Shown here: positions 1 through 64,000 of the stretch, one piece after another
How the letters are laid out: each line of letters starts with the position of its first letter
How positions within the stretch are numbered: position 1 is the stretch's first letter
Source of the DNA: Candidatus Zixiibacteriota bacterium
Lineage (GTDB): Bacteria > Zixibacteria > MSB-5A5 > DSPP01
Assembly (NCBI GenBank): GCA_022614805.1
Contig: JAKEHY010000024.1
Location: 5,867 to 69,866, forward strand
Length of the DNA: 64,000 nt
Reading direction: 5' to 3'
Program-made: the position numbers and the translations under genes
The notes under the pieces: generated by a model
The model's input: only the letters and a program-made list of their open reading frames with translations
Told to the model about the DNA's origin: nothing
The model's database searches: none

Positions 1-1
1 C

Positions 2-1618
2 GGGGACGGCGCCACTTCCGAAGGGGAATTCTGGGAGGCGCTCAACTATGCCTGCCTTTACCGGTTGCCGGTGCTGTTTCTAATCGAGGACAACGACTAT
101 GCCATCTCCGTCCCGAAAGAGTTTCAGACGGCCGGCGGCTCGATTTCCAAGTTAGTCGCCAACTTCCCCTCCCTTTTCATCAAAGAAGTGGACGGCTGCG
201 ACCCATTGAAAAGCTACGAGGCGATTAAGGAGGCGGAGCGCCATCTCCGCGAAGGGCGCGGCCCGGCTCTGGTGCACGCCCACGTCATCCGCCCTTATTC
301 CCATTCGCTGTCGGACGTGCAGGCGGACTACCGCGCCCCCAAGGAAATTCAGGAGGAAAACGCCCGCGACCCGATTTTGACCTTCGCCAACTTTTTGGTC
401 AAAGAAAAAGTGCTGACCGAAGCGGAGCTGGCCCAGCTGAAAGAGGAAGTGGATGCCGAAATCGACCAGGCGGCGGATGAGGCGCTTGCCTCCCCCCAAC
501 CGGCGCCGGAAACGGCCGAGCTGTATGTCTATTCTCCCGATATCGACCCGACTTCAAAAGAGTTCGAATCGGAGCCGAAATTCAAAGAGGGAACGCAGCC
601 GCTGACGCTGGTCGCCGCCATCAACACCTGCCTGAAAGAGGAGATGGCCCGCAACAAAAAAGTTCTGATTTACGGCGAAGACGTGGCCGACTGCTCCCGT
701 GCTGAAAGTCTTAACCTCGTCCCCGGCAAGGGAGGGGTTTTCAAAGTAACCATCGGGCTGCAAAAAGCGTTCGGCGAAGGGCGGGCCTTCAATTCTCCCC
801 TGGCGGAAGCCACCATCGTCGGCACGGCCGTGGGAATGGCCACGCGCGGGCTGAAGCCGGTCGTTGAAATTCAATTCTTCGACTACATCTGGCCGGCGAT
901 GATGCAGATGGTTAACGAATGGTCGAAAATGCGCTGGCGCTCCAACAACGCCAATTCCTCCCCGGCCATCATCCGGGTTCCTTTCGGCGGCTATTTGCAC
1001 GGCGGCTCGGTGTACCATTCCCAATCGGGCGAGTCGATTTTCGCCCACATCCCCGGCATCCGCATCCTTTTTCCGTCCAATGCGCTCGATGCCAAGGGGC
1101 TTTTGCGCACCGCCATCCGCACGGACGACCCGGTTCTGTTTTTGGAGCACAAGCATCTCTACCGACAGCCCTACAACCGCACCCCTGACCCCGGACCGGA
1201 TTTCACCATCCCTTTCGGCCGCGCCCGAATCACCAAGCCGGGGAAAAACGTCACTTTGATTACCTACGGCGCTTTGGTTTACCGCTCCGAGCAGGCGGCG
1301 GCGGAAGCGCTGGAGCGCGGCATCGAAGTGGAGGTCATCGATTTGCGCACGATTATGCCCTACGACTGGGAAGCCATCGCTGCCTCGGTGAAAAAGACCG
1401 GCAAGGTGGTGGTGGCGCACGAGGATGTTTTGACCTGCGGCTTTGGCGCCGAAATCGCCGCCCGGATTGCGCAAGAGCTTTTCGACTATCTGGACGCCCC
1501 TGTCACCCGCGTCGGCGCGCTGGACACCCCCGTCGGCTACGCCCCCTTCTTGGAAGAAGCGATTTTGCCCAGCCCAAAGAAGGTGCTGAAGGCGATTTTG
1601 GACGTGGCGGAATATTAA
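2..1618 (+). CDS. 2-oxoacid dehydrogenase E1, fused alpha/beta subunits (5' partial)
   Basis: Thiamine-diphosphate-dependent E1 of a pyruvate or branched-chain 2-oxoacid dehydrogenase complex, which decarboxylates the 2-oxoacid and passes the acyl group to lipoyl E2. The gene enters from the left edge; its frame starts at base 2. The first visible residues are the alpha-chain TPP/Mg motif (GDG at residues 1-3, Asn at 31, in [10 protein letters not shown]). Residues up to about 150 complete the alpha chain. From about residue 199 a full beta chain follows ([26 protein letters not shown], a transketolase C-terminal domain ending in [14 protein letters not shown]). Fused E1 chains are known in Bacteroidetes/Chlorobi-type bacteria. 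The substrate cannot be told from sequence. The stop is two bases before the next gene. Confidence 0.9.
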
Positions 1619-1620
1619 AG

Positions 1621-2241
1621 ATGGCTACTGAAGAAGATCAAAAACTAATTGAAGGGATTCTCTCCGCAAAGGAGCCGCTCAACAAAGGCATTTGTTGGGA
1701 AGAATGGGATGAACGTGAAAATGCGATTGACTCTTTGGAACAAGTTGCAGAATATCTAGATGAAAAATATGTGAATCGTCGGTTAAAACGCGTCTCAATT
1801 GCGCTTGATCATGCTTTTTATTCATTCACTATTTGTGCTATAAAGGGGACAAACTACGAACAAGTTCTTAAAGATAAAGGTAGCGATTTAATAGGTTTTT
1901 GGACGTCTTTAGAGCGGCTCGAAGCTCAGCCGGGAAGATTCGTGTTTAGTGTGCCTGTAGTTATTACCGATGAGCAAAAGAAATATATAGGAATTATTCA
2001 TAATTTCGCGAACGATTTCAAACATTTTGTCCCGATGAGTTATCTCATCAAGTTAGAAAAGTTTCCAGAAGCAGTTAACAGCGTCATTCAGGTAATCAAG
2101 TCAATTTATAGCTCCGGAGACTTTCCCGTTTATCATCTTTCAACTGAACAAAAAGTAAGGGTTCAATCGATTTTTGATAAAATAGCCTCTTCTACACTCA
2201 GATGGAAAGAGCAAATTGGGGCAGTTTCGAAACTTGCCTAA
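1621..2241 (+). CDS. Unknown 206-residue protein in AT-rich island
   Basis: I do not recognise this protein. It is 206 residues, mostly predicted helix, with no signal peptide or membrane segment. A conserved-looking stretch near residue 125 reads IIHNFANDFKHFVPMSY; its N...H spacing is loosely like HEPN proteins, but the usual Arg is absent, so I do not assign that fold. Base composition is clearly AT-richer than the flanking genes, codon use includes many AT-ending codons, and the ATG lies two bases after the E1 stop. The next gene encodes a membrane-anchored nuclease and follows closely, so the two were probably acquired together and may act together. Acquisition and joint function are inferences. 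Confidence 0.75.
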   Translation: MATEEDQKLIEGILSAKEPLNKGICWEEWDERENAIDSLEQVAEYLDEKYVNRRLKRVSIALDHAFYSFTICAIKGTNYEQVLKDKGSDLIGFWTSLERLEAQPGRFVFSVPVVITDEQKKYIGIIHNFANDFKHFVPMSYLIKLEKFPEAVNSVIQVIKSIYSSGDFPVYHLSTEQKVRVQSIFDKIASSTLRWKEQIGAVSKLA

Positions 2242-2279
2242 GCCACTATAGCGCAAAACATAAACAGCGAGATGATCTA

Positions 2280-3071
2280 ATGAGAAGACCAGAATACCAA
2301 AATTTTGGGCTTTCACCGAACCGTTCAGAGGAGATTCGGAGAACGGTATCACTTTTTGTAGGAAAGAAGGAAACTTTAATCGGTATACAAAAATCTCTCA
2401 AATATATATTGCTGACACTACTTTTAGTTTATGCGGCTTCTTTTCTATGGAACACTTCGGATAATTTCGTTAGTCGCACGAAAATTTTTATAGCGTTGGC
2501 GATTGTACCGTTTGTAGTTTATTCGGCTCTTCATTTTATTCTCCCGCGCCAACTTGAAAAGTATAACCCTGAGAATGTTCCCGGCTATAAAGAACTGAAA
2601 GCTTTTGAAGTCGAAGTTAAGAAGTATGACCAAGAGCAAAGAAGATATGAAGAGGAGCAAAGGAGACTCGAATTAGAAAAAAGAGAGTTAGCGGAGTTAA
2701 AAAGAAAACGGTTTTGGCTCGAGCAAGATGGTTATACCTTCGAAAAAAACATTGCTAAAGTTTTCGAACGGTTAGGGCATAAGGTTCGACTTACCAAAAG
2801 TTCTGGAGATGAGGGAGTTGATATTTTTGTAGATGATGACAAAATAGTCCAATGCAAAGCAACCAGGTCACAAATTGCACCTGCAATTGTAAGAGATTTG
2901 TACGGAACTATGCGTGACAAAAAGGCAAAAAAGGGTATAATAGTGTCGACCGGTGGATTTTCCTCCGGGTGCTATGGATTTGTTGCTAGACATAAAAACA
3001 TTCAACTGTGGGATTTGAATAAACTGCTTGAAGTAGCCGGAAAATTGGGCGTAGGATATAAAGATAATTAA
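2280..3071 (+). CDS. Membrane-anchored Mrr-type restriction endonuclease-like protein
   Basis: 263 residues from the ATG at 2280. The frame is open upstream to 2202, but that start would overlap the previous gene by 40 bases. Order of parts: two membrane segments at about residues 40-58 and 70-90; a charged coiled coil at about 110-148 rich in Glu, Arg and Lys; then a PD-(D/E)XK nuclease of the Mrr catalytic family. Visible catalytic elements are the Glu in YTFEKNIAKVFERLG, the Asp in GDEGVDIFVDDD, and Gln-x-Lys in VQCKA. Mrr-like nucleases cut foreign or modified DNA; membrane-tethered forms occur in phage defence. Composition is AT-rich like the gene before it. The nuclease fold is well supported; the defence role is inferred from family and island character. 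Confidence 0.82.
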   Translation: MRRPEYQNFGLSPNRSEEIRRTVSLFVGKKETLIGIQKSLKYILLTLLLVYAASFLWNTSDNFVSRTKIFIALAIVPFVVYSALHFILPRQLEKYNPENVPGYKELKAFEVEVKKYDQEQRRYEEEQRRLELEKRELAELKRKRFWLEQDGYTFEKNIAKVFERLGHKVRLTKSSGDEGVDIFVDDDKIVQCKATRSQIAPAIVRDLYGTMRDKKAKKGIIVSTGGFSSGCYGFVARHKNIQLWDLNKLLEVAGKLGVGYKDN

Positions 3072-3187
3072 GACATATCATTAGATTTCGAAGAGCTAGG
3101 CATACCTCGTTCCTACCTTTCTCCCTATCCCATAGCTGCAAAATACCCCTTGCCGTTTGAGCGGCTTCCGATTTCTTTGAAGGGACT

Positions 3188-5680
3188 ATGCAAGCCGTAA
3201 TAATGGCCGGGGGGTTTGGCACCCGCTTGCGGCCGCTCACCGCCAACCGCCCCAAGCCGATGGTGCCGGTGGGCGGGGTGCCCTTGATGGAACAGGTCGT
3301 CCGGCTTTTGAAAAAGCATGGCTTTACCGAGGCCGTGGCTTTGGTTTTCTATCAGGCGGAGCAAATCAAGGAATATTTCAAGGACGGCAAGCGCTTTGGG
3401 CTGAAAATGACCTACCAACTGGCGGAAGCGGACTACGGCACGGCCGGGAGCGTCAAAAACGCTGCGGCGTTAATCAAAGGAGACTTTCTGGTCATCTCCG
3501 CCGACGTTTTGACCGACATCGATTTGACGGCGGCGGTGAAGTTTCACCGCGAAAAGGAGGCATCCGCCACGATTGTGCTCTCCCGGCAGGAAAACCCGCT
3601 CTCCTACGGCATCGTTCTGACCGATGAGGCGGGGAAAATCACCCGCTTTCTGGAAAAACCCTCCTGGGGGCAGGTTTTTTCCGACACCGTGAACACCGGC
3701 ATTTACGTTTTGGACCGCGAGGTGTTGGAAAAAATTCCGGACCAGCAGGAATTCGACTTCAGCCAGAATCTCTTCCCAAAAATGCTGACCGAAAAAGCGC
3801 CCCTCTTCGGCTATGTAGCCAAAGGATATTGGAAGGACGTCGGCAACATTGACGAGTACTTCAAAGCGCATAGTGACCTGTTGGCTGGCAAAGTTGAGAT
3901 AGAAATGGCGGGAGATAAATCTAAAAAAGGAAATCTCTGGATTGGGGAGGGGGTGAAACTGGATGAAAGTGCCCAAACCGAGGGGACGGTCTGCATCGGC
4001 GCCAAAAGCAAAATCGGCCCGAAGGTTTTTTTGAAAAACTCGATTCTCTCCCCCGGTGTGGCAATTGAAGATGAAGCCCGAATTGAGAACTCGATAATCT
4101 GGGAAAAAGCCGAAATCGGCAAAAAATCGAAAATCACCGGCGCCATCGTCGGGGCGGAGGTAAAAGTGGGGGAAGAAGCCGAAGTGGAGCAGGGGGTTTT
4201 GATTTCGGATGAAGCCCAAATCGGCGCCGGCGCGCGTATTTCCCCCAACGTCAAAATCTGGCCCGGAAAAAAAGTGGAGGAAAAGGCGGTGGTCACCGCC
4301 AATCTGGTCTGGGGAGAAAAGTGGAACCGGGAGCTTTTCACCGATTCCAAGGTGACCGGGCTGGCGAATCTGGAAATCACACCGGAATTCGTGGTCAAGC
4401 TGGGGGCCGCTTTCGGCGCATTGTTGGGAAAAAATTCCACCGTCATCACCAGCCGGGACGCTTCGCCGGTTTCGCGGATGATTAACCGCGCCGGGATATG
4501 CGGGTTGCTCTCCGCCGGGGCCAACGTGGAGGATTTGCGCCAGATGCCGATTCCCATCGTCCGCTTTCTGCTCAAAGCGGGCAAGGAGCGGGGGGGAATT
4601 TTCGTCCGCCACGCCCTCGCCGATTTGAAATCGACTGACATCGTTTTTTTCGACCAGGGGGGAATGGATTTGCCGGCTGCCAAAGTGAAATCGGTGGAGC
4701 GGCTCTTTTTCAGGGAGGATTTTCCCCGGGCGGAATGGAGCGAGGTGGGGCATCTCGATTTTCCCGTTCGGGTTCTGGAGGCCTACCGGCAGGAATTTTT
4801 GTCGCATTTGGATTTGGAGGCGATAAAAAAAGCCCGCTTCAAGGTAGTCATCGACTACTCCTATGGCTCCGGCTCGGAGGTCTTTCCCTCTCTTTTCGGC
4901 AGCTTGGGAATTGAAACCGTCTCGCTCAATTCCTACCCGGACGTCACCAAATTTTCGCCAACCGAGGAGGCCAAGGCCAAGGCCTTGGCCCAGCTTTCCT
5001 CCATCGTCCGCTCGGTGGAGGCCGATTTAGGGCTTTTGGTTGACCCCGGCGCGGAACGAATCGACCTGGTTGACTCGAACGGAGGGCAAATTGACCCGGA
5101 CCGGTTGCTTTTGATTGTTACCGAAGTTTTTCTGGCGAGCAAGAAAGCTCCAAAAATTGCCGTGCCGGTGGTCGCCTCGATGGAAGCCGAGGAAATCGCC
5201 CAAAAGCATAGCGCGGATGTCGTCCGGGTCGGAAATGACCACCTTTCGATGATGAAAGCGGCACGTGAGAATTCGGTCGGGCTGGTGGGGGGCACCAAGG
5301 GAGGGTTCATTTTTCCCGAATTTCAGGTCGGGGCGGATTCGATGTTCGCCGCCGCCAAAATTCTGGAGCTTCTGGCCAAAAGGGGCAAAAGCCTCGCTGA
5401 ACTGGCCCGGCAAATCGACCACTATCATCTTCTTTTCGACCGCGTTCCCTGTGCCTGGGGTAAAAAGGGGAAAGTGATGCGGAAATTGATGAGTCACTCG
5501 GAAAAATCGGAACGCCAGCTTATCGACGGTGTGCGGATTTTGGGTGACGGCTTTTGGATTCTGGGCGCTCCCGACCGGCGGGAGGCCTATTTTAACCTTT
5601 TTGTGGAGGCGCGGGAGGAAAAGAAGGCCAAAAAATTGCTGGATGAATACAAAAAATTAGTCGAGGAATGGCAGAAATGA
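3188..5680 (+). CDS. Mannose-1-phosphate guanylyltransferase / phosphomannomutase fusion
   Basis: 830-residue cytoplasmic enzyme with three parts. Residues 1-235 are a nucleotidyltransferase with the signature [12 protein letters not shown] and KPMVPVGG. Residues of about 250-375 form a left-handed beta-helix of hexapeptide repeats. From about 385 a phosphohexomutase domain follows, with the phospho-serine loop [11 protein letters not shown] near residue 420. Fusions of this architecture make GDP-mannose or a related NDP-sugar for glycans and lipopolysaccharide; the exact sugar is not determined by sequence. A Shine-Dalgarno GAAGGGA sits just before the ATG. The stop overlaps the cstA start in an ATGA quartet (5677-5680), implying translational coupling, although the two functions have no obvious link. 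Confidence 0.85.
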
Positions 5681-7485
5681 ACGCGTTGCCTTTCGTCATC
5701 GGCGCTTTGTGCGTGATGGCCATCGCCTATCGATTTTATTCCGCTTTCATCGCCGCCAAGGTTCTGGCCCTCGACCCCAACCGCATTACTCCGGCCCATA
5801 CCCTAAACGATGGGCACAACTATTACCCAACAAATAAATGGGTGCTTTTCGGCCACCACTTCGCCGCCATCTCCGGCGCCGGGCCTTTGATTGGCCCCGT
5901 TTTGGCGGCCCAGTTCGGCTTTCTCCCCGGTTTTTTGTGGCTTTTAATCGGAGTTGTTTTAGGCGGGGCGGTGCAGGATTTTGTCATCCTCGCTGCTTCG
6001 ATTCGAAGAAGCGGCCGCTCACTCGCGGAGATTGCCCGCACCGAAATTTCGCCGGTCTCCGGCCTCATTGCCGCTATAGCCATCCTTTTCATCGTCATCA
6101 TTGCGCTGGCGGGTCTCGGTCTGGCGGTCGTCAACGCTTTGCGCGAAAGCTCGTGGGGGGCTTTCACCATCGCGATGTCGATTCCGCTGGCGCTTTTCGT
6201 CGGACTGTGGATTTACCGCATCCGTCCCGGAAGAATCGTAGAGGGGAGTTTGATTGGGGTTGCCGGCCTGTTTCTTGCCGTGATTATCGGGCGCTGGATT
6301 CCGGGGTCGGCTCTGGCCCCTTATTTCACTTTTGACAAGGCTGAATTAACGTTTCTGATGGCCGCCTACGGCTTTATCGCCTCGGTTTTGCCGGTCTGGG
6401 TGCTGCTCTGTCCGCGCGACTATCTTTCGAGCTATCTCAAAATCGGCACCATCGCCTTTCTGGCCATCGGCATAATCATCGTCGCCCCCACCCTGCATAT
6501 GCCTGCCTTTTCGGAGTTCGTAGGCGGTGGCGGGCCGATTATTCCGGGGAAGCTGTATCCTTTCGTTTTCATCACCATCGCCTGCGGGGCGATTTCCGGC
6601 TTCCATTCGCTGGTTTCCTCCGGCACCACGCCGAAGATGATAAACAAGGAAACGGAGGCCCGGATGATTGGCTACGGGGCGATGCTGATGGAGGGGTTCG
6701 TCGGCATCACCTCCCTCGTTGCCGCCTCGGCCCTCTTTCCGGCCGATTATTTTGCCATCAACGTCCCCGCGGAAAAATTTGGCACGCTGGGAATGGACCC
6801 GGTCAATCTCTCCACCCTGTCGGAACAGGTCGGCGAAAACGTGGCCGGGCGGCCCGGCGGGGCGGTTTCCCTGGCGGTTGGTATGGCCCAGATTTTTTCC
6901 TCCATCCCGGGAATGCGGGGGTTAATGTCGTACTGGTATCACTTCGCCATAATGTTCGAGGCGCTTTTCATTTTGACCACCATCGACACGGGGACGAGAG
7001 TCGCCCGCTTTATTATGCAGGAGCTTTTCGGCAAGGTTTACCGGCCGTTTGCCCGGACCGACTGGTGGCCGGGGGCGATACTCACCAGCCTGTTGGTCGT
7101 CTGCGGCTGGGGATATTTCATCCACGCCGGCACCATTTCCACCATCTGGCCGATGTTCGGGATTGCCAACCAGCTTCTGGCCGCCATCGCCCTCTGCGTC
7201 GGCACCACCGTGATTATCAACTCCGGCAAGGGCCGTTACGCCTGGATTACGCTTTTGCCTCTTTCGTTTGTCGCCACCACCACCAGCTTTGCCGGCATCC
7301 GCTCAATTTTTGACAACTTTTTGCCTCTGGCTCAAAAGCCGGGGTTTGCTTTTCAGGGGTATTTGAACGCCGGTTTGACCGCCATTATGATTGCCTCGGT
7401 GGTCGTCATTTTCTTCGATTCGCTGCGCCGCTGGGTCAAGCCCCTGAAGTCGGAACTTGCCTATGCCCCGGCGACGAGCAAATAA
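5677..7485 (+). CDS. cstA: CstA-family peptide/pyruvate transporter
   Basis: About 602 residues and strongly hydrophobic, with many membrane helices. It matches the carbon starvation protein A family, inner-membrane carriers linked to peptide or pyruvate uptake. Family-like stretches include [28 protein letters not shown] (split here: [11 protein letters not shown], then [17 protein letters not shown]), [34 protein letters not shown] and [13 protein letters not shown]. The ATG at 5677 is preferred to the one at 5668, because GAGGA ends right against 5668 but is 9 bases from 5677. The stop of the previous gene overlaps this start. Length fits the shorter CstA class. The transported substrate is not determined. 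Confidence 0.9.
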
Positions 7486-7529
7486 AAATTCCTGATTTAG
7501 CTCGACTATTTTGCCGATAATTTAGAAAG

Positions 7530-9104
7530 ATGAGCAAATTCTTGAAGAAGCTTTCAGCCGCTTTATTCTTTGGCATTTTGGCAGCGCCTCCCTCCGCTTT
7601 TTGCCAGGTCGATACCGCTTGGGTGCGCTACTACAACGGGCCGGGCGACAAATCGGATGAAATGAGAGGGCTCGCTGTGGATGATAGCGGAAATGTAATT
7701 ATTACCGGTTACAGCGGGACTGGATCGCCGTTCGGAGATCTCGTCACGATTAAGTACGATCGGAACGGCAACCAACTTTGGCTTCAAAATTACAATAGTG
7801 CAGTAAACACCGGGGATTATCCTGCTCTTTTTGCCATTGATAAAAAAGGGAATGTGTATGTAACGGGCGGATCATCGGCAGGAAATGATTGCTTGACGAT
7901 CAAGTACGATTCCAACGGAAATCAGGTTTGGACAGCCCGCTATAACGGGCCCATAAATGGGGTGGACATTGGCTTAGGGGTCACGGTTGACGAAAGCGGG
8001 AATGTCTATGTTGCCGGGATCAGTCAGGGAGCCGTAAGAAATTGTTACTTCTACTCCGGCTTATACTATGATTTCGTGACACTAAAATACGACTCCAATG
8101 GAAACCAGCTTTGGGCTACCCGGTATGCTCCTCCGGGGGGGGATGATTATTGGAATCGCGCACATTTAATTGCAGTTGATTCATTTGGCAACATTTACGT
8201 CGGCGGATATAGTGAACATTGCCAAGGACCAACAGAATGGATAACCATCAAGTACGATTCGACCGGCGCGCAACTTTGGGTGCGATCCGATATCAAACAA
8301 CCATGGAGTACTGCTGCCGGTGCTCCCGTCGACCTAAAATTGGATGCCAGCGGATATGTTTACCTGACTGGAGGAAGTCAGCAGGATAGCACAGCATATC
8401 GCAACTATACAACCGTTAAATATGACTTCCAAGGTAATATACTGTGGGCCGCCCGTTTTAACGGAAGCGCCAACAGCGATGATTATGCCACCGCCATGGC
8501 ATTGGATTCACAGAACAATATTTACGTCACCGGCTTTAGTTATAGCGGAGCGGCAAACCGTGATGATATAGTTACCATCAAATACGATTCAGACGGAAAT
8601 GAGCTTTGGGCACGGAGTTACAACGGGCCGGGGAGTGGATTGGATAGAGGTTTTGATATATTCCTGGATACCGCGTGAAATATCTACGTGGCCGGAGTAA
8701 GCTTTGGAAACGACTCAACTTACAATTATGTGATCTTAAAATACGATTCGAACGGTAATATCCTTTGGGAAAAGCGGTATGGGGGGCCAGTTTTTTACTA
8801 CGCATTTCCAAAAATTTCAGTTGACCGGAACGGCAACGTATACCTTGCAGGTAGTGATATCAAAAACCAGTCGGATTTCGTGACCATCAAATATTCTCCC
8901 CTTCCCGCTTTAAAAGGCGATTTGAACTTGGACGGTGTTTTGACGATGGCGGATGTGGTTTTGATGCTCAATTTGGTTTTTAACGGCGAACTGCCCCCGG
9001 CGGCGCCAACGGCCGCGGATTTGAACTGCAACGGTTCGTTGTCGGCGGCTGACGTGGTAACCCTGCTTTATATGCTTTACGCCTCCGCTTCCCCGCCCTG
9101 CTAA
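7530..9104 (+). pseudogene. Secreted SBBP-repeat beta-propeller protein with dockerin-like C-terminus, interrupted by in-frame TGA
   Basis: The same frame runs from 7530 to 9104 but is broken by one TGA at 8676-8678. The N-terminus is a signal peptide (FLKKLSAALFFGILAAP, mature from about QVDTAW). Then come eight or so SBBP/beta-propeller repeats, each with a core like SGNVYVAG followed by VTIKYDSNGNQLW. The final 60 residues are a dockerin-like pair: DLNLDGVLTMADVVLMLNLV and DLNCNGSLSAADVVTLLYML. At the TGA the repeat reads LDTA-stop-NIYVAG, where sister repeats have Gly, so GGA to TGA is the simplest change. Other genes here end in TGA, so TGA is a normal stop. It may be a real nonsense mutation, population variation or an assembly error. 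An intrinsic terminator follows. Confidence 0.82.
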
Positions 9105-9109
9105 AAAAG

Positions 9110-9140
9110 AAAGGGGCCCGCTTGAGGACGGGCCCCTTTT
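9110..9140 (+). terminator. Intrinsic terminator after SBBP/dockerin gene
   Basis: An 11-bp GC-rich stem (AAAGGGGCCCG with CGGGCCCCTTT) around an 8-base loop, followed by T residues, begins just after the stop at 9104. It is a clear rho-independent terminator for the plus-strand gene. Confidence 0.85.
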
Positions 9141-9149
9141 GTTAGCGCT

Positions 9150-9216
9150 CACCGGTCCCTCGGTTATCCTCGGGATAAAGAGGCGAGCTGCTCATCGAAC
9201 AGAGCTTCACAGCTCG
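9150..9216. other. Hairpin-rich intergenic stretch between convergent genes
   Basis: Two inverted repeats lie here. One is TTATCC-TCG-GGATAA at about 9164-9178, flanked by CCTC and GAGG. The other is CGAGCTG (about 9183) pairing with CAGCTCG (about 9209), with an inner CTC/GAG pair. There is no open frame. It could be the 3' end of the minus-strand umuC transcript or a small RNA; it does not fold as a tRNA because the T-arm is missing. Confidence 0.35.
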
Positions 9217-9265
9217 GTATTATTTATATCGGCAAAAGGTTTTTTAGTTTTTAACTTTTTTTTAC

Positions 9266-9322
9266 TTAAGCCGAATAGGGCAGAAGCACAAAGAGTGCCA
9301 GAAGCCAGCTGATTTTTTTCAT
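9266..9322 (-). CDS. Tiny 18-residue signal-peptide-like ORF
   Basis: ATG at 9322, stop at 9266, product MKKISWLLALFVLLPYSA. It starts 24 bases after the umuC stop with a purine-rich AAAGGAAACGAG stretch ahead. The sequence is exactly a secretion signal and then stops. It is probably the remnant of a lost secreted-protein gene, less likely a functional small membrane peptide. Seen in sequence; function is unknown. Confidence 0.3.
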   Translation of the reverse strand: MKKISWLLALFVLLPYSA

Positions 9323-9346
9323 CTTGGGTCTTTCTCTCGTTTCCTT

Positions 9347-10687
9347 TCAGGCAATCGTTTTAGCCTCCAAAAGCTCGTTCCAGCGGGTGGTGCAGCGCGG
9401 GGAACGGCGGCTCGATTTCATCCGCCAGCTTTGCAGCAGGCCGGCGGCGGCAAAACGCAGGGCGCCGGAGCCAAGCCGGGCGTTTACTTCGTCCAGTGCC
9501 TGCATCAGTTTTCCAGCGCTCCCGCGGTTTTTGCCGTCAAAAATGTCGGTTTGCACTTCTTCCGTAGGAACCAACCCGGAAAACACAACCCCCGCTTTTT
9601 TGAACCGGCCGTCCGCAAAAAAGATTTTTTCGGCTTCCCGCAGGGCATACCGTATCAGCTCCGGCGTGCTGTCGGTGGCCACCGGCAACTCGACGGTCGA
9701 GGAATGCGTTCGGGCCTGTTCGCTGTGGGGGCGGGTTATGCAAAAGACCGTCAGATGCTTTGCGGAAAGCCGGTCTTCGCGCAACGTTTCGGCCGCCTGG
9801 CTGGTGAATTCCGCCACCGCCTCCTTCAGTTCATTCAGTTTTTCGACGGCCCGGCCGAAGGAGCGGGAGCAGAGGACACTTTTGCGGGGGGAGCGAACCA
9901 TTTCCAGAGGCAGACAGGAGATGCCGCGCAGTTCAAGGAGAATGCGCTGCCCGACTATCCCCATCCGCTTCAAAATCCATTGGTCATCCGCTTGCCGAAG
10001 CTTGTGGGCGGTCTCTATCCCCCAGCTTTTCAGCCGCCTTTCGCCGCTGGGGCCGATGCCCCAGATTTCTCCCACCTCTATTTGGGCCAGCCGTTCCTCC
10101 GGGTCGGGAAGGGCCGACCAATCCATCACCCCTTTCAGTTCGGGTCGCTTTTTGGCCTGTTTATTGGCCAGCTTGGCCAAAGTTTTGGTGGGGGCGATGC
10201 CAATCGATATCGGAATGCCGGTCCACTTTTTGACCGTGGCGACGATTTGGCGGGCGTAGTCGGAAAGGCCGGCCCGCTCAAAGCCGGAAAGGTTCAAAAA
10301 GACTTCGTCAATCGAATAGATTTCCCGTTCCGGCGTGAATTGCGCCAGCGTATGGATGACCCGCCGGGACATATCGCCGTAAAGGGTAAAATTGGCGGAG
10401 TAGACCCGGACGTTCGCTTGTTCAATCAAATCCCGCACCTCAAAAAACGGGACGGCCATTTTGATGCCCAGCGCTTTGGCCTCGTTGGAGCGGGAGATGA
10501 TGCAGCCGTCGTTGTTGGAAAGGACAACGACCGGCACTCCCTCCAGGTTGGGATTAAAAACCCGCTCGCAGGAGACGTAGAAGTTGTTGCAGTCAACCAG
10601 GGCGAAGATGGTTTTGTTTGAAGCCACATCCGAAACCGGCTGCCCGCCACAGGCCGGTTTTTCCCGGTCACAAAGTATGGATGACAT
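9347..10687 (-). CDS. umuC: Y-family error-prone DNA polymerase (UmuC-like)
   Basis: 446 residues, UmuC/DinB superfamily, catalytic subunit of a translesion polymerase that copies damaged DNA with low fidelity. The palm motifs are visible: FALVDCNNFYVSCERVF (metal-binding Asp) and YSIDEVFLNLSG (catalytic Asp-Glu). A helix-hairpin-helix region (EVGEIWGIGPSGERRL) and a little-finger domain follow. About 25 residues precede the usual N-terminus, so the true start could be a GTG inside. The assigned ATG overlaps the umuD-like stop by 20 bases, and umuD in turn follows the radical SAM gene by one base, so the three genes form one operon read leftward from a promoter near 12.47 kb. Confidence 0.93.
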   Translation of the reverse strand: MSSILCDREKPACGGQPVSDVASNKTIFALVDCNNFYVSCERVFNPNLEGVPVVVLSNNDGCIISRSNEAKALGIKMAVPFFEVRDLIEQANVRVYSANFTLYGDMSRRVIHTLAQFTPEREIYSIDEVFLNLSGFERAGLSDYARQIVATVKKWTGIPISIGIAPTKTLAKLANKQAKKRPELKGVMDWSALPDPEERLAQIEVGEIWGIGPSGERRLKSWGIETAHKLRQADDQWILKRMGIVGQRILLELRGISCLPLEMVRSPRKSVLCSRSFGRAVEKLNELKEAVAEFTSQAAETLREDRLSAKHLTVFCITRPHSEQARTHSSTVELPVATDSTPELIRYALREAEKIFFADGRFKKAGVVFSGLVPTEEVQTDIFDGKNRGSAGKLMQALDEVNARLGSGALRFAAAGLLQSWRMKSSRRSPRCTTRWNELLEAKTIA

Positions 10688-11084
10688 AGGTTACCACGCC
10701 CCAGATTTCTATGCTCTCCGGTTTGCCTGACGGGCCGTTCTGCGAAAGAAGGGAGGGAGTCCTTTTTTTCAGCCGGTCAAAGTAGCCGACGACAAACTCC
10801 CCTTCCACCACGGCGATGACCACCCGGCCGGGGGCGGGCTCGAGCGAGCGGTCAACAATGAGCAGGTCGCCGTGGTGGATGCCGGCTTCCAACAGGGCAT
10901 CCCCTTTGGCCCACAGGAAAAAAGTGGCGGCCGGGTGTTTTACCAGATGGGCGTTCAGGTTCAAAACCTTTTCGGCAAACGGCTCGGCGGGGGAGGGAAA
11001 GCCGACCGCGGCCGGAGTCTGTTCGGAGGCGTCGGCGCCGGCCCGGACGGGAGGCTGGTTGAACATTGGAATGTAGGGCGCCAT
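10668..11084 (-). CDS. UmuD-like S24 protein lacking the Ser-Lys catalytic dyad
   Basis: 138 residues, aligned by eye along its length with E. coli UmuD: FPSPAEPF after the usual cleavage point, then LNLNAHLVKHPAATFF, HHGDLLIVD, VEGEFVV and a C-terminal WGVVTYVIHTL. UmuD is normally a LexA-like self-cleaving accessory subunit of polymerase V. Here the nucleophile Ser60 of GDSM is Ala (GDAL, codon GCC), the general base Lys97 is Gly (EFVVGYF, codon GGC), and the Cys-Gly cleavage site is Val-Gly. Each substitution was read from the bases. The protein should therefore not self-cleave, yet it keeps the fold and its place directly ahead of umuC. It probably serves as an uncleavable polymerase partner; this is inference. 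Confidence 0.88.
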   Translation of the reverse strand: MAPYIPMFNQPPVRAGADASEQTPAAVGFPSPAEPFAEKVLNLNAHLVKHPAATFFLWAKGDALLEAGIHHGDLLIVDRSLEPAPGRVVIAVVEGEFVVGYFDRLKKRTPSLLSQNGPSGKPESIEIWGVVTYVIHTL

Positions 11085-11085
11085 T

Positions 11086-12387
11086 TTAGCGAAAAGCCCC
11101 CGGAGAAACGGCCCCGGCGATGGGGTAACGGGAAATCAAAGAAAGCTGCTCTCCCGGTTTGCGCTGGCGAAAATAGGTCTCCCGCCTTTCTTCCCGCGTC
11201 TGGCCGTAAAAGATGCCGCCTATGGTTACGAATTCCTTGGTCTGACGTACTCGCACCCCCAGTTTGGCTAAATCTTCGGGCTTGAAAATCGTCCCCTCCC
11301 GGCGGGCGGTTAAAATCCGCCGGGCGGAGACCGGGCCGACGCCGGGGACGGTCAGAAGCTGTTCATACGAGGCGGTTTTGATTTCGATGGGAAAGAACTC
11401 CGGGTGTAAAATCGCCCGGTGGAGCTTGGGGTCCAACTCCAAAGACAAATTGCCGTCTTTTTCGAGCGGGATTTCGTTCACGGAAAGCTTGTAGATTCGC
11501 AACAAGTGCTCTGCCTGATAGAGCCGGTAGCCGCGCGTGAAAGGGGTGGGTGCCAGATTCTCAAACGGCGTGTCGGACATCGGCGCAAAAGTGGAAAAAT
11601 GGGCGTGGTGCAAAAAACCGTCCCCCTCCAATTGGGAGACGAGGGAGAGGATTTCTTTATCCCTCTCCCTCCCCGGGCCGACCATAAACTGGGTGGTCAC
11701 GCCGGCGGGGACCAGCTTTTTTCCTTCCAGTTTTCCGGCCTTCCAGAGTTCCCCTGCCTTTTGAATGGAGGGGAGAATGACTTTGGAAAGCGACTTTTCC
11801 GGCGCGATTTCGGAAAGGGCGGCGTCCGAAGGGGCTTCGCAGTTTAAGGAGATGCGCGAGGCCAGCCGGGCGGCCTGGACAATCTGCTCCGGCTCGGCCC
11901 CGGGGAGGATTTTTAAATGAATGTAGCCGCTGAAGCGGTAGCGCTTGCGCAAAATTTCCAACGTGGCCAAAAGCTTGTCCATCATCGAAACGGGTGAACC
12001 GGGGATGCCGGAGGTCAAAAACAGTCCGTCGGTGTATCCCTTCTTATGGGCGGCGTAAAAAACGGAGGCCAGTTCTTCCGGCTGAAAGATGGTCCGGCGC
12101 AACTTGCGGCCGCAACGGGTGGCGCAATAGCGGCATTTCAAGCTGCAGGCGTTGGTCTGCATCACCCGCATCAGGTTAAAAGTTCGCCCGTGCGCCCCCG
12201 CCAATTGCATAATTCCGGGCAGGGCGGCTTTCTTGGCCGTTTTTGGCTCGACCCCCGTGAGCCCATTTTGGACCTCTTGGGTTGCCTGGCGGATGGGGAT
12301 TGTCTGCCTCGGACGGCCCTCCGCATCCGAAGGGTTTATGGTATCGCCAAGGATATTAAGCTTATCAAGAAGACCTAATCTGCGCAT
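11086..12387 (-). CDS. Radical SAM protein with helix-hairpin-helix, putative DNA modification/repair
   Basis: 433 residues. The radical SAM cluster motif Cx3Cx2C is NACSLKCRYC, at about residue 85-94, followed by a TIM-barrel region (GLFLTSGIPGSP, RISLNCEAPSD). Near residue 345 is a helix-hairpin-helix DNA-binding motif (LTVPGVGPVSARRILTARR). This is the architecture of the family named putative DNA modification/repair radical SAM protein, which often has a uracil-DNA-glycosylase-type partner gene. No such partner is present here; instead umuD and umuC homologues follow at once. The stop is one base from the umuD-like start. A near-consensus promoter lies upstream on the minus strand (12453-12481). 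The reaction catalysed is unknown. Confidence 0.88.
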   Translation of the reverse strand: MRRLGLLDKLNILGDTINPSDAEGRPRQTIPIRQATQEVQNGLTGVEPKTAKKAALPGIMQLAGAHGRTFNLMRVMQTNACSLKCRYCATRCGRKLRRTIFQPEELASVFYAAHKKGYTDGLFLTSGIPGSPVSMMDKLLATLEILRKRYRFSGYIHLKILPGAEPEQIVQAARLASRISLNCEAPSDAALSEIAPEKSLSKVILPSIQKAGELWKAGKLEGKKLVPAGVTTQFMVGPGRERDKEILSLVSQLEGDGFLHHAHFSTFAPMSDTPFENLAPTPFTRGYRLYQAEHLLRIYKLSVNEIPLEKDGNLSLELDPKLHRAILHPEFFPIEIKTASYEQLLTVPGVGPVSARRILTARREGTIFKPEDLAKLGVRVRQTKEFVTIGGIFYGQTREERRETYFRQRKPGEQLSLISRYPIAGAVSPGAFR

Positions 12388-12452
12388 GTAACCTGTTGTT
12401 CTTCAATCTGTTTTATCATATTATTCACACTCATATAATACTATTTTATCAT

Positions 12453-12481
12453 ATTATACGTTTATGTAGTATAAAAGTCAA
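12453..12481 (-). promoter_or_regulatory. Sigma-70 promoter of the radical SAM-umuD-umuC operon
   Basis: Read on the minus strand: -35 TTGACT (12481-12476), a 17-bp spacer, and -10 TATAAT (12458-12453). Spacing is ideal and the -10 box is perfect. The motif ACGTATAATAT covers the -10 box (12461-12451) and recurs in opposite orientation at the divergent regulator promoter, making it a likely repressor operator. Confidence 0.72.
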
Positions 12482-12520
12482 GTATTTTTTTAGAATTTTT
12501 TATTAGCTATTGCTTTTTTA

Positions 12521-12534
12521 TATACGTATAATAT
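12521..12534 (+). promoter_or_regulatory. -10 box and candidate operator of the HTH-S24 gene
   Basis: A perfect TATAAT at 12527-12532 is embedded in the palindrome TATACGTATA (12521-12530). ACGTATAATAT (12524-12534) is identical to the motif over the divergent promoter's -10 box. No good -35 was found at normal spacing. An HTH protein bound here would block its own promoter; autoregulation is inferred. Confidence 0.55.
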
Positions 12535-12551
12535 ATTGTGGGAAGTCAAAT

Positions 12552-12578
12552 GGGATACCCCGACAGGTCGGGGCTACC
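12552..12578. repeat. Short palindrome, dispersed-repeat family
   Basis: CCCCGAC-AG-GTCGGGG is a perfect 7-bp stem followed by CTAC. It resembles other palindromes in this window that end in GCCCCTAC. It lies between the candidate operator and the HTH-S24 start, within the 5' untranslated region. Confidence 0.5.
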
Positions 12579-12610
12579 CTTGAAGATGGAACTAAAGAGA
12601 GGTGAGAAAA

Positions 12611-13288
12611 ATGGAGATAGGTGAAAGAATCAAAGCGCTACGGACGGCCAAGGGGCTGACGCTTTATCAGCTGGCCCGGCGGACCGGTCTGCAGTACACC
12701 GCCTTGAAAAAAATCGAAGAAGGGCAAACCGACCCGCGGGCGGATACGGTGGTGAAAATCGCCAGGGGAATTGGGGTGGAACCCTCCCGATTTTTCACGG
12801 ATGATTCGGCCGTGCGGCCGCCGGTGGTTTTGAACATCGTCCCGCCGGAGCGGGGGGCGCGCAGCTTCCAGCCGAAGTTTTTGGCTACCCTGCCCCTTTT
12901 TGCGGACGCCGCTTCGCTCGGAGGTGGCCGCGAAATCAACGAGCTGGATATCGAGTCATTTTTGGTGGTGCCCAAAGACCAGCTCCCCAACGAGGAGAAC
13001 TGCTATTGCATCAAGGTGGTCGGCGATTCGATGACGCCGGTTTTTTCCTCCGGCGATATTGTGGCCATTGATTTTTCCCAGAAGGACCCGGCCCTCTTGG
13101 AAGGGGCCTATGTCGCCTGCCGGCTGGGGGAGGCCGAAGTGACGGTCAAACAGCTAAAAAACAAGCCGAACCACTTCCACTTGAAAGCGGTCAACCCGGA
13201 TTGGGAAGACGCCAACGGCCCGCTTTTGGCGCCGAAAAAAGACGGCGTCATCCTCGGCAAAGTGGTGTGGCAGTGGAGGAAGTTTTAA
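12611..13288 (+). CDS. HTH-XRE/S24 self-cleaving repressor (LexA/CI-like)
   Basis: 225 residues from the ATG at 12611, chosen because GAGGTGA lies five bases upstream; an in-frame GTG at 12602 is the alternative. Residues 1-60 are a Cro/CI-type helix-turn-helix (TLYQLARRTGLQYTALKKIE). Residues from about 120 form an S24 peptidase domain with nucleophile Ser in VVGDSMTPVF and base Lys in EVTVKQLK, so the catalytic dyad is intact. Such proteins repress genes until RecA filaments trigger self-cleavage. It is divergent from the radical SAM-umuD-umuC operon, and both promoters share a motif, so it is the likely damage-responsive switch for that operon. Direct RecA response is inferred from family. 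No clear Ala-Gly cleavage site was seen in the linker. Confidence 0.88.
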   Translation: MEIGERIKALRTAKGLTLYQLARRTGLQYTALKKIEEGQTDPRADTVVKIARGIGVEPSRFFTDDSAVRPPVVLNIVPPERGARSFQPKFLATLPLFADAASLGGGREINELDIESFLVVPKDQLPNEENCYCIKVVGDSMTPVFSSGDIVAIDFSQKDPALLEGAYVACRLGEAEVTVKQLKNKPNHFHLKAVNPDWEDANGPLLAPKKDGVILGKVVWQWRKF

Positions 13289-13315
13289 TCTTTTTGTTGC
13301 GCGAAACCCGGTTTG

Positions 13316-14098
13316 CTACTCTTTGTACTTCATATCCGGCGGTTTCCACTCGTCTTTGATGCGGGAGCGAAACCGGATCTCTTTTTGGGCGATGCGGGCG
13401 ACTTGGCCGGATTTGAAAAGCCGATAGATTTCCCGCCCAATGCCAAAGGCGATGTAGCCAGCGCAAATCGGAAAGATGGTCAGGCGCGGCTCGACGATGA
13501 CCAGAATGGAAGAGGCGAAAATCGTCAGCCATTTCACCCGGTCGGACAAGGTGCGGAAGCCGCGCGGCTTGCCTTCATATTCAACGGTGGAAACCATCAA
13601 AGCGGAAAAGACCACCATCATCGTAATCACCAGCTCGGTGGAGCGCAGCTCCCCCCAAATCTGGTAGCAGAAGATGGTATAGGCGGCCAGAGTCGAACCG
13701 GCCATCGGAATCGGCAGGCCGGTGAAATAGCGTTTTTCCTCCGATTTCACCTGCACATTGAAGCGGGCTAAACGAAAAGCGCCGCACATCACGTAGATAA
13801 AACCGATGACGAACCCCCATTTGCCAAATTCGAAAAGCTTGAAGGAATAGAAAATCAGAGCCGGGGCCAGGCCAAAGGACATCAGGTCGGCCAGCGAGTC
13901 CAGCTCGATGCCGATTTTGGAGGAGGCCTTGGAGATGCGGGCGACGGTGCCGTCCAGGCCGTCCAAAAAAGCGGCCACAAGAACGAACCAGGCGGCCTGC
14001 AGGGCTTCGCCGTCGAAGGCGGACAAGACTGCAAGGAAACCGAAAAGCAGGTTCCCCATCGTGAAAACGCCGGGAAAAATGGGGCGGATATTGGCCAT
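13316..14098 (-). CDS. pssA: CDP-diacylglycerol-serine O-phosphatidyltransferase
   Basis: 260-residue membrane enzyme making phosphatidylserine from CDP-diacylglycerol and L-serine, the first committed step to phosphatidylethanolamine. The CDP-alcohol phosphatidyltransferase signature DGx2ARx8Gx3Dx3D is complete (from LDGLDGTVARI to GIELDSLADLMSFG, about residues 49-75). Several hydrophobic helices follow, and the tail is basic. It starts directly after the psd stop with no gap, so the two genes share a transcript and act in sequence. The order truA-transaldolase-psd-pssA, all leftward, looks like one operon. Confidence 0.93.
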   Translation of the reverse strand: MANIRPIFPGVFTMGNLLFGFLAVLSAFDGEALQAAWFVLVAAFLDGLDGTVARISKASSKIGIELDSLADLMSFGLAPALIFYSFKLFEFGKWGFVIGFIYVMCGAFRLARFNVQVKSEEKRYFTGLPIPMAGSTLAAYTIFCYQIWGELRSTELVITMMVVFSALMVSTVEYEGKPRGFRTLSDRVKWLTIFASSILVIVEPRLTIFPICAGYIAFGIGREIYRLFKSGQVARIAQKEIRFRSRIKDEWKPPDMKYKE

Positions 14099-14788
14099 TT
14101 ATTTTTTTGCCCTCATTGGAGTTTTGGCTTCAGGCTTCACTGTCGATGTTTTGGCGACTGCCAATATAGTTTCTCCTCCCGTTACTTTATCGCCTTTTTG
14201 AACTTTCAACTTCAGCCCCTCCGGTAGAAAAATATCGACCCGCGAGCCGAAGCGAATCATACCGAATCTCTCTCCGGCCCGCACCTCCTGTCCCAGTTTC
14301 AACCGGCAGACAATCCGGCGGGCCAGAATGCCGGCGATTTGCTTGAAAAGAATTTTTCCATTCGGAGTCGTAATCCCAATGGCGGCCTGCTCGTTGTCGG
14401 TCGAGGCCTTATCCTCAAATGCGGCCATAAACTTGCCCGGAAAGTAAGAGAGATAGTCCACCTTACCGGAGGCGGGAATGCGGTTTACGTGCACATCCAA
14501 CGGCGAAAGAAAAATGGAGATTTTTTGGGCCTGGCTTTTCAAGAAAAGCAGTTCGGAGACGGCTTCGACGCCGACGACTTTTCCATCGGCGGGAGAGAGA
14601 ATCAACTTCTCGCCGGACGGAATTTTTCGTTCCGGGTCGCGGAAGAAGTAGGCAAAAAAGAGGGTCAGAAATAAAAGAAGAAAGCTCAACAGCCACAGCC
14701 AGGGGCGGCCGGCTTTGAAAGCGGCGGCGAAGGATAGAACCGCCAACGTCGCAAACGGAAAAACGAAGGGCCAGCCATCCTTGGCCAT
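14099..14788 (-). CDS. psd: Phosphatidylserine decarboxylase proenzyme, short type
   Basis: 229 residues. Converts phosphatidylserine to phosphatidylethanolamine at the membrane, using a pyruvoyl group made by self-cleavage. The cleavage motif Gly-Ser is in RFGSRVDIFLPEGL near residue 185, as in the short bacterial/archaeal class. Two hydrophobic N-terminal segments (to about residue 50) anchor it. DVHVNRIPASGKV contains the conserved His region. A basic Lys-rich tail follows the small-subunit domain. It lies between the transaldolase gene (one base) and pssA (zero bases), so expression with its substrate-producing enzyme is coupled. Confidence 0.93.
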   Translation of the reverse strand: MAKDGWPFVFPFATLAVLSFAAAFKAGRPWLWLLSFLLLFLTLFFAYFFRDPERKIPSGEKLILSPADGKVVGVEAVSELLFLKSQAQKISIFLSPLDVHVNRIPASGKVDYLSYFPGKFMAAFEDKASTDNEQAAIGITTPNGKILFKQIAGILARRIVCRLKLGQEVRAGERFGMIRFGSRVDIFLPEGLKLKVQKGDKVTGGETILAVAKTSTVKPEAKTPMRAKK

Positions 14789-14789
14789 T

Positions 14790-15440
14790 TCAAATCTGCT
14801 TCTTTCCCTTCTCCCAGTCGGCCAAGAAAGTCTTCAAACCGACGTCGGTCAAAGGATGGCGGAAAATCTGGTCGAAAACTTTGAACGGCATCGTGGCCAC
14901 GTCGGCCCCCAGCATCGCCGCATCGACCAAATGCAGGGGATGGCGGACGGAGGCGACCAGAACCTGCGTTTTGTATTCGTACTGGTCGAAAATGGTGATG
15001 ATTTCCTCCACCAGCTGCAGTCCCTCGTGGGAAACGTCATCCAGCCGGCCGACAAAGGGGGAAACGTAGGAGGCGCCGGTCTTGGCGGCCAACAACGCCT
15101 GCAAAGGGGAAAAAATCAGGGTGACGTTGGTTTTGATTCCCAGCGAGGTGAACTTGCCGACCGCTTTGACGCCGTCTTTCAACAGCGGCACCTTGACAAC
15201 GATGTTGTCGGCCATCTTGGCCAGCTCGGTCCCCTCCTTTATCATCCCCTCGTATTCGGTGGCCACCACTTCGGCGGAGACAGGGCCTTTGACCAACCCG
15301 CAAATCTCTTTCAAGATTCCCCGGAAGTTGGATTTCTCCTTGGCCACGAGGCTGGGGTTGGTGGTGACGCCGTCCAAAACGCCGATGTCGTTTATCACTT
15401 TGATTTCGTCCACGCTGGCGGTATCCAGAAAAAGCTTCAT
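14790..15440 (-). CDS. tal: Transaldolase, small (FSA/TalC-like) class
   Basis: 216 residues, the compact transaldolase class (MipB/TalC) that moves dihydroxyacetone units between sugar phosphates in the non-oxidative pentose phosphate pathway. Key motifs: [10 protein letters not shown] at the start, [12 protein letters not shown], and the Schiff-base Lys in [35 protein letters not shown] (two stretches around residues 165-185) is typical of the family. Transaldolase and fructose-6-phosphate aldolase activities cannot be separated by eye. It starts 19 bases after truA and ends one base before psd. Confidence 0.92.
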
Positions 15441-15458
15441 CTTTGCTCCTTTATGAAG

Positions 15459-16184
15459 TTAATACTCCACGCGCATTAAAAAAAGTCCGGATGGGGGCAC
15501 CAACGGGCCCCCTTTTTTCCCCTCCGGGTTTTGCAACAGCTTTTGAAACTCTTCCAAACTTAAAAAGCCGCGGGCCACTTCTACCATCGAACCAACCAGC
15601 ATCCGCACCATCCCGCGCAGGAAGCGGCTGGCGGTGACGTCAAAATAAAGGAAATTCCCCTCCTTTTTCCAGCCGGCTTCAAAGATGATGGCTTCCCGTT
15701 TGTCCCGTTCCTCTTCCGAACAAAAAGCCGAGAACTCTTGCTGCCCCTGCAAAAGCGCGGCACAGCTTTCCAAGAGGGAAAAATCGAGGTCGTGGAAAAC
15801 CGGCCAGCAGTAGTTTCTCCACAAGGCAATCGGGCCGAGATGGATACGATACTGATAGGTACGGCTTTTGGCGGCAAAGCGGGCATTGAAGTTGGATTCC
15901 ACTTCGGCCACCTCGCGCACCACGACATCCTCCGGCAGAATCGAGTTCAGGGCCTTTGTCCAGTTGATGCCGTTGGGGGACTGGGCGGTGTCGAAATGGG
16001 CCACTTGGCCCCGGGCGTGGGCACCGGCGTCCGTTCTTCCGGCGCCGGTAACGCGGATTTCCTCCTGCAGGATTGTTTGCAAGGCTTTTTCGATTTCTCC
16101 CTGGACGGTGCGTTCCACCGGCTGCAACTGCCAGCCGGCAAAGGCGGTTCCGTCATATTCGATTATCATCTTGAACTTGGGCAC
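15459..16184 (-). CDS. truA: tRNA pseudouridine(38-40) synthase TruA
   Basis: 241 residues; isomerises uridines 38-40 in the anticodon stem of many tRNAs. The catalytic Asp is in AGRTDAGAHARGQVAHF, near residue 51. Also visible are EYDGTAFAGWQLQP at the N-terminus and a C-terminal FLRGMVRMLVGSMVEV. Length and motifs are standard. First gene of the leftward truA-tal-psd-pssA run; about 400 bases of non-coding sequence precede it. Confidence 0.95.
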   Translation of the reverse strand: MPKFKMIIEYDGTAFAGWQLQPVERTVQGEIEKALQTILQEEIRVTGAGRTDAGAHARGQVAHFDTAQSPNGINWTKALNSILPEDVVVREVAEVESNFNARFAAKSRTYQYRIHLGPIALWRNYCWPVFHDLDFSLLESCAALLQGQQEFSAFCSEEERDKREAIIFEAGWKKEGNFLYFDVTASRFLRGMVRMLVGSMVEVARGFLSLEEFQKLLQNPEGKKGGPLVPPSGLFLMRVEY

Positions 16185-16421
16185 ACGGTTAAAATATCGA
16201 GAATGGCCAAGGGGAAGTCAATTGAATTAAAACATTGGCGATTGATTCATTGAATCATTTAATCATTGGAGACAATACCTGCAAGGGAATCGGTAGCAAA
16301 CTTGGCAAAAAAGAGGGGGATTTGGTTACTGTTTTGTCAAAAAAAGAAAAAAACCTCCATACAAGAACAGGGACTATTCGTCAAGAATCAGTAATCGGTA
16401 AAATGCCGTATTAATTCAATC

Positions 16422-16495
16422 GTGTCTTTGTCGGAAAAGACAAAGTATGCCCTGTATAATTTGATGGAGCTTGCGAATCGATACGATTTTGCGGG
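16422..16495 (+). pseudogene. Rrf2-family regulator, N-terminal fragment
   Basis: From a GTG at 16422 the frame reads V/M-SLSEKTKYALYNLMELAN, which matches the start of Rrf2/IscR-type winged-helix regulators (consensus like LSxKTxYALraLxxLA). The similarity stops after about 24 residues, where the dispersed palindromic repeat begins. The downstream open frame to 17024 is only the antisense of polX. Just upstream is an imperfect inverted repeat, CGGTAAAATGCCG. It is probably a decayed gene. Confidence 0.45.
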
Positions 16496-16520
16496 AGAAA
16501 ATGCACCTCCTGCGGCCCTT

Positions 16521-16577
16521 GTCCCCTTCGTAAGGGGGACAATAAAGGCGGGCAGGCACGGGGATCTGCCCCTACAA
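16521..16577. repeat. Dispersed palindromic repeat (GTCCCC hairpin + GCCCCTAC hairpin)
   Basis: Two adjacent hairpins: GTCCCCTT/AAGGGGGAC at 16521-16540, then GGGCAG (16550) with CTGCCC (16566), followed by CTACAAAA. The same two-hairpin order occurs at 22622-22675. It lies where the Rrf2-like frame breaks off. Confidence 0.6.
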
Positions 16578-16592
16578 AAAATTGTCACGAAT

Positions 16593-18323
16593 TTATTTCT
16601 TCAGCAGTTTCAAAAATGCTTCCAACGGACGGGTGTTGACAACGTCCGATTTTTGGGCCCAGCCGCGGCGGGCCTGGGCGATGCCGTACTCGAGAAAATC
16701 GAGATGGGGAATGGAATGGGCGTCCGTATCAATTGCGAGCTTGACCCCGGCGGCAACACATTTGCGGATGTATTCGTCTTTCAAATCCAGCCGGTCGGGC
16801 ATTGCGTCGATTTCCAGAACGGCGCCGGTTTCCTTGGCGGCTTTGATAATGGCGTCCATATCCAAATCGTAGGCTTCCCTCTTCCCTATCAGGCGGCCGG
16901 TGGGATGGAACAAAATATCGACATTGGGATTTTTTATCGCCCGGATGATTCTTCTGGTCTGCTCTTCCCGCGGCAGGTCAAAATGGGAATGGACGGCCAC
17001 GCCGACCACGTCCAGTTGGGATAGAGTTTCATCGTCCAAATCGAGCGAGCCGTCTTTCAGAATATCACACTCCGTCCCTTTGAGAATTTTTAATTTCGGA
17101 CCGATTTTTTTTTGCACCTGGTCGATTTCGGCCCATTGCTTGCGGATTTTTTTCTCATCCAGGCCGCCGGTCATTGCCAGCCGCTTGGTGTGGTCGGTGA
17201 TGGCGATGTATTTGTGCCTGCGCTGGATGGCGGCCTGGGCGTATGCTTCAATCGAATCGGCGCCGTCGGTCCAGTCGGTCTGGATTTGCAAATCTCCCAG
17301 GAGGTCGCCGTAGCCGATGAGTTTGGGGAGTTTGTGTTTTTTGGCCGCTTTGATTTCCCCGGTGTTTTCGCGCATTTCCGGCTCGATGTAATCCATACCC
17401 AAAGCGGCGTAGAGCTCTTCCTCCGTCTTTCCGGCAATCTGTTTGTTACCCTTGAAAAGACCGTATTCGTTCAGCTTCCACCCTTTGGCCATCGCCATTT
17501 CCCGCAGGGTGACGTTGTGGTCCTTGGAGCCGGTGAAGTAGTTCAGGGCGGCGCCGTACGATTCCGCCGGAACGACCCGCAAATCAACATCGAGACCGGA
17601 TTCCAGCTTGACCGCCGACTTGGTCTCCCCGTGGGCGGAAATGTGCACCACCTCCGGCATCGAAACGAAGAAATCCATCACCGGCTTGGGCTTTTTGGAG
17701 ACGACCAGAACGTCCAAATCGCCGATGGTTTCCTTGCGGCGGCGGAGCGACCCGGCCAGAGCTATCCGTTCGACTTCCTTCAGTTCACCGAGCCGCTTTT
17801 CAATCAGCCGCGCTTTGGGCAAAACCGCTCCCAATAGGAGCCGCCCGGTTGCTTTTTTCAGAAAGTCAAGCCCCTTCAGAATGTTTTCTTCCGATTTGGC
17901 ACCGAAGTGCTCCAGTTTGGCGATTTTTCCGGCCCGGGCCGCTTTTTCCAAATCGGCTATGGTCTTGATGCCCAATTCCTCGTACAGTTTTTTAATCGAC
18001 TTCGGCCCCAGCCCCTCGATTTTACGCAGCCCGGAGAGGTCAACCGGGACTTTTTTCTTCAGTTCGTCGTAATATTTGAGACGGCCGGTTTGGAGCAGCT
18101 CTTCGATTTTTTTGGCGATGGAGGCGCCGATGCCGGGGATTCCTTCAAGCGCTTTCAGCCCGCCGGCTTCGTAGATTTCGGAAACCCCTTTATCCAGCTC
18201 CCCCACCGCCTGGGCCGCTTTTTCGTAGGCGCGGGGTTTGAAGGGAATCCCTTCCATTTCGAGGTATTCGCCGATTTCGGCTAAAAGACGGGATGTTTCC
18301 TGATTCGAAATTCTTTTTACCAT
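16593..18323 (-). CDS. polX: DNA polymerase X with C-terminal PHP domain (PolX)
   Basis: 576 residues. Family X polymerase for gap filling in base excision repair, joined to a PHP domain that in relatives has 3'-5' exonuclease and AP-endonuclease activity. N-terminal helix-hairpin-helix motifs (LEGIPGIGASIAKKIEELL, IEGLGPKSIKKLYEELG) precede the polymerase core, GSLRRRKETIGDLDVLVVS. The PHP domain starts near residue 340. Metal ligands are present in ITDHTKRL, KGTECDIL, AVHSHFD, LFHPTG and DTDAHS. Motif I, normally His-x-His, reads DLQIQTDWTDG (codons CAA and CAG), so both His are Gln, which may weaken nuclease activity. It stands alone, read leftward. Confidence 0.92.
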   Translation of the reverse strand: MVKRISNQETSRLLAEIGEYLEMEGIPFKPRAYEKAAQAVGELDKGVSEIYEAGGLKALEGIPGIGASIAKKIEELLQTGRLKYYDELKKKVPVDLSGLRKIEGLGPKSIKKLYEELGIKTIADLEKAARAGKIAKLEHFGAKSEENILKGLDFLKKATGRLLLGAVLPKARLIEKRLGELKEVERIALAGSLRRRKETIGDLDVLVVSKKPKPVMDFFVSMPEVVHISAHGETKSAVKLESGLDVDLRVVPAESYGAALNYFTGSKDHNVTLREMAMAKGWKLNEYGLFKGNKQIAGKTEEELYAALGMDYIEPEMRENTGEIKAAKKHKLPKLIGYGDLLGDLQIQTDWTDGADSIEAYAQAAIQRRHKYIAITDHTKRLAMTGGLDEKKIRKQWAEIDQVQKKIGPKLKILKGTECDILKDGSLDLDDETLSQLDVVGVAVHSHFDLPREEQTRRIIRAIKNPNVDILFHPTGRLIGKREAYDLDMDAIIKAAKETGAVLEIDAMPDRLDLKDEYIRKCVAAGVKLAIDTDAHSIPHLDFLEYGIAQARRGWAQKSDVVNTRPLEAFLKLLKK

Positions 18324-18448
18324 TGACTGAATTATAATACGGCGGAGGGAGATTGCGCCACAAGCCGCGCTTCCCCTCCTTTTTTGAGGTTAGAATGGAA
18401 TGCGTTTCCCAGGGGCGGAGGCCCCTGGGCTAAGCATTGGAAGGAAAT

Positions 18449-19570
18449 TCAGGTTTTCGACGTTTTTTCGGCGCCTGAATCGGGGTCGTCGTCCAAATAC
18501 TCTGCCAGGAGCCGGTGAAACTGGTGCACGCCCACTTCCCGCGTGGGGGAAAACCGGCCCGCCGGGTAGTATCTGGACTGCAGGCCGTTGTGCACCCCCT
18601 CCACGACGAACTCATCCTCCCGTTCCACCTTGTCCAGCATCGCGCCGGCGCCGCTTCCTAATTTCGATTCATCATACACGTAGGAGACGAAGGAGACTTT
18701 GGTGCGGTTTGGACTCAACGGCCGCACGAGGTTCACCGACAGTCCCCAGGGATAGAAATTGAACATCATATTCGGAAAAAGCCAAAAGTAGTAGGCGGCG
18801 ACGTGCCGGCCGTGGTCGATGTGCCCGGCCGGCAGCTCGAACACCTCGCTTTGGTCCGCATATCCAATCTGCAAATTGAGATGCTCATACGCCACCGTGG
18901 TGTATTGGCCGTAATCGACGACTTTGTTCAAGTCGGCATGGACGAAGGGGATGTGAAACCCTTCGAGATAATTGTCACAGTAGAGGGCCCAGTGGCAGTT
19001 GACGAGGTAATCCTTGCTTAAACTGTCGCTGCGTCTGAACTGATGCAGCGGAAGAAAACCGACCCGCTCGTTCATAATGCTGAAGACTTCGGTTACGTCA
19101 AAACGGGGCTCCAGACCGACAAACAGGTGCGGCCCCCATTGGGCGAAATGAAACGGACGCAGGTCGTCGGATGGGCGGGGGAAATTTTCGGCCGTTTTGA
19201 ACTCGGGCATTGATTTGAACTTTCCGTCCAGGTCAAATGAGCGGCCGTGGTAGCCGCAGACCAGGGTTTTCGGTTTCCCCGGATTCTGGACGATGATGTT
19301 GCCCCGGTGCGTGCAGACATTTGTCAGGCAGCGACCCACCCCTTCCCGGTCCCGGGTTAGCACCATCGGCTCGGAGAGGAATTTATCCAAGAGCACGAAA
19401 GGATAGACAGTATTTCCGGGAGGGAGAAGGCTGTCGTCGCCGACCCACTGCCAGGTTTTGGCGAACACGCGCTCTTTCAGTTCCTCAAAGACAGCGGGGT
19501 CCCGGTAGAAGGAGGCCGGCAGCGTTTCCGCTTTTTTTATGTCCGGGTCTATGCTGTAGCGCCGTTGCAT
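18449..19570 (-). CDS. Rieske non-heme iron oxygenase, large (alpha) subunit
   Basis: 373 residues. Ring-hydroxylating dioxygenase/choline monooxygenase-like alpha subunit. The Rieske [2Fe-2S] ligands are CTHRGN and CGYHGRSFDLDG (about residues 86-108). The mononuclear iron site is in YCDNYLEGFHIPFVH near residue 200, with the bridging Asp and two His in place. These enzymes hydroxylate or demethylate small molecules using electrons from a separate reductase, which is not encoded nearby. It begins one base after the permease stop, so transporter and oxygenase are one operon. The substrate may be an amino acid or quaternary amine; this is a guess from the permease. Confidence 0.9.
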   Translation of the reverse strand: MQRRYSIDPDIKKAETLPASFYRDPAVFEELKERVFAKTWQWVGDDSLLPPGNTVYPFVLLDKFLSEPMVLTRDREGVGRCLTNVCTHRGNIIVQNPGKPKTLVCGYHGRSFDLDGKFKSMPEFKTAENFPRPSDDLRPFHFAQWGPHLFVGLEPRFDVTEVFSIMNERVGFLPLHQFRRSDSLSKDYLVNCHWALYCDNYLEGFHIPFVHADLNKVVDYGQYTTVAYEHLNLQIGYADQSEVFELPAGHIDHGRHVAAYYFWLFPNMMFNFYPWGLSVNLVRPLSPNRTKVSFVSYVYDESKLGSGAGAMLDKVEREDEFVVEGVHNGLQSRYYPAGRFSPTREVGVHQFHRLLAEYLDDDPDSGAEKTSKT

Positions 19571-19571
19571 A

Positions 19572-20927
19572 TCAACCGGACCGTTTCGCCGCTTCGCCGG
19601 AAGGCCCCGGGTCGGCCATTTTCATCCAGACGTAGAAGGGAATCCCGGCCACGAGAAGAATGAACCCCCAGAACACGACCTCTTGGCCGCTCCCCACCAT
19701 AACCCAGAGGGAAAAACCGAACGCCAGGCTGGCGAGTGTGAGTTTCCCGCCCAGCTCGCCCTCCCTCAACTTGGCCGACTGTAGCACATAGCTCGCCGCC
19801 GAAAAAAAATAGGGGGTCAAGACCGAAAGCGTGGAGAGGGTTATCATAAAAGTGAAGGCGTCGACCAATGTTTTTGAGTAGTTCAAGGCCAAAAGCACCG
19901 AGGCCAGGATGCTCGAAATAACTATCCCCAAGGCGGGGGAGCCGTTTCGATTGAGCCGGCCGAAAACTTTCGGAAAGAGTTTGTCGCGGGCGGCGGACAT
20001 CGGAATCTGTCCCTGTATCAGTATCCATCCGTTCAAGGCGCCGAAAGTCGAGATTACCGCTCCGGCTGCAATCACGTACTGGGCGGAAGCTCCCCAGAAG
20101 ACCGCCGCCGCATCGGCAAACGGGGCGTTTGACTTCGCCAGTGTTTCCCCCGGAAGCAGGCCCATTACCGCCACCGAGCCGAGCAAATATACGAAGACGG
20201 CGACTACGGTGCCGGCGATGGTCGATTTTCTAATCGTCACCGCGGCATCCTTGATTTTGGAGCCCGGTATGGTGGCGCTCTCCATTCCGAGGAAGGCAAA
20301 GAAGGTCAGCATCACGGTCGTCGTCAAAACGGAAAGGTTCGCCCCCCCGCTCGTGTTGAAAGCCGGAAAGTTATCGAGCTTCATATAGAAAATTCCCACG
20401 CCCCCAATCAGGAGGAGCGGAACGAGCTTCAAGATAGTGGTAATTAGTTGAACGGAGCCGACCGTCCGGATTTTTTTCGAATTCGTCCAGGTAAGAAGCC
20501 AGATGACGGACAAGCCGGTGAAAATTGCAGCCAGCGGGCTTTTTGAAAGGATGGGAATGAAAACGGTAAGGTAACTCACCAAAGCGACGACAATGGCGGC
20601 GTTCGTGCACCAGATGGAAATCCAGTAGCTCCAGGCGACCAAGTAGGCGGGGAATTCCCCCAGACTGATTTTCGTGTAGGCGTACGGTCCCCCGGTGGTC
20701 CGGGGAGCCAGACGGCCCAGTTCCCCAAATACAAGCGCCATCAGGATGGCGCCAACCGCGGAGCAAAGCCAGGCCAAAAGGCTGATTCCGCCGTAGGCGG
20801 CCAGAGTTGCGGGCAAAAGGAATATGCCGGAGCCGATGATATTCCCCACGACAAGCGCGGTGCTCGACCAAAACCCCAATTTCGATTGGTGGTCTGGCTC
20901 CGATTGGAGGTCAACTTTTGGGTCCAC
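19572..20927 (-). CDS. APC-family amino acid permease
   Basis: 451 residues, about 12 membrane helices, amino acid-polyamine-organocation superfamily. The N-terminal signature is in VGNIIGSGIFLLPATLAAYGG (helix 1, with the unwound GSGIF). The ISIWCTNAAIVVALVSYLT stretch and the overall pattern resemble the AdiC/PotE-like branch (basic amino acids, agmatine). It probably imports or exchanges the substrate or product of the Rieske oxygenase encoded next. The gene is 44 bases from comM on the same strand. The substrate is unproven. Confidence 0.88.
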   Translation of the reverse strand: MDPKVDLQSEPDHQSKLGFWSSTALVVGNIIGSGIFLLPATLAAYGGISLLAWLCSAVGAILMALVFGELGRLAPRTTGGPYAYTKISLGEFPAYLVAWSYWISIWCTNAAIVVALVSYLTVFIPILSKSPLAAIFTGLSVIWLLTWTNSKKIRTVGSVQLITTILKLVPLLLIGGVGIFYMKLDNFPAFNTSGGANLSVLTTTVMLTFFAFLGMESATIPGSKIKDAAVTIRKSTIAGTVVAVFVYLLGSVAVMGLLPGETLAKSNAPFADAAAVFWGASAQYVIAAGAVISTFGALNGWILIQGQIPMSAARDKLFPKVFGRLNRNGSPALGIVISSILASVLLALNYSKTLVDAFTFMITLSTLSVLTPYFFSAASYVLQSAKLREGELGGKLTLASLAFGFSLWVMVGSGQEVVFWGFILLVAGIPFYVWMKMADPGPSGEAAKRSG

Positions 20928-20971
20928 GCCCGGCTAACTTACGAAATTTCAGTCAAATTCCGAACACCTGC

Positions 20972-22516
20972 CTACATCCACAAGTTTCTATCCAGGGTGC
21001 GATACTGAATCGCCTCGGATAGATGGGATTCCTTGACGTCGGGGCTGGCTTCCAAATCGGCAATGGTGCGGGCCACTTTTAGGATACGGTCGTAAGCGCG
21101 AGCGGAGAGTCCGAGCTTGGACATCGCCGCTCGAAGCAGTTCCTGACCGGCCGACGTTATCGAGCAGTATTTTTTCAAATGCCGAGTTTGCATATGGGCG
21201 TTGGCGAAGATTTTTTTCTCCTTGGCAAACCGCTCGGTCTGAAGCCTCCGGGCGGCGCTCACCCGTTCCCGGATTTTGGAAGAGGGTTCGGCTCCATCGG
21301 GAGTGGAAAGTTCTTTGAACTTCACCGCCGGCACTTCGATGTGGATATCGATTCGGTCCAGAAGGGGGCCGGAGATTTTGGAGACGTAGCGCTGGATTTC
21401 CGCCGGGGAACAATGACACCGGCCCGAAGGGTCGCCGAAAAATCCACAGGGGCAGGGGTTCATTGCCGAAACCAGTTGAAATTGGGAGGGATAGGTCAAA
21501 GAAATTTTGGCGCGGGAGATGGTCACCCGGCCGTCCTCCATCGGCTGGCGCAAAACTTCTAACACATCTTTTTTGAACTCCGGCATTTCGTCCAAAAACA
21601 GAACGCCGTGGTGCGCCAACGAAACTTCCCCCGGCCGGGGGACCGTCCCGCCGCCGATTAGCCCGGCGTCCGAAATGGTGTGATGCGGGCTGCGGAAGGG
21701 GCGGGTGGCCAGAAGCGGAACGCCGGGCTCCAGCTGGCCGGCGACGGAATGAATTTTGGTGGTTTCCAAAGCCTCCTCAATGGTCAAAGGGGGCAGAATG
21801 GTCGGCAGCCGGCGGGAGAGCATCGTTTTGCCCGAGCCGGGAGGGCCGATTAAGAGAATGTTATGCGAACCGGCCGCCGCCACCTCGAGGGAACGTTTGA
21901 CCGCCTCCTGCCCTTTCACTTCCGAAAAGTCGAGGGGATAATCAAGCGCTTTTTCGAAAACCGAATGGATATCCAGACTGAAGGGCTCGAGGACCTGCTC
22001 CCCTTCCAGAAAACCGGCCGCCTCCCGCAGGGAGGAAATCGGATAAACCGGCAGGCCGGTGGCCATCGCCGCCTCGGCGGCGTTTTCTTTCGGCACCAAA
22101 AGGACTTTGTTGTCGTTTTGCTTCAGGGCCAAAGCAATCGGCAGAACCCCAGGGATGGGTCGCACGCTGCCGTCCAGCGAAAGCTCCCCCACCATCACCA
22201 CTTCCGAAAAATCCTCCCGCCCCAGCTGCCCGGTGGCGGCGAGGATGCCCACGGCCATCGGCAAATCGAAGGCGCTCCCCTCTTTTTTGATATCCGCCGG
22301 GGCCAGATTGATGGTCACTTTTTGGCGGGGGAAGGAGTAGCCGGAATTTTTTACGGCGGAGGCGACCCTTTCTTTGGCTTCCCGCACGGCTCCTTCCGGC
22401 AGGCCGACGGTGGCGAAGGCGGGAAGCCCGCTGGTGATGTCGGCTTCCACTTCCACCAGGTAGGCTTCGATGCCCAAAAGGGAGGAGGAATAAACCTTGG
22501 CCAGTCGGTTTCTCAT
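20972..22516 (-). CDS. comM: YifB/ComM-family Mg-chelatase-like AAA+ ATPase
   Basis: 514 residues from the ATG at 22516 ([18 protein letters not shown]); a start at 22540 adds eight residues. ComM is a hexameric helicase that promotes branch migration during natural transformation. An N-terminal Lon-like ChlI domain ([22 protein letters not shown] region) precedes the AAA+ core with Walker [12 protein letters not shown] near residue 215, Walker [11 protein letters not shown], and the C-terminal domain ending in [10 protein letters not shown] zinc-type cluster [15 protein letters not shown] is also present. No other competence genes are nearby. Confidence 0.93.
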
Positions 22517-22848
22517 AGGCAAACAAGGTAATGAGGCCAAAAGGGACTGTCAAACAGGTTTTGACCCTTCCCCCAATAAGAATAGGGATTAGTGATTAGT
22601 GAAAACCAATACACCCCTATGGTCCCCCTTAAATACAGGGGGACAGGATTGGGCGGGTTTGAAACCCGCCCCTACAAGAACAAAGGACATCGCTTAGAAA
22701 TTGGCTTGACGGAGCCAAAGCGGGGCTTATCTTAAAATAAAGTTCTGGATGAAACGGCGGCGGTTTCGTGGGGGAAACCGGCGCCCTCGCCCACCTTCCA
22801 GAAATGAAACTGGTGAAAATACAACCATATCAAAAAAGGAGCTGTGCA
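22517..22848. other. Intergenic region between divergent comM and adhesin-like gene
   Basis: It holds a dispersed palindromic repeat at 22622-22675. Near 22711 is TTGACGG with TCTTAAAATAA about 22 bases on, a weak promoter candidate for the plus-strand gene. No coding sequence is supported. Confidence 0.4.
22622..22675. repeat. Dispersed palindromic repeat (two hairpins)
   Basis: GTCCCCC/GGGGGAC (22622-22644) followed by GGGCGGGTTT-GAAACCCGCCC (22651-22671) and the tail CTACAAG. It has the same two-hairpin plan as 16521-16577, and the same GCCCCTAC tail as the copies at 24.4 and 58.5 kb. Confidence 0.7.
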
Positions 22849-24318
22849 ATGAAACGCTTCAAGGTGCTTTGGGGAGTATTTGTTCTATTGGCCTCATCAA
22901 CCGCTGGAGCACTTTTTCCGAGCGGAGTTGAGGGAGCCATTCCCAGATTAATCAATTTTCAAGGAGTTTTGCGGGATGGCAGCGGCAATCCAGTGGCGGA
23001 CGGGTCGTATTCGGTAACTTTCAAAATCTACGACGCTCCGACTGTCGGGACCGTGCTCTGGACGGAAACTCAACCGGTAACCACGCTCGGCGGCTCGTTC
23101 AATGTTCTTCTGGGAGCCACTAACGCCGTGCCGGATTCTGCGTTCAATGGAGCCAACCGCTATTTGGGAATCGCGGTAGCTTCCGACCCGGAAATGTCGC
23201 CGAGGTTTCAACTCGTTTCGGTCGGCTACGCCTTCCGCGTCAATTCGGTGGATGGGGCTTTGGGAGGAACCATTAGTGGAGACATTAATATCATGGGAAA
23301 AGCTACAATTGGTTCCGGGAACAGCAACGCTGGTTCATTTGCATTTGTCGCGGGTACGAGGAACACTGTAACCGGAGCTGGTTCCACTATAGGCGGAGGA
23401 GACACTAATACAGTGACTCGCGATGGTGCCACCATAGGCGGCGGGAAAGCAAACGTAATAAGCGGCCAAGCTGCTACGATTGCCGGAGGTCATTCTAATA
23501 TCGCAAGTGGAGAAAGATCAACAATAGGTGGTGGGGGTTTTAACCGAGCCCGTGGGCATCTCTCTGTGGTTAGTGGCGGTGGCGATATCTATTCTATTGC
23601 TGATTCTAATTCAGCGCTCGGAGATTATTCTGCTGTTGGAGGCGGGAAAGGTAACATCGCAGAGGGGTTTGGCGCAAAAGTCGGGGGCGGTTCCATCAAC
23701 AAGGCCACCGGAGGTTTTTCATTTGTGGGAGGGGGAATTAACAATTTGGCCAATGGCTCGCAGGCCACTATCGGCGGGGGGCAAACCAATATCGCCAGCG
23801 CCCCTTTTGCAACCGTTCCCGGAGGATGTGGAAACCAAGCCGGCGGTAGTTTTACAACCGTGGGTGGCGGATTCAACAATGGAGCTGGAAATTTTTATTC
23901 CACCGTCGCCGGGGGGGACCAGGACACCGCCACCGGAAACTGGTCGGCCATTCCGGGCGGACAATTCAACAAAGCCGCCGGAAGCTATTCTTTTGCCGCC
24001 GGGCGGAGGGCCAAGGCGCTGCACCATGGTTCCTTTGTCTGGGCGGACAGCACGGACGCCGATTTTTCTTCGACGGCCCCCAACCAGTTTATAATTCGGG
24101 CTTCGGGAGGGTTTGGAATTGGAACGGCGAACCCGCAAGGGGCTTTGGATATGAGCAACGCCAACGGCGCTTTCATCGCCCCCCGAATGACCAATAACCA
24201 GAGAAATGCAATGACGCCCATCGACGGGATGGTTATTTACAACACGGAGACCCGGCAATTCAATTTTTGCGAAGACGGCCATTGGGTGACGAAGCAATCA
24301 AAGAGGGCGGACCGGTAG
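22849..24318 (+). CDS. Secreted YadA-head-like repeat protein with tail-fibre-type C-terminus
   Basis: 489 residues from the ATG at 22849, with AAAGGAG upstream. A signal peptide (about 1-31, ending VEGA) is followed by a domain common in FCB secreted proteins (IPRLINFQGVLRDGSGNPV). Residues of about 145-400 are many short repeats of the type ATIGGGxxNxASGxxST, the left-handed beta-roll of YadA/haemagglutinin heads. The C-terminus (FGIGTANPQGALDMSN, MTNNQRNAM, GMVIYNTETRQFNFCEDG) resembles tail-fibre and adhesin trimerisation regions. No beta-barrel anchor is present, so it is not a complete trimeric autotransporter. It is probably an extracellular surface-binding protein. Confidence 0.78.
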   Translation: MKRFKVLWGVFVLLASSTAGALFPSGVEGAIPRLINFQGVLRDGSGNPVADGSYSVTFKIYDAPTVGTVLWTETQPVTTLGGSFNVLLGATNAVPDSAFNGANRYLGIAVASDPEMSPRFQLVSVGYAFRVNSVDGALGGTISGDINIMGKATIGSGNSNAGSFAFVAGTRNTVTGAGSTIGGGDTNTVTRDGATIGGGKANVISGQAATIAGGHSNIASGERSTIGGGGFNRARGHLSVVSGGGDIYSIADSNSALGDYSAVGGGKGNIAEGFGAKVGGGSINKATGGFSFVGGGINNLANGSQATIGGGQTNIASAPFATVPGGCGNQAGGSFTTVGGGFNNGAGNFYSTVAGGDQDTATGNWSAIPGGQFNKAAGSYSFAAGRRAKALHHGSFVWADSTDADFSSTAPNQFIIRASGGFGIGTANPQGALDMSNANGAFIAPRMTNNQRNAMTPIDGMVIYNTETRQFNFCEDGHWVTKQSKRADR

Positions 24319-24320
24319 AA

Positions 24321-24453
24321 CCTCACCCCTAACCCCTCTCCTTACGAAGGAGAGGGAGGGCACAACAGTGTTGTGCCCCTACAAAAGAACGGAAATAAAT
24401 AAGGGGCAACCATCCCTCGACTCCGCTCGGGACAGGCGGGGAGTTGCCCCTAC
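24321..24453. repeat. Cluster of three palindromic repeats
   Basis: Three consecutive hairpins: CCCTCTCCTT-ACG-AAGGAGAGGG (24334-24356); GGGCACAAC/GTTGTGCCC followed by CTAC (24358-24382); and GGGGCAAC (24403) with GTTGCCCC (24443) followed by TAC. It sits between two convergent genes and may also stop transcription. Confidence 0.7.
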
Positions 24454-24456
24454 GAG

Positions 24457-25821
24457 TTATTTTGTTTCTTCCCCTTCCCCGGCGCGCATCAGACCGTTGG
24501 TGGGGGCTTTCTGTTCATACTTGGCCTTGTACTTCTCGTACAACTGCGTATGGCGGGAAGTCAAATCGACTTTCTTCCCCTGAATGAATTCCAGCTCCAC
24601 GTTGGAGGTGATTTCCAAGGGGTCGCCGGTGGTAACGATTAGAGTGGCATCCTTGCCGACCTCGAGAGAACCAATCCGGTCGGCCACGCCGAAAATTTCC
24701 GCCGGGAAAAGGGTGACGGTCTTCAAGGCGGCCTCTTTCGGCAGGCCATAGGCCGCCGCCATTGCGGCGTGGTAGGGCAGGTTGCGCTCGTTGGAGGCCC
24801 AGCCGCCGCCGTAAATGGCAAACTTCACCCCGGCTTCATATAGCTTTCCCGGCAAAGCATACGGCAAATCGTAATCTTCATAACGGCGGAAAGGGGTGCG
24901 CAGGGTGCCGCCGACCAGTACCGGAATGTTTTTGGCTTTCAAAAGTTCCGCCGCCCGCCAGGCATCGTAGCCGCCGCCGATGATAATTTTGATTTTTTCC
25001 TCCTCCGCCCAGGCCACGGCGGCCTGAATCTGCTGGAGATTTCCGGCCATCACCAAAACCGGCAGTTTTCCTTCAAAAACCGGAATCATCGCCTCCCAGC
25101 GCATATCGGTGGGAAGGTTTTTTCCGTTTAGAGCGGCCGCTTTTTTGGCCGTCCAGTAGGCGCGGGCATCCTTGAAGGCCTGGTGCAATTCCTTGAGGTT
25201 GCGCTCCCGGTTTTTCTTCTGCTCCTCTTCGGATTCGGTCACCCACCAGCCCCGCTGGGGAGTCATTTGCGGCCAGTTGACCAGAAGGGCCGCTGGAGCT
25301 TGGAAAGTCATCTCTTCCCAAGTCCAGCCATCCAGATTGATGACGGCGGCGGTGCCGGAGATGATGCCTCCCTCCGGAGAGGTTATAGCGGTGGTCACTC
25401 CGTTGGCCCGGGCGACCGGAATCAGCTCCGATTCCGGATTGATGGCCACCTCGGCCCGGACGTTGGGGTTGATGCGGCCTGTTTCGGTGACATCCTTGGT
25501 GGCCCGAACTTCCTCGATTTCGGTAAGCCCCAAATTGGTAAAAGCGTCGAAAAGCCCGGGATAGATGTGCTTCCCGGCGACGTCGATAACTTCCGTCCCG
25601 GCGGGCAGCGAAACGCCCCGACCGATGGCGGTGATTTTTCCCTTATCGAAAAGAATTGCCGCACCAGCGAGTTCCCCGCCAGTGACGGTATGAACGGTGC
25701 CGCCGACCAAGGCAACCGGCCGGCTTTGGGGGGGAGCGGGACGCTGGTCAAAGCCCCAAACAGATACTGCCAAAATGAACCCGAGTATCATCCCCACTCC
25801 AAATCCAAATATCTTTTTCAT
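24457..25821 (-). CDS. Secreted amidohydrolase-like protein lacking the HxH motif
   Basis: 454 residues from the ATG at 25821 (GGAGGAGCACC upstream). A signal peptide (KKIFGFGVGMILGFILAVS) directs export. The fold matches metal-dependent amidohydrolases: the opening ALVGGTVHTVTGGEL, the GKHIYPGLFDAFTNLG strand, and the closing IGSLEVGKDATLIVTTGDPL. The conserved IDxHxH after PGL is replaced by FDAFTNLG, so the first metal ligands are absent and canonical hydrolysis is doubtful. The start overlaps the stop of the upstream amidohydrolase in an ATGA quartet. It may be a structural partner of that enzyme; this is inferred from context. Confidence 0.8.
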   Translation of the reverse strand: MKKIFGFGVGMILGFILAVSVWGFDQRPAPPQSRPVALVGGTVHTVTGGELAGAAILFDKGKITAIGRGVSLPAGTEVIDVAGKHIYPGLFDAFTNLGLTEIEEVRATKDVTETGRINPNVRAEVAINPESELIPVARANGVTTAITSPEGGIISGTAAVINLDGWTWEEMTFQAPAALLVNWPQMTPQRGWWVTESEEEQKKNRERNLKELHQAFKDARAYWTAKKAAALNGKNLPTDMRWEAMIPVFEGKLPVLVMAGNLQQIQAAVAWAEEEKIKIIIGGGYDAWRAAELLKAKNIPVLVGGTLRTPFRRYEDYDLPYALPGKLYEAGVKFAIYGGGWASNERNLPYHAAMAAAYGLPKEAALKTVTLFPAEIFGVADRIGSLEVGKDATLIVTTGDPLEITSNVELEFIQGKKVDLTSRHTQLYEKYKAKYEQKAPTNGLMRAGEGEETK

Positions 25822-28800
25822 GGGTGCTCCTCCCCATCCATACAATTGTGCACTTCCTCATCTCCGGGCCGTTTCCAGCCCCCCTGTTCGCCGGAGCCCT
25901 CCTTGCCCGATTTTTTCTCCGCCAGAATTTTTTGAATCAGAACAGCCCGTTCGCGAGTGATTTCGTCTACCATCTTCTTGTCCTCTTCCCGGTCGAAATA
26001 TTTCCGCCCGTCAATCCAGGTCTCTTCGCAAGATGAATAGGTGGAAAGCGGGTCGCCGCTCCAGAGGACAAAGTCGGCGTCCTTCCCCGGCTCCAGCGAG
26101 CCGACCCGATTGTCAATGCGCAACTGCTTGGCCGGGTTCAAGGTCACGAATTTAAGCGCCTCATCCGGCGGGACGCCGCCGTATTTGACCGCCTTGGCGG
26201 CTTCGAGGTTCAGCCGGCGGGCGAGCTCGTCCGAATCGGAGTTGAAGGAAACCACCACCCCGGCGTTGTGCATCAACGTTCCGTTGTAGGGGATGGCGTC
26301 GTACACCTCGAATTTGTAGGCCCACCAGTCGGAAAAAGCGGAAGCCCCGATTCCCATTTCCGCCATCACGTCCGCCACCTTGTACCCTTCCAGAACGTGC
26401 TGGAAAGCGCCGATGGTGAAGCCGAAATCGGAGGCAACCCGCATAAGCATCAAAATTTCATCCTGCCGGTAGGAGTGGGAATGCACGAGCCGTTTGTGCC
26501 GCAGAATTTCGGATATGGCTTCCAATTCCAAATCCCGGCGGGGGGGTAGTCTATTTTTATTTTTGGCCCAGTCGGCCCAGTCCTTCTGGTAATCCAGGCC
26601 GGCTTTGAAGGCATCCCGGATGATTTGTTCCACCCCCATCCGGGTTTGCGGGTAGCGAGTGGTGTATCGATCCCCCCAGTTGGACTGCTTGGGATTTTCG
26701 CCGAGGGCAAATTTAATGGACGGGATCGCCCCTTCGAACTTCATTTCCTCCGGGCCGGCCCCCCAGCGGAGCTTGATAACCTGGTTTTGTCCGCCTATGG
26801 CGTTGGCCGAGCCGTGGAGGGCGTGGAGAACGGTCAAACCGCCGGCCAACTGGCGGTAGATGGAAATGTCGTCCGGGTCCAAAACGTCGCCGATGCGCAC
26901 TTCCGCGGTTATGGTTTGTCCCGATTCGTTGACGTTTCCGGTAATGGCAGTATGGGAATGGCAGTCAATCAGGCCGGGGGTCAGATGCTTGCCCGCGGCG
27001 TTTATGACCACGGCGCCAGCCGGCGCGGAAAGATTTTTTCCGACGCGGACGATTTTGCCCCGGCGCACCAGAAGGTCACCGGCCGCGACGGTGCCCTGCG
27101 GCCCGGAGGTCCAGATGGTGGCGCCCTTGACCAAAAGATTTTCCGGCTGCTCCGGCAGCTTTGTTCTTCCGAATTCGGCATATGGATAAACCGGCGGAAA
27201 GGAGGCCATCTCCGGCTTGGTTTTTTGGGAGGTATCCGGTTCTGGAGTAAAGGGAGCAATCCTTCTGCCCTTCCAAGTAAACGTTACACCATCCGCCAAC
27301 TCACCGGTGCCCAAAATTTCATCGGCGGAAACGTTGCCGCCCATTCGAACCACCCCTTTGAAGCCGACCGAGTCGCCGGTAAACGAGAAAGTCAACCGCT
27401 TGCCGGAAAGGGTGACCTTGGAAAGCTTGGCTTCTTTTTTGATTTTGAAATTTCCTTCCGGCCCTTCTGCTTCCCCTTTCAAATCGAGCAGAACCGAATC
27501 CCCCGGTTTGGGGTCGGCGGATAACTTAAGCTCCCATTTGCCGCGCACGTCCACCAAGGGGTCCGGTTTGATTTCGTAGCGCCGGCCATCCACCCAGGTC
27601 TCTTTTATTTTGGTCTTTTCGGCAAACAAATCCCCGTCGGTTACGACCAGATTGGCGATTTTACCGGCGGACAAACTCCCCAGCTTGTCTTCCACACCGA
27701 ACAACCGGGCCGGGGTGGCGGTCAAGGCGGCCAGGGCCTCCTCTTTGGACAGCCCCCGTTCGACCGCCTTTCGCACGTTCTTCAAAAAATTAGCGGGGTC
27801 TTTTAACGTTGCCGATGTGAAAGCGAATGGAATTTTCGCCTCCGCCAGCCGCTTGGGAGCCTCCCGCGCTTCGTCCCAGAGGCGCAGCTCCCGTAAGGTC
27901 ACCTCCACCGCCTCGTCCGGATTTTCAACCGAGGGGGGGTCGGGGAAGTTGACCGGCAGAATCACCGGCAGGCCGGTGGCCCGGACGGCATCCAAGCGGA
28001 GATGCTCCGAACCGCTGCCGCGAATGATTAAGGGCAACGTAAACTCCAGACCGATTTTGGCGGCCCGCAGGAAATCCAGTTCATCCCCCGCTTCGATGAC
28101 GTAGGCGCCGACGGGCTGGTTTAAAGCCTCCAGAGCCTCATTGACTTCCGGCCGTTCCAGTCTCGGATTGCGGCTCCAAGCCGCCTGCGCCTTTTGGTAC
28201 CAGTCGGCATCCAAAAGGGTCTGGCGGACCAAGGCGATGGCTCCCATCAACGAATTGGGATAATCATCCCCCATTGAGTTGGTCTGCAAGGAGATATGCT
28301 GGGCTACGGCTGGTTTGACGATTAAATCGTTCGGCTTCCCTTCTCCCAGGTTGATTAAAGACGAGGTTCCCTTGAAAATCCCTTTGGCCGGCACGGAAAG
28401 AACGGCTGTGATTCCCTGTTCCCGCAGTTTTTCCGCCGCTTCGCCGTCCGGAGAGAACAATTTATCCGCTTTCTGATGAGATAGAACGTTGGGGTTCCAG
28501 TAGCGGGGCCCGCGTGGCTCTTCTTGAGGCTGCGGTTGCCCCTGCCGTCCCGGCCCTGGGCCGCCGGCGCTTCGCTTGGGTGGTTTGGGCAACCCCCAGT
28601 CGGTGTAGGAATCGATGAGCCCGGGATAAATGGTTTTGCCGGACATATCCAGGACAGTCGCATCAGCGGGAACGGCCGCATTGGCGCCAACCACCTCAAT
28701 GATACCTTCGCGGATGACCACCGTCCCTTTTTCAATAGTCCGGCCTGGCGACAAGACTAGCCGGGCATTGGTCAAAGCAAAAACCTGCGGGGTGTTTTCC

Positions 28801-28898
28801 CGCAGCCCTTCCGGCGGGGTGGTTTTTGGTTCCGCCCGGAGGGACGAAAAAACGCATAAAAGAAAAACAAAAAAGCTCCCCCAAACGCTGCGCACCAT
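25818..28898 (-). CDS. Secreted tandem amidohydrolase (degenerate + intact domains)
   Basis: 1026 residues from the ATG at 28898, chosen because AAAGGAG precedes it by six bases; the frame is open to 29090. After a signal peptide (SVWGSFFVFLLCVFSSLRA) come two amidohydrolase modules. The first (about 35-440) has YPGLIDSYTDWGLP, lacking His-x-His. A beta-sandwich linker (about 450-580) follows. The second module (about 600-1000) keeps TPGLIDCHSHTAITG and later ligands (LVHSHSYRQ, FSDWWAYKF), so it is the likely active site. Substrates of such exported family members include dipeptides and imides; none can be assigned here. It is translationally coupled to another degenerate copy downstream. 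Confidence 0.85.
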   Translation of the reverse strand: MVRSVWGSFFVFLLCVFSSLRAEPKTTPPEGLRENTPQVFALTNARLVLSPGRTIEKGTVVIREGIIEVVGANAAVPADATVLDMSGKTIYPGLIDSYTDWGLPKPPKRSAGGPGPGRQGQPQPQEEPRGPRYWNPNVLSHQKADKLFSPDGEAAEKLREQGITAVLSVPAKGIFKGTSSLINLGEGKPNDLIVKPAVAQHISLQTNSMGDDYPNSLMGAIALVRQTLLDADWYQKAQAAWSRNPRLERPEVNEALEALNQPVGAYVIEAGDELDFLRAAKIGLEFTLPLIIRGSGSEHLRLDAVRATGLPVILPVNFPDPPSVENPDEAVEVTLRELRLWDEAREAPKRLAEAKIPFAFTSATLKDPANFLKNVRKAVERGLSKEEALAALTATPARLFGVEDKLGSLSAGKIANLVVTDGDLFAEKTKIKETWVDGRRYEIKPDPLVDVRGKWELKLSADPKPGDSVLLDLKGEAEGPEGNFKIKKEAKLSKVTLSGKRLTFSFTGDSVGFKGVVRMGGNVSADEILGTGELADGVTFTWKGRRIAPFTPEPDTSQKTKPEMASFPPVYPYAEFGRTKLPEQPENLLVKGATIWTSGPQGTVAAGDLLVRRGKIVRVGKNLSAPAGAVVINAAGKHLTPGLIDCHSHTAITGNVNESGQTITAEVRIGDVLDPDDISIYRQLAGGLTVLHALHGSANAIGGQNQVIKLRWGAGPEEMKFEGAIPSIKFALGENPKQSNWGDRYTTRYPQTRMGVEQIIRDAFKAGLDYQKDWADWAKNKNRLPPRRDLELEAISEILRHKRLVHSHSYRQDEILMLMRVASDFGFTIGAFQHVLEGYKVADVMAEMGIGASAFSDWWAYKFEVYDAIPYNGTLMHNAGVVVSFNSDSDELARRLNLEAAKAVKYGGVPPDEALKFVTLNPAKQLRIDNRVGSLEPGKDADFVLWSGDPLSTYSSCEETWIDGRKYFDREEDKKMVDEITRERAVLIQKILAEKKSGKEGSGEQGGWKRPGDEEVHNCMDGEEHP

Positions 28899-29351
28899 AA
28901 CGGCTCCTTTCATATCCTTATGAGACGAAAACTGTCTGCGGCAAGTTACGCATTTTTTCACCGTCTGCGTGACGGAGACACGTTTCACAACCAACTGAAC
29001 TCCAACCCCGTTTTTTCGTACCCGCTTCCACCCCGAAACATCGGAGTGAAAACGGAAATTACGGGTTTCTCTCCTTTTTATCAACAACAAATTTCCTCAA
29101 GATAATTTCCCATAAATAAGGGCTTGGGTCTTGCCGTCAAACGGCGGAAAGGTTTATATTCTTTTTTATGTTGTCATTTTATCTTAGAGCAGGGGTCAAT
29201 ATCATATATTTATGGAAGTTATCACAGACCGTTCGCAGCCGAATTGGTCAACATTGATGTTATAATACAAGCCATTTATTACCAATAGGATATGCATTTA
29301 TGAAAAATTTTCTTGCTTTTTATGAAACTTATTTTATATTCAAGCGTATTA
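28899..29351. other. AT-rich intergenic region upstream of divergent genes
   Basis: Roughly 450 bases between the amidohydrolase start and the TetR operator. It is AT-rich from about 29100 on, with TATAAT at 29260-29265 but no well-spaced -35. It must contain promoters for both directions. A 18-codon frame at 29300-29356 was considered and rejected. I see no other gene or strong structure. Confidence 0.45.
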
Positions 29352-29372
29352 ACTGACTGACGGTCAGTCAGT
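29352..29372. promoter_or_regulatory. TetR-type operator, 21-bp perfect palindrome
   Basis: ACTGACTGAC-G-GTCAGTCAGT is a perfect inverted repeat with a one-base centre, ending 34 bases before the tetR start. Operators of this size and symmetry are typical for TetR regulators of efflux operons, so autoregulation and control of the downstream pump genes are likely. Confidence 0.82.
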
Positions 29373-29406
29373 CGTTAAAGAGGGCCGCCAACCAAGGGAG
29401 AACAAA

Positions 29407-30090
29407 ATGGGTACAGCCGAACGAAAAGAAAGAGAAAAGTTACACCGAAAAGAGGAAATTATAGACGCCGCCGAAAAGGTGTTTTTTGACAAGGGGCTGG
29501 CAATGGCTACGATGGATGAAATCGCCGAACGGGCCGAGTTGTCCAAAGGAACGCTTTACCTCTACTATAAAAGCAAGGAAGATTTGTACATGGCCGTCAT
29601 CTGCCGCGGCCATCAGATACTTTTGAAAATGTTCCAGCAAGCCGCCGCCACGGGCGAGCCGACCATCAAGCTTTTGCAAAACATCGGCGAGGCCTACTTT
29701 GCCTTCTATAAACGGCACCACGATTATTTTCGGATGTTTTCCTTTTCCGAAAACAGCCAATTGCAGTCCCAGGTTTCGGAGGAGATGCGAATGACCTGCG
29801 CGGAATCGGGGCAGTGCATCGGCGGGGTGGTTCAGGCCGTGATTCAACAGGGCAAGGAGGACGGCACGTACCGGCCGGAGGTGAGTCCTTTGGAAATGTC
29901 CTTCGTGCTCTGGGCCCACTGCCGGGGGGTGATGGAGTTAATCGACCACATTAAGAGCGTCCCGTCGGATGGGATAAAGCGGGCGTGCAGCGAAGTCGAC
30001 TTTGACAAACTGTACCGGAAATCGACCGCCATGCTGGTCTATGCCATGCTGACCGAAGAGGCGCGAAAAAATTTCAAGCTGGAACTGTAA
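29407..30090 (+). CDS. TetR/AcrR-family transcriptional regulator
   Basis: 227 residues. The N-terminal TetR helix-turn-helix is clear: IIDAAEKVFFDKGLAMATM, then EIAERAELSKGTLYLYYKSK. The remaining helices form a ligand-binding and dimer domain with no predictable ligand. GGGAGAACAAA precedes the ATG. A 21-bp perfect palindrome lies just upstream, and genes for TolC, adaptor and RND pump follow in the same direction, so it is most likely a drug- or stress-responsive repressor of that pump. Confidence 0.93.
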   Translation: MGTAERKEREKLHRKEEIIDAAEKVFFDKGLAMATMDEIAERAELSKGTLYLYYKSKEDLYMAVICRGHQILLKMFQQAAATGEPTIKLLQNIGEAYFAFYKRHHDYFRMFSFSENSQLQSQVSEEMRMTCAESGQCIGGVVQAVIQQGKEDGTYRPEVSPLEMSFVLWAHCRGVMELIDHIKSVPSDGIKRACSEVDFDKLYRKSTAMLVYAMLTEEARKNFKLEL

Positions 30091-30139
30091 AACCGGGGAC
30101 AATAAATCGTCATATGGGATGGGGCAAAAGGAGCAGGTC

Positions 30140-31699
30140 TTGGTAAAGGGAAATATTTTATTGCGTAGGGCAGGGGTTTTAAGCGTGGTTCTTCTATTAA
30201 AAATCGGGACCGCTGCGTCCGCGCAGGAGCTTTTGGAAAACGATCCGGACAGCGCTTTGGCTTTAACTCTCTCGCAGTTTGAGGGAAGCTTTATCACCCT
30301 ACAAGATGCCAAAAGCGAAGCCATGAAATATGCCACCTCGGTGCAGGAGGCCAAAGCGGCTCTGAAAGCCGCCGCCGGCGCTCATCGGAAAGAAAAAGGG
30401 GCCTTCGACCCGGAACTTTTCGCCGAAGGAGAAAAATCGAAAGTCCGCCAGCCGACCGCCTCTCGCTTCGCCGGCGCCACCGTTTTGGAAAATGAACAGG
30501 TCACCGGCTCGGCGGGCTTGCGTCTGAAATCGCCCATCGGAACTAAACTCGAGGTGTCATTGAATACCGCCAAGATAGAAACCAATGATACTTTTGCTGT
30601 GTTAAACCCGCGACATAACAATTTCGGCAAAGTGGAAATCAGCCAGCCGCTCCTCTCCGGTTTCGGCCCGGGGGCGGCGGCCGACTTGAGCTCCGCCCGC
30701 CGGGAATTGGAAGCGGCCCGCGCCCGCTACGCCGATGCCGTATTGTCCCTTAATGCGGAAGTGGAGCAAACCTACTGGGATTTGTACGCCGCCGAGCGGG
30801 ATTTGGCGGTGCAGATTTTGATACGGGACCGGGCCGCCGCTTTTTTGAGGGAAACCGAACTGAAGGCCGCCGTCGGGCGCGTCGGCCCGAACCAGGTCGC
30901 GAACGCCCGGGTCTTTTTGGCCGAGCAGGAGCAGGCGGTTCTGGATAGAGAAGAAAGCTTGGACAAAATTTCCGACGAGCTGGCAACCCTTTTGGGCCGG
31001 CGGGCCGCTTCGATGCGCTACCGCCCCTCCGACCAGCCGCCGTCCGATTTTCCGGTGGAAGACCCGGACAGTTTGGTGGAAAGAGCAGTGGAAGAGAACC
31101 GCAACCTAAAAGTGGCCGAAAAAAACTGGGCCGCCGCCCGCGCGCTGGCCAAGGGGGCGGGTTGGAATGCCCTGCCTAAACTGGATCTGTATGGTATCTT
31201 GGGAGCCCCCGGCCTTTCCGGCAGCGATAGCTTGGGCGGTCCTTTTAACGGTAATGCCGACCGGGCCTGGACGCAGGTTTTTCAACGGGATTATCCAACT
31301 TGGAACGTCGGTTTTCGCTTCTCGCTTCCCATCGGTCTTCGTTCCGGATTGGGTGAACGCCAGCGCTTGAGAGGAGAAGCGGAGCAGGCTTACCTGCGTT
31401 ACGTCGCCGCCCGGCGGAGCTTGGAGGAAAATGTGCGCGCCAGCCACCGGGAACTGTTGCACGCCAAAAAACGGCTGGAGGCGGCCCGAAGCGGCGTGGA
31501 GGCCTCCGCCGAGCAAGTGCGGATAGGAATGTTGGAATATCAGGTCGGCCGAACGACTGCTTTTGAACTCGTCCGTCTCTCCGCCGATTTGGCCACGGCT
31601 CAGCAGCGATACAGTCAGGCTTTGGTTCGCGCGGCCAAGGCGGCGGCGGAATTGAAAAAGCTTACAACAAGCGAAATTGAAACTCGAAACCAAAATTAA
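30140..31699 (+). CDS. TolC-family outer membrane efflux protein
   Basis: 519 residues from a TTG at 30140, picked because AAGGAG lies six bases before it; an ATG at 30119 is in frame. Signal peptide RAGVLSVVLLLKIGTAASA. The body has the duplicated outer-membrane efflux protein pattern with long coiled coils (LNAEVEQTYWDLYAAERDLAV, and ARSGVEASAEQVRIGMLEY). TolC proteins form trimeric outer-membrane ducts for tripartite pumps. The adaptor gene begins nine bases after its stop, so TetR-TolC-adaptor-RND is one operon. Confidence 0.9.
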   Translation: MVKGNILLRRAGVLSVVLLLKIGTAASAQELLENDPDSALALTLSQFEGSFITLQDAKSEAMKYATSVQEAKAALKAAAGAHRKEKGAFDPELFAEGEKSKVRQPTASRFAGATVLENEQVTGSAGLRLKSPIGTKLEVSLNTAKIETNDTFAVLNPRHNNFGKVEISQPLLSGFGPGAAADLSSARRELEAARARYADAVLSLNAEVEQTYWDLYAAERDLAVQILIRDRAAAFLRETELKAAVGRVGPNQVANARVFLAEQEQAVLDREESLDKISDELATLLGRRAASMRYRPSDQPPSDFPVEDPDSLVERAVEENRNLKVAEKNWAAARALAKGAGWNALPKLDLYGILGAPGLSGSDSLGGPFNGNADRAWTQVFQRDYPTWNVGFRFSLPIGLRSGLGERQRLRGEAEQAYLRYVAARRSLEENVRASHRELLHAKKRLEAARSGVEASAEQVRIGMLEYQVGRTTAFELVRLSADLATAQQRYSQALVRAAKAAAELKKLTTSEIETRNQN

Positions 31700-31708
31700 G
31701 AGGGCCAA

Positions 31709-32830
31709 ATGAAAACGAACAATCGTTGGGGAGTGGACGTGGGCTGGGTGATCGCTTTGGTTTTGATACTCCTGCTTGTGGCCGGTTGCGCCAAAAACTC
31801 CGGCGGCGGTTTCGCCCCGCCCCCGATGCCGGTGGAAGTCGCCACCGTGACCTCCGGGACGGTGGCCGACAAATTCGAAGCAGTCGGCACGTTGGAAGCG
31901 CTTGAAGCCATCACGGTGGTCTCCCAAATCGATGCTCTGGCTATGCAGGTTCCCTTCGAAGAGGGACGCTACATTGAAAAGGGGCAGCTAATCGCCCGGC
32001 TGGACGACGAGCAGTTGAAGGCCGAGGAAGCCCGGGCCGAGGCCCTGCGCGACCAAAGGAAAATCAGCTACGACCGGGTGAAATCGATCGTGGAGCAGAA
32101 AGCCGGCGCGCCGCAGGATTTGGACGACGCCGCCGCAGCCCTGAAAATGGCGGAGGCGGAGCTGGCTTTAATCCGCGCCCGGCTGGCCAAGACCAAAATC
32201 ACCGCCCCCTTTTCCGGGCTGGTGGGGGCACGAAGGGTTTCCCCGGGGGCTTTTGTGCGCACCGGCGAGGCGATTACCGAGCTGGCCCAGATTGACGAAC
32301 TGCGAATTATTTTTTACGCTCCGGAACGCTATCTGGCCGACTTGAAAGCCGGCGCTTCCGTGGTGGTCTCCACCCCCGCTTTTCCCGGCTATTCCCTCAA
32401 GGGGAGAGTGAGCGTGGTGGAGCCGGTGGTCAACCCGGAAACCCGCTCGGTCAAAATTTTGGCCCGGGTGGCCAATCCGGCCCGGAAGTTCCGCCCCGGA
32501 ATGTCGGCCAACGTCTCGGCCGTTTTGAGCGAGCGAAAAAACGCTTTGCTCGTGCCGGACGAAGCGATTTTCGCCGAGGGAAACAAAAATTTGGTTTACG
32601 TCATTCAGCCGGACAGCTCGGTGGCCCCTACTCCGGTCATTTTGGGAACCCGGCTGCCGGACGCGGTGGAAGTGTTGAGCGGGCTTTCGGCCGGAGCTCA
32701 AGTCGTTAAAGCCGGACACCAGAAACTTTTTCCGGGGGCTAAGGTTTTCCCCGTGCCTGATTCAGGCGCGCCCCCGCCGGGCCGTTCAGGCTCTGACGAG
32801 CTTTCAGGCTTGAAGAGAGGCAAATCATGA
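31709..32830 (+). CDS. RND efflux periplasmic adaptor (membrane fusion protein)
   Basis: 373 residues; lipoprotein signal ending LLVAGC (Cys at about residue 25). HlyD/AcrA-type architecture: a barrel-sandwich lipoyl half (VSQIDALAMQVPFEEGRYIEKGQLIARLDD), a helical hairpin (about 90-150), the second lipoyl half (KITAPFSGLVGARRVSPG), then beta-barrel and membrane-proximal domains (FRPGMSANVSAVL). It links the inner-membrane RND pump to TolC. The stop overlaps the RND start (ATGA, 32827-32830). A Pro-rich C-terminal tail is not conserved. Confidence 0.93.
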   Translation: MKTNNRWGVDVGWVIALVLILLLVAGCAKNSGGGFAPPPMPVEVATVTSGTVADKFEAVGTLEALEAITVVSQIDALAMQVPFEEGRYIEKGQLIARLDDEQLKAEEARAEALRDQRKISYDRVKSIVEQKAGAPQDLDDAAAALKMAEAELALIRARLAKTKITAPFSGLVGARRVSPGAFVRTGEAITELAQIDELRIIFYAPERYLADLKAGASVVVSTPAFPGYSLKGRVSVVEPVVNPETRSVKILARVANPARKFRPGMSANVSAVLSERKNALLVPDEAIFAEGNKNLVYVIQPDSSVAPTPVILGTRLPDAVEVLSGLSAGAQVVKAGHQKLFPGAKVFPVPDSGAPPPGRSGSDELSGLKRGKS

Positions 32831-35800
32831 GGCTAAGCGAAATATCCATCCAGCGCCCGGTCTTCGCCTCGGTGATGAGCCTGGTCATTCTTCTTTTCGG
32901 GGCCCTTTCCTTCATCCGGATGCCGGTGCGGGAGTACCCGGACATCGACCCACCGGTGGTTTCCATAACCACCTTTTACCGGGGCGCGAGTCCCAGCGTG
33001 GTGGAGACCGAAATCACCGACATTCTGGAAGAGCAGCTCTCCACCCTCGAAGGGGTGAAACAGCTCAAATCCTCGAGCGTGGAGCAGGGCTCGGTCATCT
33101 CCGTGGAGTTCGAACTCTCCCGGGACGTGGACGAGGCCGCCAACGACGTCCGCGACCGGGTCACCCGCATCCGTGGCGAGCTGCCGGAGGCGGCAGACGA
33201 CCCCATCATCGAAAAATTGGACGTCAACGCCCAGCCCTTTTTGTGGCTTGCTCTCGCCAGCGAACGCCACTCCGATTTGGAAGTTTCGGAAATAGCCGAC
33301 CGGATTTTGAAGGAGCGGCTGCAACGCCTTCCCGGCGTCGGCTCGGTCTTCATCGGCGGGGAGCGCCGCTATGCCATGCGCGTCTGGCTGGATGCCCAGC
33401 GTATGGCCGCTTTCGGACTGACCACGCAGGACGTCGAAACCGCCATCCGCCGGGCCAACGCCGAGATTCCGGGCGGCCGGGTGGAGGGGGTCGGCCGGGA
33501 GTTTGCCGTCCGCACCCTCGGCAATCTGACCACCGCGGACGAGTTTTCCAACATCATCGTCAAGCAGGACGGGGACCGGCGGGTTCACCTGGGGCAGGTG
33601 GCGGAGGTAAAACTGGGGGCCGAGGATGAAAGGACCTTCGTGCGTTTCAACCGCCACCCGGCGGTGGGGGTGGGAATCGGCAAGCAGACCAAGGCCTCCA
33701 CCGTGGAGGTTTCCAAGACCGTGGTGGCGGCCCTGCCGGAGCTGGCGAAAACCCTGCCGGACGGAATGACGCTCACCGTGGCCTACAACGCCGCCGACTT
33801 CATCCAGGAATCGATAAACGAGGTGCGCGAGACCTTGCTAATCGCTTTTTTTCTTGTGGTTCTGGTGATTTTGGTCTTTTTGAAAAGTTTCCGCGCCACC
33901 TTGATTCCGACTTTGGCCATCCCGGTTTCTATTTTGGGCAGCTTCGCCGTCGGCTACTTTCTGGGATTTACCTTGAACATTCTCACCCTTTTGGCTTTGG
34001 TTTTGGCCATAGGCTTGGTGGTGGATGACGCCATCGTGGTTTTGGAAAACGTCTATCGCCATATGCAGTTGGGGAAGGACAGGCGAAAGGCGGCCTTCGA
34101 CGCTTCCAAGGAGATCGGCTTCGCGGTTCTGGCCATCACCATCGCTTTGGTGGCGGTCTTCGTGCCGCTTTCCTTTTTGACCGGCAACGTCGGGCGGCTT
34201 TTCCGGGAATTTGGAATCTCGGTCGCGGCCGCCGTTCTAATTTCCGGCTTCACCGCCTTGACTTTGACGCCGATGCTCACCTCCCGAATCTTGAAGCCGC
34301 TCTACGGCGGAGGCGGCAACCGCTTTTCCCGGGCTTTCGACGCCTTCTTCGCCCGGCTGGACGCCACCTACGCCCGGATTCTGGAAAAATCCCTGAAGAA
34401 CCGCTGGAAGGTCATCATCGGCGCAGCGGCTTTGGTTTTGGTCTCTTTGACTTTGTTTAGAATTCTCCCTTCCGAACTCGTGCCGGTGGAGGACCGCGGC
34501 ATCGCCTTCGGGGTGACCATCGCGCCGGAAGGGGCGACCTTGGAGTATTCCGACCGCTATATGCGCCAGGTGGAGGATATTTTGATGAAGCTCCCCGAGC
34601 GGGAGGGGCTTTTCACCGCGGTCGGGCTGGGCTTTGCCGGGCCGGGGCGCGTCACCAACGGCGTTTTGTTTTTGCGCTTGAAAGCCCGCGGGGAGCGCGA
34701 CCGATCCCAGCAGGAAATCGTGCAAAGCCTCTTCCCGCAGTTGATGTCGATTCCGGGCATTCTGGCCTTCGTCATCAATCCCCCCAGTTTGGGGGCCGAT
34801 TTCACTTCCAGCCCGGTGGAGTATGTCTTGCAGGGGGACACTTATGAGGAGCTGCAGCAATCGGTCGGGATTATGATGGGGAAAGTGCAGCAGTTGGGAT
34901 ATCTGTACAACGTCGACACCGATTTGCGCCTGAACAAACCGCAGCTGGACATCAAAATCGACCGGGAGCGGGCCGCCGGGCTGGGAGTCTCGGTGACCGA
35001 CATCGGCGCGACGTTGGAAACCTTTTTGGGCGGCCGGGTGGTCACCAACTTCAAGCGGGCCGCCAAGCAGTACGACGTCATCACCCAGCTGAAACCCTCC
35101 GACCGGGCCACGCCCCAAACGGTGGAAGACCTCTACATCCGCTCCAGCGGCGGGTTGGTGCAGTTGGCCAACGTGGTGCAAATCAAGGAAACCGTGGCTC
35201 CCAAGGAGTTGAACCATTTCAACCGAGTCCGCTCCGCCACCATCACCGCCAGCCTGCTCCCCGGCGTCAGCTTGGGAAAGGCCTTGGATGATTTTGACCA
35301 AATCCGGGAAAACGACCTGCCGGCCGGCATCAAGCGGGAGCTTTCCGGCCAGTCGCGGGAATTCCGGGAATCGAGCACGGCTTTGTACTTCGTCTTTTTT
35401 ATGGCGGTGGTTTTCATCTACCTTGTTTTGGCGGCCCAGTTCGAAAGCTTCATTCATCCTTTGACTATTTTGCTCTCCGTGCCGCTCGCCCTGGTCGGGG
35501 CTTTGATCTCCCTTTTCGTTTTCCGGCAGAGCTTGAACATCTATTCCCAGATTGGGCTCGTGATGTTAATCGGGCTGGTGACTAAAAACTCCATTCTTAT
35601 TGTGGAGTTCGCCAATCAGCTTCGGGAGCGCGGGGTGGCGCTCTTTGACGCCGTGGCGCAAGCCTCCCGCACCCGGCTCCGGCCGATTTTGATGACCTCC
35701 TTGACCGTGGTCTTCGGCGTTTTGCCGATAGCCATCGGCTTGGGGGCCGGCGGCGAGGCCCGCCGTCCGCTTGGGATTTCGGTCGTCGGCGGAATGCTCT

Positions 35801-36000
35801 TTTCGACCTTCCTGACTCTGGTTCTGGTGCCGGTGGTTTACACGCTGATGGCCCGCTTTACCAAACAGGAGGAGACGGCGCACGAAGCAGCGGGAGCCGC
35901 TCCCAACGGAGCCGAGGGAGGCGACGGCAAAGAACCGGCTCGGGAAGAAATTCCTTTGGGCGTCCCCGCCACCGCACGCGGGGCTTTGCCGAGCGAATAA
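32827..36000 (+). CDS. RND multidrug efflux transporter, HAE1 (AcrB-like)
   Basis: 1057 residues, 12 membrane helices, two large periplasmic loops. Typical start SEISIQRPVFASVMSLVIL. Proton-relay residues are present: the Asp pair in GLVVDDAIVVLENVY and the Lys in GLVTKNSILIVEFANQL. Porter-domain motifs include FYRGASPSVVETEITDILE. AcrB-type pumps export lipophilic drugs, bile salts or lipids using proton motive force. It is the last gene of the TetR-controlled operon; a strong terminator follows at 36016. The charged C-terminal tail (KQEETAHEAAGAAP) is low-complexity. Confidence 0.95.
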   Translation: MRLSEISIQRPVFASVMSLVILLFGALSFIRMPVREYPDIDPPVVSITTFYRGASPSVVETEITDILEEQLSTLEGVKQLKSSSVEQGSVISVEFELSRDVDEAANDVRDRVTRIRGELPEAADDPIIEKLDVNAQPFLWLALASERHSDLEVSEIADRILKERLQRLPGVGSVFIGGERRYAMRVWLDAQRMAAFGLTTQDVETAIRRANAEIPGGRVEGVGREFAVRTLGNLTTADEFSNIIVKQDGDRRVHLGQVAEVKLGAEDERTFVRFNRHPAVGVGIGKQTKASTVEVSKTVVAALPELAKTLPDGMTLTVAYNAADFIQESINEVRETLLIAFFLVVLVILVFLKSFRATLIPTLAIPVSILGSFAVGYFLGFTLNILTLLALVLAIGLVVDDAIVVLENVYRHMQLGKDRRKAAFDASKEIGFAVLAITIALVAVFVPLSFLTGNVGRLFREFGISVAAAVLISGFTALTLTPMLTSRILKPLYGGGGNRFSRAFDAFFARLDATYARILEKSLKNRWKVIIGAAALVLVSLTLFRILPSELVPVEDRGIAFGVTIAPEGATLEYSDRYMRQVEDILMKLPEREGLFTAVGLGFAGPGRVTNGVLFLRLKARGERDRSQQEIVQSLFPQLMSIPGILAFVINPPSLGADFTSSPVEYVLQGDTYEELQQSVGIMMGKVQQLGYLYNVDTDLRLNKPQLDIKIDRERAAGLGVSVTDIGATLETFLGGRVVTNFKRAAKQYDVITQLKPSDRATPQTVEDLYIRSSGGLVQLANVVQIKETVAPKELNHFNRVRSATITASLLPGVSLGKALDDFDQIRENDLPAGIKRELSGQSREFRESSTALYFVFFMAVVFIYLVLAAQFESFIHPLTILLSVPLALVGALISLFVFRQSLNIYSQIGLVMLIGLVTKNSILIVEFANQLRERGVALFDAVAQASRTRLRPILMTSLTVVFGVLPIAIGLGAGGEARRPLGISVVGGMLFSTFLTLVLVPVVYTLMARFTKQEETAHEAAGAAPNGAEGGDGKEPAREEIPLGVPATARGALPSE

Positions 36001-36015
36001 TCTTTCTTTCACCCC

Positions 36016-36062
36016 GAGGGCGAACCTATTTTGAGCCTCCCGAGTTCGCCCTCTTTTTTTTA
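36016..36062 (+). terminator. Intrinsic terminator of the RND efflux operon
   Basis: A 10-bp stem, GAGGGCGAAC (36016-36025) with GTTCGCCCTC (36044-36053), is followed by a run of eight or more T. It ends the tetR-tolC-adaptor-RND transcript. Confidence 0.85.
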
Positions 36063-36119
36063 TTTGGGGTGAAACCTACCCCACAGCCTCCGGACGAAAA
36101 TTTACCGGTTGATAAAGGG

Positions 36120-36148
36120 TTGAAAAAATCGTTAATTTAAGTTTTATT
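36120..36148 (+). promoter_or_regulatory. Possible promoter of tRNA-Asp
   Basis: TTGAAA (36120-36125), a 17-base spacer and TTTATT (36143-36148), about 46 bases before the tRNA. The -10 match is only partial. A short CACTC/GAGTG hairpin lies between promoter and tRNA. Confidence 0.35.
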
Positions 36149-36193
36149 CACTCGTTGCCGGTGAGTGACGAACCGGATAGGGATTGGCAGCAC

Positions 36194-36270
36194 GGGGTCG
36201 TAGTTCAGTTGGTTAGAACGCCTGCCTGTCACGCAGGAGGTCGCGAGTTCGAGTCTCGTCGGCCCCGCCA
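36194..36270 (+). tRNA. tRNA-Asp (anticodon GTC), CCA encoded
   Basis: A complete cloverleaf. Acceptor GGGGTCG pairs with CGGCCCC and a G discriminator, followed by encoded CCA (36268-36270). D arm contains AGTTCAGTTGGTTAGA; anticodon stem-loop CCTGC-CTGTCAC-GCAGG gives GTC; T arm GCGAG-TTCGAGT-CTCGT. It stands alone, with no neighbouring tRNA. Confidence 0.97.
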
Positions 36271-36318
36271 TTTTTGAGCGAGAATAAAATCTTTTCCCCG
36301 AGCTGGGCGAAAATTAAA

Positions 36319-36609
36319 CTACAAACTGGAAGGTGTGGCCTTTTCAGTCGGCGGCATTGAAGCCGGCGCTTCCGGCTCTTTCTTTTTGTCCTTGATGATG
36401 ATGGCTATCGGGATGATGACGCAGTAGCCCAGAACCAGCAAAATCGGCGCAAAGACGGTATCGCCGGTGCCGAGGAAGATAAAGCCGGCAATGATGGCCA
36501 GAAGCCCCACGGCGAACAGGATGTAGTTCCGTTTCCCGAAAATCGGGCCGGTTTCGGCCTTTATTTTCGGGGCCGGTTTGCCTTTAACGACTGGTTTGGG
36601 CTGCGCCAT
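36319..36609 (-). CDS. Small membrane protein, DUF3098-like
   Basis: 96 residues with a Lys/Pro-rich N-terminus, then two membrane helices (about 30-49 and 53-72) and a Glu/Pro-rich tail. The core GKRNYILFAVGLLAIIAGF, with a following PILLVLGYCVIIPIAIII, resembles DUF3098 proteins, small integral membrane proteins common in FCB bacteria with no known function. It lies 59 bases after the lipoprotein gene on the same strand. Confidence 0.68.
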   Translation of the reverse strand: MAQPKPVVKGKPAPKIKAETGPIFGKRNYILFAVGLLAIIAGFIFLGTGDTVFAPILLVLGYCVIIPIAIIIKDKKKEPEAPASMPPTEKATPSSL

Positions 36610-36668
36610 TTCTATCCTCCGTGAAGATTACCTTTTATCGTTCCAAAATCAAGCCGAAAACGATTGCA

Positions 36669-36995
36669 TCAGGAATCCCGGTCGAGGGCTTTGAATTCGC
36701 CGGTTACCTCGATGACCACCGGATACCCTTCCAACGATTTGGGCACCCCCTTTTCTATTTCGGCTGTTTTCGCGGTTACAAACACCTTGATGCAGGGTTT
36801 GCCGTCCGCTTCTCCAATGGCCGTCCCGACCACGCCGGGGATGGACATCAAATGCTCGGTATGCTCTTCCTGCACCTGCTCTATGGTTTTACCAGTCATT
36901 TTGCTTTCCTTCGGGCTTTGGGCATCGTTTACGTCGGCGCATCCGGCCAGTGTGGCCAAGCCCAGCCCAAGAAACACGCTTGAAAACAACTTCAT
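36669..36995 (-). CDS. Lipoprotein with protease pro-domain-like fold
   Basis: 108 residues from the ATG at 36995 (AAGGAAG upstream). Lipoprotein signal ends LATLAGC. The rest is one small domain: EEHTEHLMSIPGVVGTAIGE, GKPCIKVFV, and YPVVIEVTGEFKAL. The neighbouring serine protease carries the same domain just after its own lipobox (NRHTDRLMAIEGVVGTATG, GKPVVKVYA, IPVEVEVTGKFYAL). The two are clearly paralogous at this domain. A stand-alone copy next to the enzyme could act as an inhibitor or folding aid, as for subtilisin pro-domains; this is inference. Both are probably membrane-anchored on the periplasmic side. Confidence 0.8.
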   Translation of the reverse strand: MKLFSSVFLGLGLATLAGCADVNDAQSPKESKMTGKTIEQVQEEHTEHLMSIPGVVGTAIGEADGKPCIKVFVTAKTAEIEKGVPKSLEGYPVVIEVTGEFKALDRDS

Positions 36996-37030
36996 ATCCA
37001 CTTCCTTTTACAATTAACCGCAGAGAAAAG

Positions 37031-37067
37031 AAAAAAACAAGCGGGAATCCTTTCAGATTCCCGCTTG
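37031..37067 (-). terminator. Intrinsic terminator after the protease gene
   Basis: Perfect 12-bp stem CAAGCGGGAATC/GATTCCCGCTTG with a six-base loop. On the minus strand it is followed by a T-run (A-run at 37031-37037). It would stop or attenuate protease transcription before the lipoprotein gene. Confidence 0.75.
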
Positions 37068-37084
37068 CGAAACGCGAAAAGAAA

Positions 37085-38125
37085 CTACTGGCTGCAGATG
37101 GTCAGATTTCCCATCTGGGAAGTGCTCAACACTTCGTTGATCGGATTCAGAACGGTGGTGGTGCTGCTGCCGGCATACAAAAGCCCCACCGGGTTGTTGT
37201 TGGCGTCGTTGGTCACCACCAAGGAGCCGGAATCGCCGGAGCGGGAGATACTGGTCGTGACTATCTGCCCCGTGAAACGGGCCGTGCCGGCGGAGTACCC
37301 CACGTTGACGGTGGCGTTGATGGCCGTCACGGTGCCGGTCGAGAGCGAGGAGGTCCGCCCCACTTTCTTAACGGATTGACCCACAAAGGCCGCCACGGTA
37401 GTAGAACTGGGGAAGCCGTAATAGTTAGGCAGAGTGGCGCAGGTAATATCGGTGGTGGAATAGAGGGCTATGGCGGCATCCACCCGATTGTTGGCCGAGG
37501 TGGAAAACACGATGGGCACGAACGCGGACAGGTCGGCCACCTTATTGGCGGCAATGTGAGCGCACTTCGGTTTGCTGTCATAGCGCCCGGGCTGAACGAT
37601 GTCCTCCCCGATGGAAGCGGCGTTTTGCCTGGCCAGAACATGGTTATTGCTCAAAATGTATTTCTGGCCACCTTTTTCCACCACGCAGCCGATGGTACCG
37701 GCTGAACACTCATTGTCGTTGCCGACCGAAACCCCGATCGGCACCGGGCGGTACCGCTTGGTCAAGGCGAGGGCGTAGAACTTCCCTGTAACTTCCACCT
37801 CGACCGGTATGCCGTCCACGGTCGAAGGAATGCCGGCCACGCCCTGCCGTTCGGCATACACTTTCACCACCGGTTTGCCTTCTGCCGAAAGGCCGGTGGC
37901 CGTGCCGACCACCCCTTCGATGGCCATCAACCGGTCGGTGTGACGGTTTTGAACCTCCATCACTTTGTTTAGACCAACGGCCGACAAAGCCACCGGCTGT
38001 TGCTGCGGAGCGGTAGAGGCCGGCTGCTTTTCGCTGCAGCTCACCCAGAATAAAGCTGAAGCCAAAAGCACCACCACGGCCAGGTATCCCCATCTTCGGG
38101 CTGGCCCAAACAGATACTTGTGCAT
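37085..38125 (-). CDS. Trypsin-like serine protease lipoprotein with N-terminal pro-domain
   Basis: 346 residues from the ATG at 38125 (GGGAGGTGCTTG upstream). Lipoprotein signal ends LFWVSC near residue 30. Residues of about 50-120 are a small domain shared with the next gene's product. The rest is a chymotrypsin-fold protease with a visible triad: His in ILSNNHVLARQN, Asp in NRVDAAIAL, and Ser in SRSGDSGSLVVTND. It resembles bacterial Nal1-like trypsin-type peptidases. Two Cys pairs (ECSAGTIGC; KCAHI, ITCATL) suggest an oxidising, exported location. Substrate unknown. Confidence 0.85.
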   Translation of the reverse strand: MHKYLFGPARRWGYLAVVVLLASALFWVSCSEKQPASTAPQQQPVALSAVGLNKVMEVQNRHTDRLMAIEGVVGTATGLSAEGKPVVKVYAERQGVAGIPSTVDGIPVEVEVTGKFYALALTKRYRPVPIGVSVGNDNECSAGTIGCVVEKGGQKYILSNNHVLARQNAASIGEDIVQPGRYDSKPKCAHIAANKVADLSAFVPIVFSTSANNRVDAAIALYSTTDITCATLPNYYGFPSSTTVAAFVGQSVKKVGRTSSLSTGTVTAINATVNVGYSAGTARFTGQIVTTSISRSGDSGSLVVTNDANNNPVGLLYAGSSTTTVLNPINEVLSTSQMGNLTICSQ

Positions 38126-38340
38126 CAAGCACCTCCCTTTGGTTTAGGGTTATGGTTTTTGTTGACCGCCGAGAAAGATAAACCGCCTCCTTCAGGGCTA
38201 CCTATGACGTATGACATATTTTTTTACGTAACGAACAAAAATAAGTTTCAGCCCAAAAAAGTCAAGCTAATTGTTCTTGCCCATTTTGTTGGAATCCGGA
38301 TACCTTTTTGTTATTTATTGCTGATTGAAAGGAGGAAAAA

Positions 38341-38778
38341 ATGTTGAAAGAATTCAAGGCCTTTGCAATGCAGGGAAACGTTATGGATATGGCCGTCGGC
38401 ATCATCATCGGCGCCGCCTTCGGCAAAATCGTAAGCTCTCTGGTGGGGGAGGTTTTGATGCCCCCTTTGGGGCTTCTAATCGGCAACGTCGATTTTTCCA
38501 ACCTGTACTTCAACCTGTCGGGGCAAAGCTTTGCTTCTTTGACGGAGGCGAAAGCGGCCGGGGCGCCGGTTGTAAGCTACGGCCTTTTTTTCAACACCGT
38601 GATTGACTTCATCGTCGTGGCTTTCGTGATATTTCTTTTGGTCAAACAGATAAACCGGCTGAAAACCGGACCCACCCCGGCGGCGCCGAATACCAAGGAT
38701 TGTCCCTACTGCCTTTCCACCATTCCCCTCAAAGCCAGTCGCTGTGCATATTGCACGGCGGATTTGAAAACGGCTTGA
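38341..38778 (+). CDS. mscL: Large-conductance mechanosensitive channel MscL with C-terminal zinc ribbon
   Basis: 145 residues, opening with [33 protein letters not shown] (split: [18 protein letters not shown] and [15 protein letters not shown]), typical of MscL helix 1. Helix 2 is about 83-102. MscL is a homopentamer that releases solutes on hypo-osmotic shock. The C-terminus is not the usual amphipathic bundle but a CxxC pair, [18 protein letters not shown], a likely zinc ribbon also seen in some acidobacterial-type MscL. AAAGGAGG precedes the start. A bidirectional terminator follows. Confidence 0.95.
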
Positions 38779-38783
38779 CGCCA

Positions 38784-38820
38784 AAAGAAAAGGGCGTCCG
38801 CAAGGACGCCCTTTTTATTT
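38784..38820. terminator. Bidirectional terminator between mscL and ompA-like gene
   Basis: A 10-bp stem (AAGGGCGTCC / GGACGCCCTT) with GCAA tetraloop, with T-runs on both strands. It separates two convergent genes. Confidence 0.88.
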
Positions 38821-38832
38821 CCGCTTCAGAGC

Positions 38833-40389
38833 CTACTGCACTCTCTTTAACTCCACCCGGCGGTTTTGGGCCCGGCCGGACACCGTCTTGTTGTCCGCTA
38901 TCGGGGTGGTTTCGCCGTATCCCTTGACGAACAGGTTTTCCGCCTTTACGCCCTTTTCCACCAGGTAGTTCCGGACGGCGGTCGCCCGCTGCTCGGAAAG
39001 ATTCAGGTTATGGGCGTCAGAGCCGGTGGCGTCGGTATGCCCGCCGACTTCCACCTTCACCTCCGGATGGGCCATCAGGCTGATGGCCACCTCGTCCAGA
39101 ACCGTTTTGGAAGCATCGAGGAGGACCGCCTTGCCGGTTTGGAAATTAACCCCTTTCAAAACCAGCGGCTTTTCGGGAGTCGGAATGTATTCGACCTTCG
39201 GCAACACGCAGCCGACCGCATTCACTTCGCTTCCCGCCGGCGTGTTCGGGCACTGGTCGACTCCGTCACAAACGCCGTCGCCGTCTGAATCCGTCTGGCA
39301 ACCGGAAGCATCCACGGTGCAGCCTCTGGGGGTATCCGCGCATTTATCCAGCCCGTCGCAAACCCCGTCGCCGTCGGCATCGGTCGGGCAACCGGCGGCG
39401 TCCACCGTGCATCCCTTGGGGGTGTTGTCGCACTTGTCCGTTCCATCCGAAACGCCGTCTCCATCAGAATCGGTCGGGCATCCCTTGCTGTCCACTTTGA
39501 CCCCTTTGGGGGAATTGGCGCAGGCATCGATGCCGTCGCAGACCCCGTCGCCGTCCGAATCAACCGGACAACCGTCGGCATCCACCCGGCAGCCAACCCT
39601 CGTGCCGGGGCATTTATCCTTTTTGTCGGAAACGCCGTCCAAGTCCTCGTCCCCGACCTTGCCGCCAAAGTAGAAGGAAAAGCCGGTGTACACTTCCGCC
39701 GTGAGCTTCGGCAAATCCAGTTCGTTGGCTCCCGTGCCAACTATATCCTTGTCATCCTTGAAATCGGTCAGAAAGTGGGAAAGGTAGCGCGCGCGCCCTC
39801 CCAGCTCCCAGGAGAAATTCTCACTGATGAAATATTCCACTCCGAGCCCCAGCATTCCATACAACTCCTGATCTTTCAGTTCATACGGATTGCCGGCCTT
39901 GTCGGTGTCGGGGACACCTGTGCCGTTCAAGAGGGAGGTGTCGGACATCAGGGTGTTCCCGTCCTTGTCCCTCCACTTCCACAAGTAAATCCCGGCCCCG
40001 ATGGAAACATAGGGGGAAAGCTTTTTCTCCGGCATAAAGTGGTACTCGGCCAAAAGCCCGCCGCTGAAGGCACGCTGCTGGGGCCCGTCGGCGAGATTGT
40101 CAAAAGTAAAGCCGGCCCCGTCCGCGAACTTAGAAGTATCCGCCAGCCAGTTCATCCGGCCGGTTCCTTCCACGCCGACCACCCAGTTTTTGGTAAGTCC
40201 GTACTTCAGGCTGGCGTCCACCACCCCGCCAATCGTCCAGTAGTCGGAATGGTCGGTCAGCCCCAGCTTGTAGCCCCCTCCATGGACGGATAAGCCCATC
40301 TTTCCCTTCAAGTCCACGCCGAAGGCGGCGGTGGAAACGAAAGAAAGAAAAACGAGAGCCAAAAGTGATGTCAAAACGGTTCTTTTCAT
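38833..40389 (-). CDS. OmpA-family outer membrane protein with thrombospondin type-3 repeats
   Basis: 518 residues from the ATG at 40389 (GGAGGAGAG upstream). Signal peptide TVLTSLLALVFLSFVSTAAFG; N-terminal OmpA-like beta-barrel (about 25-235) with alternating strands; then five or six Asp-rich calcium-binding TSP type-3 repeats (VDSDGDGVCDGIDACANSP and similar); then a peptidoglycan-binding OmpA C-terminal domain (VEVGGHTDATGSDAHNLNLS, LSEQRATAVRNYLVEKGV). It probably tethers the outer membrane to the cell wall. Cys residues occur regularly in the TSP3 region. Confidence 0.93.
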   Translation of the reverse strand: MKRTVLTSLLALVFLSFVSTAAFGVDLKGKMGLSVHGGGYKLGLTDHSDYWTIGGVVDASLKYGLTKNWVVGVEGTGRMNWLADTSKFADGAGFTFDNLADGPQQRAFSGGLLAEYHFMPEKKLSPYVSIGAGIYLWKWRDKDGNTLMSDTSLLNGTGVPDTDKAGNPYELKDQELYGMLGLGVEYFISENFSWELGGRARYLSHFLTDFKDDKDIVGTGANELDLPKLTAEVYTGFSFYFGGKVGDEDLDGVSDKKDKCPGTRVGCRVDADGCPVDSDGDGVCDGIDACANSPKGVKVDSKGCPTDSDGDGVSDGTDKCDNTPKGCTVDAAGCPTDADGDGVCDGLDKCADTPRGCTVDASGCQTDSDGDGVCDGVDQCPNTPAGSEVNAVGCVLPKVEYIPTPEKPLVLKGVNFQTGKAVLLDASKTVLDEVAISLMAHPEVKVEVGGHTDATGSDAHNLNLSEQRATAVRNYLVEKGVKAENLFVKGYGETTPIADNKTVSGRAQNRRVELKRVQ

Positions 40390-40576
40390 CTCTCCTCCTT
40401 TTCTCCTATTGTTCTCGTCCAAGATAGGGGGAAATAATCGCCCCCCCGCCGCCGCTTGTCAAGGGAATTTTTAGCTCCGCCGACTTTTTTTGGCGCAGGG
40501 GCGGGTATTGGAAAAGGGAGTTGAAAGGTGTATATTCCGATTTTGAAGGGAATCGCGTAGAAAAGAGAGAGAAAAG

Positions 40577-41455
40577 ATGACCAAAGAAGAAGCCTGGAAA
40601 GTCAAAGTCGGCCTGGCGGAAATGCTGAAAGGCGGCGTGATTATGGACGTCACCACGGCCGAGCAGGCCAAAGTGGCCGAAGAGGCGGGCGCCTGCGCCG
40701 TGATGGCTTTGGAGCGGGTCCCGGCCGACATCCGCAAGGAAGGGGGGGTCGCGCGGATGGCCGACCCCAAAATCATCGAGGAAATTCAGGCAGCCGTCAC
40801 CATTCCGGTGATGGCCAAATGCCGTATCGGGCATTTTGCCGAAGCCCAGGTATTGGAAGCTCTGGAAGTGGATTACATCGACGAAAGCGAGGTTTTGACC
40901 CCCGCCGACGAGAAAAACCACATCGAAAAACACCAGTTCAAGGTTCCCTTCGTTTGCGGCGCCCGCAATCTGGGAGAGGCTTTGCGCAGAATCGGCGAAG
41001 GGGCGGCCTTGATACGCACCAAAGGGGAGGCCGGCTCCGGCAACATCGTGGAGGCGGTGCGCCATATCCGCGACGTCATCGGCGCCATCAAGCGCTTGAC
41101 CACGCTCGGCGATGAGGAGTTAATGGCGGAGACGAAGAATCTGGGCGCGCCGTATGAGCTGGTGCGTGAAGTGGCCAAAACCGGCAAGCTGCCGGTCCCC
41201 AACTTTGCCGCTGGCGGAGTGGCCACCCCGGCCGATGCCGCTTTGGTGATGCAGCTTGGAGCCGAAGCGGTCTTCGTCGGCTCCGGCATCTTCAAATCGG
41301 AGGACCCGGCCAAACGGGCCAAAGCCATCGTGGTTGCCACCACGCATTTCAAGGACCCCAAAAAAGTGGCCGAGGCTTGCAAGGGGCTGGGGGAGCCGAT
41401 GAAGGGGCTGGACATCAAGCTGATTCCCGAAAATCAGTTGCTCCAGATTCGATGA
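40577..41455 (+). CDS. pdxS: Pyridoxal 5'-phosphate synthase lyase subunit PdxS
   Basis: 292 residues; builds pyridoxal phosphate (vitamin B6) from ribose 5-phosphate, glyceraldehyde 3-phosphate and ammonia. Catalytic and conserved segments: [38 protein letters not shown], the Lys in [20 protein letters not shown], and [20 protein letters not shown]-terminal [13 protein letters not shown] matches the phosphate-binding loop. Its stop overlaps the pdxT start, so the two subunits are made together. AGAGAGAAAAG precedes the ATG. Confidence 0.97.
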
Positions 41456-42066
41456 GAGTCTCCGAAGGAAACCCGGTCGGGATTTTGTCCCTGCAGGGGG
41501 ATTTTGAAAAGCACCGGCAGGCGCTGGCTGAAATAAACAGCCCATCCAAAGAAGTTCGCACGGTGGAAGATTTGACTCCCTGTTCGGCCTTGATTATCCC
41601 CGGCGGGGAATCCACTACGATGCGCAAGTTGATGGCGGCCGAAGAGCTTGATTCCGCCGTCAAAAAATTCGCCGAAAGTCGGCCAATTATGGGAACCTGC
41701 GCCGGGATGATTTTGCTTTCCTCCAAGGTTGAGGACTCGACAGTCGAACCATTGAAGCTGATAGATATGACTGTCCGGCGCAATGCTTATGGAAGGCAGA
41801 TTCATTCCTTCATCGACACCGGGCGGGTGCCGATGTGGGAGGATAACTCAAAACTCGAAATGGTTTTCATCCGCGCCCCACAGGTCGTTTCGTACGGGCC
41901 GGCGGTGATACCTTTGGCCACACTGGGAGAGGAAGTGGTTATGGTCCGTTCCGGGAAAATTCTGGTACTGGCCTTTCATCCGGAACTCGCGGCCGACCGG
42001 CGGGTGCACCGATTCTTTGTGGAGGAGTTTATCGAGGAACGGAAAGGTATTCCGGTAGCGCTCTAA
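41452..42066 (+). CDS. pdxT: Pyridoxal 5'-phosphate synthase glutaminase subunit PdxT
   Basis: 204 residues from the ATG at 41452, overlapping the pdxS TGA in ATGA; the frame is open upstream to 41377. Class I glutaminase that supplies ammonia to PdxS. Catalytic Cys in [12 protein letters not shown], His-x-Glu in [14 protein letters not shown], and the [12 protein letters not shown] motif near residue 50. Length and motifs are standard, so the pair should be a working 12+12 PLP synthase. Confidence 0.95.
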
Positions 42067-42124
42067 TTTCGCCAACCGGAGAAAAAAGTGTATAGGACGC
42101 AAGAAAAAAGAAAGGGAGGGTAAG

Positions 42125-42793
42125 ATGCCCAGAAAAGCTAAAAAGAAACCGAAAAAAACCGCCCGGAAAAAAATGACCCGCGCCAGGAGGCCGAAGAAAG
42201 TAAGGGCCAAAGCCAAAAAAACGGTAAAAAGGGCCAAGCGGGTTGTCAAAAGAGTCAAAAAGGCCGCTCCCCGGCGGACCCCAGCCCCCAAGCCGATGGC
42301 GGTTCCCACCCCTCCGACCGAACCGACTCCGGTTTTGATGGAGGGGATGCGGGCGCCCGATTTCCGGCTGAAGGCCTATCCGGACGGGGAGTATGCCCTG
42401 TCCGATTTCCGCGGCAAAAAAGTGGTGCTCTATTTTTATCCCAAAGACGACACCCCCGGCTGCACGATGGAGGCCTGTTCCTTTCGGGATACCAAATCGG
42501 AATGGGAAGGAGCCGGCGCAACCGTCCTGGGAGTATCCAACGACGACTGGTCTTCCCACCAGAACTTTGCCCAGAAGTACAACCTGAACTTCACCCTTCT
42601 TTCCGACCCGGACGCCTCTGTTTCCAAAAGCTACGGCGTGTACAAGGAAAAGAATATGTACGGCAAGAAGCTCTGGGGGATTGAGCGCACCACCTTCATC
42701 ATCGACCCGGAGGGGAAAATCGCCAAAATCTTCCCCCGGGTGCAGGTGGACGGCCACTCATCCGAGGTTCTGGAAACGCTGCGCAGGATATAG
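42125..42793 (+). CDS. bcp: Bcp-type peroxiredoxin with N-terminal histone-H1-like basic extension
   Basis: 222 residues. Residues from about 75 are a normal BCP/PrxQ thiol peroxidase: APDFRLKAYPDGEYALSDF, the peroxidatic and resolving Cys in DDTPGCTMEACSFRD, and a C-terminal RTTFIIDPEGKIAKIF. The first 52 residues are almost entirely Lys, Arg, Ala and Pro (PRKAKKKPKKTARKKMTRAR and so on), followed by a Pro-rich linker. This matches the tail of histone-H1-like or AlgP-type proteins and should bind DNA. The basic tail is in frame with a good AGGGAGGG ribosome site and its own ATG, so it is not a start-site artefact. A DNA-protective peroxidase is an inference. Confidence 0.9.
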   Translation: MPRKAKKKPKKTARKKMTRARRPKKVRAKAKKTVKRAKRVVKRVKKAAPRRTPAPKPMAVPTPPTEPTPVLMEGMRAPDFRLKAYPDGEYALSDFRGKKVVLYFYPKDDTPGCTMEACSFRDTKSEWEGAGATVLGVSNDDWSSHQNFAQKYNLNFTLLSDPDASVSKSYGVYKEKNMYGKKLWGIERTTFIIDPEGKIAKIFPRVQVDGHSSEVLETLRRI

Positions 42794-42807
42794 TTCACAT
42801 TACCAAC

Positions 42808-42841
42808 AAAAAAGCCCCCGCAGCAAGGGGGCTTTTTTTGT
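42808..42841. terminator. Bidirectional terminator after the peroxiredoxin gene
   Basis: Stem AAAGCCCCC/GGGGGCTTT (42811-42835) with flanking T-run on the plus strand and A-run on the other side. It serves the convergent plus-strand bcp and minus-strand secreted-protein operon. Confidence 0.88.
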
Positions 42842-42854
42842 TGGCTTTTTTCTC

Positions 42855-43382
42855 TTACTTTTTCTCCGGCCCGGTAAAGAAAATTTCCAGTTCAGCCAGC
42901 CCGCCGCTGGCTAAGGTGCGAAGTTGAAGGCTCGACATTGAAGCATTCTCTGGATAAACGAGTATTCCAAAATTGGGGAGTTCTCCTTGTTGCCACGCCC
43001 TAACGATGCGGGTGATGCGCACCTGACCAAGTCCGCTCTTCGACCCTATTCGTCCAAAATTGATATGAAGCGGAGAGGCGGCTGACTCGGAAAGGTTGGA
43101 CAGCCGAACCCCGTTTGTCCAGGGTACCAGCATAGGCCGTACCAACAGACCAAGAGCTTCGCGGGAGGTATCGGCTTGAACCTGGAACCGAAGGTAGGCC
43201 ATATCAATTCTTGCGTCTTGCAGAGCAGCCGGCAGGTCAAATTTGAAGAGCAAACCCGGCCGGTCGGCATCTCCTACTTTGTCCACCGAACCGGTGATTG
43301 TAGTGCTCACATTAAGGTCGGCTGCCCAAGCATTGGAAATGAGCAGCAACCCAATCAGAATCCCCAGGATTAGCTTTTTCAT
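42855..43382 (-). CDS. Secreted DNRLRE/CBM96-like protein
   Basis: 175 residues from the ATG at 43382 (GGGAGGAGAAA upstream). Signal peptide KKLILGILIGLLLISNAWA. The rest is one beta-rich domain (LLFKFDLPAALQDARIDMAYLRF, IVRAWQQGELPNFGILVY) that resembles the DNRLRE or CBM96-type sandwich found in secreted polysaccharide-acting proteins. No catalytic motif. Last gene of a three-gene leftward operon of secreted proteins; it starts 11 bases after the previous stop. Confidence 0.7.
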   Translation of the reverse strand: MKKLILGILIGLLLISNAWAADLNVSTTITGSVDKVGDADRPGLLFKFDLPAALQDARIDMAYLRFQVQADTSREALGLLVRPMLVPWTNGVRLSNLSESAASPLHINFGRIGSKSGLGQVRITRIVRAWQQGELPNFGILVYPENASMSSLQLRTLASGGLAELEIFFTGPEKK

Positions 43383-43393
43383 TTTCTCCTCCC

Positions 43394-46300
43394 TCACTTT
43401 AAGAAGAGCATTCGTTTGACTTCCCGAAAGCTGGACGTTTCTAATTTGTAGAAGTAAATCCCGCTTGAAACGGGGCTGCCCCGGGAATCCGTTCCGTCCC
43501 ATATGACGGTATGAACGCCAGCTGGCTTCTCGTCATCCACAAGAATTCTGACTTTTTGCCCCAGAATGTTGTAAATCGCCAGCGTAATTTTTTCGGCTTG
43601 GGGCAAAGAGAGGCTGATTGTCGTGGTCGGATTAAACGGATTGGGATAGTTTTGGTTCAGCGAAAAATGGTTAGGCAGGGCAGGCGGCCCTTCAAATTCA
43701 TCTCCGACTGCCAGCTTTGCCGGAGGGCTGGCAAGATAGGGAACATATGCAACAGGGCCTGTGAAGCTTGCCGAACCTCCCCAATAGTTGTTCTTCGCAT
43801 AAACGGAATCAGTAGTCGTATTGTAATTTCCAACAGAGTATGATTTCCATCCTCGGAGAATGGAGTTATTACCAGGGTCCGGCGAAGCGCGGCCTAAATC
43901 GAGTCTTGGTGCGGCCGTTACCTTTACGAGCGGAATGGTGCTGGAATAACCGGAGTAGGAAACGGTCGAGTTGCGAACTATGGCCGAGTCCGCACCCAAA
44001 GATAGAACGGCCACGTTGTCGGGCGGGTCCTCCGGCAAGGGACCCGAAGGTGCATATATTTTCAGCCTCGAGTTCAATACCTTGAGCCGGGCGTGGGCAC
44101 TCACAGCCGCCAGATTGAACTGCCCGCTGTCCAGGTTGTTCTCGAAAGTCAAAAATTGGGTGGCCCCACCCACCGTCCCTTCGGCCTGCAAACCGACATC
44201 CGAATTATAGAGGGTTCCGATTATCCTACTGTTGGCAATACGCCCGAATGACCCAATCGTGTAAATGCCGATGGCATTGCTTTTGAAGTAGCAGCTCTCG
44301 ATGACCGCGCTGGCGGGGTCGAAGCAGACCCCCATATTCGTGTTGTTTTGAAAGGTGTCCTGCACGATATACACGTTGCTGTTTCGGGCTTGGATGCCAA
44401 ACATAAAGTTCTTCTCGAAGAAACAGCCCCGCACGGTATCGTAGGCCGTGTCTTGAAAATCAATTCCCACGTAGGCGTTTTTAACCCGGCAGTTGGTGAA
44501 CTTAGCCGAACCAAAAACTCGAATTCCAAACCAGTCCTGGGTGCCCGGAGTCACTGAAGATGAAGCAAATTTTACAGGATCAGTCGTAGCACCCTGACCT
44601 TCCATAGTGCCGTTGACAATAAACTCGCACTTATTGATATCCGCGCCGGAGTGAAGGGTATCCCTGTTAGCCAGCAAGATGACCTGAGCCTGTGGTTGCA
44701 AAATCTTGAGTTTTTTCCCTGACGGAATAGTCACATCGCCATCGACCGTTATCTTTCCCTGCCATGTTACGTGATTGACTGTGCCGTGAATATAGGTAGA
44801 CGCGGGGACTATTTTGAAAAGTTTCCCCTCGCCCGGATTTAAGCGGGTAGTAAGCGGCGCTCCAGTGCCAACATTACCTGTCAGCACGGTATCACCAGAA
44901 AAGATATCTATAACGTAGCTATGGCCGGTTTTGTTCAGCCAAGCCGTTACATCCTGCGTCTCGGTGGAAAGCACCCGCCGGTTAACCAGCATAAAATAAT
45001 CGGTGTTCACACTGTCCTTGAAAAAACCTGCCTCAACGTAGGGAGTGGAAAACTGTGCACTCTTGAGAGAATCCAAGTAGCGGATTGCACTGTTTGCAAT
45101 TTTAGCGGTGTCCCAAGTCAAATCCAAAAGAACCGGGCCGATTTTATCCAAGAGTGAATCAGCGTGTCGCACGGCATACCACTTATAGTTTGGGACAAAC
45201 CTTGGATTAGTCGGATGAAAGTTCCAGTCAACCAAGCCATGAAGTGCTGGGTAACTGGAGGCCGGGAATGCGCCCGTAACTTCCCCCATACTATCTGGGG
45301 GAATTTCTTTAATCAATCGCACCAGCGGTGACCTGTGGTATACAGTTGTGTAAGTGAAATACCCAATCCCCTTCGCTCCGTGAGTCAAAGCCAAAAAAAC
45401 TTGCACATAGATTTCCGGGCGTTGAGGGTCGCGGAATCCTATGGGATTGCCCAGAGTATCAAATTGCCCCACTGCCTGAATCATGGGATAGAACGGCAAG
45501 CTTTGTTGAGCAACCGTTTGACGGGCCTTGATAAGGCTGGGCAAAAAAATAGTATCTATCGCATGCTGAACATTATGTGTAGCTGAAGATGAAGAATCAT
45601 AGCCATTAGCAAAAGGATAAACAAAATAATCCAACTGGGGTGCCTGAATCTCGGAAAGATATGAACTCCATATATGACTATTGTTGGAGCCAATTTCTGA
45701 GGTTGTTTTTCCGCGCGGCCCAATAACCGAAGAAAAACCCTCGAAATATTTTTGGGTGCGAAACATACTCGCCCACAGTTCGTCAGCGGGATACCATCGC
45801 AAAAGCCTTGCCGTGTCAATCGAGTTGTAATACGCCGTAAAGGCATTGCTCACCGCCGTTGGACTTAAACCAAAGAGCGTTTTCGCGTCGAAATCTCTAA
45901 AATCGATTCGGTCCACATAAAGGTCAATGTTTCCCTGCCAAAAAACCTGTAATTGTACAAATCCATAATCGGAAGCTGAGACGGCTCCCGCAAAGCCGGA
46001 AATTTCAACTTCTTGATATTGGTCACGAACCGGAAAGTTGCTTAACCTTAACAAGGTAGTTGCGACTGTTTGCAAATCATAGCCAATCCGTATGGACAAG
46101 CTGCAAACAGGCGTACTGTCCGGCAAACTGGTATTAGGAACTTTTAAGCGGAATTTTGCATAATAGGTTTTAAACCGTGGACGCCTTGCACAGCTTTTCA
46201 CGCAGCCGAAGGGGCCGGCTATCAAATAGCCCGGGGAATGAGAGCCTGCTATTCCAATCCTTGCGTTTTTTTGTTGTTCATCACCTCCGAGAGCACCTGC

Positions 46301-46708
46301 ATCCTGAATTTCTACGCCTGTTGTCGGAGTAAAGTAGTACCCAACAGCATCAAGTCGAGCCGGGTCATTTTCTTCCGCCTCAAAAAACACGCTGTTGCCT
46401 ATCCGGGTAACTGGCCATCCGTTGACGGTAAGCGACTCGTTGTTGTAGTATTGAAAAGCGGAAGCGAGCGGGCTGGTAGTACTATTCAGCAAACCGACGA
46501 TAATGTTCACGCCGGAGCTTTCCATTTGCCCGTAGTACGTCAATGCTTGACTCGCCTTGTCCGTGTTTCTCAAATATAAATACGGCTCCAAAAAGGAAAT
46601 TTTGGGGAATTTCTTGGGCCCTGCGGCATAAAGCCAGGAAGGTAAGCCGAATATAAATATGGTTGCCATCAACAAGCGTGCGCGAATGCTTATCCGATTC
46701 GTTTTCAC
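43394..46708 (-). CDS. Large secreted protein: glycoside-hydrolase-like, beta-helix, C-terminal sorting domain
   Basis: 1104 residues with a signal peptide (ARLLMATIFIFGLPSWLYA). The region of about 30-600 contains a possible TIM-barrel-like segment (ALTHGAKGIGYFTYTTVYHR near 440), reminiscent of glycoside hydrolases but with no assignable catalytic pair. About 660-960 is a right-handed parallel beta-helix (CRVKNAYVGIDFQD, CFFEKNFMFGIQARNSN), usual in polysaccharide-binding or lyase proteins. The C-terminus is a FlgD-like type IX-style sorting domain (NQNYPNPFNPTTTISLSL, IYNILGQKVRILVDD, SGIYFYKLETSSF). A carbohydrate role is inferred. Middle gene of a three-gene operon. Confidence 0.75.
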   Translation of the reverse strand: MKTNRISIRARLLMATIFIFGLPSWLYAAGPKKFPKISFLEPYLYLRNTDKASQALTYYGQMESSGVNIIVGLLNSTTSPLASAFQYYNNESLTVNGWPVTRIGNSVFFEAEENDPARLDAVGYYFTPTTGVEIQDAGALGGDEQQKNARIGIAGSHSPGYLIAGPFGCVKSCARRPRFKTYYAKFRLKVPNTSLPDSTPVCSLSIRIGYDLQTVATTLLRLSNFPVRDQYQEVEISGFAGAVSASDYGFVQLQVFWQGNIDLYVDRIDFRDFDAKTLFGLSPTAVSNAFTAYYNSIDTARLLRWYPADELWASMFRTQKYFEGFSSVIGPRGKTTSEIGSNNSHIWSSYLSEIQAPQLDYFVYPFANGYDSSSSATHNVQHAIDTIFLPSLIKARQTVAQQSLPFYPMIQAVGQFDTLGNPIGFRDPQRPEIYVQVFLALTHGAKGIGYFTYTTVYHRSPLVRLIKEIPPDSMGEVTGAFPASSYPALHGLVDWNFHPTNPRFVPNYKWYAVRHADSLLDKIGPVLLDLTWDTAKIANSAIRYLDSLKSAQFSTPYVEAGFFKDSVNTDYFMLVNRRVLSTETQDVTAWLNKTGHSYVIDIFSGDTVLTGNVGTGAPLTTRLNPGEGKLFKIVPASTYIHGTVNHVTWQGKITVDGDVTIPSGKKLKILQPQAQVILLANRDTLHSGADINKCEFIVNGTMEGQGATTDPVKFASSSVTPGTQDWFGIRVFGSAKFTNCRVKNAYVGIDFQDTAYDTVRGCFFEKNFMFGIQARNSNVYIVQDTFQNNTNMGVCFDPASAVIESCYFKSNAIGIYTIGSFGRIANSRIIGTLYNSDVGLQAEGTVGGATQFLTFENNLDSGQFNLAAVSAHARLKVLNSRLKIYAPSGPLPEDPPDNVAVLSLGADSAIVRNSTVSYSGYSSTIPLVKVTAAPRLDLGRASPDPGNNSILRGWKSYSVGNYNTTTDSVYAKNNYWGGSASFTGPVAYVPYLASPPAKLAVGDEFEGPPALPNHFSLNQNYPNPFNPTTTISLSLPQAEKITLAIYNILGQKVRILVDDEKPAGVHTVIWDGTDSRGSPVSSGIYFYKLETSSFREVKRMLFLK

Positions 46709-46734
46709 TTTACCCTCCGCTGTTTTTAAAAAGG

Positions 46735-48369
46735 TTAGCGAATAATAACCATCTTCTTCACTTGCGCTTCCGTGCCAACACTAAGTTTATATAGATAAAT
46801 TCCCGATGGCACCAATTTGCCATTTCCATCCTTTCCATCCCACACCGCCTTGCGTTCTCCTCCTTTGGCTCTTTCTTCAACGAGTGTCCTGATTTTCTGA
46901 CCCAATAAATTGTAGATTTCTAAACGCAAACTTTCCGTTCTTGCCGCTGATTTAAGCTTAAAACCAATTGCAGTGGACGAGGAAAAAGGATTGGGACTGT
47001 TTTGAAAGAGTTCGAAGGTACGCGGAATTGGAGAGCCGCCTCCGTCTTCAACGCCGGTCTGGACGGCCGTGTTACCGGCAAACATAAAAACCTCGTGGAA
47101 GTTACCCGGTATCCGGTCGGCCAAGAACATAAACTCCTCGGCTCCGTCACCGTTTATGTCTCCTATGAAACCGACGGCGCTGCCGATGTTTTCTAATGCG
47201 TGTGGAGGGAGGTCCTGGTCGGTTATGACTGCATCGGCCACGGTGTCAAAACGCGGCCCCCCCAAATAAAACAGCACACCTCCAAAGCCGAGGGGGGGCG
47301 GATAGGTCGTAAAACCATTCATTAAGTCCAGAAAGCCGTCACCATTTACATCGCCAACGTCTATTCCACCTCCCGTTATTTGATATCTGGGCTGCCAATT
47401 TATACTTGGAGGGCCCGAATATATGTTTGAAGGCCCGCTAACAGCGAGCTCGGGCCAAAAGTCGCCGTTTAAATCGCCTAAGAATTTTACCGTAATTCCG
47501 AAATATATAGAATCGAGACGGGAAGTATTGAGAGTTGGGGGATTTATCACAAAATCTGGAATGGTATCAAGGGTAAAATTTGGCCCCCCCAGATATATTT
47601 GTACCAAGCCAAATATTGAATCTTGGAATTCAAAAGCCGCCCGCTTGCCAACAAAAATATCAGCATAACCGTCATTATTCAAATCGCCAGCGTCCATGCC
47701 TGTCAACTCCCTCAGGGCTGAAGGAGAAAGCGGCGGAGTCGATACTTTCCAACTTGGCAGACTGTCAACGCCGCCTGATTTTCCGTTGAACAGGTACACG
47801 GCATTACCGGAATCTCGGTGGAGATATAACAGCAGGACATCTTTAAAACTATCACCGTTTACGTCCACGTTCGAAACAATCTCCGCACGGTCACTACCAC
47901 TTGGACTTGACGGAATCGGAAAAGGCAATAAGCGATTGGGAATTGTATCAATCCCGGTTGAGGTCCCCCAGTAAACGGTTACTTGGTTGGGTAAATAGGG
48001 GCAGGGGGAGGGCGAAGGTGTAGAAAGAAAATCGGTGTAACCATCTCCATTCAAATCCCCTGCCTGTACAAAACTGGTGAAATCACCCCCGGGGGTAAGC
48101 TCATAAATCGGAATCGTATCTAAAACACTACCTCCTCTGAAAACTTGCTGCTTCCCGCAGAGAGAGGATTGGCTTACCAAACGGTATGTATAATCCCCAA
48201 AACTATCCCCGTTTATTTTTCCTATGGATTTGAAATCGAAAGCAATAAAGTCGCTGTCCGGCACAAATATGCGCAGGGGCGAAAAGGGGTTGTTTTGGGC
48301 GAAAACGACCCTGGAAAGAAGCAACACCACCCCTGTGGTAAGAAACGACCGGAGTTTCCCGACCTTCAT
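46735..48369 (-). CDS. Secreted FG-GAP/VCBS repeat protein with C-terminal sorting domain
   Basis: 544 residues; signal peptide SFLTTGVVLLLSRVVFA. Seven or so FG-GAP/VCBS repeats with the calcium-type signature DLNGDGYTDF, DVNGDSFKDV, DLNNDGYADI, DVNGDGFLDL, likely a beta-propeller like integrin alpha. The last 85 residues are the same type of FlgD-like sorting domain (LFQNSPNPFSSSTAIGFKL, IYNLLGQKIRTLVEE, SGIYLYKLSVG). First gene of the operon with the two downstream secreted proteins. It probably works outside the cell or on its surface. Confidence 0.85.
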   Translation of the reverse strand: MKVGKLRSFLTTGVVLLLSRVVFAQNNPFSPLRIFVPDSDFIAFDFKSIGKINGDSFGDYTYRLVSQSSLCGKQQVFRGGSVLDTIPIYELTPGGDFTSFVQAGDLNGDGYTDFLSTPSPSPCPYLPNQVTVYWGTSTGIDTIPNRLLPFPIPSSPSGSDRAEIVSNVDVNGDSFKDVLLLYLHRDSGNAVYLFNGKSGGVDSLPSWKVSTPPLSPSALRELTGMDAGDLNNDGYADIFVGKRAAFEFQDSIFGLVQIYLGGPNFTLDTIPDFVINPPTLNTSRLDSIYFGITVKFLGDLNGDFWPELAVSGPSNIYSGPPSINWQPRYQITGGGIDVGDVNGDGFLDLMNGFTTYPPPLGFGGVLFYLGGPRFDTVADAVITDQDLPPHALENIGSAVGFIGDINGDGAEEFMFLADRIPGNFHEVFMFAGNTAVQTGVEDGGGSPIPRTFELFQNSPNPFSSSTAIGFKLKSAARTESLRLEIYNLLGQKIRTLVEERAKGGERKAVWDGKDGNGKLVPSGIYLYKLSVGTEAQVKKMVIIR

Positions 48370-48436
48370 AATTGAACCTCTACCGGAAAGATGGGGTGTA
48401 AAGAAGGGTTGTCAAGGCGAAATCCTAACCGAAAGC

Positions 48437-48470
48437 AAAAAAGCCCCATAAAGTTCACAAGGGCTTCGTT
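48437..48470 (-). terminator. Terminator of purS-purQ-DUF4321-tatA-unknown operon
   Basis: On the minus strand GAAGCCC ... GGGGCTT forms an imperfect stem followed by TTTTTTGC, just past the 48485 stop. It is placed where the leftward operon should end. Confidence 0.65.
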
Positions 48471-48484
48471 CAAAAAGTCCGACT

Positions 48485-48931
48485 TTACTTCTTCTTCGGT
48501 TTTTCGACTAATTCTTCGGCCAGCGAAAGCGCCACGCCGGAAAGCATAACCTCCACCCCCAACTTGGTAAAATCGCCGGAGATGACTTCCCGGTTGACGT
48601 TGGCGTAAAGCGAGCAGGCGGCCACCCGCTCGACGACGAGGCCGGAAAGCCGCCCGCCGGCTTCGCCGACGAAGGTCACTTCCCCCAATTCCTCGCTGGT
48701 GACGAATCCGGAAACGTGGTGCAGCTGCAGGTGGGCCGTCGGCGTATAGACCACCACCATCGCTCCCTTATCACCTCCCAGAGTTGTGTCGGGATAAATT
48801 TCCAAAGAAAGGGAGCGGCGGGAGGCGGCATCGGCGACTTTTAAATAATACTTGTCGGCCTGCTTTTCCACCTCGGCCGCTTTCAACACCCGGCCGATTT
48901 CGTGGATTTTATCCGCCGAAAAAACCGCCAT
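48485..48931 (-). CDS. Unknown 148-residue protein coupled to tatA
   Basis: I do not recognise it. It is 148 residues with no signal peptide or membrane helix and mixed alpha/beta pattern (KYYLKVADAASRRSLSLEIY, GAMVVVYTPTAHLQLHHVSGF, VVERVAACSLYANVNREV) and a Lys-rich end. Its ATG overlaps the tatA stop by one base (TGATG), implying coupled translation. The context gives no specific function; a role near the membrane or in metabolism is equally possible. Confidence 0.7.
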   Translation of the reverse strand: MAVFSADKIHEIGRVLKAAEVEKQADKYYLKVADAASRRSLSLEIYPDTTLGGDKGAMVVVYTPTAHLQLHHVSGFVTSEELGEVTFVGEAGGRLSGLVVERVAACSLYANVNREVISGDFTKLGVEVMLSGVALSLAEELVEKPKKK

Positions 48932-49122
48932 CAGCCGCCGGGGTTTATTTTTTTGGACTCATCCGGATTCAACGCTTCCTCCCCTTCCCGCACGGCCCGT
49001 TTGAACTCGTGGATGCCGCGTCCCAGCCCGCGCGCCAGCTCCGGAATCTTTTTGGCGCCGAAGAGCAAAAGAAGCACCAACAGTATTAGAATTATCTCTT
49101 GGGCGCCGAAATTTCCAAACAT
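48931..49122 (-). CDS. tatA: TatA/E-type twin-arginine translocase subunit
   Basis: 63 residues: an N-terminal membrane helix (FGAQEIILILLVLLLLFG), the hinge FGAKKIPELARGLGRGIHEF, and a short charged tail. This is the canonical TatA/E layout, forming the pore for folded proteins carrying twin-arginine signals. No tatC is in the window. It lies between DUF4321 and an unknown gene in the same operon. Confidence 0.93.
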   Translation of the reverse strand: MFGNFGAQEIILILLVLLLLFGAKKIPELARGLGRGIHEFKRAVREGEEALNPDESKKINPGG

Positions 49123-49180
49123 ACGTCCTCCTTACTGCCTCAGTTCAATAAAAACTATCGAACTCTTTCCGTCAAGCCGC

Positions 49181-49447
49181 CTACAGGTACCACCAGCGGA
49201 AATAGACGAACACCAGCACCACCATTAAAAGCGATACAAAATTCAAGGTTACCAAAAGCCCGATGGTGAAAGTGAAAGTGTAGAGGTGCAAAGTCGTCGG
49301 TTCAAAGCCGATTTCCACCGAGCGGGAAAAAAGGGTTTTGGCGGCCCCGTCCGGCAGAAAGGAGCCGATGATTTCCCCCAAAAGACCGCCCAAAATCGCC
49401 CCCAAAAGCAAAGCCACCGTCAAAAGCCAGGCCTGCGGTTTTCTCAT
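49181..49447 (-). CDS. DUF4321-like membrane protein
   Basis: 88 residues, two or three membrane helices with GAILGGLLGEIIGSFLP and TFTIGLLVTLNFVSLLMVV, which matches the DUF4321 pattern of small bacterial membrane proteins. Function unknown. It lies 36 bases after purQ and 58 bases before tatA. Confidence 0.75.
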   Translation of the reverse strand: MRKPQAWLLTVALLLGAILGGLLGEIIGSFLPDGAAKTLFSRSVEIGFEPTTLHLYTFTFTIGLLVTLNFVSLLMVVLVFVYFRWWYL

Positions 49448-49483
49448 CTGCCTCCCGTCTTGAACTCAATCATTATCGAAAAT

Positions 49484-50188
49484 TTACGCCACCACAAGCC
49501 CGGCAAAGCGGGCCACCATCGAAAAGAAAATACCGGCCCCGTCGGCGCTCCCCAAAATCGCCTCCGCCGCCCGGTCGGGATGGGGCATCAACCCCATCAC
49601 GTTGCCGGAGGAGTTGACGATGCCGGCGATGTTGTTCAAAGAGCCGTTCGGGTTGGCGGCTTCGGTGACGTTTCCCTCCCGGTCGCAATAGCGGAACAGA
49701 ACCTGCCCGCCCGCTTCGAGCTTTTTGATTTCTTCCGGGGTGTTGTAGTAGCAGCCGTCGCCGTGGGCCGCCAGCATTTTCAAAACCTGGTCTTTCCGGT
49801 AGGCGTTGGTGAAGGGGGTATCGTTTTTCTCCACGCGGAGATAAACCGGGCGGTGGAGGAAGCGCAAAGACCGGTTGCGCAAAAGCGCTCCCGGCAAAAG
49901 CCCCGCTTCGCACAGAATCTGGAAGCCGTTGCAGATGCCGATAACGAGGCCCCCCCGCATCGCAAAATCCACGACCTCCCGCATAATCGGGGAAAAGCGG
50001 GCGATGGCGCCGGTGCGTAAATAGTCGCCGTGGGCGAACCCGCCGGGGAGGATGATGACATCGCAGTTGTCGAAATGATGTTCCTTGTGCCACAAATAGA
50101 CCGCCGGCTGCCGGACCACATCTTGTACGACGTGGTAGCAGTCGTAGTCGCAGTTGGAGCCGGGAAATGTGACCACGCCGAACTTCAA
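49484..50188 (-). CDS. purQ: Phosphoribosylformylglycinamidine synthase subunit PurQ
   Basis: 234 residues from a TTG at 50188 that overlaps the purS stop (TTGA). Glutaminase subunit of the three-part FGAM synthase in purine synthesis, feeding ammonia to PurL. Catalytic Cys in [20 protein letters not shown]; the His/Glu pair is in [13 protein letters not shown] near the C-terminus. [12 protein letters not shown] at the N-terminus is typical. purL is not in the window. Confidence 0.95.
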
Positions 50189-50439
50189 TTCTTAACCCCG
50201 TCTTCAAGTTCAACCCGGAATTCTTCGATGACCGGGTTGGCCAAGAGCCGGCGGGCCATTTCCCGCAGTTTTTCCTCCGCTTCCTTTGGATTTTCCGTTT
50301 CCAGTTCGAGTTCAAACACCCGTCCGGAGCGGACGGCGCCGACCTCCCTGTACCCCAGGTTCAAAAGCGCTTTTTGGATGGTGGCCCCCTCCGGGTCCAA
50401 AACCCCCGCTTTCTTTTTGACAAAAACCTTCCCTTTCAC
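50185..50439 (-). CDS. purS: Phosphoribosylformylglycinamidine synthase subunit PurS
   Basis: 84 residues from a GTG at 50439, which gives the normal PurS length and start ([20 protein letters not shown]); the frame runs open to 50625. Small structural subunit that joins PurQ to PurL. Typical features: [20 protein letters not shown] and a charged C-terminus. It overlaps purQ, so the two are made in proportion. Confidence 0.9.
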
Positions 50440-50639
50440 ACGCTCATAATAAGAAAACCGCGCCTCTTTGCCAACCCTAAAAATTTTCCCCAAACGCCAA
50501 CAATTTTCGACTTCTTCCGTAAGATTAGGTAGTTGACATAAATTGGCCGCCCCGTCCCCACCGGGAGGCCGAATGGCGGGTAACCCCGAGTATCCGGGTT
50601 TTTTGGTGTTTTGAACCTGAAACAAGGGAGGGTTTGCGT

Positions 50640-51074
50640 ATGAGTTGGGCGAAAGCCGTTTTGACGACAGTCGGATTGTTGTTGTTCACCTCCACGGCCC
50701 GGGGGGACACCGATACGGTCTTGGTGCGAGATTTCAATTTCTTTCCGGCCTCTTTGACCATCAGGCCCGGCGACAAGGTGGTGTGGAAATTCATCCAGGC
50801 GTGCTGCATTGACCACACCGTCACCCGCACCGCTTCCCCGATGAGCTGGAATTCCGGCTCGCTGGCCGTCGGTGAAACGTTTGAGCTGGTGTTCCCAACG
50901 GCGGGGACTTTCGCCTATCACTGTATCCCCCATCAGGCGATAGGGATGACCGGTTCCATTACAGTCGAACCGATTCGGGCTTCCACCCTCGGCTGGCTGG
51001 GGCTTTTTTTGCTGGCGGCCTCTTTAACCGCGGCCGGCATCTATGTTTTGGGGTACAAACGCCAGAGCGCCTGA
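50640..51074 (+). CDS. Membrane-anchored cupredoxin (blue copper protein)
   Basis: 144 residues from the ATG at 50640 (GGGAGGG upstream; a TTG at 50634 is in frame). Signal peptide AVLTTVGLLLFTSTARG, then a plastocyanin-like domain with type-1 copper ligands: His in IDHTVTRT, then Cys, His and Met in FAYHCIPHQAIGMTG. A C-terminal membrane helix (LGWLGLFLLAASLTAAGIYVL) anchors it. It probably carries electrons at the membrane surface. An unusual CC pair (ACCIDH) precedes the first His. Divergent from purS. Confidence 0.9.
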   Translation: MSWAKAVLTTVGLLLFTSTARGDTDTVLVRDFNFFPASLTIRPGDKVVWKFIQACCIDHTVTRTASPMSWNSGSLAVGETFELVFPTAGTFAYHCIPHQAIGMTGSITVEPIRASTLGWLGLFLLAASLTAAGIYVLGYKRQSA

Positions 51075-51090
51075 TTTGTTCAAGGCACCA

Positions 51091-51126
51091 ACAAAAAAGC
51101 CCCGCCAAAGCGGGGCTTTTTTGTTT
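51091..51126. terminator. Bidirectional terminator after the cupredoxin gene
   Basis: Perfect 11-bp stem AAAAGCCCCGC/GCGGGGCTTTT with CAAA loop and T-runs on both strands, between the convergent cupredoxin and parvulin genes. Confidence 0.9.
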
Positions 51127-51147
51127 TAAAAGGGCAAGTTTTTTAGT

Positions 51148-52443
51148 CTAATACCTCACATCCACATACGTTTTTTTCTTCAGCTCCGCCACCCAGTCGG
51201 CCACCAACCGTTCGGTTTTTTTGCGGCGGGCCATCTCCTTGATGGTGTCCCAGTCTTCCTCGAGGCTCAAGGTGTGGGGGGCCTTCTGGTCGGCCAAATG
51301 GAGGATGTAATACCCTCCCGGAGCGGCCAGCGGGCCGCGGTACTCCCCCACTTTCATACTATCCACGGACGGCTGTAAGAGCGGATTGATACCACCCATT
51401 TCAAACCAGCCCAAATCCCCGCCCGATTTTTTCGATTCCTCGTCGGCGGAATAGGCTTTCGCCAGCTCCGCAAACGAGGCTCCGGATTTGAGGCGGGCAA
51501 CGAGCGAATCGGCCAATCGGGCCACCCGCTGGCTGTCCGTTTTGGAGGGATGCAGACCGAAGAGAACGTGCTGGGTATGCACCTTGCGCCCGTCGTTGGC
51601 CAAAACCTTAATCAAGTGAAAGCCGAAAACCGTTTTTACCGGGCCGACCAGCTCCCCCGTTTTGGCGCCAAAGGCGGCCCGCTCAAATTCCGGCACCAGT
51701 TCCCCCCGCCCATAGCTGCCGATGTCCCCCCCCCGCTCGGCGGAAGGGTCTTCCGAATAGCGTCGGGCCGCTTCGCCGAAGTCCAGGCCGGTCTTTATCT
51801 CTGCCAAAACGGCATCGGCTTTGGCCTGCAAGGAATCGAGCGTGGCCGGTGCCGGTTCCACCGGCAAAAGAATCTGGAAAAGCCGCACCTGTTTGGGGGA
51901 TTCCGGCAAGGAGTCTTTATAGTCCGAATAAAATTTTCGCACTTCGAAATCGGCCACGGTGACTTTGGCCAACCGGGAGGCAATCAGCCGCTGCTTTAGC
52001 AGTTCCCCCCGCACCGTTTCCCGATAACGCTTCAAAAGCTCCCGTTCCGTCAGTCCCTCGCGAGCCAGCTGGGCGGCAAAGGCAGCCGGGGAGGCGAACT
52101 GGCTTTTCACCCGCGCCAGCTGCTCTTCCGCCGCCGCGCTCACTTCCGCCGGGGTCACCTTCAAGTTGCTGTCCTGCGCCGCTTGCTGCAAAAGCAACTG
52201 GTCGGTCACCATTTGGTCCAAAAGTTTTTTCTGCAGAGCCGCCACCCCGGCCGAATCGGAAGGGGGGGTACCACTCTGGGCCAGATACATCTGGGTCTGC
52301 AAGTTCAGTTCGGAAAAGGTGATGACCTCCTTCCCCACGACCGCCGCCACTTTGTCCACCAAGAGGGTGTCTTGGGCCAAAAGTAAGGGGGCTGTCCAAA
52401 AAAGGAACGCCCAAACAAACCGGATGGCTCGTCGGAAAAGCAT
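51148..52443 (-). CDS. SurA-like periplasmic peptidyl-prolyl isomerase
   Basis: 431 residues; signal peptide RFVWAFLFWTAPLLLAQ. A SurA-type N-terminal chaperone domain (VAAVVGKEVITFSELN, VTDQLLLQQAAQDS) is followed by two PPIC parvulin domains (ARRYSEDPSAERGGDIGSYG near 230; AKAYSADEESKKSGGDLGWF near 340). It helps fold outer-membrane proteins such as the OmpA and TolC types in this genome. It follows the lipoprotein isomerase by one base in an mfd-led run. Confidence 0.9.
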   Translation of the reverse strand: MLFRRAIRFVWAFLFWTAPLLLAQDTLLVDKVAAVVGKEVITFSELNLQTQMYLAQSGTPPSDSAGVAALQKKLLDQMVTDQLLLQQAAQDSNLKVTPAEVSAAAEEQLARVKSQFASPAAFAAQLAREGLTERELLKRYRETVRGELLKQRLIASRLAKVTVADFEVRKFYSDYKDSLPESPKQVRLFQILLPVEPAPATLDSLQAKADAVLAEIKTGLDFGEAARRYSEDPSAERGGDIGSYGRGELVPEFERAAFGAKTGELVGPVKTVFGFHLIKVLANDGRKVHTQHVLFGLHPSKTDSQRVARLADSLVARLKSGASFAELAKAYSADEESKKSGGDLGWFEMGGINPLLQPSVDSMKVGEYRGPLAAPGGYYILHLADQKAPHTLSLEEDWDTIKEMARRKKTERLVADWVAELKKKTYVDVRY

Positions 52444-52444
52444 T

Positions 52445-54208
52445 TTAGCTGGTCCCCTCCTTCGCTTGCTCCCGCCATTCTTTCAGCTTGGCGTAGTAGA
52501 CCGGGTCCACCGTTTTTTGCAAAACTTCCGGATAAACCGCCACCGGGGTTTTTTTCTTCTGCCCGGCCGTCCAGACGGCGAAGGCGGAATCGGCCGCCCT
52601 CATCCAGAGCCTTTGCCAAAGCCCCTCTTTGACCTCGCCAAAACTCTGCTTGCGGGCGGGCCGTTTGGCCTCGAGGTAAATAAGGGAAAAACTTCCATCC
52701 GCCAACTCAATCGGCCCGGCGATTTGGCCTTTCTTCATTTTGGCGGCGGCGGCAAAAAGCTCCGGGAACTGGTGCTGTTCCACCCACCCCAACTCACCGT
52801 TCAGGGGGCGGAGGTGGGTCCGGGCCGTGAATCTGGAAGCGGCCGCCAAGAGTTGACCCTTGTCCCGAACCCCTTTTTTAAGGGAGTCGATTTCCTCCCG
52901 GCTGGGGCGGTTGATTTCGAAAAGATGGAGGGCCGCGGGCACAAGAAATTCTTCCGAGTGGGTGCCGAAGTAGGACCGAACCGCGGGGGAATCGATCCGA
53001 ACCGAGGACAGAAGCCGGGCTTTTAAGAGCAGGGCCATTCGCCCTTCCACCGCCCCTTTGAATAGCTTCAAAAACTCGGGGTCTTTGTCCAGCCCTTTGG
53101 AGAGGGCCGCATTCACCATCGCTTCCTGGAAGACCAGTTGAAACAAACGGGCTTTGGTTTCCTCGGTGGTGTCCAAGACCAGGCGGTCCATCGGCCGGCT
53201 TCCCTGAAGGGTTTGCAGGTACTGCCCGGCGGTGACGGCCCCTCCCTTGAAAGTAAGCAACGGCATATCCCGCTGGGCCGATGAGAGCATGTCGGTCTGA
53301 AGATAGATGGAATAACGTTCCGGCCGACCGGGTTCGACAACTTTTGAAAGCTCTTTTTGCATGAGGTTGACGAAGCGGGCCGTGGAATCGACGATGCGGA
53401 AGTTCAGGTTTTTTCGGATTTCCACCACCAAATTGGCGGCCCGGTCCGCCTCCCGGGAGGGCTCTAACAGTTTGCGCAATTCCGGCTCGAACAGCCGGAG
53501 GTCCGGCAGCTGGGCCGGCCGCTGTTCGTAGCATTGTAAAAGGAGCCAGCCTTCCGGCATCCGGAAAGGTCCGGCCAAATCCCCCGGCTTCATCTCCACC
53601 CCCCTCGCAAACAAGGGTTCGGGCAGCTTGCGGCTCCATCCGTACCAGCCGATGTCACCCCCTTTGGGAGCGGAAAGCGGGTCTTTCGAATGGAGCAGGG
53701 CCAAGCTGTCAAAGCGGGCCCCCCTGCGCAAGAAGGACAAGAGGCTGTCGGCCAACTTCCCGTCGAAGGTCAGAATTTGCTTGAAGCACCGGTCGGTTCG
53801 AAAGGCGCGGTAGTAGCGCAAAACCTCGGCATTGGTCAGCCGGACCTTGTCCCGTGCCTCGCGAAAGTAGAGGACGTCCAGCAAAAAAAGGGGGCGTTCC
53901 GACTCCGCAAAGGCCCGAATTAAACTGTCCTGATCCAGCTTCTGACGGTAGGCCTCCTGGACCAGAAGCCGGGTTTCCACGAGGCTATCCAAAAGCCGCA
54001 TCTTTTCTGCCAGTTCCTCTTCGGCCGAGGGAAAAAGAAGCCTTTGCCGCTCCAATATTTCGGTTATTTCCCCCGCCAAAATCTTTTCTTCCCCCACCGC
54101 GGCCACCGGCGGCGATTCACTCGCTTTTTTTGAACAACCAAAACCCCACACGGCCGCTGAAAGCAGTGCCAGACCGGTTAAAAAGGGGCGGCCCCGGCGT
54201 TTTCTCAT
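52445..54208 (-). CDS. Parvulin-type peptidyl-prolyl isomerase lipoprotein
   Basis: 587 residues from the ATG at 54208, because AAAGG lies six bases before it; ATG 54214 and further starts upstream are in frame. Lipoprotein signal ends AVWGFGC. Two PPIC domains: RFDSLALLHSKDPLSAPKGGDIGW (about 185-210) and a second near residue 490 (ASRFTARTHLRPLNGELGW). It starts 14 bases after the mfd stop and ends one base before the SurA-like gene, so the two foldases are co-expressed. Confidence 0.85.
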   Translation of the reverse strand: MRKRRGRPFLTGLALLSAAVWGFGCSKKASESPPVAAVGEEKILAGEITEILERQRLLFPSAEEELAEKMRLLDSLVETRLLVQEAYRQKLDQDSLIRAFAESERPLFLLDVLYFREARDKVRLTNAEVLRYYRAFRTDRCFKQILTFDGKLADSLLSFLRRGARFDSLALLHSKDPLSAPKGGDIGWYGWSRKLPEPLFARGVEMKPGDLAGPFRMPEGWLLLQCYEQRPAQLPDLRLFEPELRKLLEPSREADRAANLVVEIRKNLNFRIVDSTARFVNLMQKELSKVVEPGRPERYSIYLQTDMLSSAQRDMPLLTFKGGAVTAGQYLQTLQGSRPMDRLVLDTTEETKARLFQLVFQEAMVNAALSKGLDKDPEFLKLFKGAVEGRMALLLKARLLSSVRIDSPAVRSYFGTHSEEFLVPAALHLFEINRPSREEIDSLKKGVRDKGQLLAAASRFTARTHLRPLNGELGWVEQHQFPELFAAAAKMKKGQIAGPIELADGSFSLIYLEAKRPARKQSFGEVKEGLWQRLWMRAADSAFAVWTAGQKKKTPVAVYPEVLQKTVDPVYYAKLKEWREQAKEGTS

Positions 54209-54222
54209 CTCCATCCTTTCGA

Positions 54223-57200
54223 TTATATGCTTGAAAGCAGTTTTCGGGCTTCCTCCAAAAGCTCGCCCCCCGTACAGGCGGAACACCCCACCCGCAGGGC
54301 CAATCCCGGCGCAAAGGCGAACTCGATGGCGTCCGGCAGCCGCATCCGCAGCTCCTCGATGCTTTTGCGGGTGGCCGGAAATTCGGATGTAAAGACCGCC
54401 TCCAGCCGCCCGCCGGAGGCTTTCAACTCCCCGATTTTCTTCTCTTCGGCCAGGAGTTTCAGTTCCACCATTTTTAGAAGCTCCTCCCCCTTCGGCGGCG
54501 GCGGCCCGAAGCGGTCCTCCAGTTCCAAGCGAAAATCCTCCAGCCCGGCTCTGTTTTTCAATTCCGAAAGCCGCTTGTACACCTCAATCCGGTCGGCCGG
54601 GGAGGCAACATAATCTTCCGGCAGGCCGGGGACAATCGGAAACGACAGTTTGACCTCCGGCCGGATGGCGTGCGCCTCTCCTTTAAGCCGGGCGACCGCC
54701 TCCTCCAAAAGCTCGCAATATAAATCAAAACCGACCTCTTCGATAAAGCCGTGCTGCTGGGCCCCCAACAGATTGCCGGCCCCCCGGATTTCCAAATCCC
54801 GCATCGCCAGGTAAAACCCGGAGCCGAGCTCGGTGAACTCGGCAATAGCCTTGAGCCTTTTTTTGGCCGTGTCCGTGAGGGAACTCCAGGGAGGAGTGAA
54901 AAAATAGGCGAACGCCTTTTCGGAACTGCGGCCGACCCGGCCCCGCAGCTGGTAAAGCTGGGCCAGGCCGAAACGGTCTGCCCGGTTGACGATTAAGGTG
55001 TTAACCGAGGGGATGTCTAGGCCGGACTCGATGATGGAGGTGGACAAAAGCAAATCGAACTTGCGCACCAGAAAATCGACCATCACCCGCTCCAAGGTCT
55101 CTTCCGAAAGCTGCCCGTGAGCCACCCCCAGTTTCAGCCCCGGAATCAGATCCAGCAAGTAATTTTTCATCCCCTCGATGGTCTCCACCCGGTTGTGGAC
55201 GAAGAACACTTGCCCCCCCCGCTCCAGCTCGAACAAAACCGCGTCCCGGACGGCCTCATCGGAGAAGGGAAGAATCTCGGTCTGAATCGGAAGCCGCCCG
55301 CGCGGCGGTGTGGAGATGACCGAAAGGTCGCGCGCCCCGGAGAGCGAAAGCTGCAGGGTGCGGGGAATCGGTGTGGCGGAAAGGGTCAAAACATCCACCG
55401 TTTCCTTCATTTTTTTCAGCTTCTCTTTTTGAACAACTCCAAAACGGTGCTCCTCGTCGATGACCAAAAGCCCCGGGTCTTTGAAAGCGACGTCCTTGGC
55501 CAAAAGCCGGTGGGTGCCGATGACGATGTCCACCGTTCCTTTTTTCAACTCCGCCACCACTTTTTTCTGTTCTTTGGCCGGGCGGAAACGGGAAAGCAGC
55601 TCAATCCGCACCGGGAAAGGCAAAAGCCGCTCGCCGAAGGTCAAATAATGCTGCAGCGCGAGAATGGTGGTGGGGACCAGAACCGCCGCCTGCTTGCCGT
55701 CCGCCACCGCTTTGAGCGAAGCCCGCACCGCCACTTCGGTTTTGCCAAATCCGACGTCTCCCAAAACCAGCCGGTCCATCGGAGCGGCAAACTCCATATC
55801 CCGACGAACTGCCTCGATGGCTTCATTCTGGTCGGGCGTTTCGTCGTAGGGGAAACTGGTCTCCAATTCCCGCATCCAGGAGGAATCGACTGAAAAGGGG
55901 TGCCCCGGCCGGGATTTGCGGGCGGCGTAGAGCGCCACCAGCTCGCCGGCCATCTCCGCCAGCGCCTTTTGAACCTTCTCCTTGGCCCGTTCCCAGCTTT
56001 TGGTTCCCAGCCGGGTTAAAGCCGGCTCCCCCTCCTTGCCGGCGTACTTTTGCACCCGTCGGAACTGCTCAATGGGAACGTAGAGCTTGTCCCCTCCGGC
56101 GTAGGCCAAATGCAGGCAGTCGGTTTTCTCTCCCTCGACGGTAACGCTCGCAAGCCCCGCGAAACGCCCCACTCCGTAATCGACGTGAACGACAAAATCC
56201 CCCGGGGTCAGTGAGGTGTAGGAGGCCAAAGCGATTCCTTCGCGGGCTTTCCGCCTCGGGCGGGTCCGCAATTTCCGGCCGAAAAGCTCGTGCCCGGTAA
56301 AAACGGCAAATCCGGCATCCGGATATATGAATCCTTCTGCAAAGCGCCCCACCCCCGTTGCCAGGGGCATTCGCTCCTCTTCCAAAAGGGAACCGATGCG
56401 GTTTTTTTCCTCCTCCGTTTCGCAAAAAAGGAAGGGGCGAATCCCCCGCTCGGAAAGGGTGGAAACTTCCTTGGCCCAGACGGAGAGGTTGCGCCCCAGC
56501 CCAGGCAGGGGGGCACTGGCGAAGATGATGCGGTTCGGTCCGGAAAGACCGACCGATGGGAATATCAGTCCGGACCGGGAACGCAGGCCATCCCAGGTCT
56601 TTTCGGCCCGGGTTAAAATCTCTTTCCCCGAAGCGCCAAAGATTTTCTCCCACTCCGACTGATTGTAGGCTCCCTTTTCCAGCCATTCCCTCTTGCGGGC
56701 TTCCAGTTCCTCGTTTTCCACCCAGGCCACCGCCGAAAGGTCGGGCGAAAGGTACTCTTCCAGACCTCCCATTGATGTCCCCAGAAACGGAGCCAGATAT
56801 TCGAGGGCCGGGAAACGGTTGGAAAGCTCCTTCTCCCCGAAAAAGGGGGCCGCAAAATCTTCCGGCAGGGATTTCAAGGTGCGGGTCACCTGCTCGGTGT
56901 CGACTAAGACCTCCTGGTTCGGAAGCAGCGTGAAACTTTCTAATTTCTCCTTGGAGCGCTGGTCCAAAACCGAAAACGCCCGCAGCGATTCCACCCGGTC
57001 GCCGAAAAACTCGACCCGCACCGGGGCGGAGGCGACCGGCGGGAATAAATCGACGATGCCTCCCCGCACAGAATAATCGGCCGGTTCCTGGGTCAAAGGC
57101 ACGCGATGGTAGCCCAGCTTCTCGAGGGTGGCCATCAATTTTTCCGGCCCCAACTCCTGACCAATTCTGACATCGAAGCGGTTTTTCACAAGAAGAGGTT

Positions 57201-57636
57201 TGGGCATAGTCGGCTCCAGGAGGGTCTGGGTAACCGTTACAACGATGGCGTTTGGATTATCGGTGAGGTGCGACAAAACGGCAATCCGCTGTCCGGAAAT
57301 ATCCTCCAGCACCCGGTGCGGATAGAAAGGCTCGATGCCAAAGGAGGGAAAATAGAGGATGATTTCATCCGGCAGGAGGGTGGTCAAATCCTGCTGAAGC
57401 GCCAGGGCCTGTTCTTCTTTGGGCACAACCGCCAGCCGCAAGCCGCCCCGATTTTGAAAAGCGGCGGCCAAGAGGAAAGAACGGGCCGAGCCGGAAAGCC
57501 CCACCGGAAACGCCTCCCGCCCCTCCTCGAGCCGGGCCAACACGACCTGGGCGGGACGGGTTTGACGAAAAGCCTCCAGCAGCCGTTCTATTCGTCGGCC
57601 TTCCCTCATCAAAACCGGCGGGGCCATCTCGGGCAT
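54223..57636 (-). CDS. mfd: Transcription-repair coupling factor Mfd
   Basis: 1137 residues. Removes stalled RNA polymerase at lesions and recruits UvrA. Order: UvrB-like N-terminal module; RNA polymerase-interacting domain (about 460-530, DFVVHVDYGVGRFAGLASV); RecG-like helicase with Walker A GDVGFGKTEVAVRASL, DEEH box (VIDEEHRFGV), motif III LSATPIPRTL and motif VI LYQLRGRVGRS; C-terminal domain (about 950-1080). Length is standard. A hairpin lies just upstream (57662-57702). Confidence 0.97.
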   Translation of the reverse strand: MPEMAPPVLMREGRRIERLLEAFRQTRPAQVVLARLEEGREAFPVGLSGSARSFLLAAAFQNRGGLRLAVVPKEEQALALQQDLTTLLPDEIILYFPSFGIEPFYPHRVLEDISGQRIAVLSHLTDNPNAIVVTVTQTLLEPTMPKPLLVKNRFDVRIGQELGPEKLMATLEKLGYHRVPLTQEPADYSVRGGIVDLFPPVASAPVRVEFFGDRVESLRAFSVLDQRSKEKLESFTLLPNQEVLVDTEQVTRTLKSLPEDFAAPFFGEKELSNRFPALEYLAPFLGTSMGGLEEYLSPDLSAVAWVENEELEARKREWLEKGAYNQSEWEKIFGASGKEILTRAEKTWDGLRSRSGLIFPSVGLSGPNRIIFASAPLPGLGRNLSVWAKEVSTLSERGIRPFLFCETEEEKNRIGSLLEEERMPLATGVGRFAEGFIYPDAGFAVFTGHELFGRKLRTRPRRKAREGIALASYTSLTPGDFVVHVDYGVGRFAGLASVTVEGEKTDCLHLAYAGGDKLYVPIEQFRRVQKYAGKEGEPALTRLGTKSWERAKEKVQKALAEMAGELVALYAARKSRPGHPFSVDSSWMRELETSFPYDETPDQNEAIEAVRRDMEFAAPMDRLVLGDVGFGKTEVAVRASLKAVADGKQAAVLVPTTILALQHYLTFGERLLPFPVRIELLSRFRPAKEQKKVVAELKKGTVDIVIGTHRLLAKDVAFKDPGLLVIDEEHRFGVVQKEKLKKMKETVDVLTLSATPIPRTLQLSLSGARDLSVISTPPRGRLPIQTEILPFSDEAVRDAVLFELERGGQVFFVHNRVETIEGMKNYLLDLIPGLKLGVAHGQLSEETLERVMVDFLVRKFDLLLSTSIIESGLDIPSVNTLIVNRADRFGLAQLYQLRGRVGRSSEKAFAYFFTPPWSSLTDTAKKRLKAIAEFTELGSGFYLAMRDLEIRGAGNLLGAQQHGFIEEVGFDLYCELLEEAVARLKGEAHAIRPEVKLSFPIVPGLPEDYVASPADRIEVYKRLSELKNRAGLEDFRLELEDRFGPPPPKGEELLKMVELKLLAEEKKIGELKASGGRLEAVFTSEFPATRKSIEELRMRLPDAIEFAFAPGLALRVGCSACTGGELLEEARKLLSSI

Positions 57637-57661
57637 AATTTTTCTTTTCCGGCAACACCAA

Positions 57662-57702
57662 AACCCCGCCTTCGTCTGAAACCAGTAGGAAGAAGGCGGG
57701 TT
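57662..57702 (-). promoter_or_regulatory. Hairpin upstream of mfd
   Basis: AACCCCGCCTTC pairs with GAAGGCGGGTT around an 18-base loop, with a short T tract following on the minus strand, 25 bases before the mfd ATG. It could be a read-through attenuator or a leftover terminator; it also lies upstream of the divergent LolA-like gene. Confidence 0.35.
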
Positions 57703-57804
57703 GCCAGCCGCAAAGAACCGAATCTAACTAAAACCGGCCGTTTCTACAAGAGGCGGAAAACCCGGATAAAGGTGGCAAAAGGCCGGGAGGTGTGGTAAAT
57801 TGGG

Positions 57805-58506
57805 ATGATGAAGAAAAAAAACTGGACGGGTGCGGTTTTTTTGACGGTTCTTCTGGCCACTTTGGGCCTTGCCAAAACGAGCAAGAAAACCGAAACCCCA
57901 AACCCGATTTCCCGTATGATTGCCGCTTTGGGGGGGGACAAATTCTTAAATCTATCCGCTTTTCAGCTCTCCGGCCGTGGGTTTTTGGTTGGCAAAAACC
58001 CGGTCAAAATAGATTTCGCCCAGCGGGGGGGGAAAATGCGCTCCCAGATAGAGACGAACTTTTGGAGCTCCACCGAAGTTTTCGACGGGGTCTCCGGCTG
58101 GCGCCGCTTCGGCGCCGAAAAACCGTTCAAGCTTTCCCAGAGCCCGCTGGCCCTTTTTGCCCGAAACGGCCTTTTGCGCCTGCAGCAAATCGAGCGGAGT
58201 GTTTTTGAACTGGAAAAAGACACTGTAATAGACAAAACTTCCTGTTATTGGATAAAAAGTCTCGATTCCACCTTCGGCGAACTCTGGATTTTTTTGGACC
58301 AAAAGACCTTCCGCCCCAAGGAGCTCTATTCTCCGGCCAATGGAATCACCGCCGGTCTTGCGGCCTACGAGTTGATGGAAGAGGTTTATTTTCCCTACAT
58401 GATAACCGTCCGCCGGGGGGTGCAAAGCTATTTGGAATTGAAATTGGACACCGTGGCGGTCAACCCGACCCTGCCCGACTCCTTTTTCACCTTCCCCGAA
58501 GAGTAG
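57805..58506 (+). CDS. LolA/outer-membrane lipoprotein-sorting-like secreted protein
   Basis: 233 residues from ATG at 57805 (ATG at 57808 also possible). Signal peptide WTGAVFLTVLLATLGLA. The rest is a single half-barrel-like beta domain (FQLSGRGFLVGKNPVKIDFAQ, VFDGVSGWRRFG, LWIFLDQKTFRPKELYS, FPYMITVRRGVQSYLEL) with the look of LolA/LolB or DUF4292-type proteins. No lipobox. Possibly binds lipids or lipoproteins in the periplasm. A dispersed palindrome follows its stop. Confidence 0.7.
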   Translation: MMKKKNWTGAVFLTVLLATLGLAKTSKKTETPNPISRMIAALGGDKFLNLSAFQLSGRGFLVGKNPVKIDFAQRGGKMRSQIETNFWSSTEVFDGVSGWRRFGAEKPFKLSQSPLALFARNGLLRLQQIERSVFELEKDTVIDKTSCYWIKSLDSTFGELWIFLDQKTFRPKELYSPANGITAGLAAYELMEEVYFPYMITVRRGVQSYLELKLDTVAVNPTLPDSFFTFPEE

Positions 58507-58561
58507 GGGCAATTCATGAATTGCCCCTACCATTTTCCCCCTTCCCGCGTCGGGAAGGGGG
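58503..58561. repeat. Dispersed palindromic repeat
   Basis: A perfect palindrome GTAGGGGCAATTC-AT-GAATTGCCCCTAC (58503-58530, given in two halves) followed by CCCCCTTCCC-GCGTC-GGGAAGGGGG (58537-58561). It shares the GCCCCTAC tail with copies at 16.5, 22.6 and 24.4 kb and lies between lolA-like and hflX. Confidence 0.75.
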
Positions 58562-58675
58562 TAAGGTCTCCTTCCCGGGGTAGTGCGGGGTGTACGAATC
58601 TCTAATCTCAAATCTCCAATCTCTGCCTTTCCCCCCCTATCTTCCGGCACTTATTTTGCGTATTTTAATTGGCAG

Positions 58676-59809
58676 ATGGATAAGCTGGTTACCACCCGTC
58701 CCAAGGAAAAAGCGCTTTTAGCCGGGGCTTTTATAAACGGAACGGCGGCCGAATCGATGGCGGAGCTGGAGGCCCTGACGCTCTCCGCCGGGGCGATTGT
58801 GGTCGGCCGTTTGGCGCAAAGGCGCACGGCCCCCGACCCGGCCTTTTTCATCGGCCGGGGAAAAGTGGAGGAAATCAAAACGAAAGCGGAGGAAGCCGAA
58901 GCCGACGTCGTTATTTTCGACGACGAGCTGACCGGCGCCCAAGTTGCTAATCTGCAGGAGTTGACCGGCGTCCGCACGATTGACCGCACGAATCTGATTC
59001 TGGACATCTTCGCCCAGCGGGCCAAAACCAGGGAGGCGAAAGCCCAAGTGGAGCTCGCCCAGTTGGAGTACCTCTTGCCTCGGTTGGCTGGGCGCTGGTC
59101 GCATTTGGAACGGCAGGTCGGCGGCATCGGCACCCGCGGCCCCGGCGAAACCCAGCTGGAAACCGACCGCCGGCAGGTGCGCCACAAAATCGTTCATTTG
59201 AAAAAAGTGCTGAAGGAAATCGACCGCCAAAGAGCCGTCCAGCACAAAAAAAGAAGTGCGGTGTACCGGGTCAGCTTGGTGGGCTACACCAACGCCGGCA
59301 AATCCTCCCTTTTCAACCAGCTCACCCGTTCCCAGACCAAAGTGGAGGACCGCTTCTTTTCGACCTTGGATTCCACGACGCGGGTGTTGAAGTTCCCCTA
59401 CTTTCCCCGGGTGATTCTGACCGACACGGTCGGCTTCATCAAAAAACTGCCGACCCACCTGATCGCCTCCTTCCGCTCCACCCTTTCGGAGGCGGCCGAA
59501 TCGGACCTCCTTTTGCACGTGGTGGATTTCTCCCGTTCCGACTTTCGCGAAAATATCGCCGAGGTGCAGAAAATCCTGACTTCGTTGAAGGCCGATAAAA
59601 TCCCGACCTTTCTGGTTTTGAACAAAATAGACCGGCTGGAAAGGGAAATCGGATTCGAAAATAAAAACGGCTTCTGGGATGTGGCGCGTGTGTCGGCCCT
59701 CAAGGGAAGCGGCATCGTGGGCTTGACGAACAAAATCGAATCCTTTTTGCGCTGGAGCTCCCAGAACCAAAACGGCGCCCCCGTGCGGGCCAACGAGCCC
59801 CCGGCCTAA
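58676..59809 (+). CDS. hflX: Ribosome-associated GTPase HflX
   Basis: 377 residues from the ATG at 58676; the frame is open to 58583 but that part is non-conserved. HflX rescues and disassembles stalled or heat-damaged ribosomes. N-terminal HflX domain with FFIGRGKVEEIK and DDELTGAQVANLQ, the glycine-rich RQVGGIGTRGPGETQLETD, then the G domain: G1 GYTNAGKSSLFN, G3 DTVGFIKKLP, G4 NKID. Ribosome binding site is weak. Confidence 0.96.
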   Translation: MDKLVTTRPKEKALLAGAFINGTAAESMAELEALTLSAGAIVVGRLAQRRTAPDPAFFIGRGKVEEIKTKAEEAEADVVIFDDELTGAQVANLQELTGVRTIDRTNLILDIFAQRAKTREAKAQVELAQLEYLLPRLAGRWSHLERQVGGIGTRGPGETQLETDRRQVRHKIVHLKKVLKEIDRQRAVQHKKRSAVYRVSLVGYTNAGKSSLFNQLTRSQTKVEDRFFSTLDSTTRVLKFPYFPRVILTDTVGFIKKLPTHLIASFRSTLSEAAESDLLLHVVDFSRSDFRENIAEVQKILTSLKADKIPTFLVLNKIDRLEREIGFENKNGFWDVARVSALKGSGIVGLTNKIESFLRWSSQNQNGAPVRANEPPA

Positions 59810-59888
59810 GCGAACAACTCTCTTTCTTTTAACCTTTTTAGTTAAACCCGTGCCTCTTTTTGCCGAAAATATAGAGGGATATCAGCCA

Positions 59889-60263
59889 ATGCAGAACGAC
59901 GCGCGCCGGGTCTTGATAGTGGACGACAACCCGAATATGTCCAATTTGCTCTCCGATATGCTGGAGGTTTTTGAATTCTCCTCCCAGCGGGCGGCCGACG
60001 GGGAGGAGGCGCTTTCCCTTTTGAACCAAAACGAGTTTTCCCTCCTGATTACCGATTTGCGGATGCCCAAAATGAGCGGGCTGGAGCTTTTGAAGACGGT
60101 CAAAGACAAATATCCCAAGCTGCCCGTTGTCGTTATTACTGGATACTCGACCGAGGCGACCGAAAACGAGCTGCTTTCCGCCAAAGCGGACGGCTTTTTG
60201 AACAAGCCTTTCCGGATGAACGACATCGAGACCGTCTTGCGCAAGTTTGCCCTCATGGATTAG
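59889..60263 (+). CDS. Stand-alone CheY-like response regulator receiver
   Basis: 124 residues from the ATG at 59889 (AGAGGGA 11 bases upstream; a GTG at 59850 is in frame). Only a receiver domain: acidic pair VLIVDDNPN, phospho-acceptor Asp in LLITDLRMPKMSG, Thr in VVVITGYS and Lys in FLNKPF. No output domain, so it works by protein contact, as a phosphorelay intermediate or a switch. No kinase gene is nearby. A candidate structured RNA follows. Confidence 0.92.
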   Translation: MQNDARRVLIVDDNPNMSNLLSDMLEVFEFSSQRAADGEEALSLLNQNEFSLLITDLRMPKMSGLELLKTVKDKYPKLPVVVITGYSTEATENELLSAKADGFLNKPFRMNDIETVLRKFALMD

Positions 60264-60365
60264 CTTTTTTCACCCGCTTTGATCTGTTTTCCTCCGAATA
60301 ATACTTAATTTCCCCGGGCCATTCCGGCCTTTTCTGAAACTTTTTCAGCCGGCACCCGTATTTTT

Positions 60366-60600
60366 CTATTGAAGGCAGCACTCTGCCTGACCCCCGTGGC
60401 TCGGGGGGATGATACCTTCGATTGTTGGTTATGAACCGGTGTGGGCGTCTATGTGTGCGTCTGTACACCGGGGGGCAGGGGAGTGCTGTCTTGGAGGGAA
60501 CGGTTTGAAAGCTTAGGGTGCGCTTGCGCGAGAGGGGCAGCACCAAAGGGGGGCTGCTTGAGGGAGAAACGGCTCTGCAGGGCAGGGCCGTTTGCTTTAT
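60366..60600 (+). ncRNA. Candidate structured non-coding RNA
   Basis: Between convergent genes is a GC-rich stretch with no conserved frame. Bases 60372-60383 and 60481-60492 form a 12-bp stem (one G-U). Inside are TGCC/GGCA (60384 with 60474), CCCCC/GGGGG (60391 with 60404) and a perfect CCGGTGT/ACACCGG (60436 with 60465), giving a multibranch junction. Downstream, GCAGC/GCTGC (60537 with 60553) and AAACGGC/GCCGTTT (60567 with 60587) add two hairpins; the last, followed by GCTTTATT, resembles a terminator. I checked by eye for SRP, tmRNA, RNase P and 6S motifs and found none. Confidence 0.5.
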
Positions 60601-60614
60601 TACGGGTTGAAGAT

Positions 60615-61523
60615 TTATTCCAGAACGGGGTAAAGCTTCCCTTTGGTTTTTCCCAACAGTTTGCCCGCTTCCTGCACCGAAACTCCTTTGACCGCCATCA
60701 CCAAAGCCGTTTTTAAGTGCCCCCTTGAAGCGTTCAAAAGCTTCCCGGCCTGAACGTAGGAAACCCCCGTTAAATCGATTAGGGTTTTTTTGGCCCGCTC
60801 CTTCAGTTTTTCCGAAGTTCCCCCCAAATCCACCATCACGTTACGATAGGTTTTTCCCAGTTTCACCATCGCCGCCGTCGAAATCATATTCAAAACGAGC
60901 TTCTGCGCCGTTCCCGCTTTCATCCGCGTGGAGCCCGCCACCACCTCCGGGCCGACCACCACCGAGATGTTGACGTCCGCTTTAATCGGAACCACCGGCC
61001 GGGGGTTGGCGGAGATGAAAATCGTTTTGGTCCTCTTTTTTCGTGCGAAAGCCACAGCCGCCGCCACGTAGGGGGTTCTTCTCGAAGCCGAAAGGCCTAT
61101 CACAAGGTCATTTTTACTTAATCTCTCTTTCCGCAAATCCCGCGCCGCTGCTGGGAAGTCATCCTCCACTCCTTCGCGAGACCGAATCAAGGTTCTATAC
61201 CCGCCGGCTATTACTCCTTTCACTCTCCTTTGGTCAGCCCCAAAGGTGGGGGGCAGTTCGGCCGCGTCCAGAACCCCCAGCCTGCCGGAGGTTCCGGCGC
61301 CGACATAAAAAATCCGGCCACCCTTTTTGTAGGTCTGGTAGTACAACTCGGCCGCCCGGGCGATTTGGAAAAGCTTCTTGGCCACCGCCAAGGGTACCCG
61401 GCGGTCTTCGGCGTTGATGATTTTCAAAACTTCCAAAGTCGGCAGCCGGTCGATTAAAACGGAACGGGGATTTTTCTTTTCGGTGACTAATTTCTTGAGT
61501 TGATTGAAAACTTTTTTCGACAC
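60615..61523 (-). CDS. murQ: N-acetylmuramic acid 6-phosphate etherase
   Basis: 302 residues. Cleaves the lactyl ether of MurNAc-6-phosphate to give GlcNAc-6-phosphate in cell-wall recycling. SIS-domain fold with GRIFYVGAGTSGRLGVLDAAE, the catalytic Glu in EGVEDDFPAAARDL, VIGLSASRRTPYVAAAV and VVVGPEVVAGSTRMKAGTAQ. C-terminal helical HTH-like region is normal for MurQ. No murP or amgK/anmK is nearby. Divergent from the M24 peptidase gene. Confidence 0.95.
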   Translation of the reverse strand: MSKKVFNQLKKLVTEKKNPRSVLIDRLPTLEVLKIINAEDRRVPLAVAKKLFQIARAAELYYQTYKKGGRIFYVGAGTSGRLGVLDAAELPPTFGADQRRVKGVIAGGYRTLIRSREGVEDDFPAAARDLRKERLSKNDLVIGLSASRRTPYVAAAVAFARKKRTKTIFISANPRPVVPIKADVNISVVVGPEVVAGSTRMKAGTAQKLVLNMISTAAMVKLGKTYRNVMVDLGGTSEKLKERAKKTLIDLTGVSYVQAGKLLNASRGHLKTALVMAVKGVSVQEAGKLLGKTKGKLYPVLE

Positions 61524-61595
61524 GGAGCGAAGATACGAGCCGAAGCAGAAAAGGCAACTTGCAAAAGAAGGGGACGGATTATACCTTCCCCTCCT

Positions 61596-62918
61596 ATGAA
61601 AACGCCCATTCGAACGACGCTCGGTTTGGCCCTTCTTTCAGCCGGGTTTTTTTCCGTTTCCCACGCCCAAACGAATCTCAAGGGGGCACCGATGAAGGAG
61701 AAAATAAAGGCGGCTCAAAAATACCTGCGGGAAAACAATTTGGATGGCTGGCTCTTGTATGATTTCCGCCGCTCCAACCCTATGGCCGCCGAGTTTATGG
61801 CCATCCACGGCCAGCAGACCCGCCGCTGGTTTTACTTCATTCCCAAAGAGGGGGAGCCGCAGGGGCTGTACCATAGAATCGAATACCACAACTTTGACGG
61901 CGTCCCCGGTAAGCGGGAACTTTTTTCCGCCTGGAAGGAACTGGAAGCCAAGCTGGGAAAAATGCTTTCCGGCACCAAAAAAGTGGCAATGGAGTACTCT
62001 CCAAGAAATGCCATTCCCTACGTCTCTCGCGTGGATGCCGGCACCATCGAGTTGGTCCGCTCCTTCGGAGTCGAGGTTGTCTCATCTGCCGACCTGATTC
62101 AGACCTTTCAGGCGGTATTAACCCCGGCGGAATACGAGACTCATCTTTATGCGGCGAAAGCCTTAAATGAAATCAAGGACAAAGCCTTTGCCCGGATAGC
62201 CGAAAAAATCAAATCCGACCAGCCGACCGATGAATATGAAGTTCAGCAATTCATCTGGAACGAGTATGCCAAGTACGGAATGACCGCCGATTCCCCGCCG
62301 ATTGTGGCGGTCAACGCCAACGCCGCCAACCCTCACTACTTGCCGACGGCGGAGGCCTCTTCCTCAATTAAAAAGGGAGATTTGGTCTTAATCGATATGT
62401 GGGCCAAAAAGGACAGCGCCGGCGCCATCTACGGGGATATGACCTGGATGGGGTACGTGGGGGACAAGCTTCCGGAAGACATTGCCAAAATCTGGACAGT
62501 TTTAGTTGAAGCCCGCGATAAGGCGATTGGGTACATGAACTTAATGTTTGCCAACGGGCGAAAAGTCTATGGTTATGAGGTGGATGATTGTGTGCGGGGC
62601 GTTATCGAAAAGGCTGGCTACGGGCCGAACTTCACCCACCGCACCGGGCACTCCATCGGCGTTGAAGTTCACGGCAACGGAGTGAACATCGACAATTTTG
62701 AAACCCAGGACCGCCGGGAGCTGGTGCCGGGGGTTTGTTTTTCCATAGAGCCGGGGATTTACTTCGAGGGAAAATACGGCTTTCGTTCCGAAATTGATGT
62801 ATTCATTGGATATCATCCGGCTCACAAGGTGGCGTCTGACGCTTTTGTTGGTGCAGGGCCACATGTCGAAGTCACCACCCAGCCGGTGCAGAAAGAAATT
62901 CTTTTGCTTTTGAAATAG
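61596..62918 (+). CDS. Secreted M24 Xaa-Pro aminopeptidase-like metallopeptidase
   Basis: 440 residues from the ATG at 61596, because it starts a signal peptide (TTLGLALLSAGFFSVSHAQ); the frame is open to 61500. Creatinase N-terminal domain, then M24 pita-bread domain with metal ligands: Asp in VLIDMWAKKD, Asp in IYGDMTWMG, His in HRTGHSIGVEVHG, Glu in FSIEPGIYF, Glu in GFRSEIDVF. Removes N-terminal residues ahead of proline or related bonds in the periplasm or outside. Divergent from murQ. Confidence 0.9.
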   Translation: MKTPIRTTLGLALLSAGFFSVSHAQTNLKGAPMKEKIKAAQKYLRENNLDGWLLYDFRRSNPMAAEFMAIHGQQTRRWFYFIPKEGEPQGLYHRIEYHNFDGVPGKRELFSAWKELEAKLGKMLSGTKKVAMEYSPRNAIPYVSRVDAGTIELVRSFGVEVVSSADLIQTFQAVLTPAEYETHLYAAKALNEIKDKAFARIAEKIKSDQPTDEYEVQQFIWNEYAKYGMTADSPPIVAVNANAANPHYLPTAEASSSIKKGDLVLIDMWAKKDSAGAIYGDMTWMGYVGDKLPEDIAKIWTVLVEARDKAIGYMNLMFANGRKVYGYEVDDCVRGVIEKAGYGPNFTHRTGHSIGVEVHGNGVNIDNFETQDRRELVPGVCFSIEPGIYFEGKYGFRSEIDVFIGYHPAHKVASDAFVGAGPHVEVTTQPVQKEILLLLK

Positions 62919-63449
62919 AACGAACCACGTCCCCCTCTTAAAAGCCGAAGACCTTTGTCTTTCTCAAAGTTGTTGCCAGGCAATCGGTTCTCTTTTCTCT
63001 TGAACGGACTTTTTTTCGTAAAGAAAAGAAAATCCTTGACAAAATCACCGGTCGATTAAGATATTTCGTCTCAATAGGATGCGGGAGCCTCCTAAAGAAG
63101 AAAAACCGAGTGACGGTAACCTAATCGGGGGCTCATTCGGGGGCGGAAAGGCTTGTCGCCATGTTTCTAAACCATCCAATTTTATCTAAAGTTTCACCGG
63201 TTGCTGCCGATACAAGGCAACAGTAGGGTTTAAGCTACCGGGAGTTTGCGGTAGCGCTCGTACCAGCACACCGACATAGGACGCACCGCACCGGGAGCGT
63301 GTGGTTTTTCCGGTTTTTGTTCATCGGAAAGATTCCTTCAAGAGTAAAATGAGCGGTGGGAGTGGGTGGTTTAATTAAATACGCCACGGGTAGTAGCATC
63401 AACCTATCGGGTGCTGCTATTCGTAGTTTTTTAACGCGAGGAGGTCCAC
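62919..63449 (+). other. Long structured 5' leader / intergenic region
   Basis: About 530 bases without a gene. From a TTGACA promoter (63036) the transcript would carry a leader of roughly 380 bases. Visible stems: GGCG/CGCC with CCGA/TCGG near 63105-63170; GCTACCG-GGAGTTTG-CGGTAGC near 63233-63255; and AGTAGCATC with GGTGCTGCT (two G-U pairs) near 63392-63418, shortly before the ribosome site of the FG-GAP gene. The last hairpin is well placed to affect translation. No known riboswitch was recognised. Confidence 0.45.
63036..63065 (+). promoter_or_regulatory. Sigma-70-like promoter for the FG-GAP gene
   Basis: A perfect -35 TTGACA at 63036-63041; -10 candidates TAAGAT (63057, 15-base spacer) or GATATT (63060, 18-base spacer). 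It would begin the structured leader ahead of the FG-GAP protein gene. Confidence 0.55.
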
Positions 63450-64000
63450 ATGGAAATTCGAAGCTCAATCGGGCCAGCCAATGGGAAAACCGCCAACCCT
63501 TGTGATATAAAGTCCGGTCGTTTTTCTTTTTTCAAAAAGGGTCTTTTGGGAGGGGTCTTCGTTCTGGCCCTGTTTTGTTCGTTTTCTTCCGCCCTTGCAC
63601 AAGTAAGCTTGCTGTATCAAAAAGACGGTTCGGCCACCAGCGACCGTTTGGGGTGGTCGGTGGCCGGGGTTGGGGACGTGAACGGGGACGGGCGGGCCGA
63701 TTTCATCGTCGGTGCGGCCCTGGCCGACCCGGGCGGGATTTCCAACGCCGGTTCGGCCTACCTTTATTCCGGGGCCAGCGGAGCGCTTCTTTATCAGAAA
63801 AACGGCTCGGGTACAAACGGGCAGTTGGGCTGGTCGGTGGCCGGTGCGGGGGACGTGAACGGGGACGGGCGAGGGGACTTTATCGTCGGGTCTCCCAACA
63901 CGGCCTTTGTCTATTCGGGCGCCACGGGGGCTCTGTTGTATCAAAAAAGCGCCGGTTATTCGGTGGGGGGGGCGGGGGATGTGGATGGGGATGGACGGGC
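63450..64000 (+). CDS. Secreted FG-GAP repeat (integrin-alpha-like) protein, 3' partial
   Basis: Open to the right edge; 183 complete codons visible. ATG at 63450 with an AGGAGGT Shine-Dalgarno eight bases upstream. N-terminal basic region then signal peptide (about 30-50: GGVFVLALFCSFSSALA). FG-GAP repeats of integrin-alpha type follow: SLLYQKDGSATSDRLGWSVA, GDVNGDGRADFIVGA, SAYLYSGASGALLYQKNGS, GDVNGDGRGDFIVGS, each about 60 residues. It is probably a surface-exposed beta-propeller with calcium sites. The promoter and structured leader upstream may regulate it. Confidence 0.9.
   Translation, partial: MEIRSSIGPANGKTANPCDIKSGRFSFFKKGLLGGVFVLALFCSFSSALAQVSLLYQKDGSATSDRLGWSVAGVGDVNGDGRADFIVGAALADPGGISNAGSAYLYSGASGALLYQKNGSGTNGQLGWSVAGAGDVNGDGRGDFIVGSPNTAFVYSGATGALLYQKSAGYSVGGAGDVDGDGR

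Follow-up and report, generated by a model that had tools for sequence, protein, structure and literature searches.

Organization of the cassette

The window (the whole 64-kb stretch of DNA analysed) carries a divergent arrangement of four genes. Three of them are packed tightly on the minus strand: the radical SAM-HhH gene, the first of the operon (11086-12387, 433 aa; TIGR03916, PF04055, PF00633), is separated by 1 bp from a UmuD-like gene (10668-11084, 138 aa; PRK10276), which overlaps the UmuC gene (9347-10687; IMS, IMS_C, DUF4113) by 20 bp. The operon is preceded by a minus-strand promoter, TTGACT-N17-TATAAT (12481 to 12453; 11/12 matches), and closed 3' of the UmuC gene by an intrinsic terminator composed of a 12-bp stem and a T-run (9110-9139, minus strand). 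On the plus strand lies an HTH-S24 regulator of the phage CI type (ORF 12602-13288), for which ATG 12611 is the likelier start because GTG 12602 sits within the ribosome-binding site GAGGTGA, so that the gene likely spans 12611-13288. The four genes, their order, the operon promoter and both copies of an 11-mer described in a first-pass annotation of this DNA were all recovered at the same positions.

The same four genes are present in the same order and orientations in a sister species of the same genus (G008). Protein identities between the two species are 79-93% for UmuC, the radical SAM protein (89%) and the regulator, and 75-77% for the UmuD-like protein. The tight packing of the operon is kept in both species, and the sister operon is likewise closed by a similar intrinsic terminator (L005 10179-10211). 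The initial description of the locus as a self-contained, divergently arranged mutagenesis cassette is thus borne out gene for gene. Carriers number just two, the studied genome and its sister. A scan of genome contigs with two short peptide patterns, which falls short of a full census, returned five radical SAM relatives, none of which (0/5) adjoins umuDC or a regulator of this kind, and scans of viral sequences, with the regulator or the radical SAM protein as query, gave no match at all. Matches to the regulator on plasmids and phages were rejected as the same cassette, these being ordinary CI-type repressors (25-31%), as were the plasmid radical SAM matches, which have a UDG or TIGR03915 partner in those opened with annotated neighbours.

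Loss of LexA in the cassette genomes

Canonical LexA is found above the curated cut-off in 103 of the 132 genomes of the phylum, including the nearest relative (G009), and both cassette genomes have lost it. Each of the two encodes two S24 proteins, the regulator and the UmuD-like protein, both inside the cassette, and in each the cassette UmuC is the sole Y-family polymerase. Since neither genome has canonical LexA or another Y-family polymerase, the case for the cassette is stronger than could be known from the window. The regulator itself scores 42.2 bits against the canonical LexA model TIGR00498 (cut-off 110.95) with the match confined to the S24 part, and its N-terminus is an HTH_3 domain rather than the winged helix of canonical LexA. 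As the only HTH-S24 protein of a LexA-less genus, it would be the sole candidate S24 damage sensor. An S24 regulator as the natural controller of the cassette is thereby a supported part of the earlier reading.

The regulator keeps its dyad but has a Leu-Gly scissile position

The regulator fuses a DNA-binding domain to a protease domain (HTH_3, 9.3e-13; Peptidase_S24, 1.5e-18) and matches the CI-like family phrog_4 with an E value of 8.9e-40. Aligned with LexA, its Ser-Lys dyad is intact, as had been proposed (GDSM, or GESM in the sister species, and TVK). The scissile position is Leu-Gly in both species (AASLGGG and AASLGSG), whereas CI relatives have Ala-Gly or Cys-Gly. An Ala-Gly or Cys-Gly bond is said to be common to all SOS-type S24 regulators (PMC8565304), and the bond expected to be cut in the cassette regulator departs from this rule. 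RecA-dependent self-cleavage, taken as settled in the first-pass annotation, is therefore not borne out as such, and despite the kept dyad RecA-induced self-cleavage of this regulator stays putative. Structure predictions for the UmuD-like protein and the regulator (mean pLDDT 38 and 43) are confident only for the HTH and too poor for use.

The UmuD-like protein has lost its protease residues

The UmuD-like protein just passes the cut-off of PRK10276 (111.0 bits; cut-off 110) and is without both protease residues, GDSM having become GDAL and Lys97 having become Gly (VVG), while its cleavage position reads V-G. The copy in the sister species is likewise without both residues (GDAL, TVQ). From these substitutions the protein is predicted to be incapable of self-processing. 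Across the phylum, UmuD has lost its dyad on as many as five branches, and a search of the literature for UmuD proteins that naturally have no protease activity yielded nothing relevant. The loss had been missed in the initial reading of the locus.

The partner polymerase, UmuC, retains its catalytic carboxylates (LVDCNNF, YSIDEVF), both IMS and IMS_C domains and a DUF4113 tail, as in Y-family polymerases, and scores 386.5 bits against PRK03609, below the cut-off of 431. In E. coli, uncuttable full-length UmuD is inactive for mutagenesis, so that a dead UmuD could just as well point to a checkpoint protein; checkpoint control in that organism involves uncleaved UmuD2C.

Promoters and a candidate operator

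The 11-mer ACGTATAATAT occurs exactly twice in the 64 kb, once on the minus strand in the operon promoter (12451-12461) and once on the plus strand in the regulator promoter (12524-12534), with 0 copies expected in whole-window shuffles. An 11-base inverted repeat arises in 5 of 300 local shuffles of the AT-rich spacer, which makes the repeat only mildly unusual. The first-pass annotation had read it as a shared operator and had named lack of conservation between relatives as grounds for abandoning that reading. The exact inverted repeat and its rarity in both kinds of shuffle speak for binding of the regulator to ACGTATAATAT in both promoters, but both copies are extended -10 boxes and the 11-mer is missing from both promoters of the sister species, although the HTH region of the regulator is nearly identical there. 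We consider this reading very improbable. At the site of the second copy, in the regulator promoter, the sister species has TTGACT-N17-TATAAT.

Conservation is seen instead in two 7-bp RTASTAY palindromes, which are spaced 28 bp apart on either side of the operon -10 and occur on the operon side only. Element 1 (ATACTAT, 12438-12444, unstranded) lies on the gene-proximal side of the -10 and is identical and in register in the sister species; element 2 (GTAGTAT, 12466-12472, unstranded) lies between the -35 and the -10, with GTAGTAC at the corresponding position in the sister. The exact pair RTASTAY-N21-RTASTAY occurs once in each of the two genomes, each time 50 bp before the radical SAM start, and the reversed control pattern has 0 matches; as the pattern was derived from two related sequences, this exact uniqueness does not count as independent evidence. 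From its conservation we infer that the pair is a candidate operator of the regulator.

With one mismatch allowed, the studied genome (G000) has a single further site, in the same orientation and with the same 28-bp period as the cassette pair, 57 bp upstream of a RecA/ImuA-like gene fragment. This third site is one instance, and it adjoins a gene fragment. The recA gene was rejected as a target, the pattern scan finding no RTASTAY site there; it stands directly behind another gene whose 3' end is conserved. Two RTASTAY elements at 46444-46486 were likewise rejected as marking a second regulated operon, as they fall within a 1104-aa coding sequence and are differently spaced.

The radical SAM-HhH protein

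The radical SAM protein matches PF04055 and carries the Cx3Cx2C motif as CSLKCRYC at residues 81-88, aligned in 11 relatives, and a C-terminal HhH (PF00633) at residues 336-359. Its score against TIGR03916 is 284.6 bits, below the curated cut-off of 343.5. The nearest relatives (40-47% identity) form a branch apart from the one linked to UDG or TIGR03915. No UDG-type neighbour was found in the operon of the window, in the sister species or beside the nearest radical SAM relatives, and the earlier suggestion that UmuDC stands in place of a UDG partner is weakened thereby, as the branch to which the cassette protein belongs has no UDG next door. Sequence matches to solved structures are confined to HhH parts and leave the radical SAM domain uncovered. 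We know of no reaction for the radical SAM-HhH family.

Discussion

Phage-type S24 regulators are known to have taken the place of a lost LexA in Streptococcaceae, Moraxellaceae and Bacteroidetes. In the absence of LexA, error-prone polymerases are under the control of HdiR, UmuDAb or the S24 repressors of Bacteroidetes (PMC8565304). A close likeness is to the HdiR-controlled umuC cassettes of Streptococcus uberis and Lactococcus, in which a phage-derived HTH-S24 regulator replaces LexA in a genome that is without it and controls an error-prone polymerase, while the descriptions of these cassettes mention neither a radical SAM gene nor a UmuD-like subunit (PMC8565304). HdiR, likened here by description, is cut in a RecA-dependent manner (PMC8565304), in contrast to the Leu-Gly scissile bond of the cassette regulator. 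In Acinetobacter, also without LexA, the S24 protein UmuDAb has a DNA-binding part and regulates umuDC, but it is itself a variant of UmuD and still cleaves itself, whereas here a CI-type regulator is combined with a separate protease-dead UmuD-like protein (PMC3978071, PMC8565304). The non-canonical LexA of Bacteroidetes is likewise a CI-type HTH and S24 repressor, and the SOS targets there include both umuDC and the operons of COG4277 (radical SAM), joined in one damage regulon; in that group, however, the radical SAM protein is partnered by a UDG in a separate operon (COG1573-COG4277) and the scissile Ala-Gly is conserved (PMC8565304), while the radical SAM gene of the studied cassette heads the umuDC operon with no UDG beside it. 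Relative to TIGR03916 (rSAM_link_UDG)/COG4277, the cassette protein shares the radical SAM domain, Cx3Cx2C and C-terminal HhH but falls below the cut-off and belongs to a branch separate from the members linked to UDG/TIGR03915, with no adjoining UDG. Relative to E. coli Pol V (UmuD'2C), the umuD-umuC pair is shared, as are the intact active site and the DUF4113 of UmuC, while the Ser-Lys dyad is missing from the UmuD-like protein, the cleavage position is V-G and there is no LexA. The layout is known in outline, but the combination of a phage-type regulator, radical SAM, umuC and a protease-dead UmuD-like protein in LexA-less sister species looks new.

The cassette is probably, though far from securely, an HdiR-like, LexA-substituting, damage-responsive unit of mutagenesis and repair. 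Conservation of the palindromes suggests that the phage-CI-type S24 regulator represses the divergent rSAM-umuD-umuC operon through the two RTASTAY elements bracketing its -10. Damage, presumably via RecA filaments, would inactivate the regulator by a putative Leu-Gly cleavage and release the operon. Since the UmuD-like subunit has lost its protease, Pol V would be without the second brake that it usually has, self-cleavage of UmuD, and control would be left to transcription; the UmuD-like protein would pair with the intact UmuC in the manner of a constitutive UmuD'. The radical SAM-HhH protein, judged by its family and neighbours, would add a simultaneous DNA-directed radical reaction, which probably serves to repair an unusual lesion or base. 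In a bolder version, which we regard as improbable, one S24 regulator of altered P1 preference would cut both itself (Leu-Gly) and the protease-dead UmuD in trans (Val-Gly), so that a single sensor would gate transcription and polymerase activation of a radical SAM repair and mutagenesis cassette in LexA-less bacteria.

The replacement of Ala-Gly by Leu-Gly in both species, together with a recA that has no conserved site, could instead mean that the regulator does not respond to damage: as a domesticated CI-type repressor no longer capable of self-cleavage, it would answer to another signal (antirepressor, ligand or proteolysis) and merely keep the cassette low. Such a loss sits poorly with a Ser-Lys dyad kept in both species, when the adjoining UmuD-like protein displays the outcome once selection on the dyad ends, and with the position of the regulator beside umuDC in LexA-less genomes; we think it unlikely, if a serious possibility. 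The dyad-less UmuD could also signify a non-mutagenic Pol V, in which uncleavable UmuD2-UmuC serves as a replication checkpoint or lesion-tolerance brake. The N-terminal arm (~27 residues before GFPSP) is kept and would not be removable by self-cleavage, and the checkpoint role of the uncleaved E. coli complex provides a precedent. However, the active site and DUF4113 tail of UmuC are intact, and dyad loss on so many branches looks more as if cleavage were no longer strictly needed than as if the protein had changed its role, so that we hold this alternative possible but doubtful.

Finally, the radical SAM gene may be an unrelated passenger that came to lie next to umuDC by accident and is transcribed along with it, the two sharing no function. 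The arrangement is seen in only two genomes and the relatives at 40-47% identity stand without umuDC, but the 1-bp gap to umuD and the tight packing are kept in both species, the protein is 89% identical as against ~77-79% for UmuD and UmuC and so under strong constraint, and in other bacteria COG4277 operons are among the SOS targets (PMC8565304). An accidental association is in our judgement rather unlikely.

If the damage-responsive, LexA-substituting reading is true, the cassette would be a further independent case of LexA replacement, from an uncultured phylum and of very small size, and its candidate operator could be tested on one DNA fragment. The autoproteolysis of UmuD, usually deemed an essential brake on Pol V, has been lost on up to five branches of one phylum, so that how Pol V is restrained in its absence becomes a direct question. 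A radical SAM-HhH protein translated together with a translesion polymerase offers a useful clue to the substrate of its family.

Organization and distribution of the cassette

The operon consists of three tightly packed genes on the minus strand, encoding the radical SAM-HhH protein (12387-11086), a UmuD-like protein (11084-10668) and UmuC (10687-9347). The first two are separated by 1 bp, the last two overlap by 20 bp, and a strong terminator (9139-9110, minus strand) lies downstream of UmuC. The HTH-S24 regulator is divergent, on the plus strand; its listed start (GTG 12602) falls within a GAGGTGA ribosome-binding site, so ATG 12611 is the probable start. The spacer between regulator and operon is 30% G+C, versus 55% for the window. 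Family scans agree with the names given in the first-pass annotation, except that the radical SAM protein lies under the curated cut-off of TIGR03916 (rSAM_link_UDG; 284.6 versus 343.5 bits), whereas that of PRK10276 is only just exceeded by the UmuD-like protein, PRK10276 being the Pol V UmuD model (111 versus 110 bits). Beyond the terminator, an SBBP beta-propeller ORF (7530-8678) adjoins an SBBP-dockerin ORF (8688-9104); the two (7530-9104) look like one gene split by a frameshift or stop.

Among 132 genomes of the phylum, all of a single class, only the genome carrying the window (G000) and a sister species of the same genus (G008) give matches at E <= 1e-10 to the radical SAM protein or the regulator. 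The arrangement is not unique to this contig, as G008 has all four genes in identical arrangement, with protein identities of 79-93% for UmuC, the radical SAM protein and the regulator and 75-77% for UmuD. A radical SAM profile scan of 84,980 species genomes, limited to two peptide patterns and thus no census, returned five relatives at 40-47%, none adjoining umuDC or a comparable regulator. As far as these tools show, the four-gene arrangement is limited to one genus.

LexA, the regulator and UmuD

Canonical LexA scores over the curated cut-off in 103 of the 132 genomes, including G009, the single-contig nearest relative, while G000 and G008 yield just weak cross-matches from cassette proteins. 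With the two genomes estimated at 93% and 99% complete, loss of LexA in the cassette genus is well supported, short of the proof that a closed genome would give. Each genome encodes two Peptidase_S24 proteins, all within the cassette, and one Y-family polymerase, the cassette UmuC.

The regulator (HTH_3 plus S24) belongs to the phage CI type (phrog_4, E 8.9e-40), with an intact Ser-Lys dyad. Its scissile position is Leu-Gly in both species (AASLGGG, AASLGSG), whereas CI-type relatives have Ala-Gly or Cys-Gly, which is described as a defining feature of SOS-type S24 regulators (PMC8565304). Because this feature differs, we stop short of calling the regulator a proven SOS repressor, although it resembles one by position and context. 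Directly downstream of it in G008, on the same strand (locus L005, 3917-6162), lie two further genes. One encodes a three-Cys-motif partner protein, TcmP (TIGR04474, 171.6 bits; PADLOC candidate PDC-M30A); the other encodes a radical SAM protein resembling spore photoproduct lyase (TIGR04070, 55 bits, under cut-off). This pair, missing from the window, may constitute a second module for repair or defence, linked to the regulator.

Aligned with solved UmuD, the UmuD-like protein has Ala for Ser60 (GDAL for GDSM) and Gly for Lys97, and its cut position is V-G rather than C-G; the G008 protein has GDAL, TVQ and V-G. Across the phylum, 16 of 24 UmuD partners found next to UmuC keep both Ser and Lys, while eight lack Lys (G000, G008, G049, G052, G053, G055, G073 and G074), five of these lacking Ser too. 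These eight are spread over five branches in the UmuC tree, so UmuD predicted to lack self-cleavage is recurrent in the phylum, with the cassette protein the extreme case. At the six loci other than the cassette itself (L022, L062, L063, L054, L056 and L061, in G049, G052, G053, G055, G073 and G074, respectively) the adjoining umuC is intact.

A candidate operator at the operon promoter

The 11-mer ACGTATAATAT, proposed earlier as a shared operator, occurs twice and is rare within the window, each copy forming an extended -10 box; an 11-base inverted repeat was reached in 5 of 300 local shuffles. It is missing from both G008 cassette promoters, despite a nearly identical regulator HTH region, and the proposal fails on this comparison. 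The G008 regulator promoter is a textbook TTGACT-N17-TATAAT. The regulator 5' leader in the window contains a perfect hairpin (12557-12576, CCCCGAC-AG-GTCGGGG; one copy in the window), a small insertion lacking in the G008 leader.

Alignment of the two spacers instead reveals two 7 bp palindromes, ATACTAT (12438-12444) and GTAGTAT (12466-12472), with centres 28 bp apart on either side of the operon -10. G008 has ATACTAT and GTAGTAC in the same places, the bases between having diverged, and in both species the pair lies 50 bp upstream of the radical SAM start. The exact pattern RTASTAY-N21-RTASTAY occurs once per 2.5-Mb genome, each time at the cassette operon promoter, and its reversed control gives zero matches in either genome; since the pattern was derived from these two promoters, these matches are not independent evidence. 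Allowing one mismatch adds no match in G008 and one in G000 (contig C21, locus L045, 9583-9617), with the orientation and period of the cassette pair. A distance of 57 bp separates this near-perfect copy from the downstream start of a 99-residue RecA/KaiC/ImuA-like fragment (9226-9525). The fragment matches TIGR02012 at E 3e-4 and the ImuA model at E 0.09, contains a Walker A motif, and is probably a decayed imuA-type gene, of which G008 has no copy. This operator match is independent of the two cassette promoters, but is a single instance next to a probable gene remnant. recA is present, immediately behind another gene, and the pattern was not found there. The conserved pair spans the operon promoter and leaves the regulator -10 uncovered, and therefore lends no support to autoregulation.

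The leader upstream of the radical SAM start (12388-12440) is also conserved (GATTG-AGAACAACAG). In both species it contains a short open frame (ending ...QIEEQQVTCAD or ...QIAEQQII). The start codon of the radical SAM gene (ATG), which this frame overlaps, has no clear ribosome-binding site upstream; a leader peptide with translational coupling is possible.

The radical SAM protein and a model for the cassette

Both the cluster motif (CSLKCRYC) and the HhH of the radical SAM protein are retained. A small tree groups the cassette proteins with homologues from Gemmatirosa and one other bacterium (support 0.999), and these homologues have no adjacent UDG; UDG- or TIGR03915-linked proteins form a separate branch. 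Given this placement, UmuDC taking over from a UDG partner, as first suggested, is not the simplest history. In Bacteroidetes, COG4277-COG1573 operons and umuDC are both SOS targets (PMC8565304), so joint regulation of this radical SAM family with translesion synthesis has precedent; the literature searched contained no instance of the two sharing one operon. In an Ardenticatenia MAG (L011, 4802-7126) a relative (44%) is followed by an overlapping gene resembling, by eye only, a DNA methyltransferase (...LLGDCVE...), possibly a clue to a DNA-base substrate.

We lean slightly towards the cassette substituting for LexA. The regulator would repress the operon through the palindrome pair and DNA damage would release it, whereupon the dyad-less UmuD would take a UmuD'-like role and the radical SAM protein would carry out a DNA-directed radical reaction.
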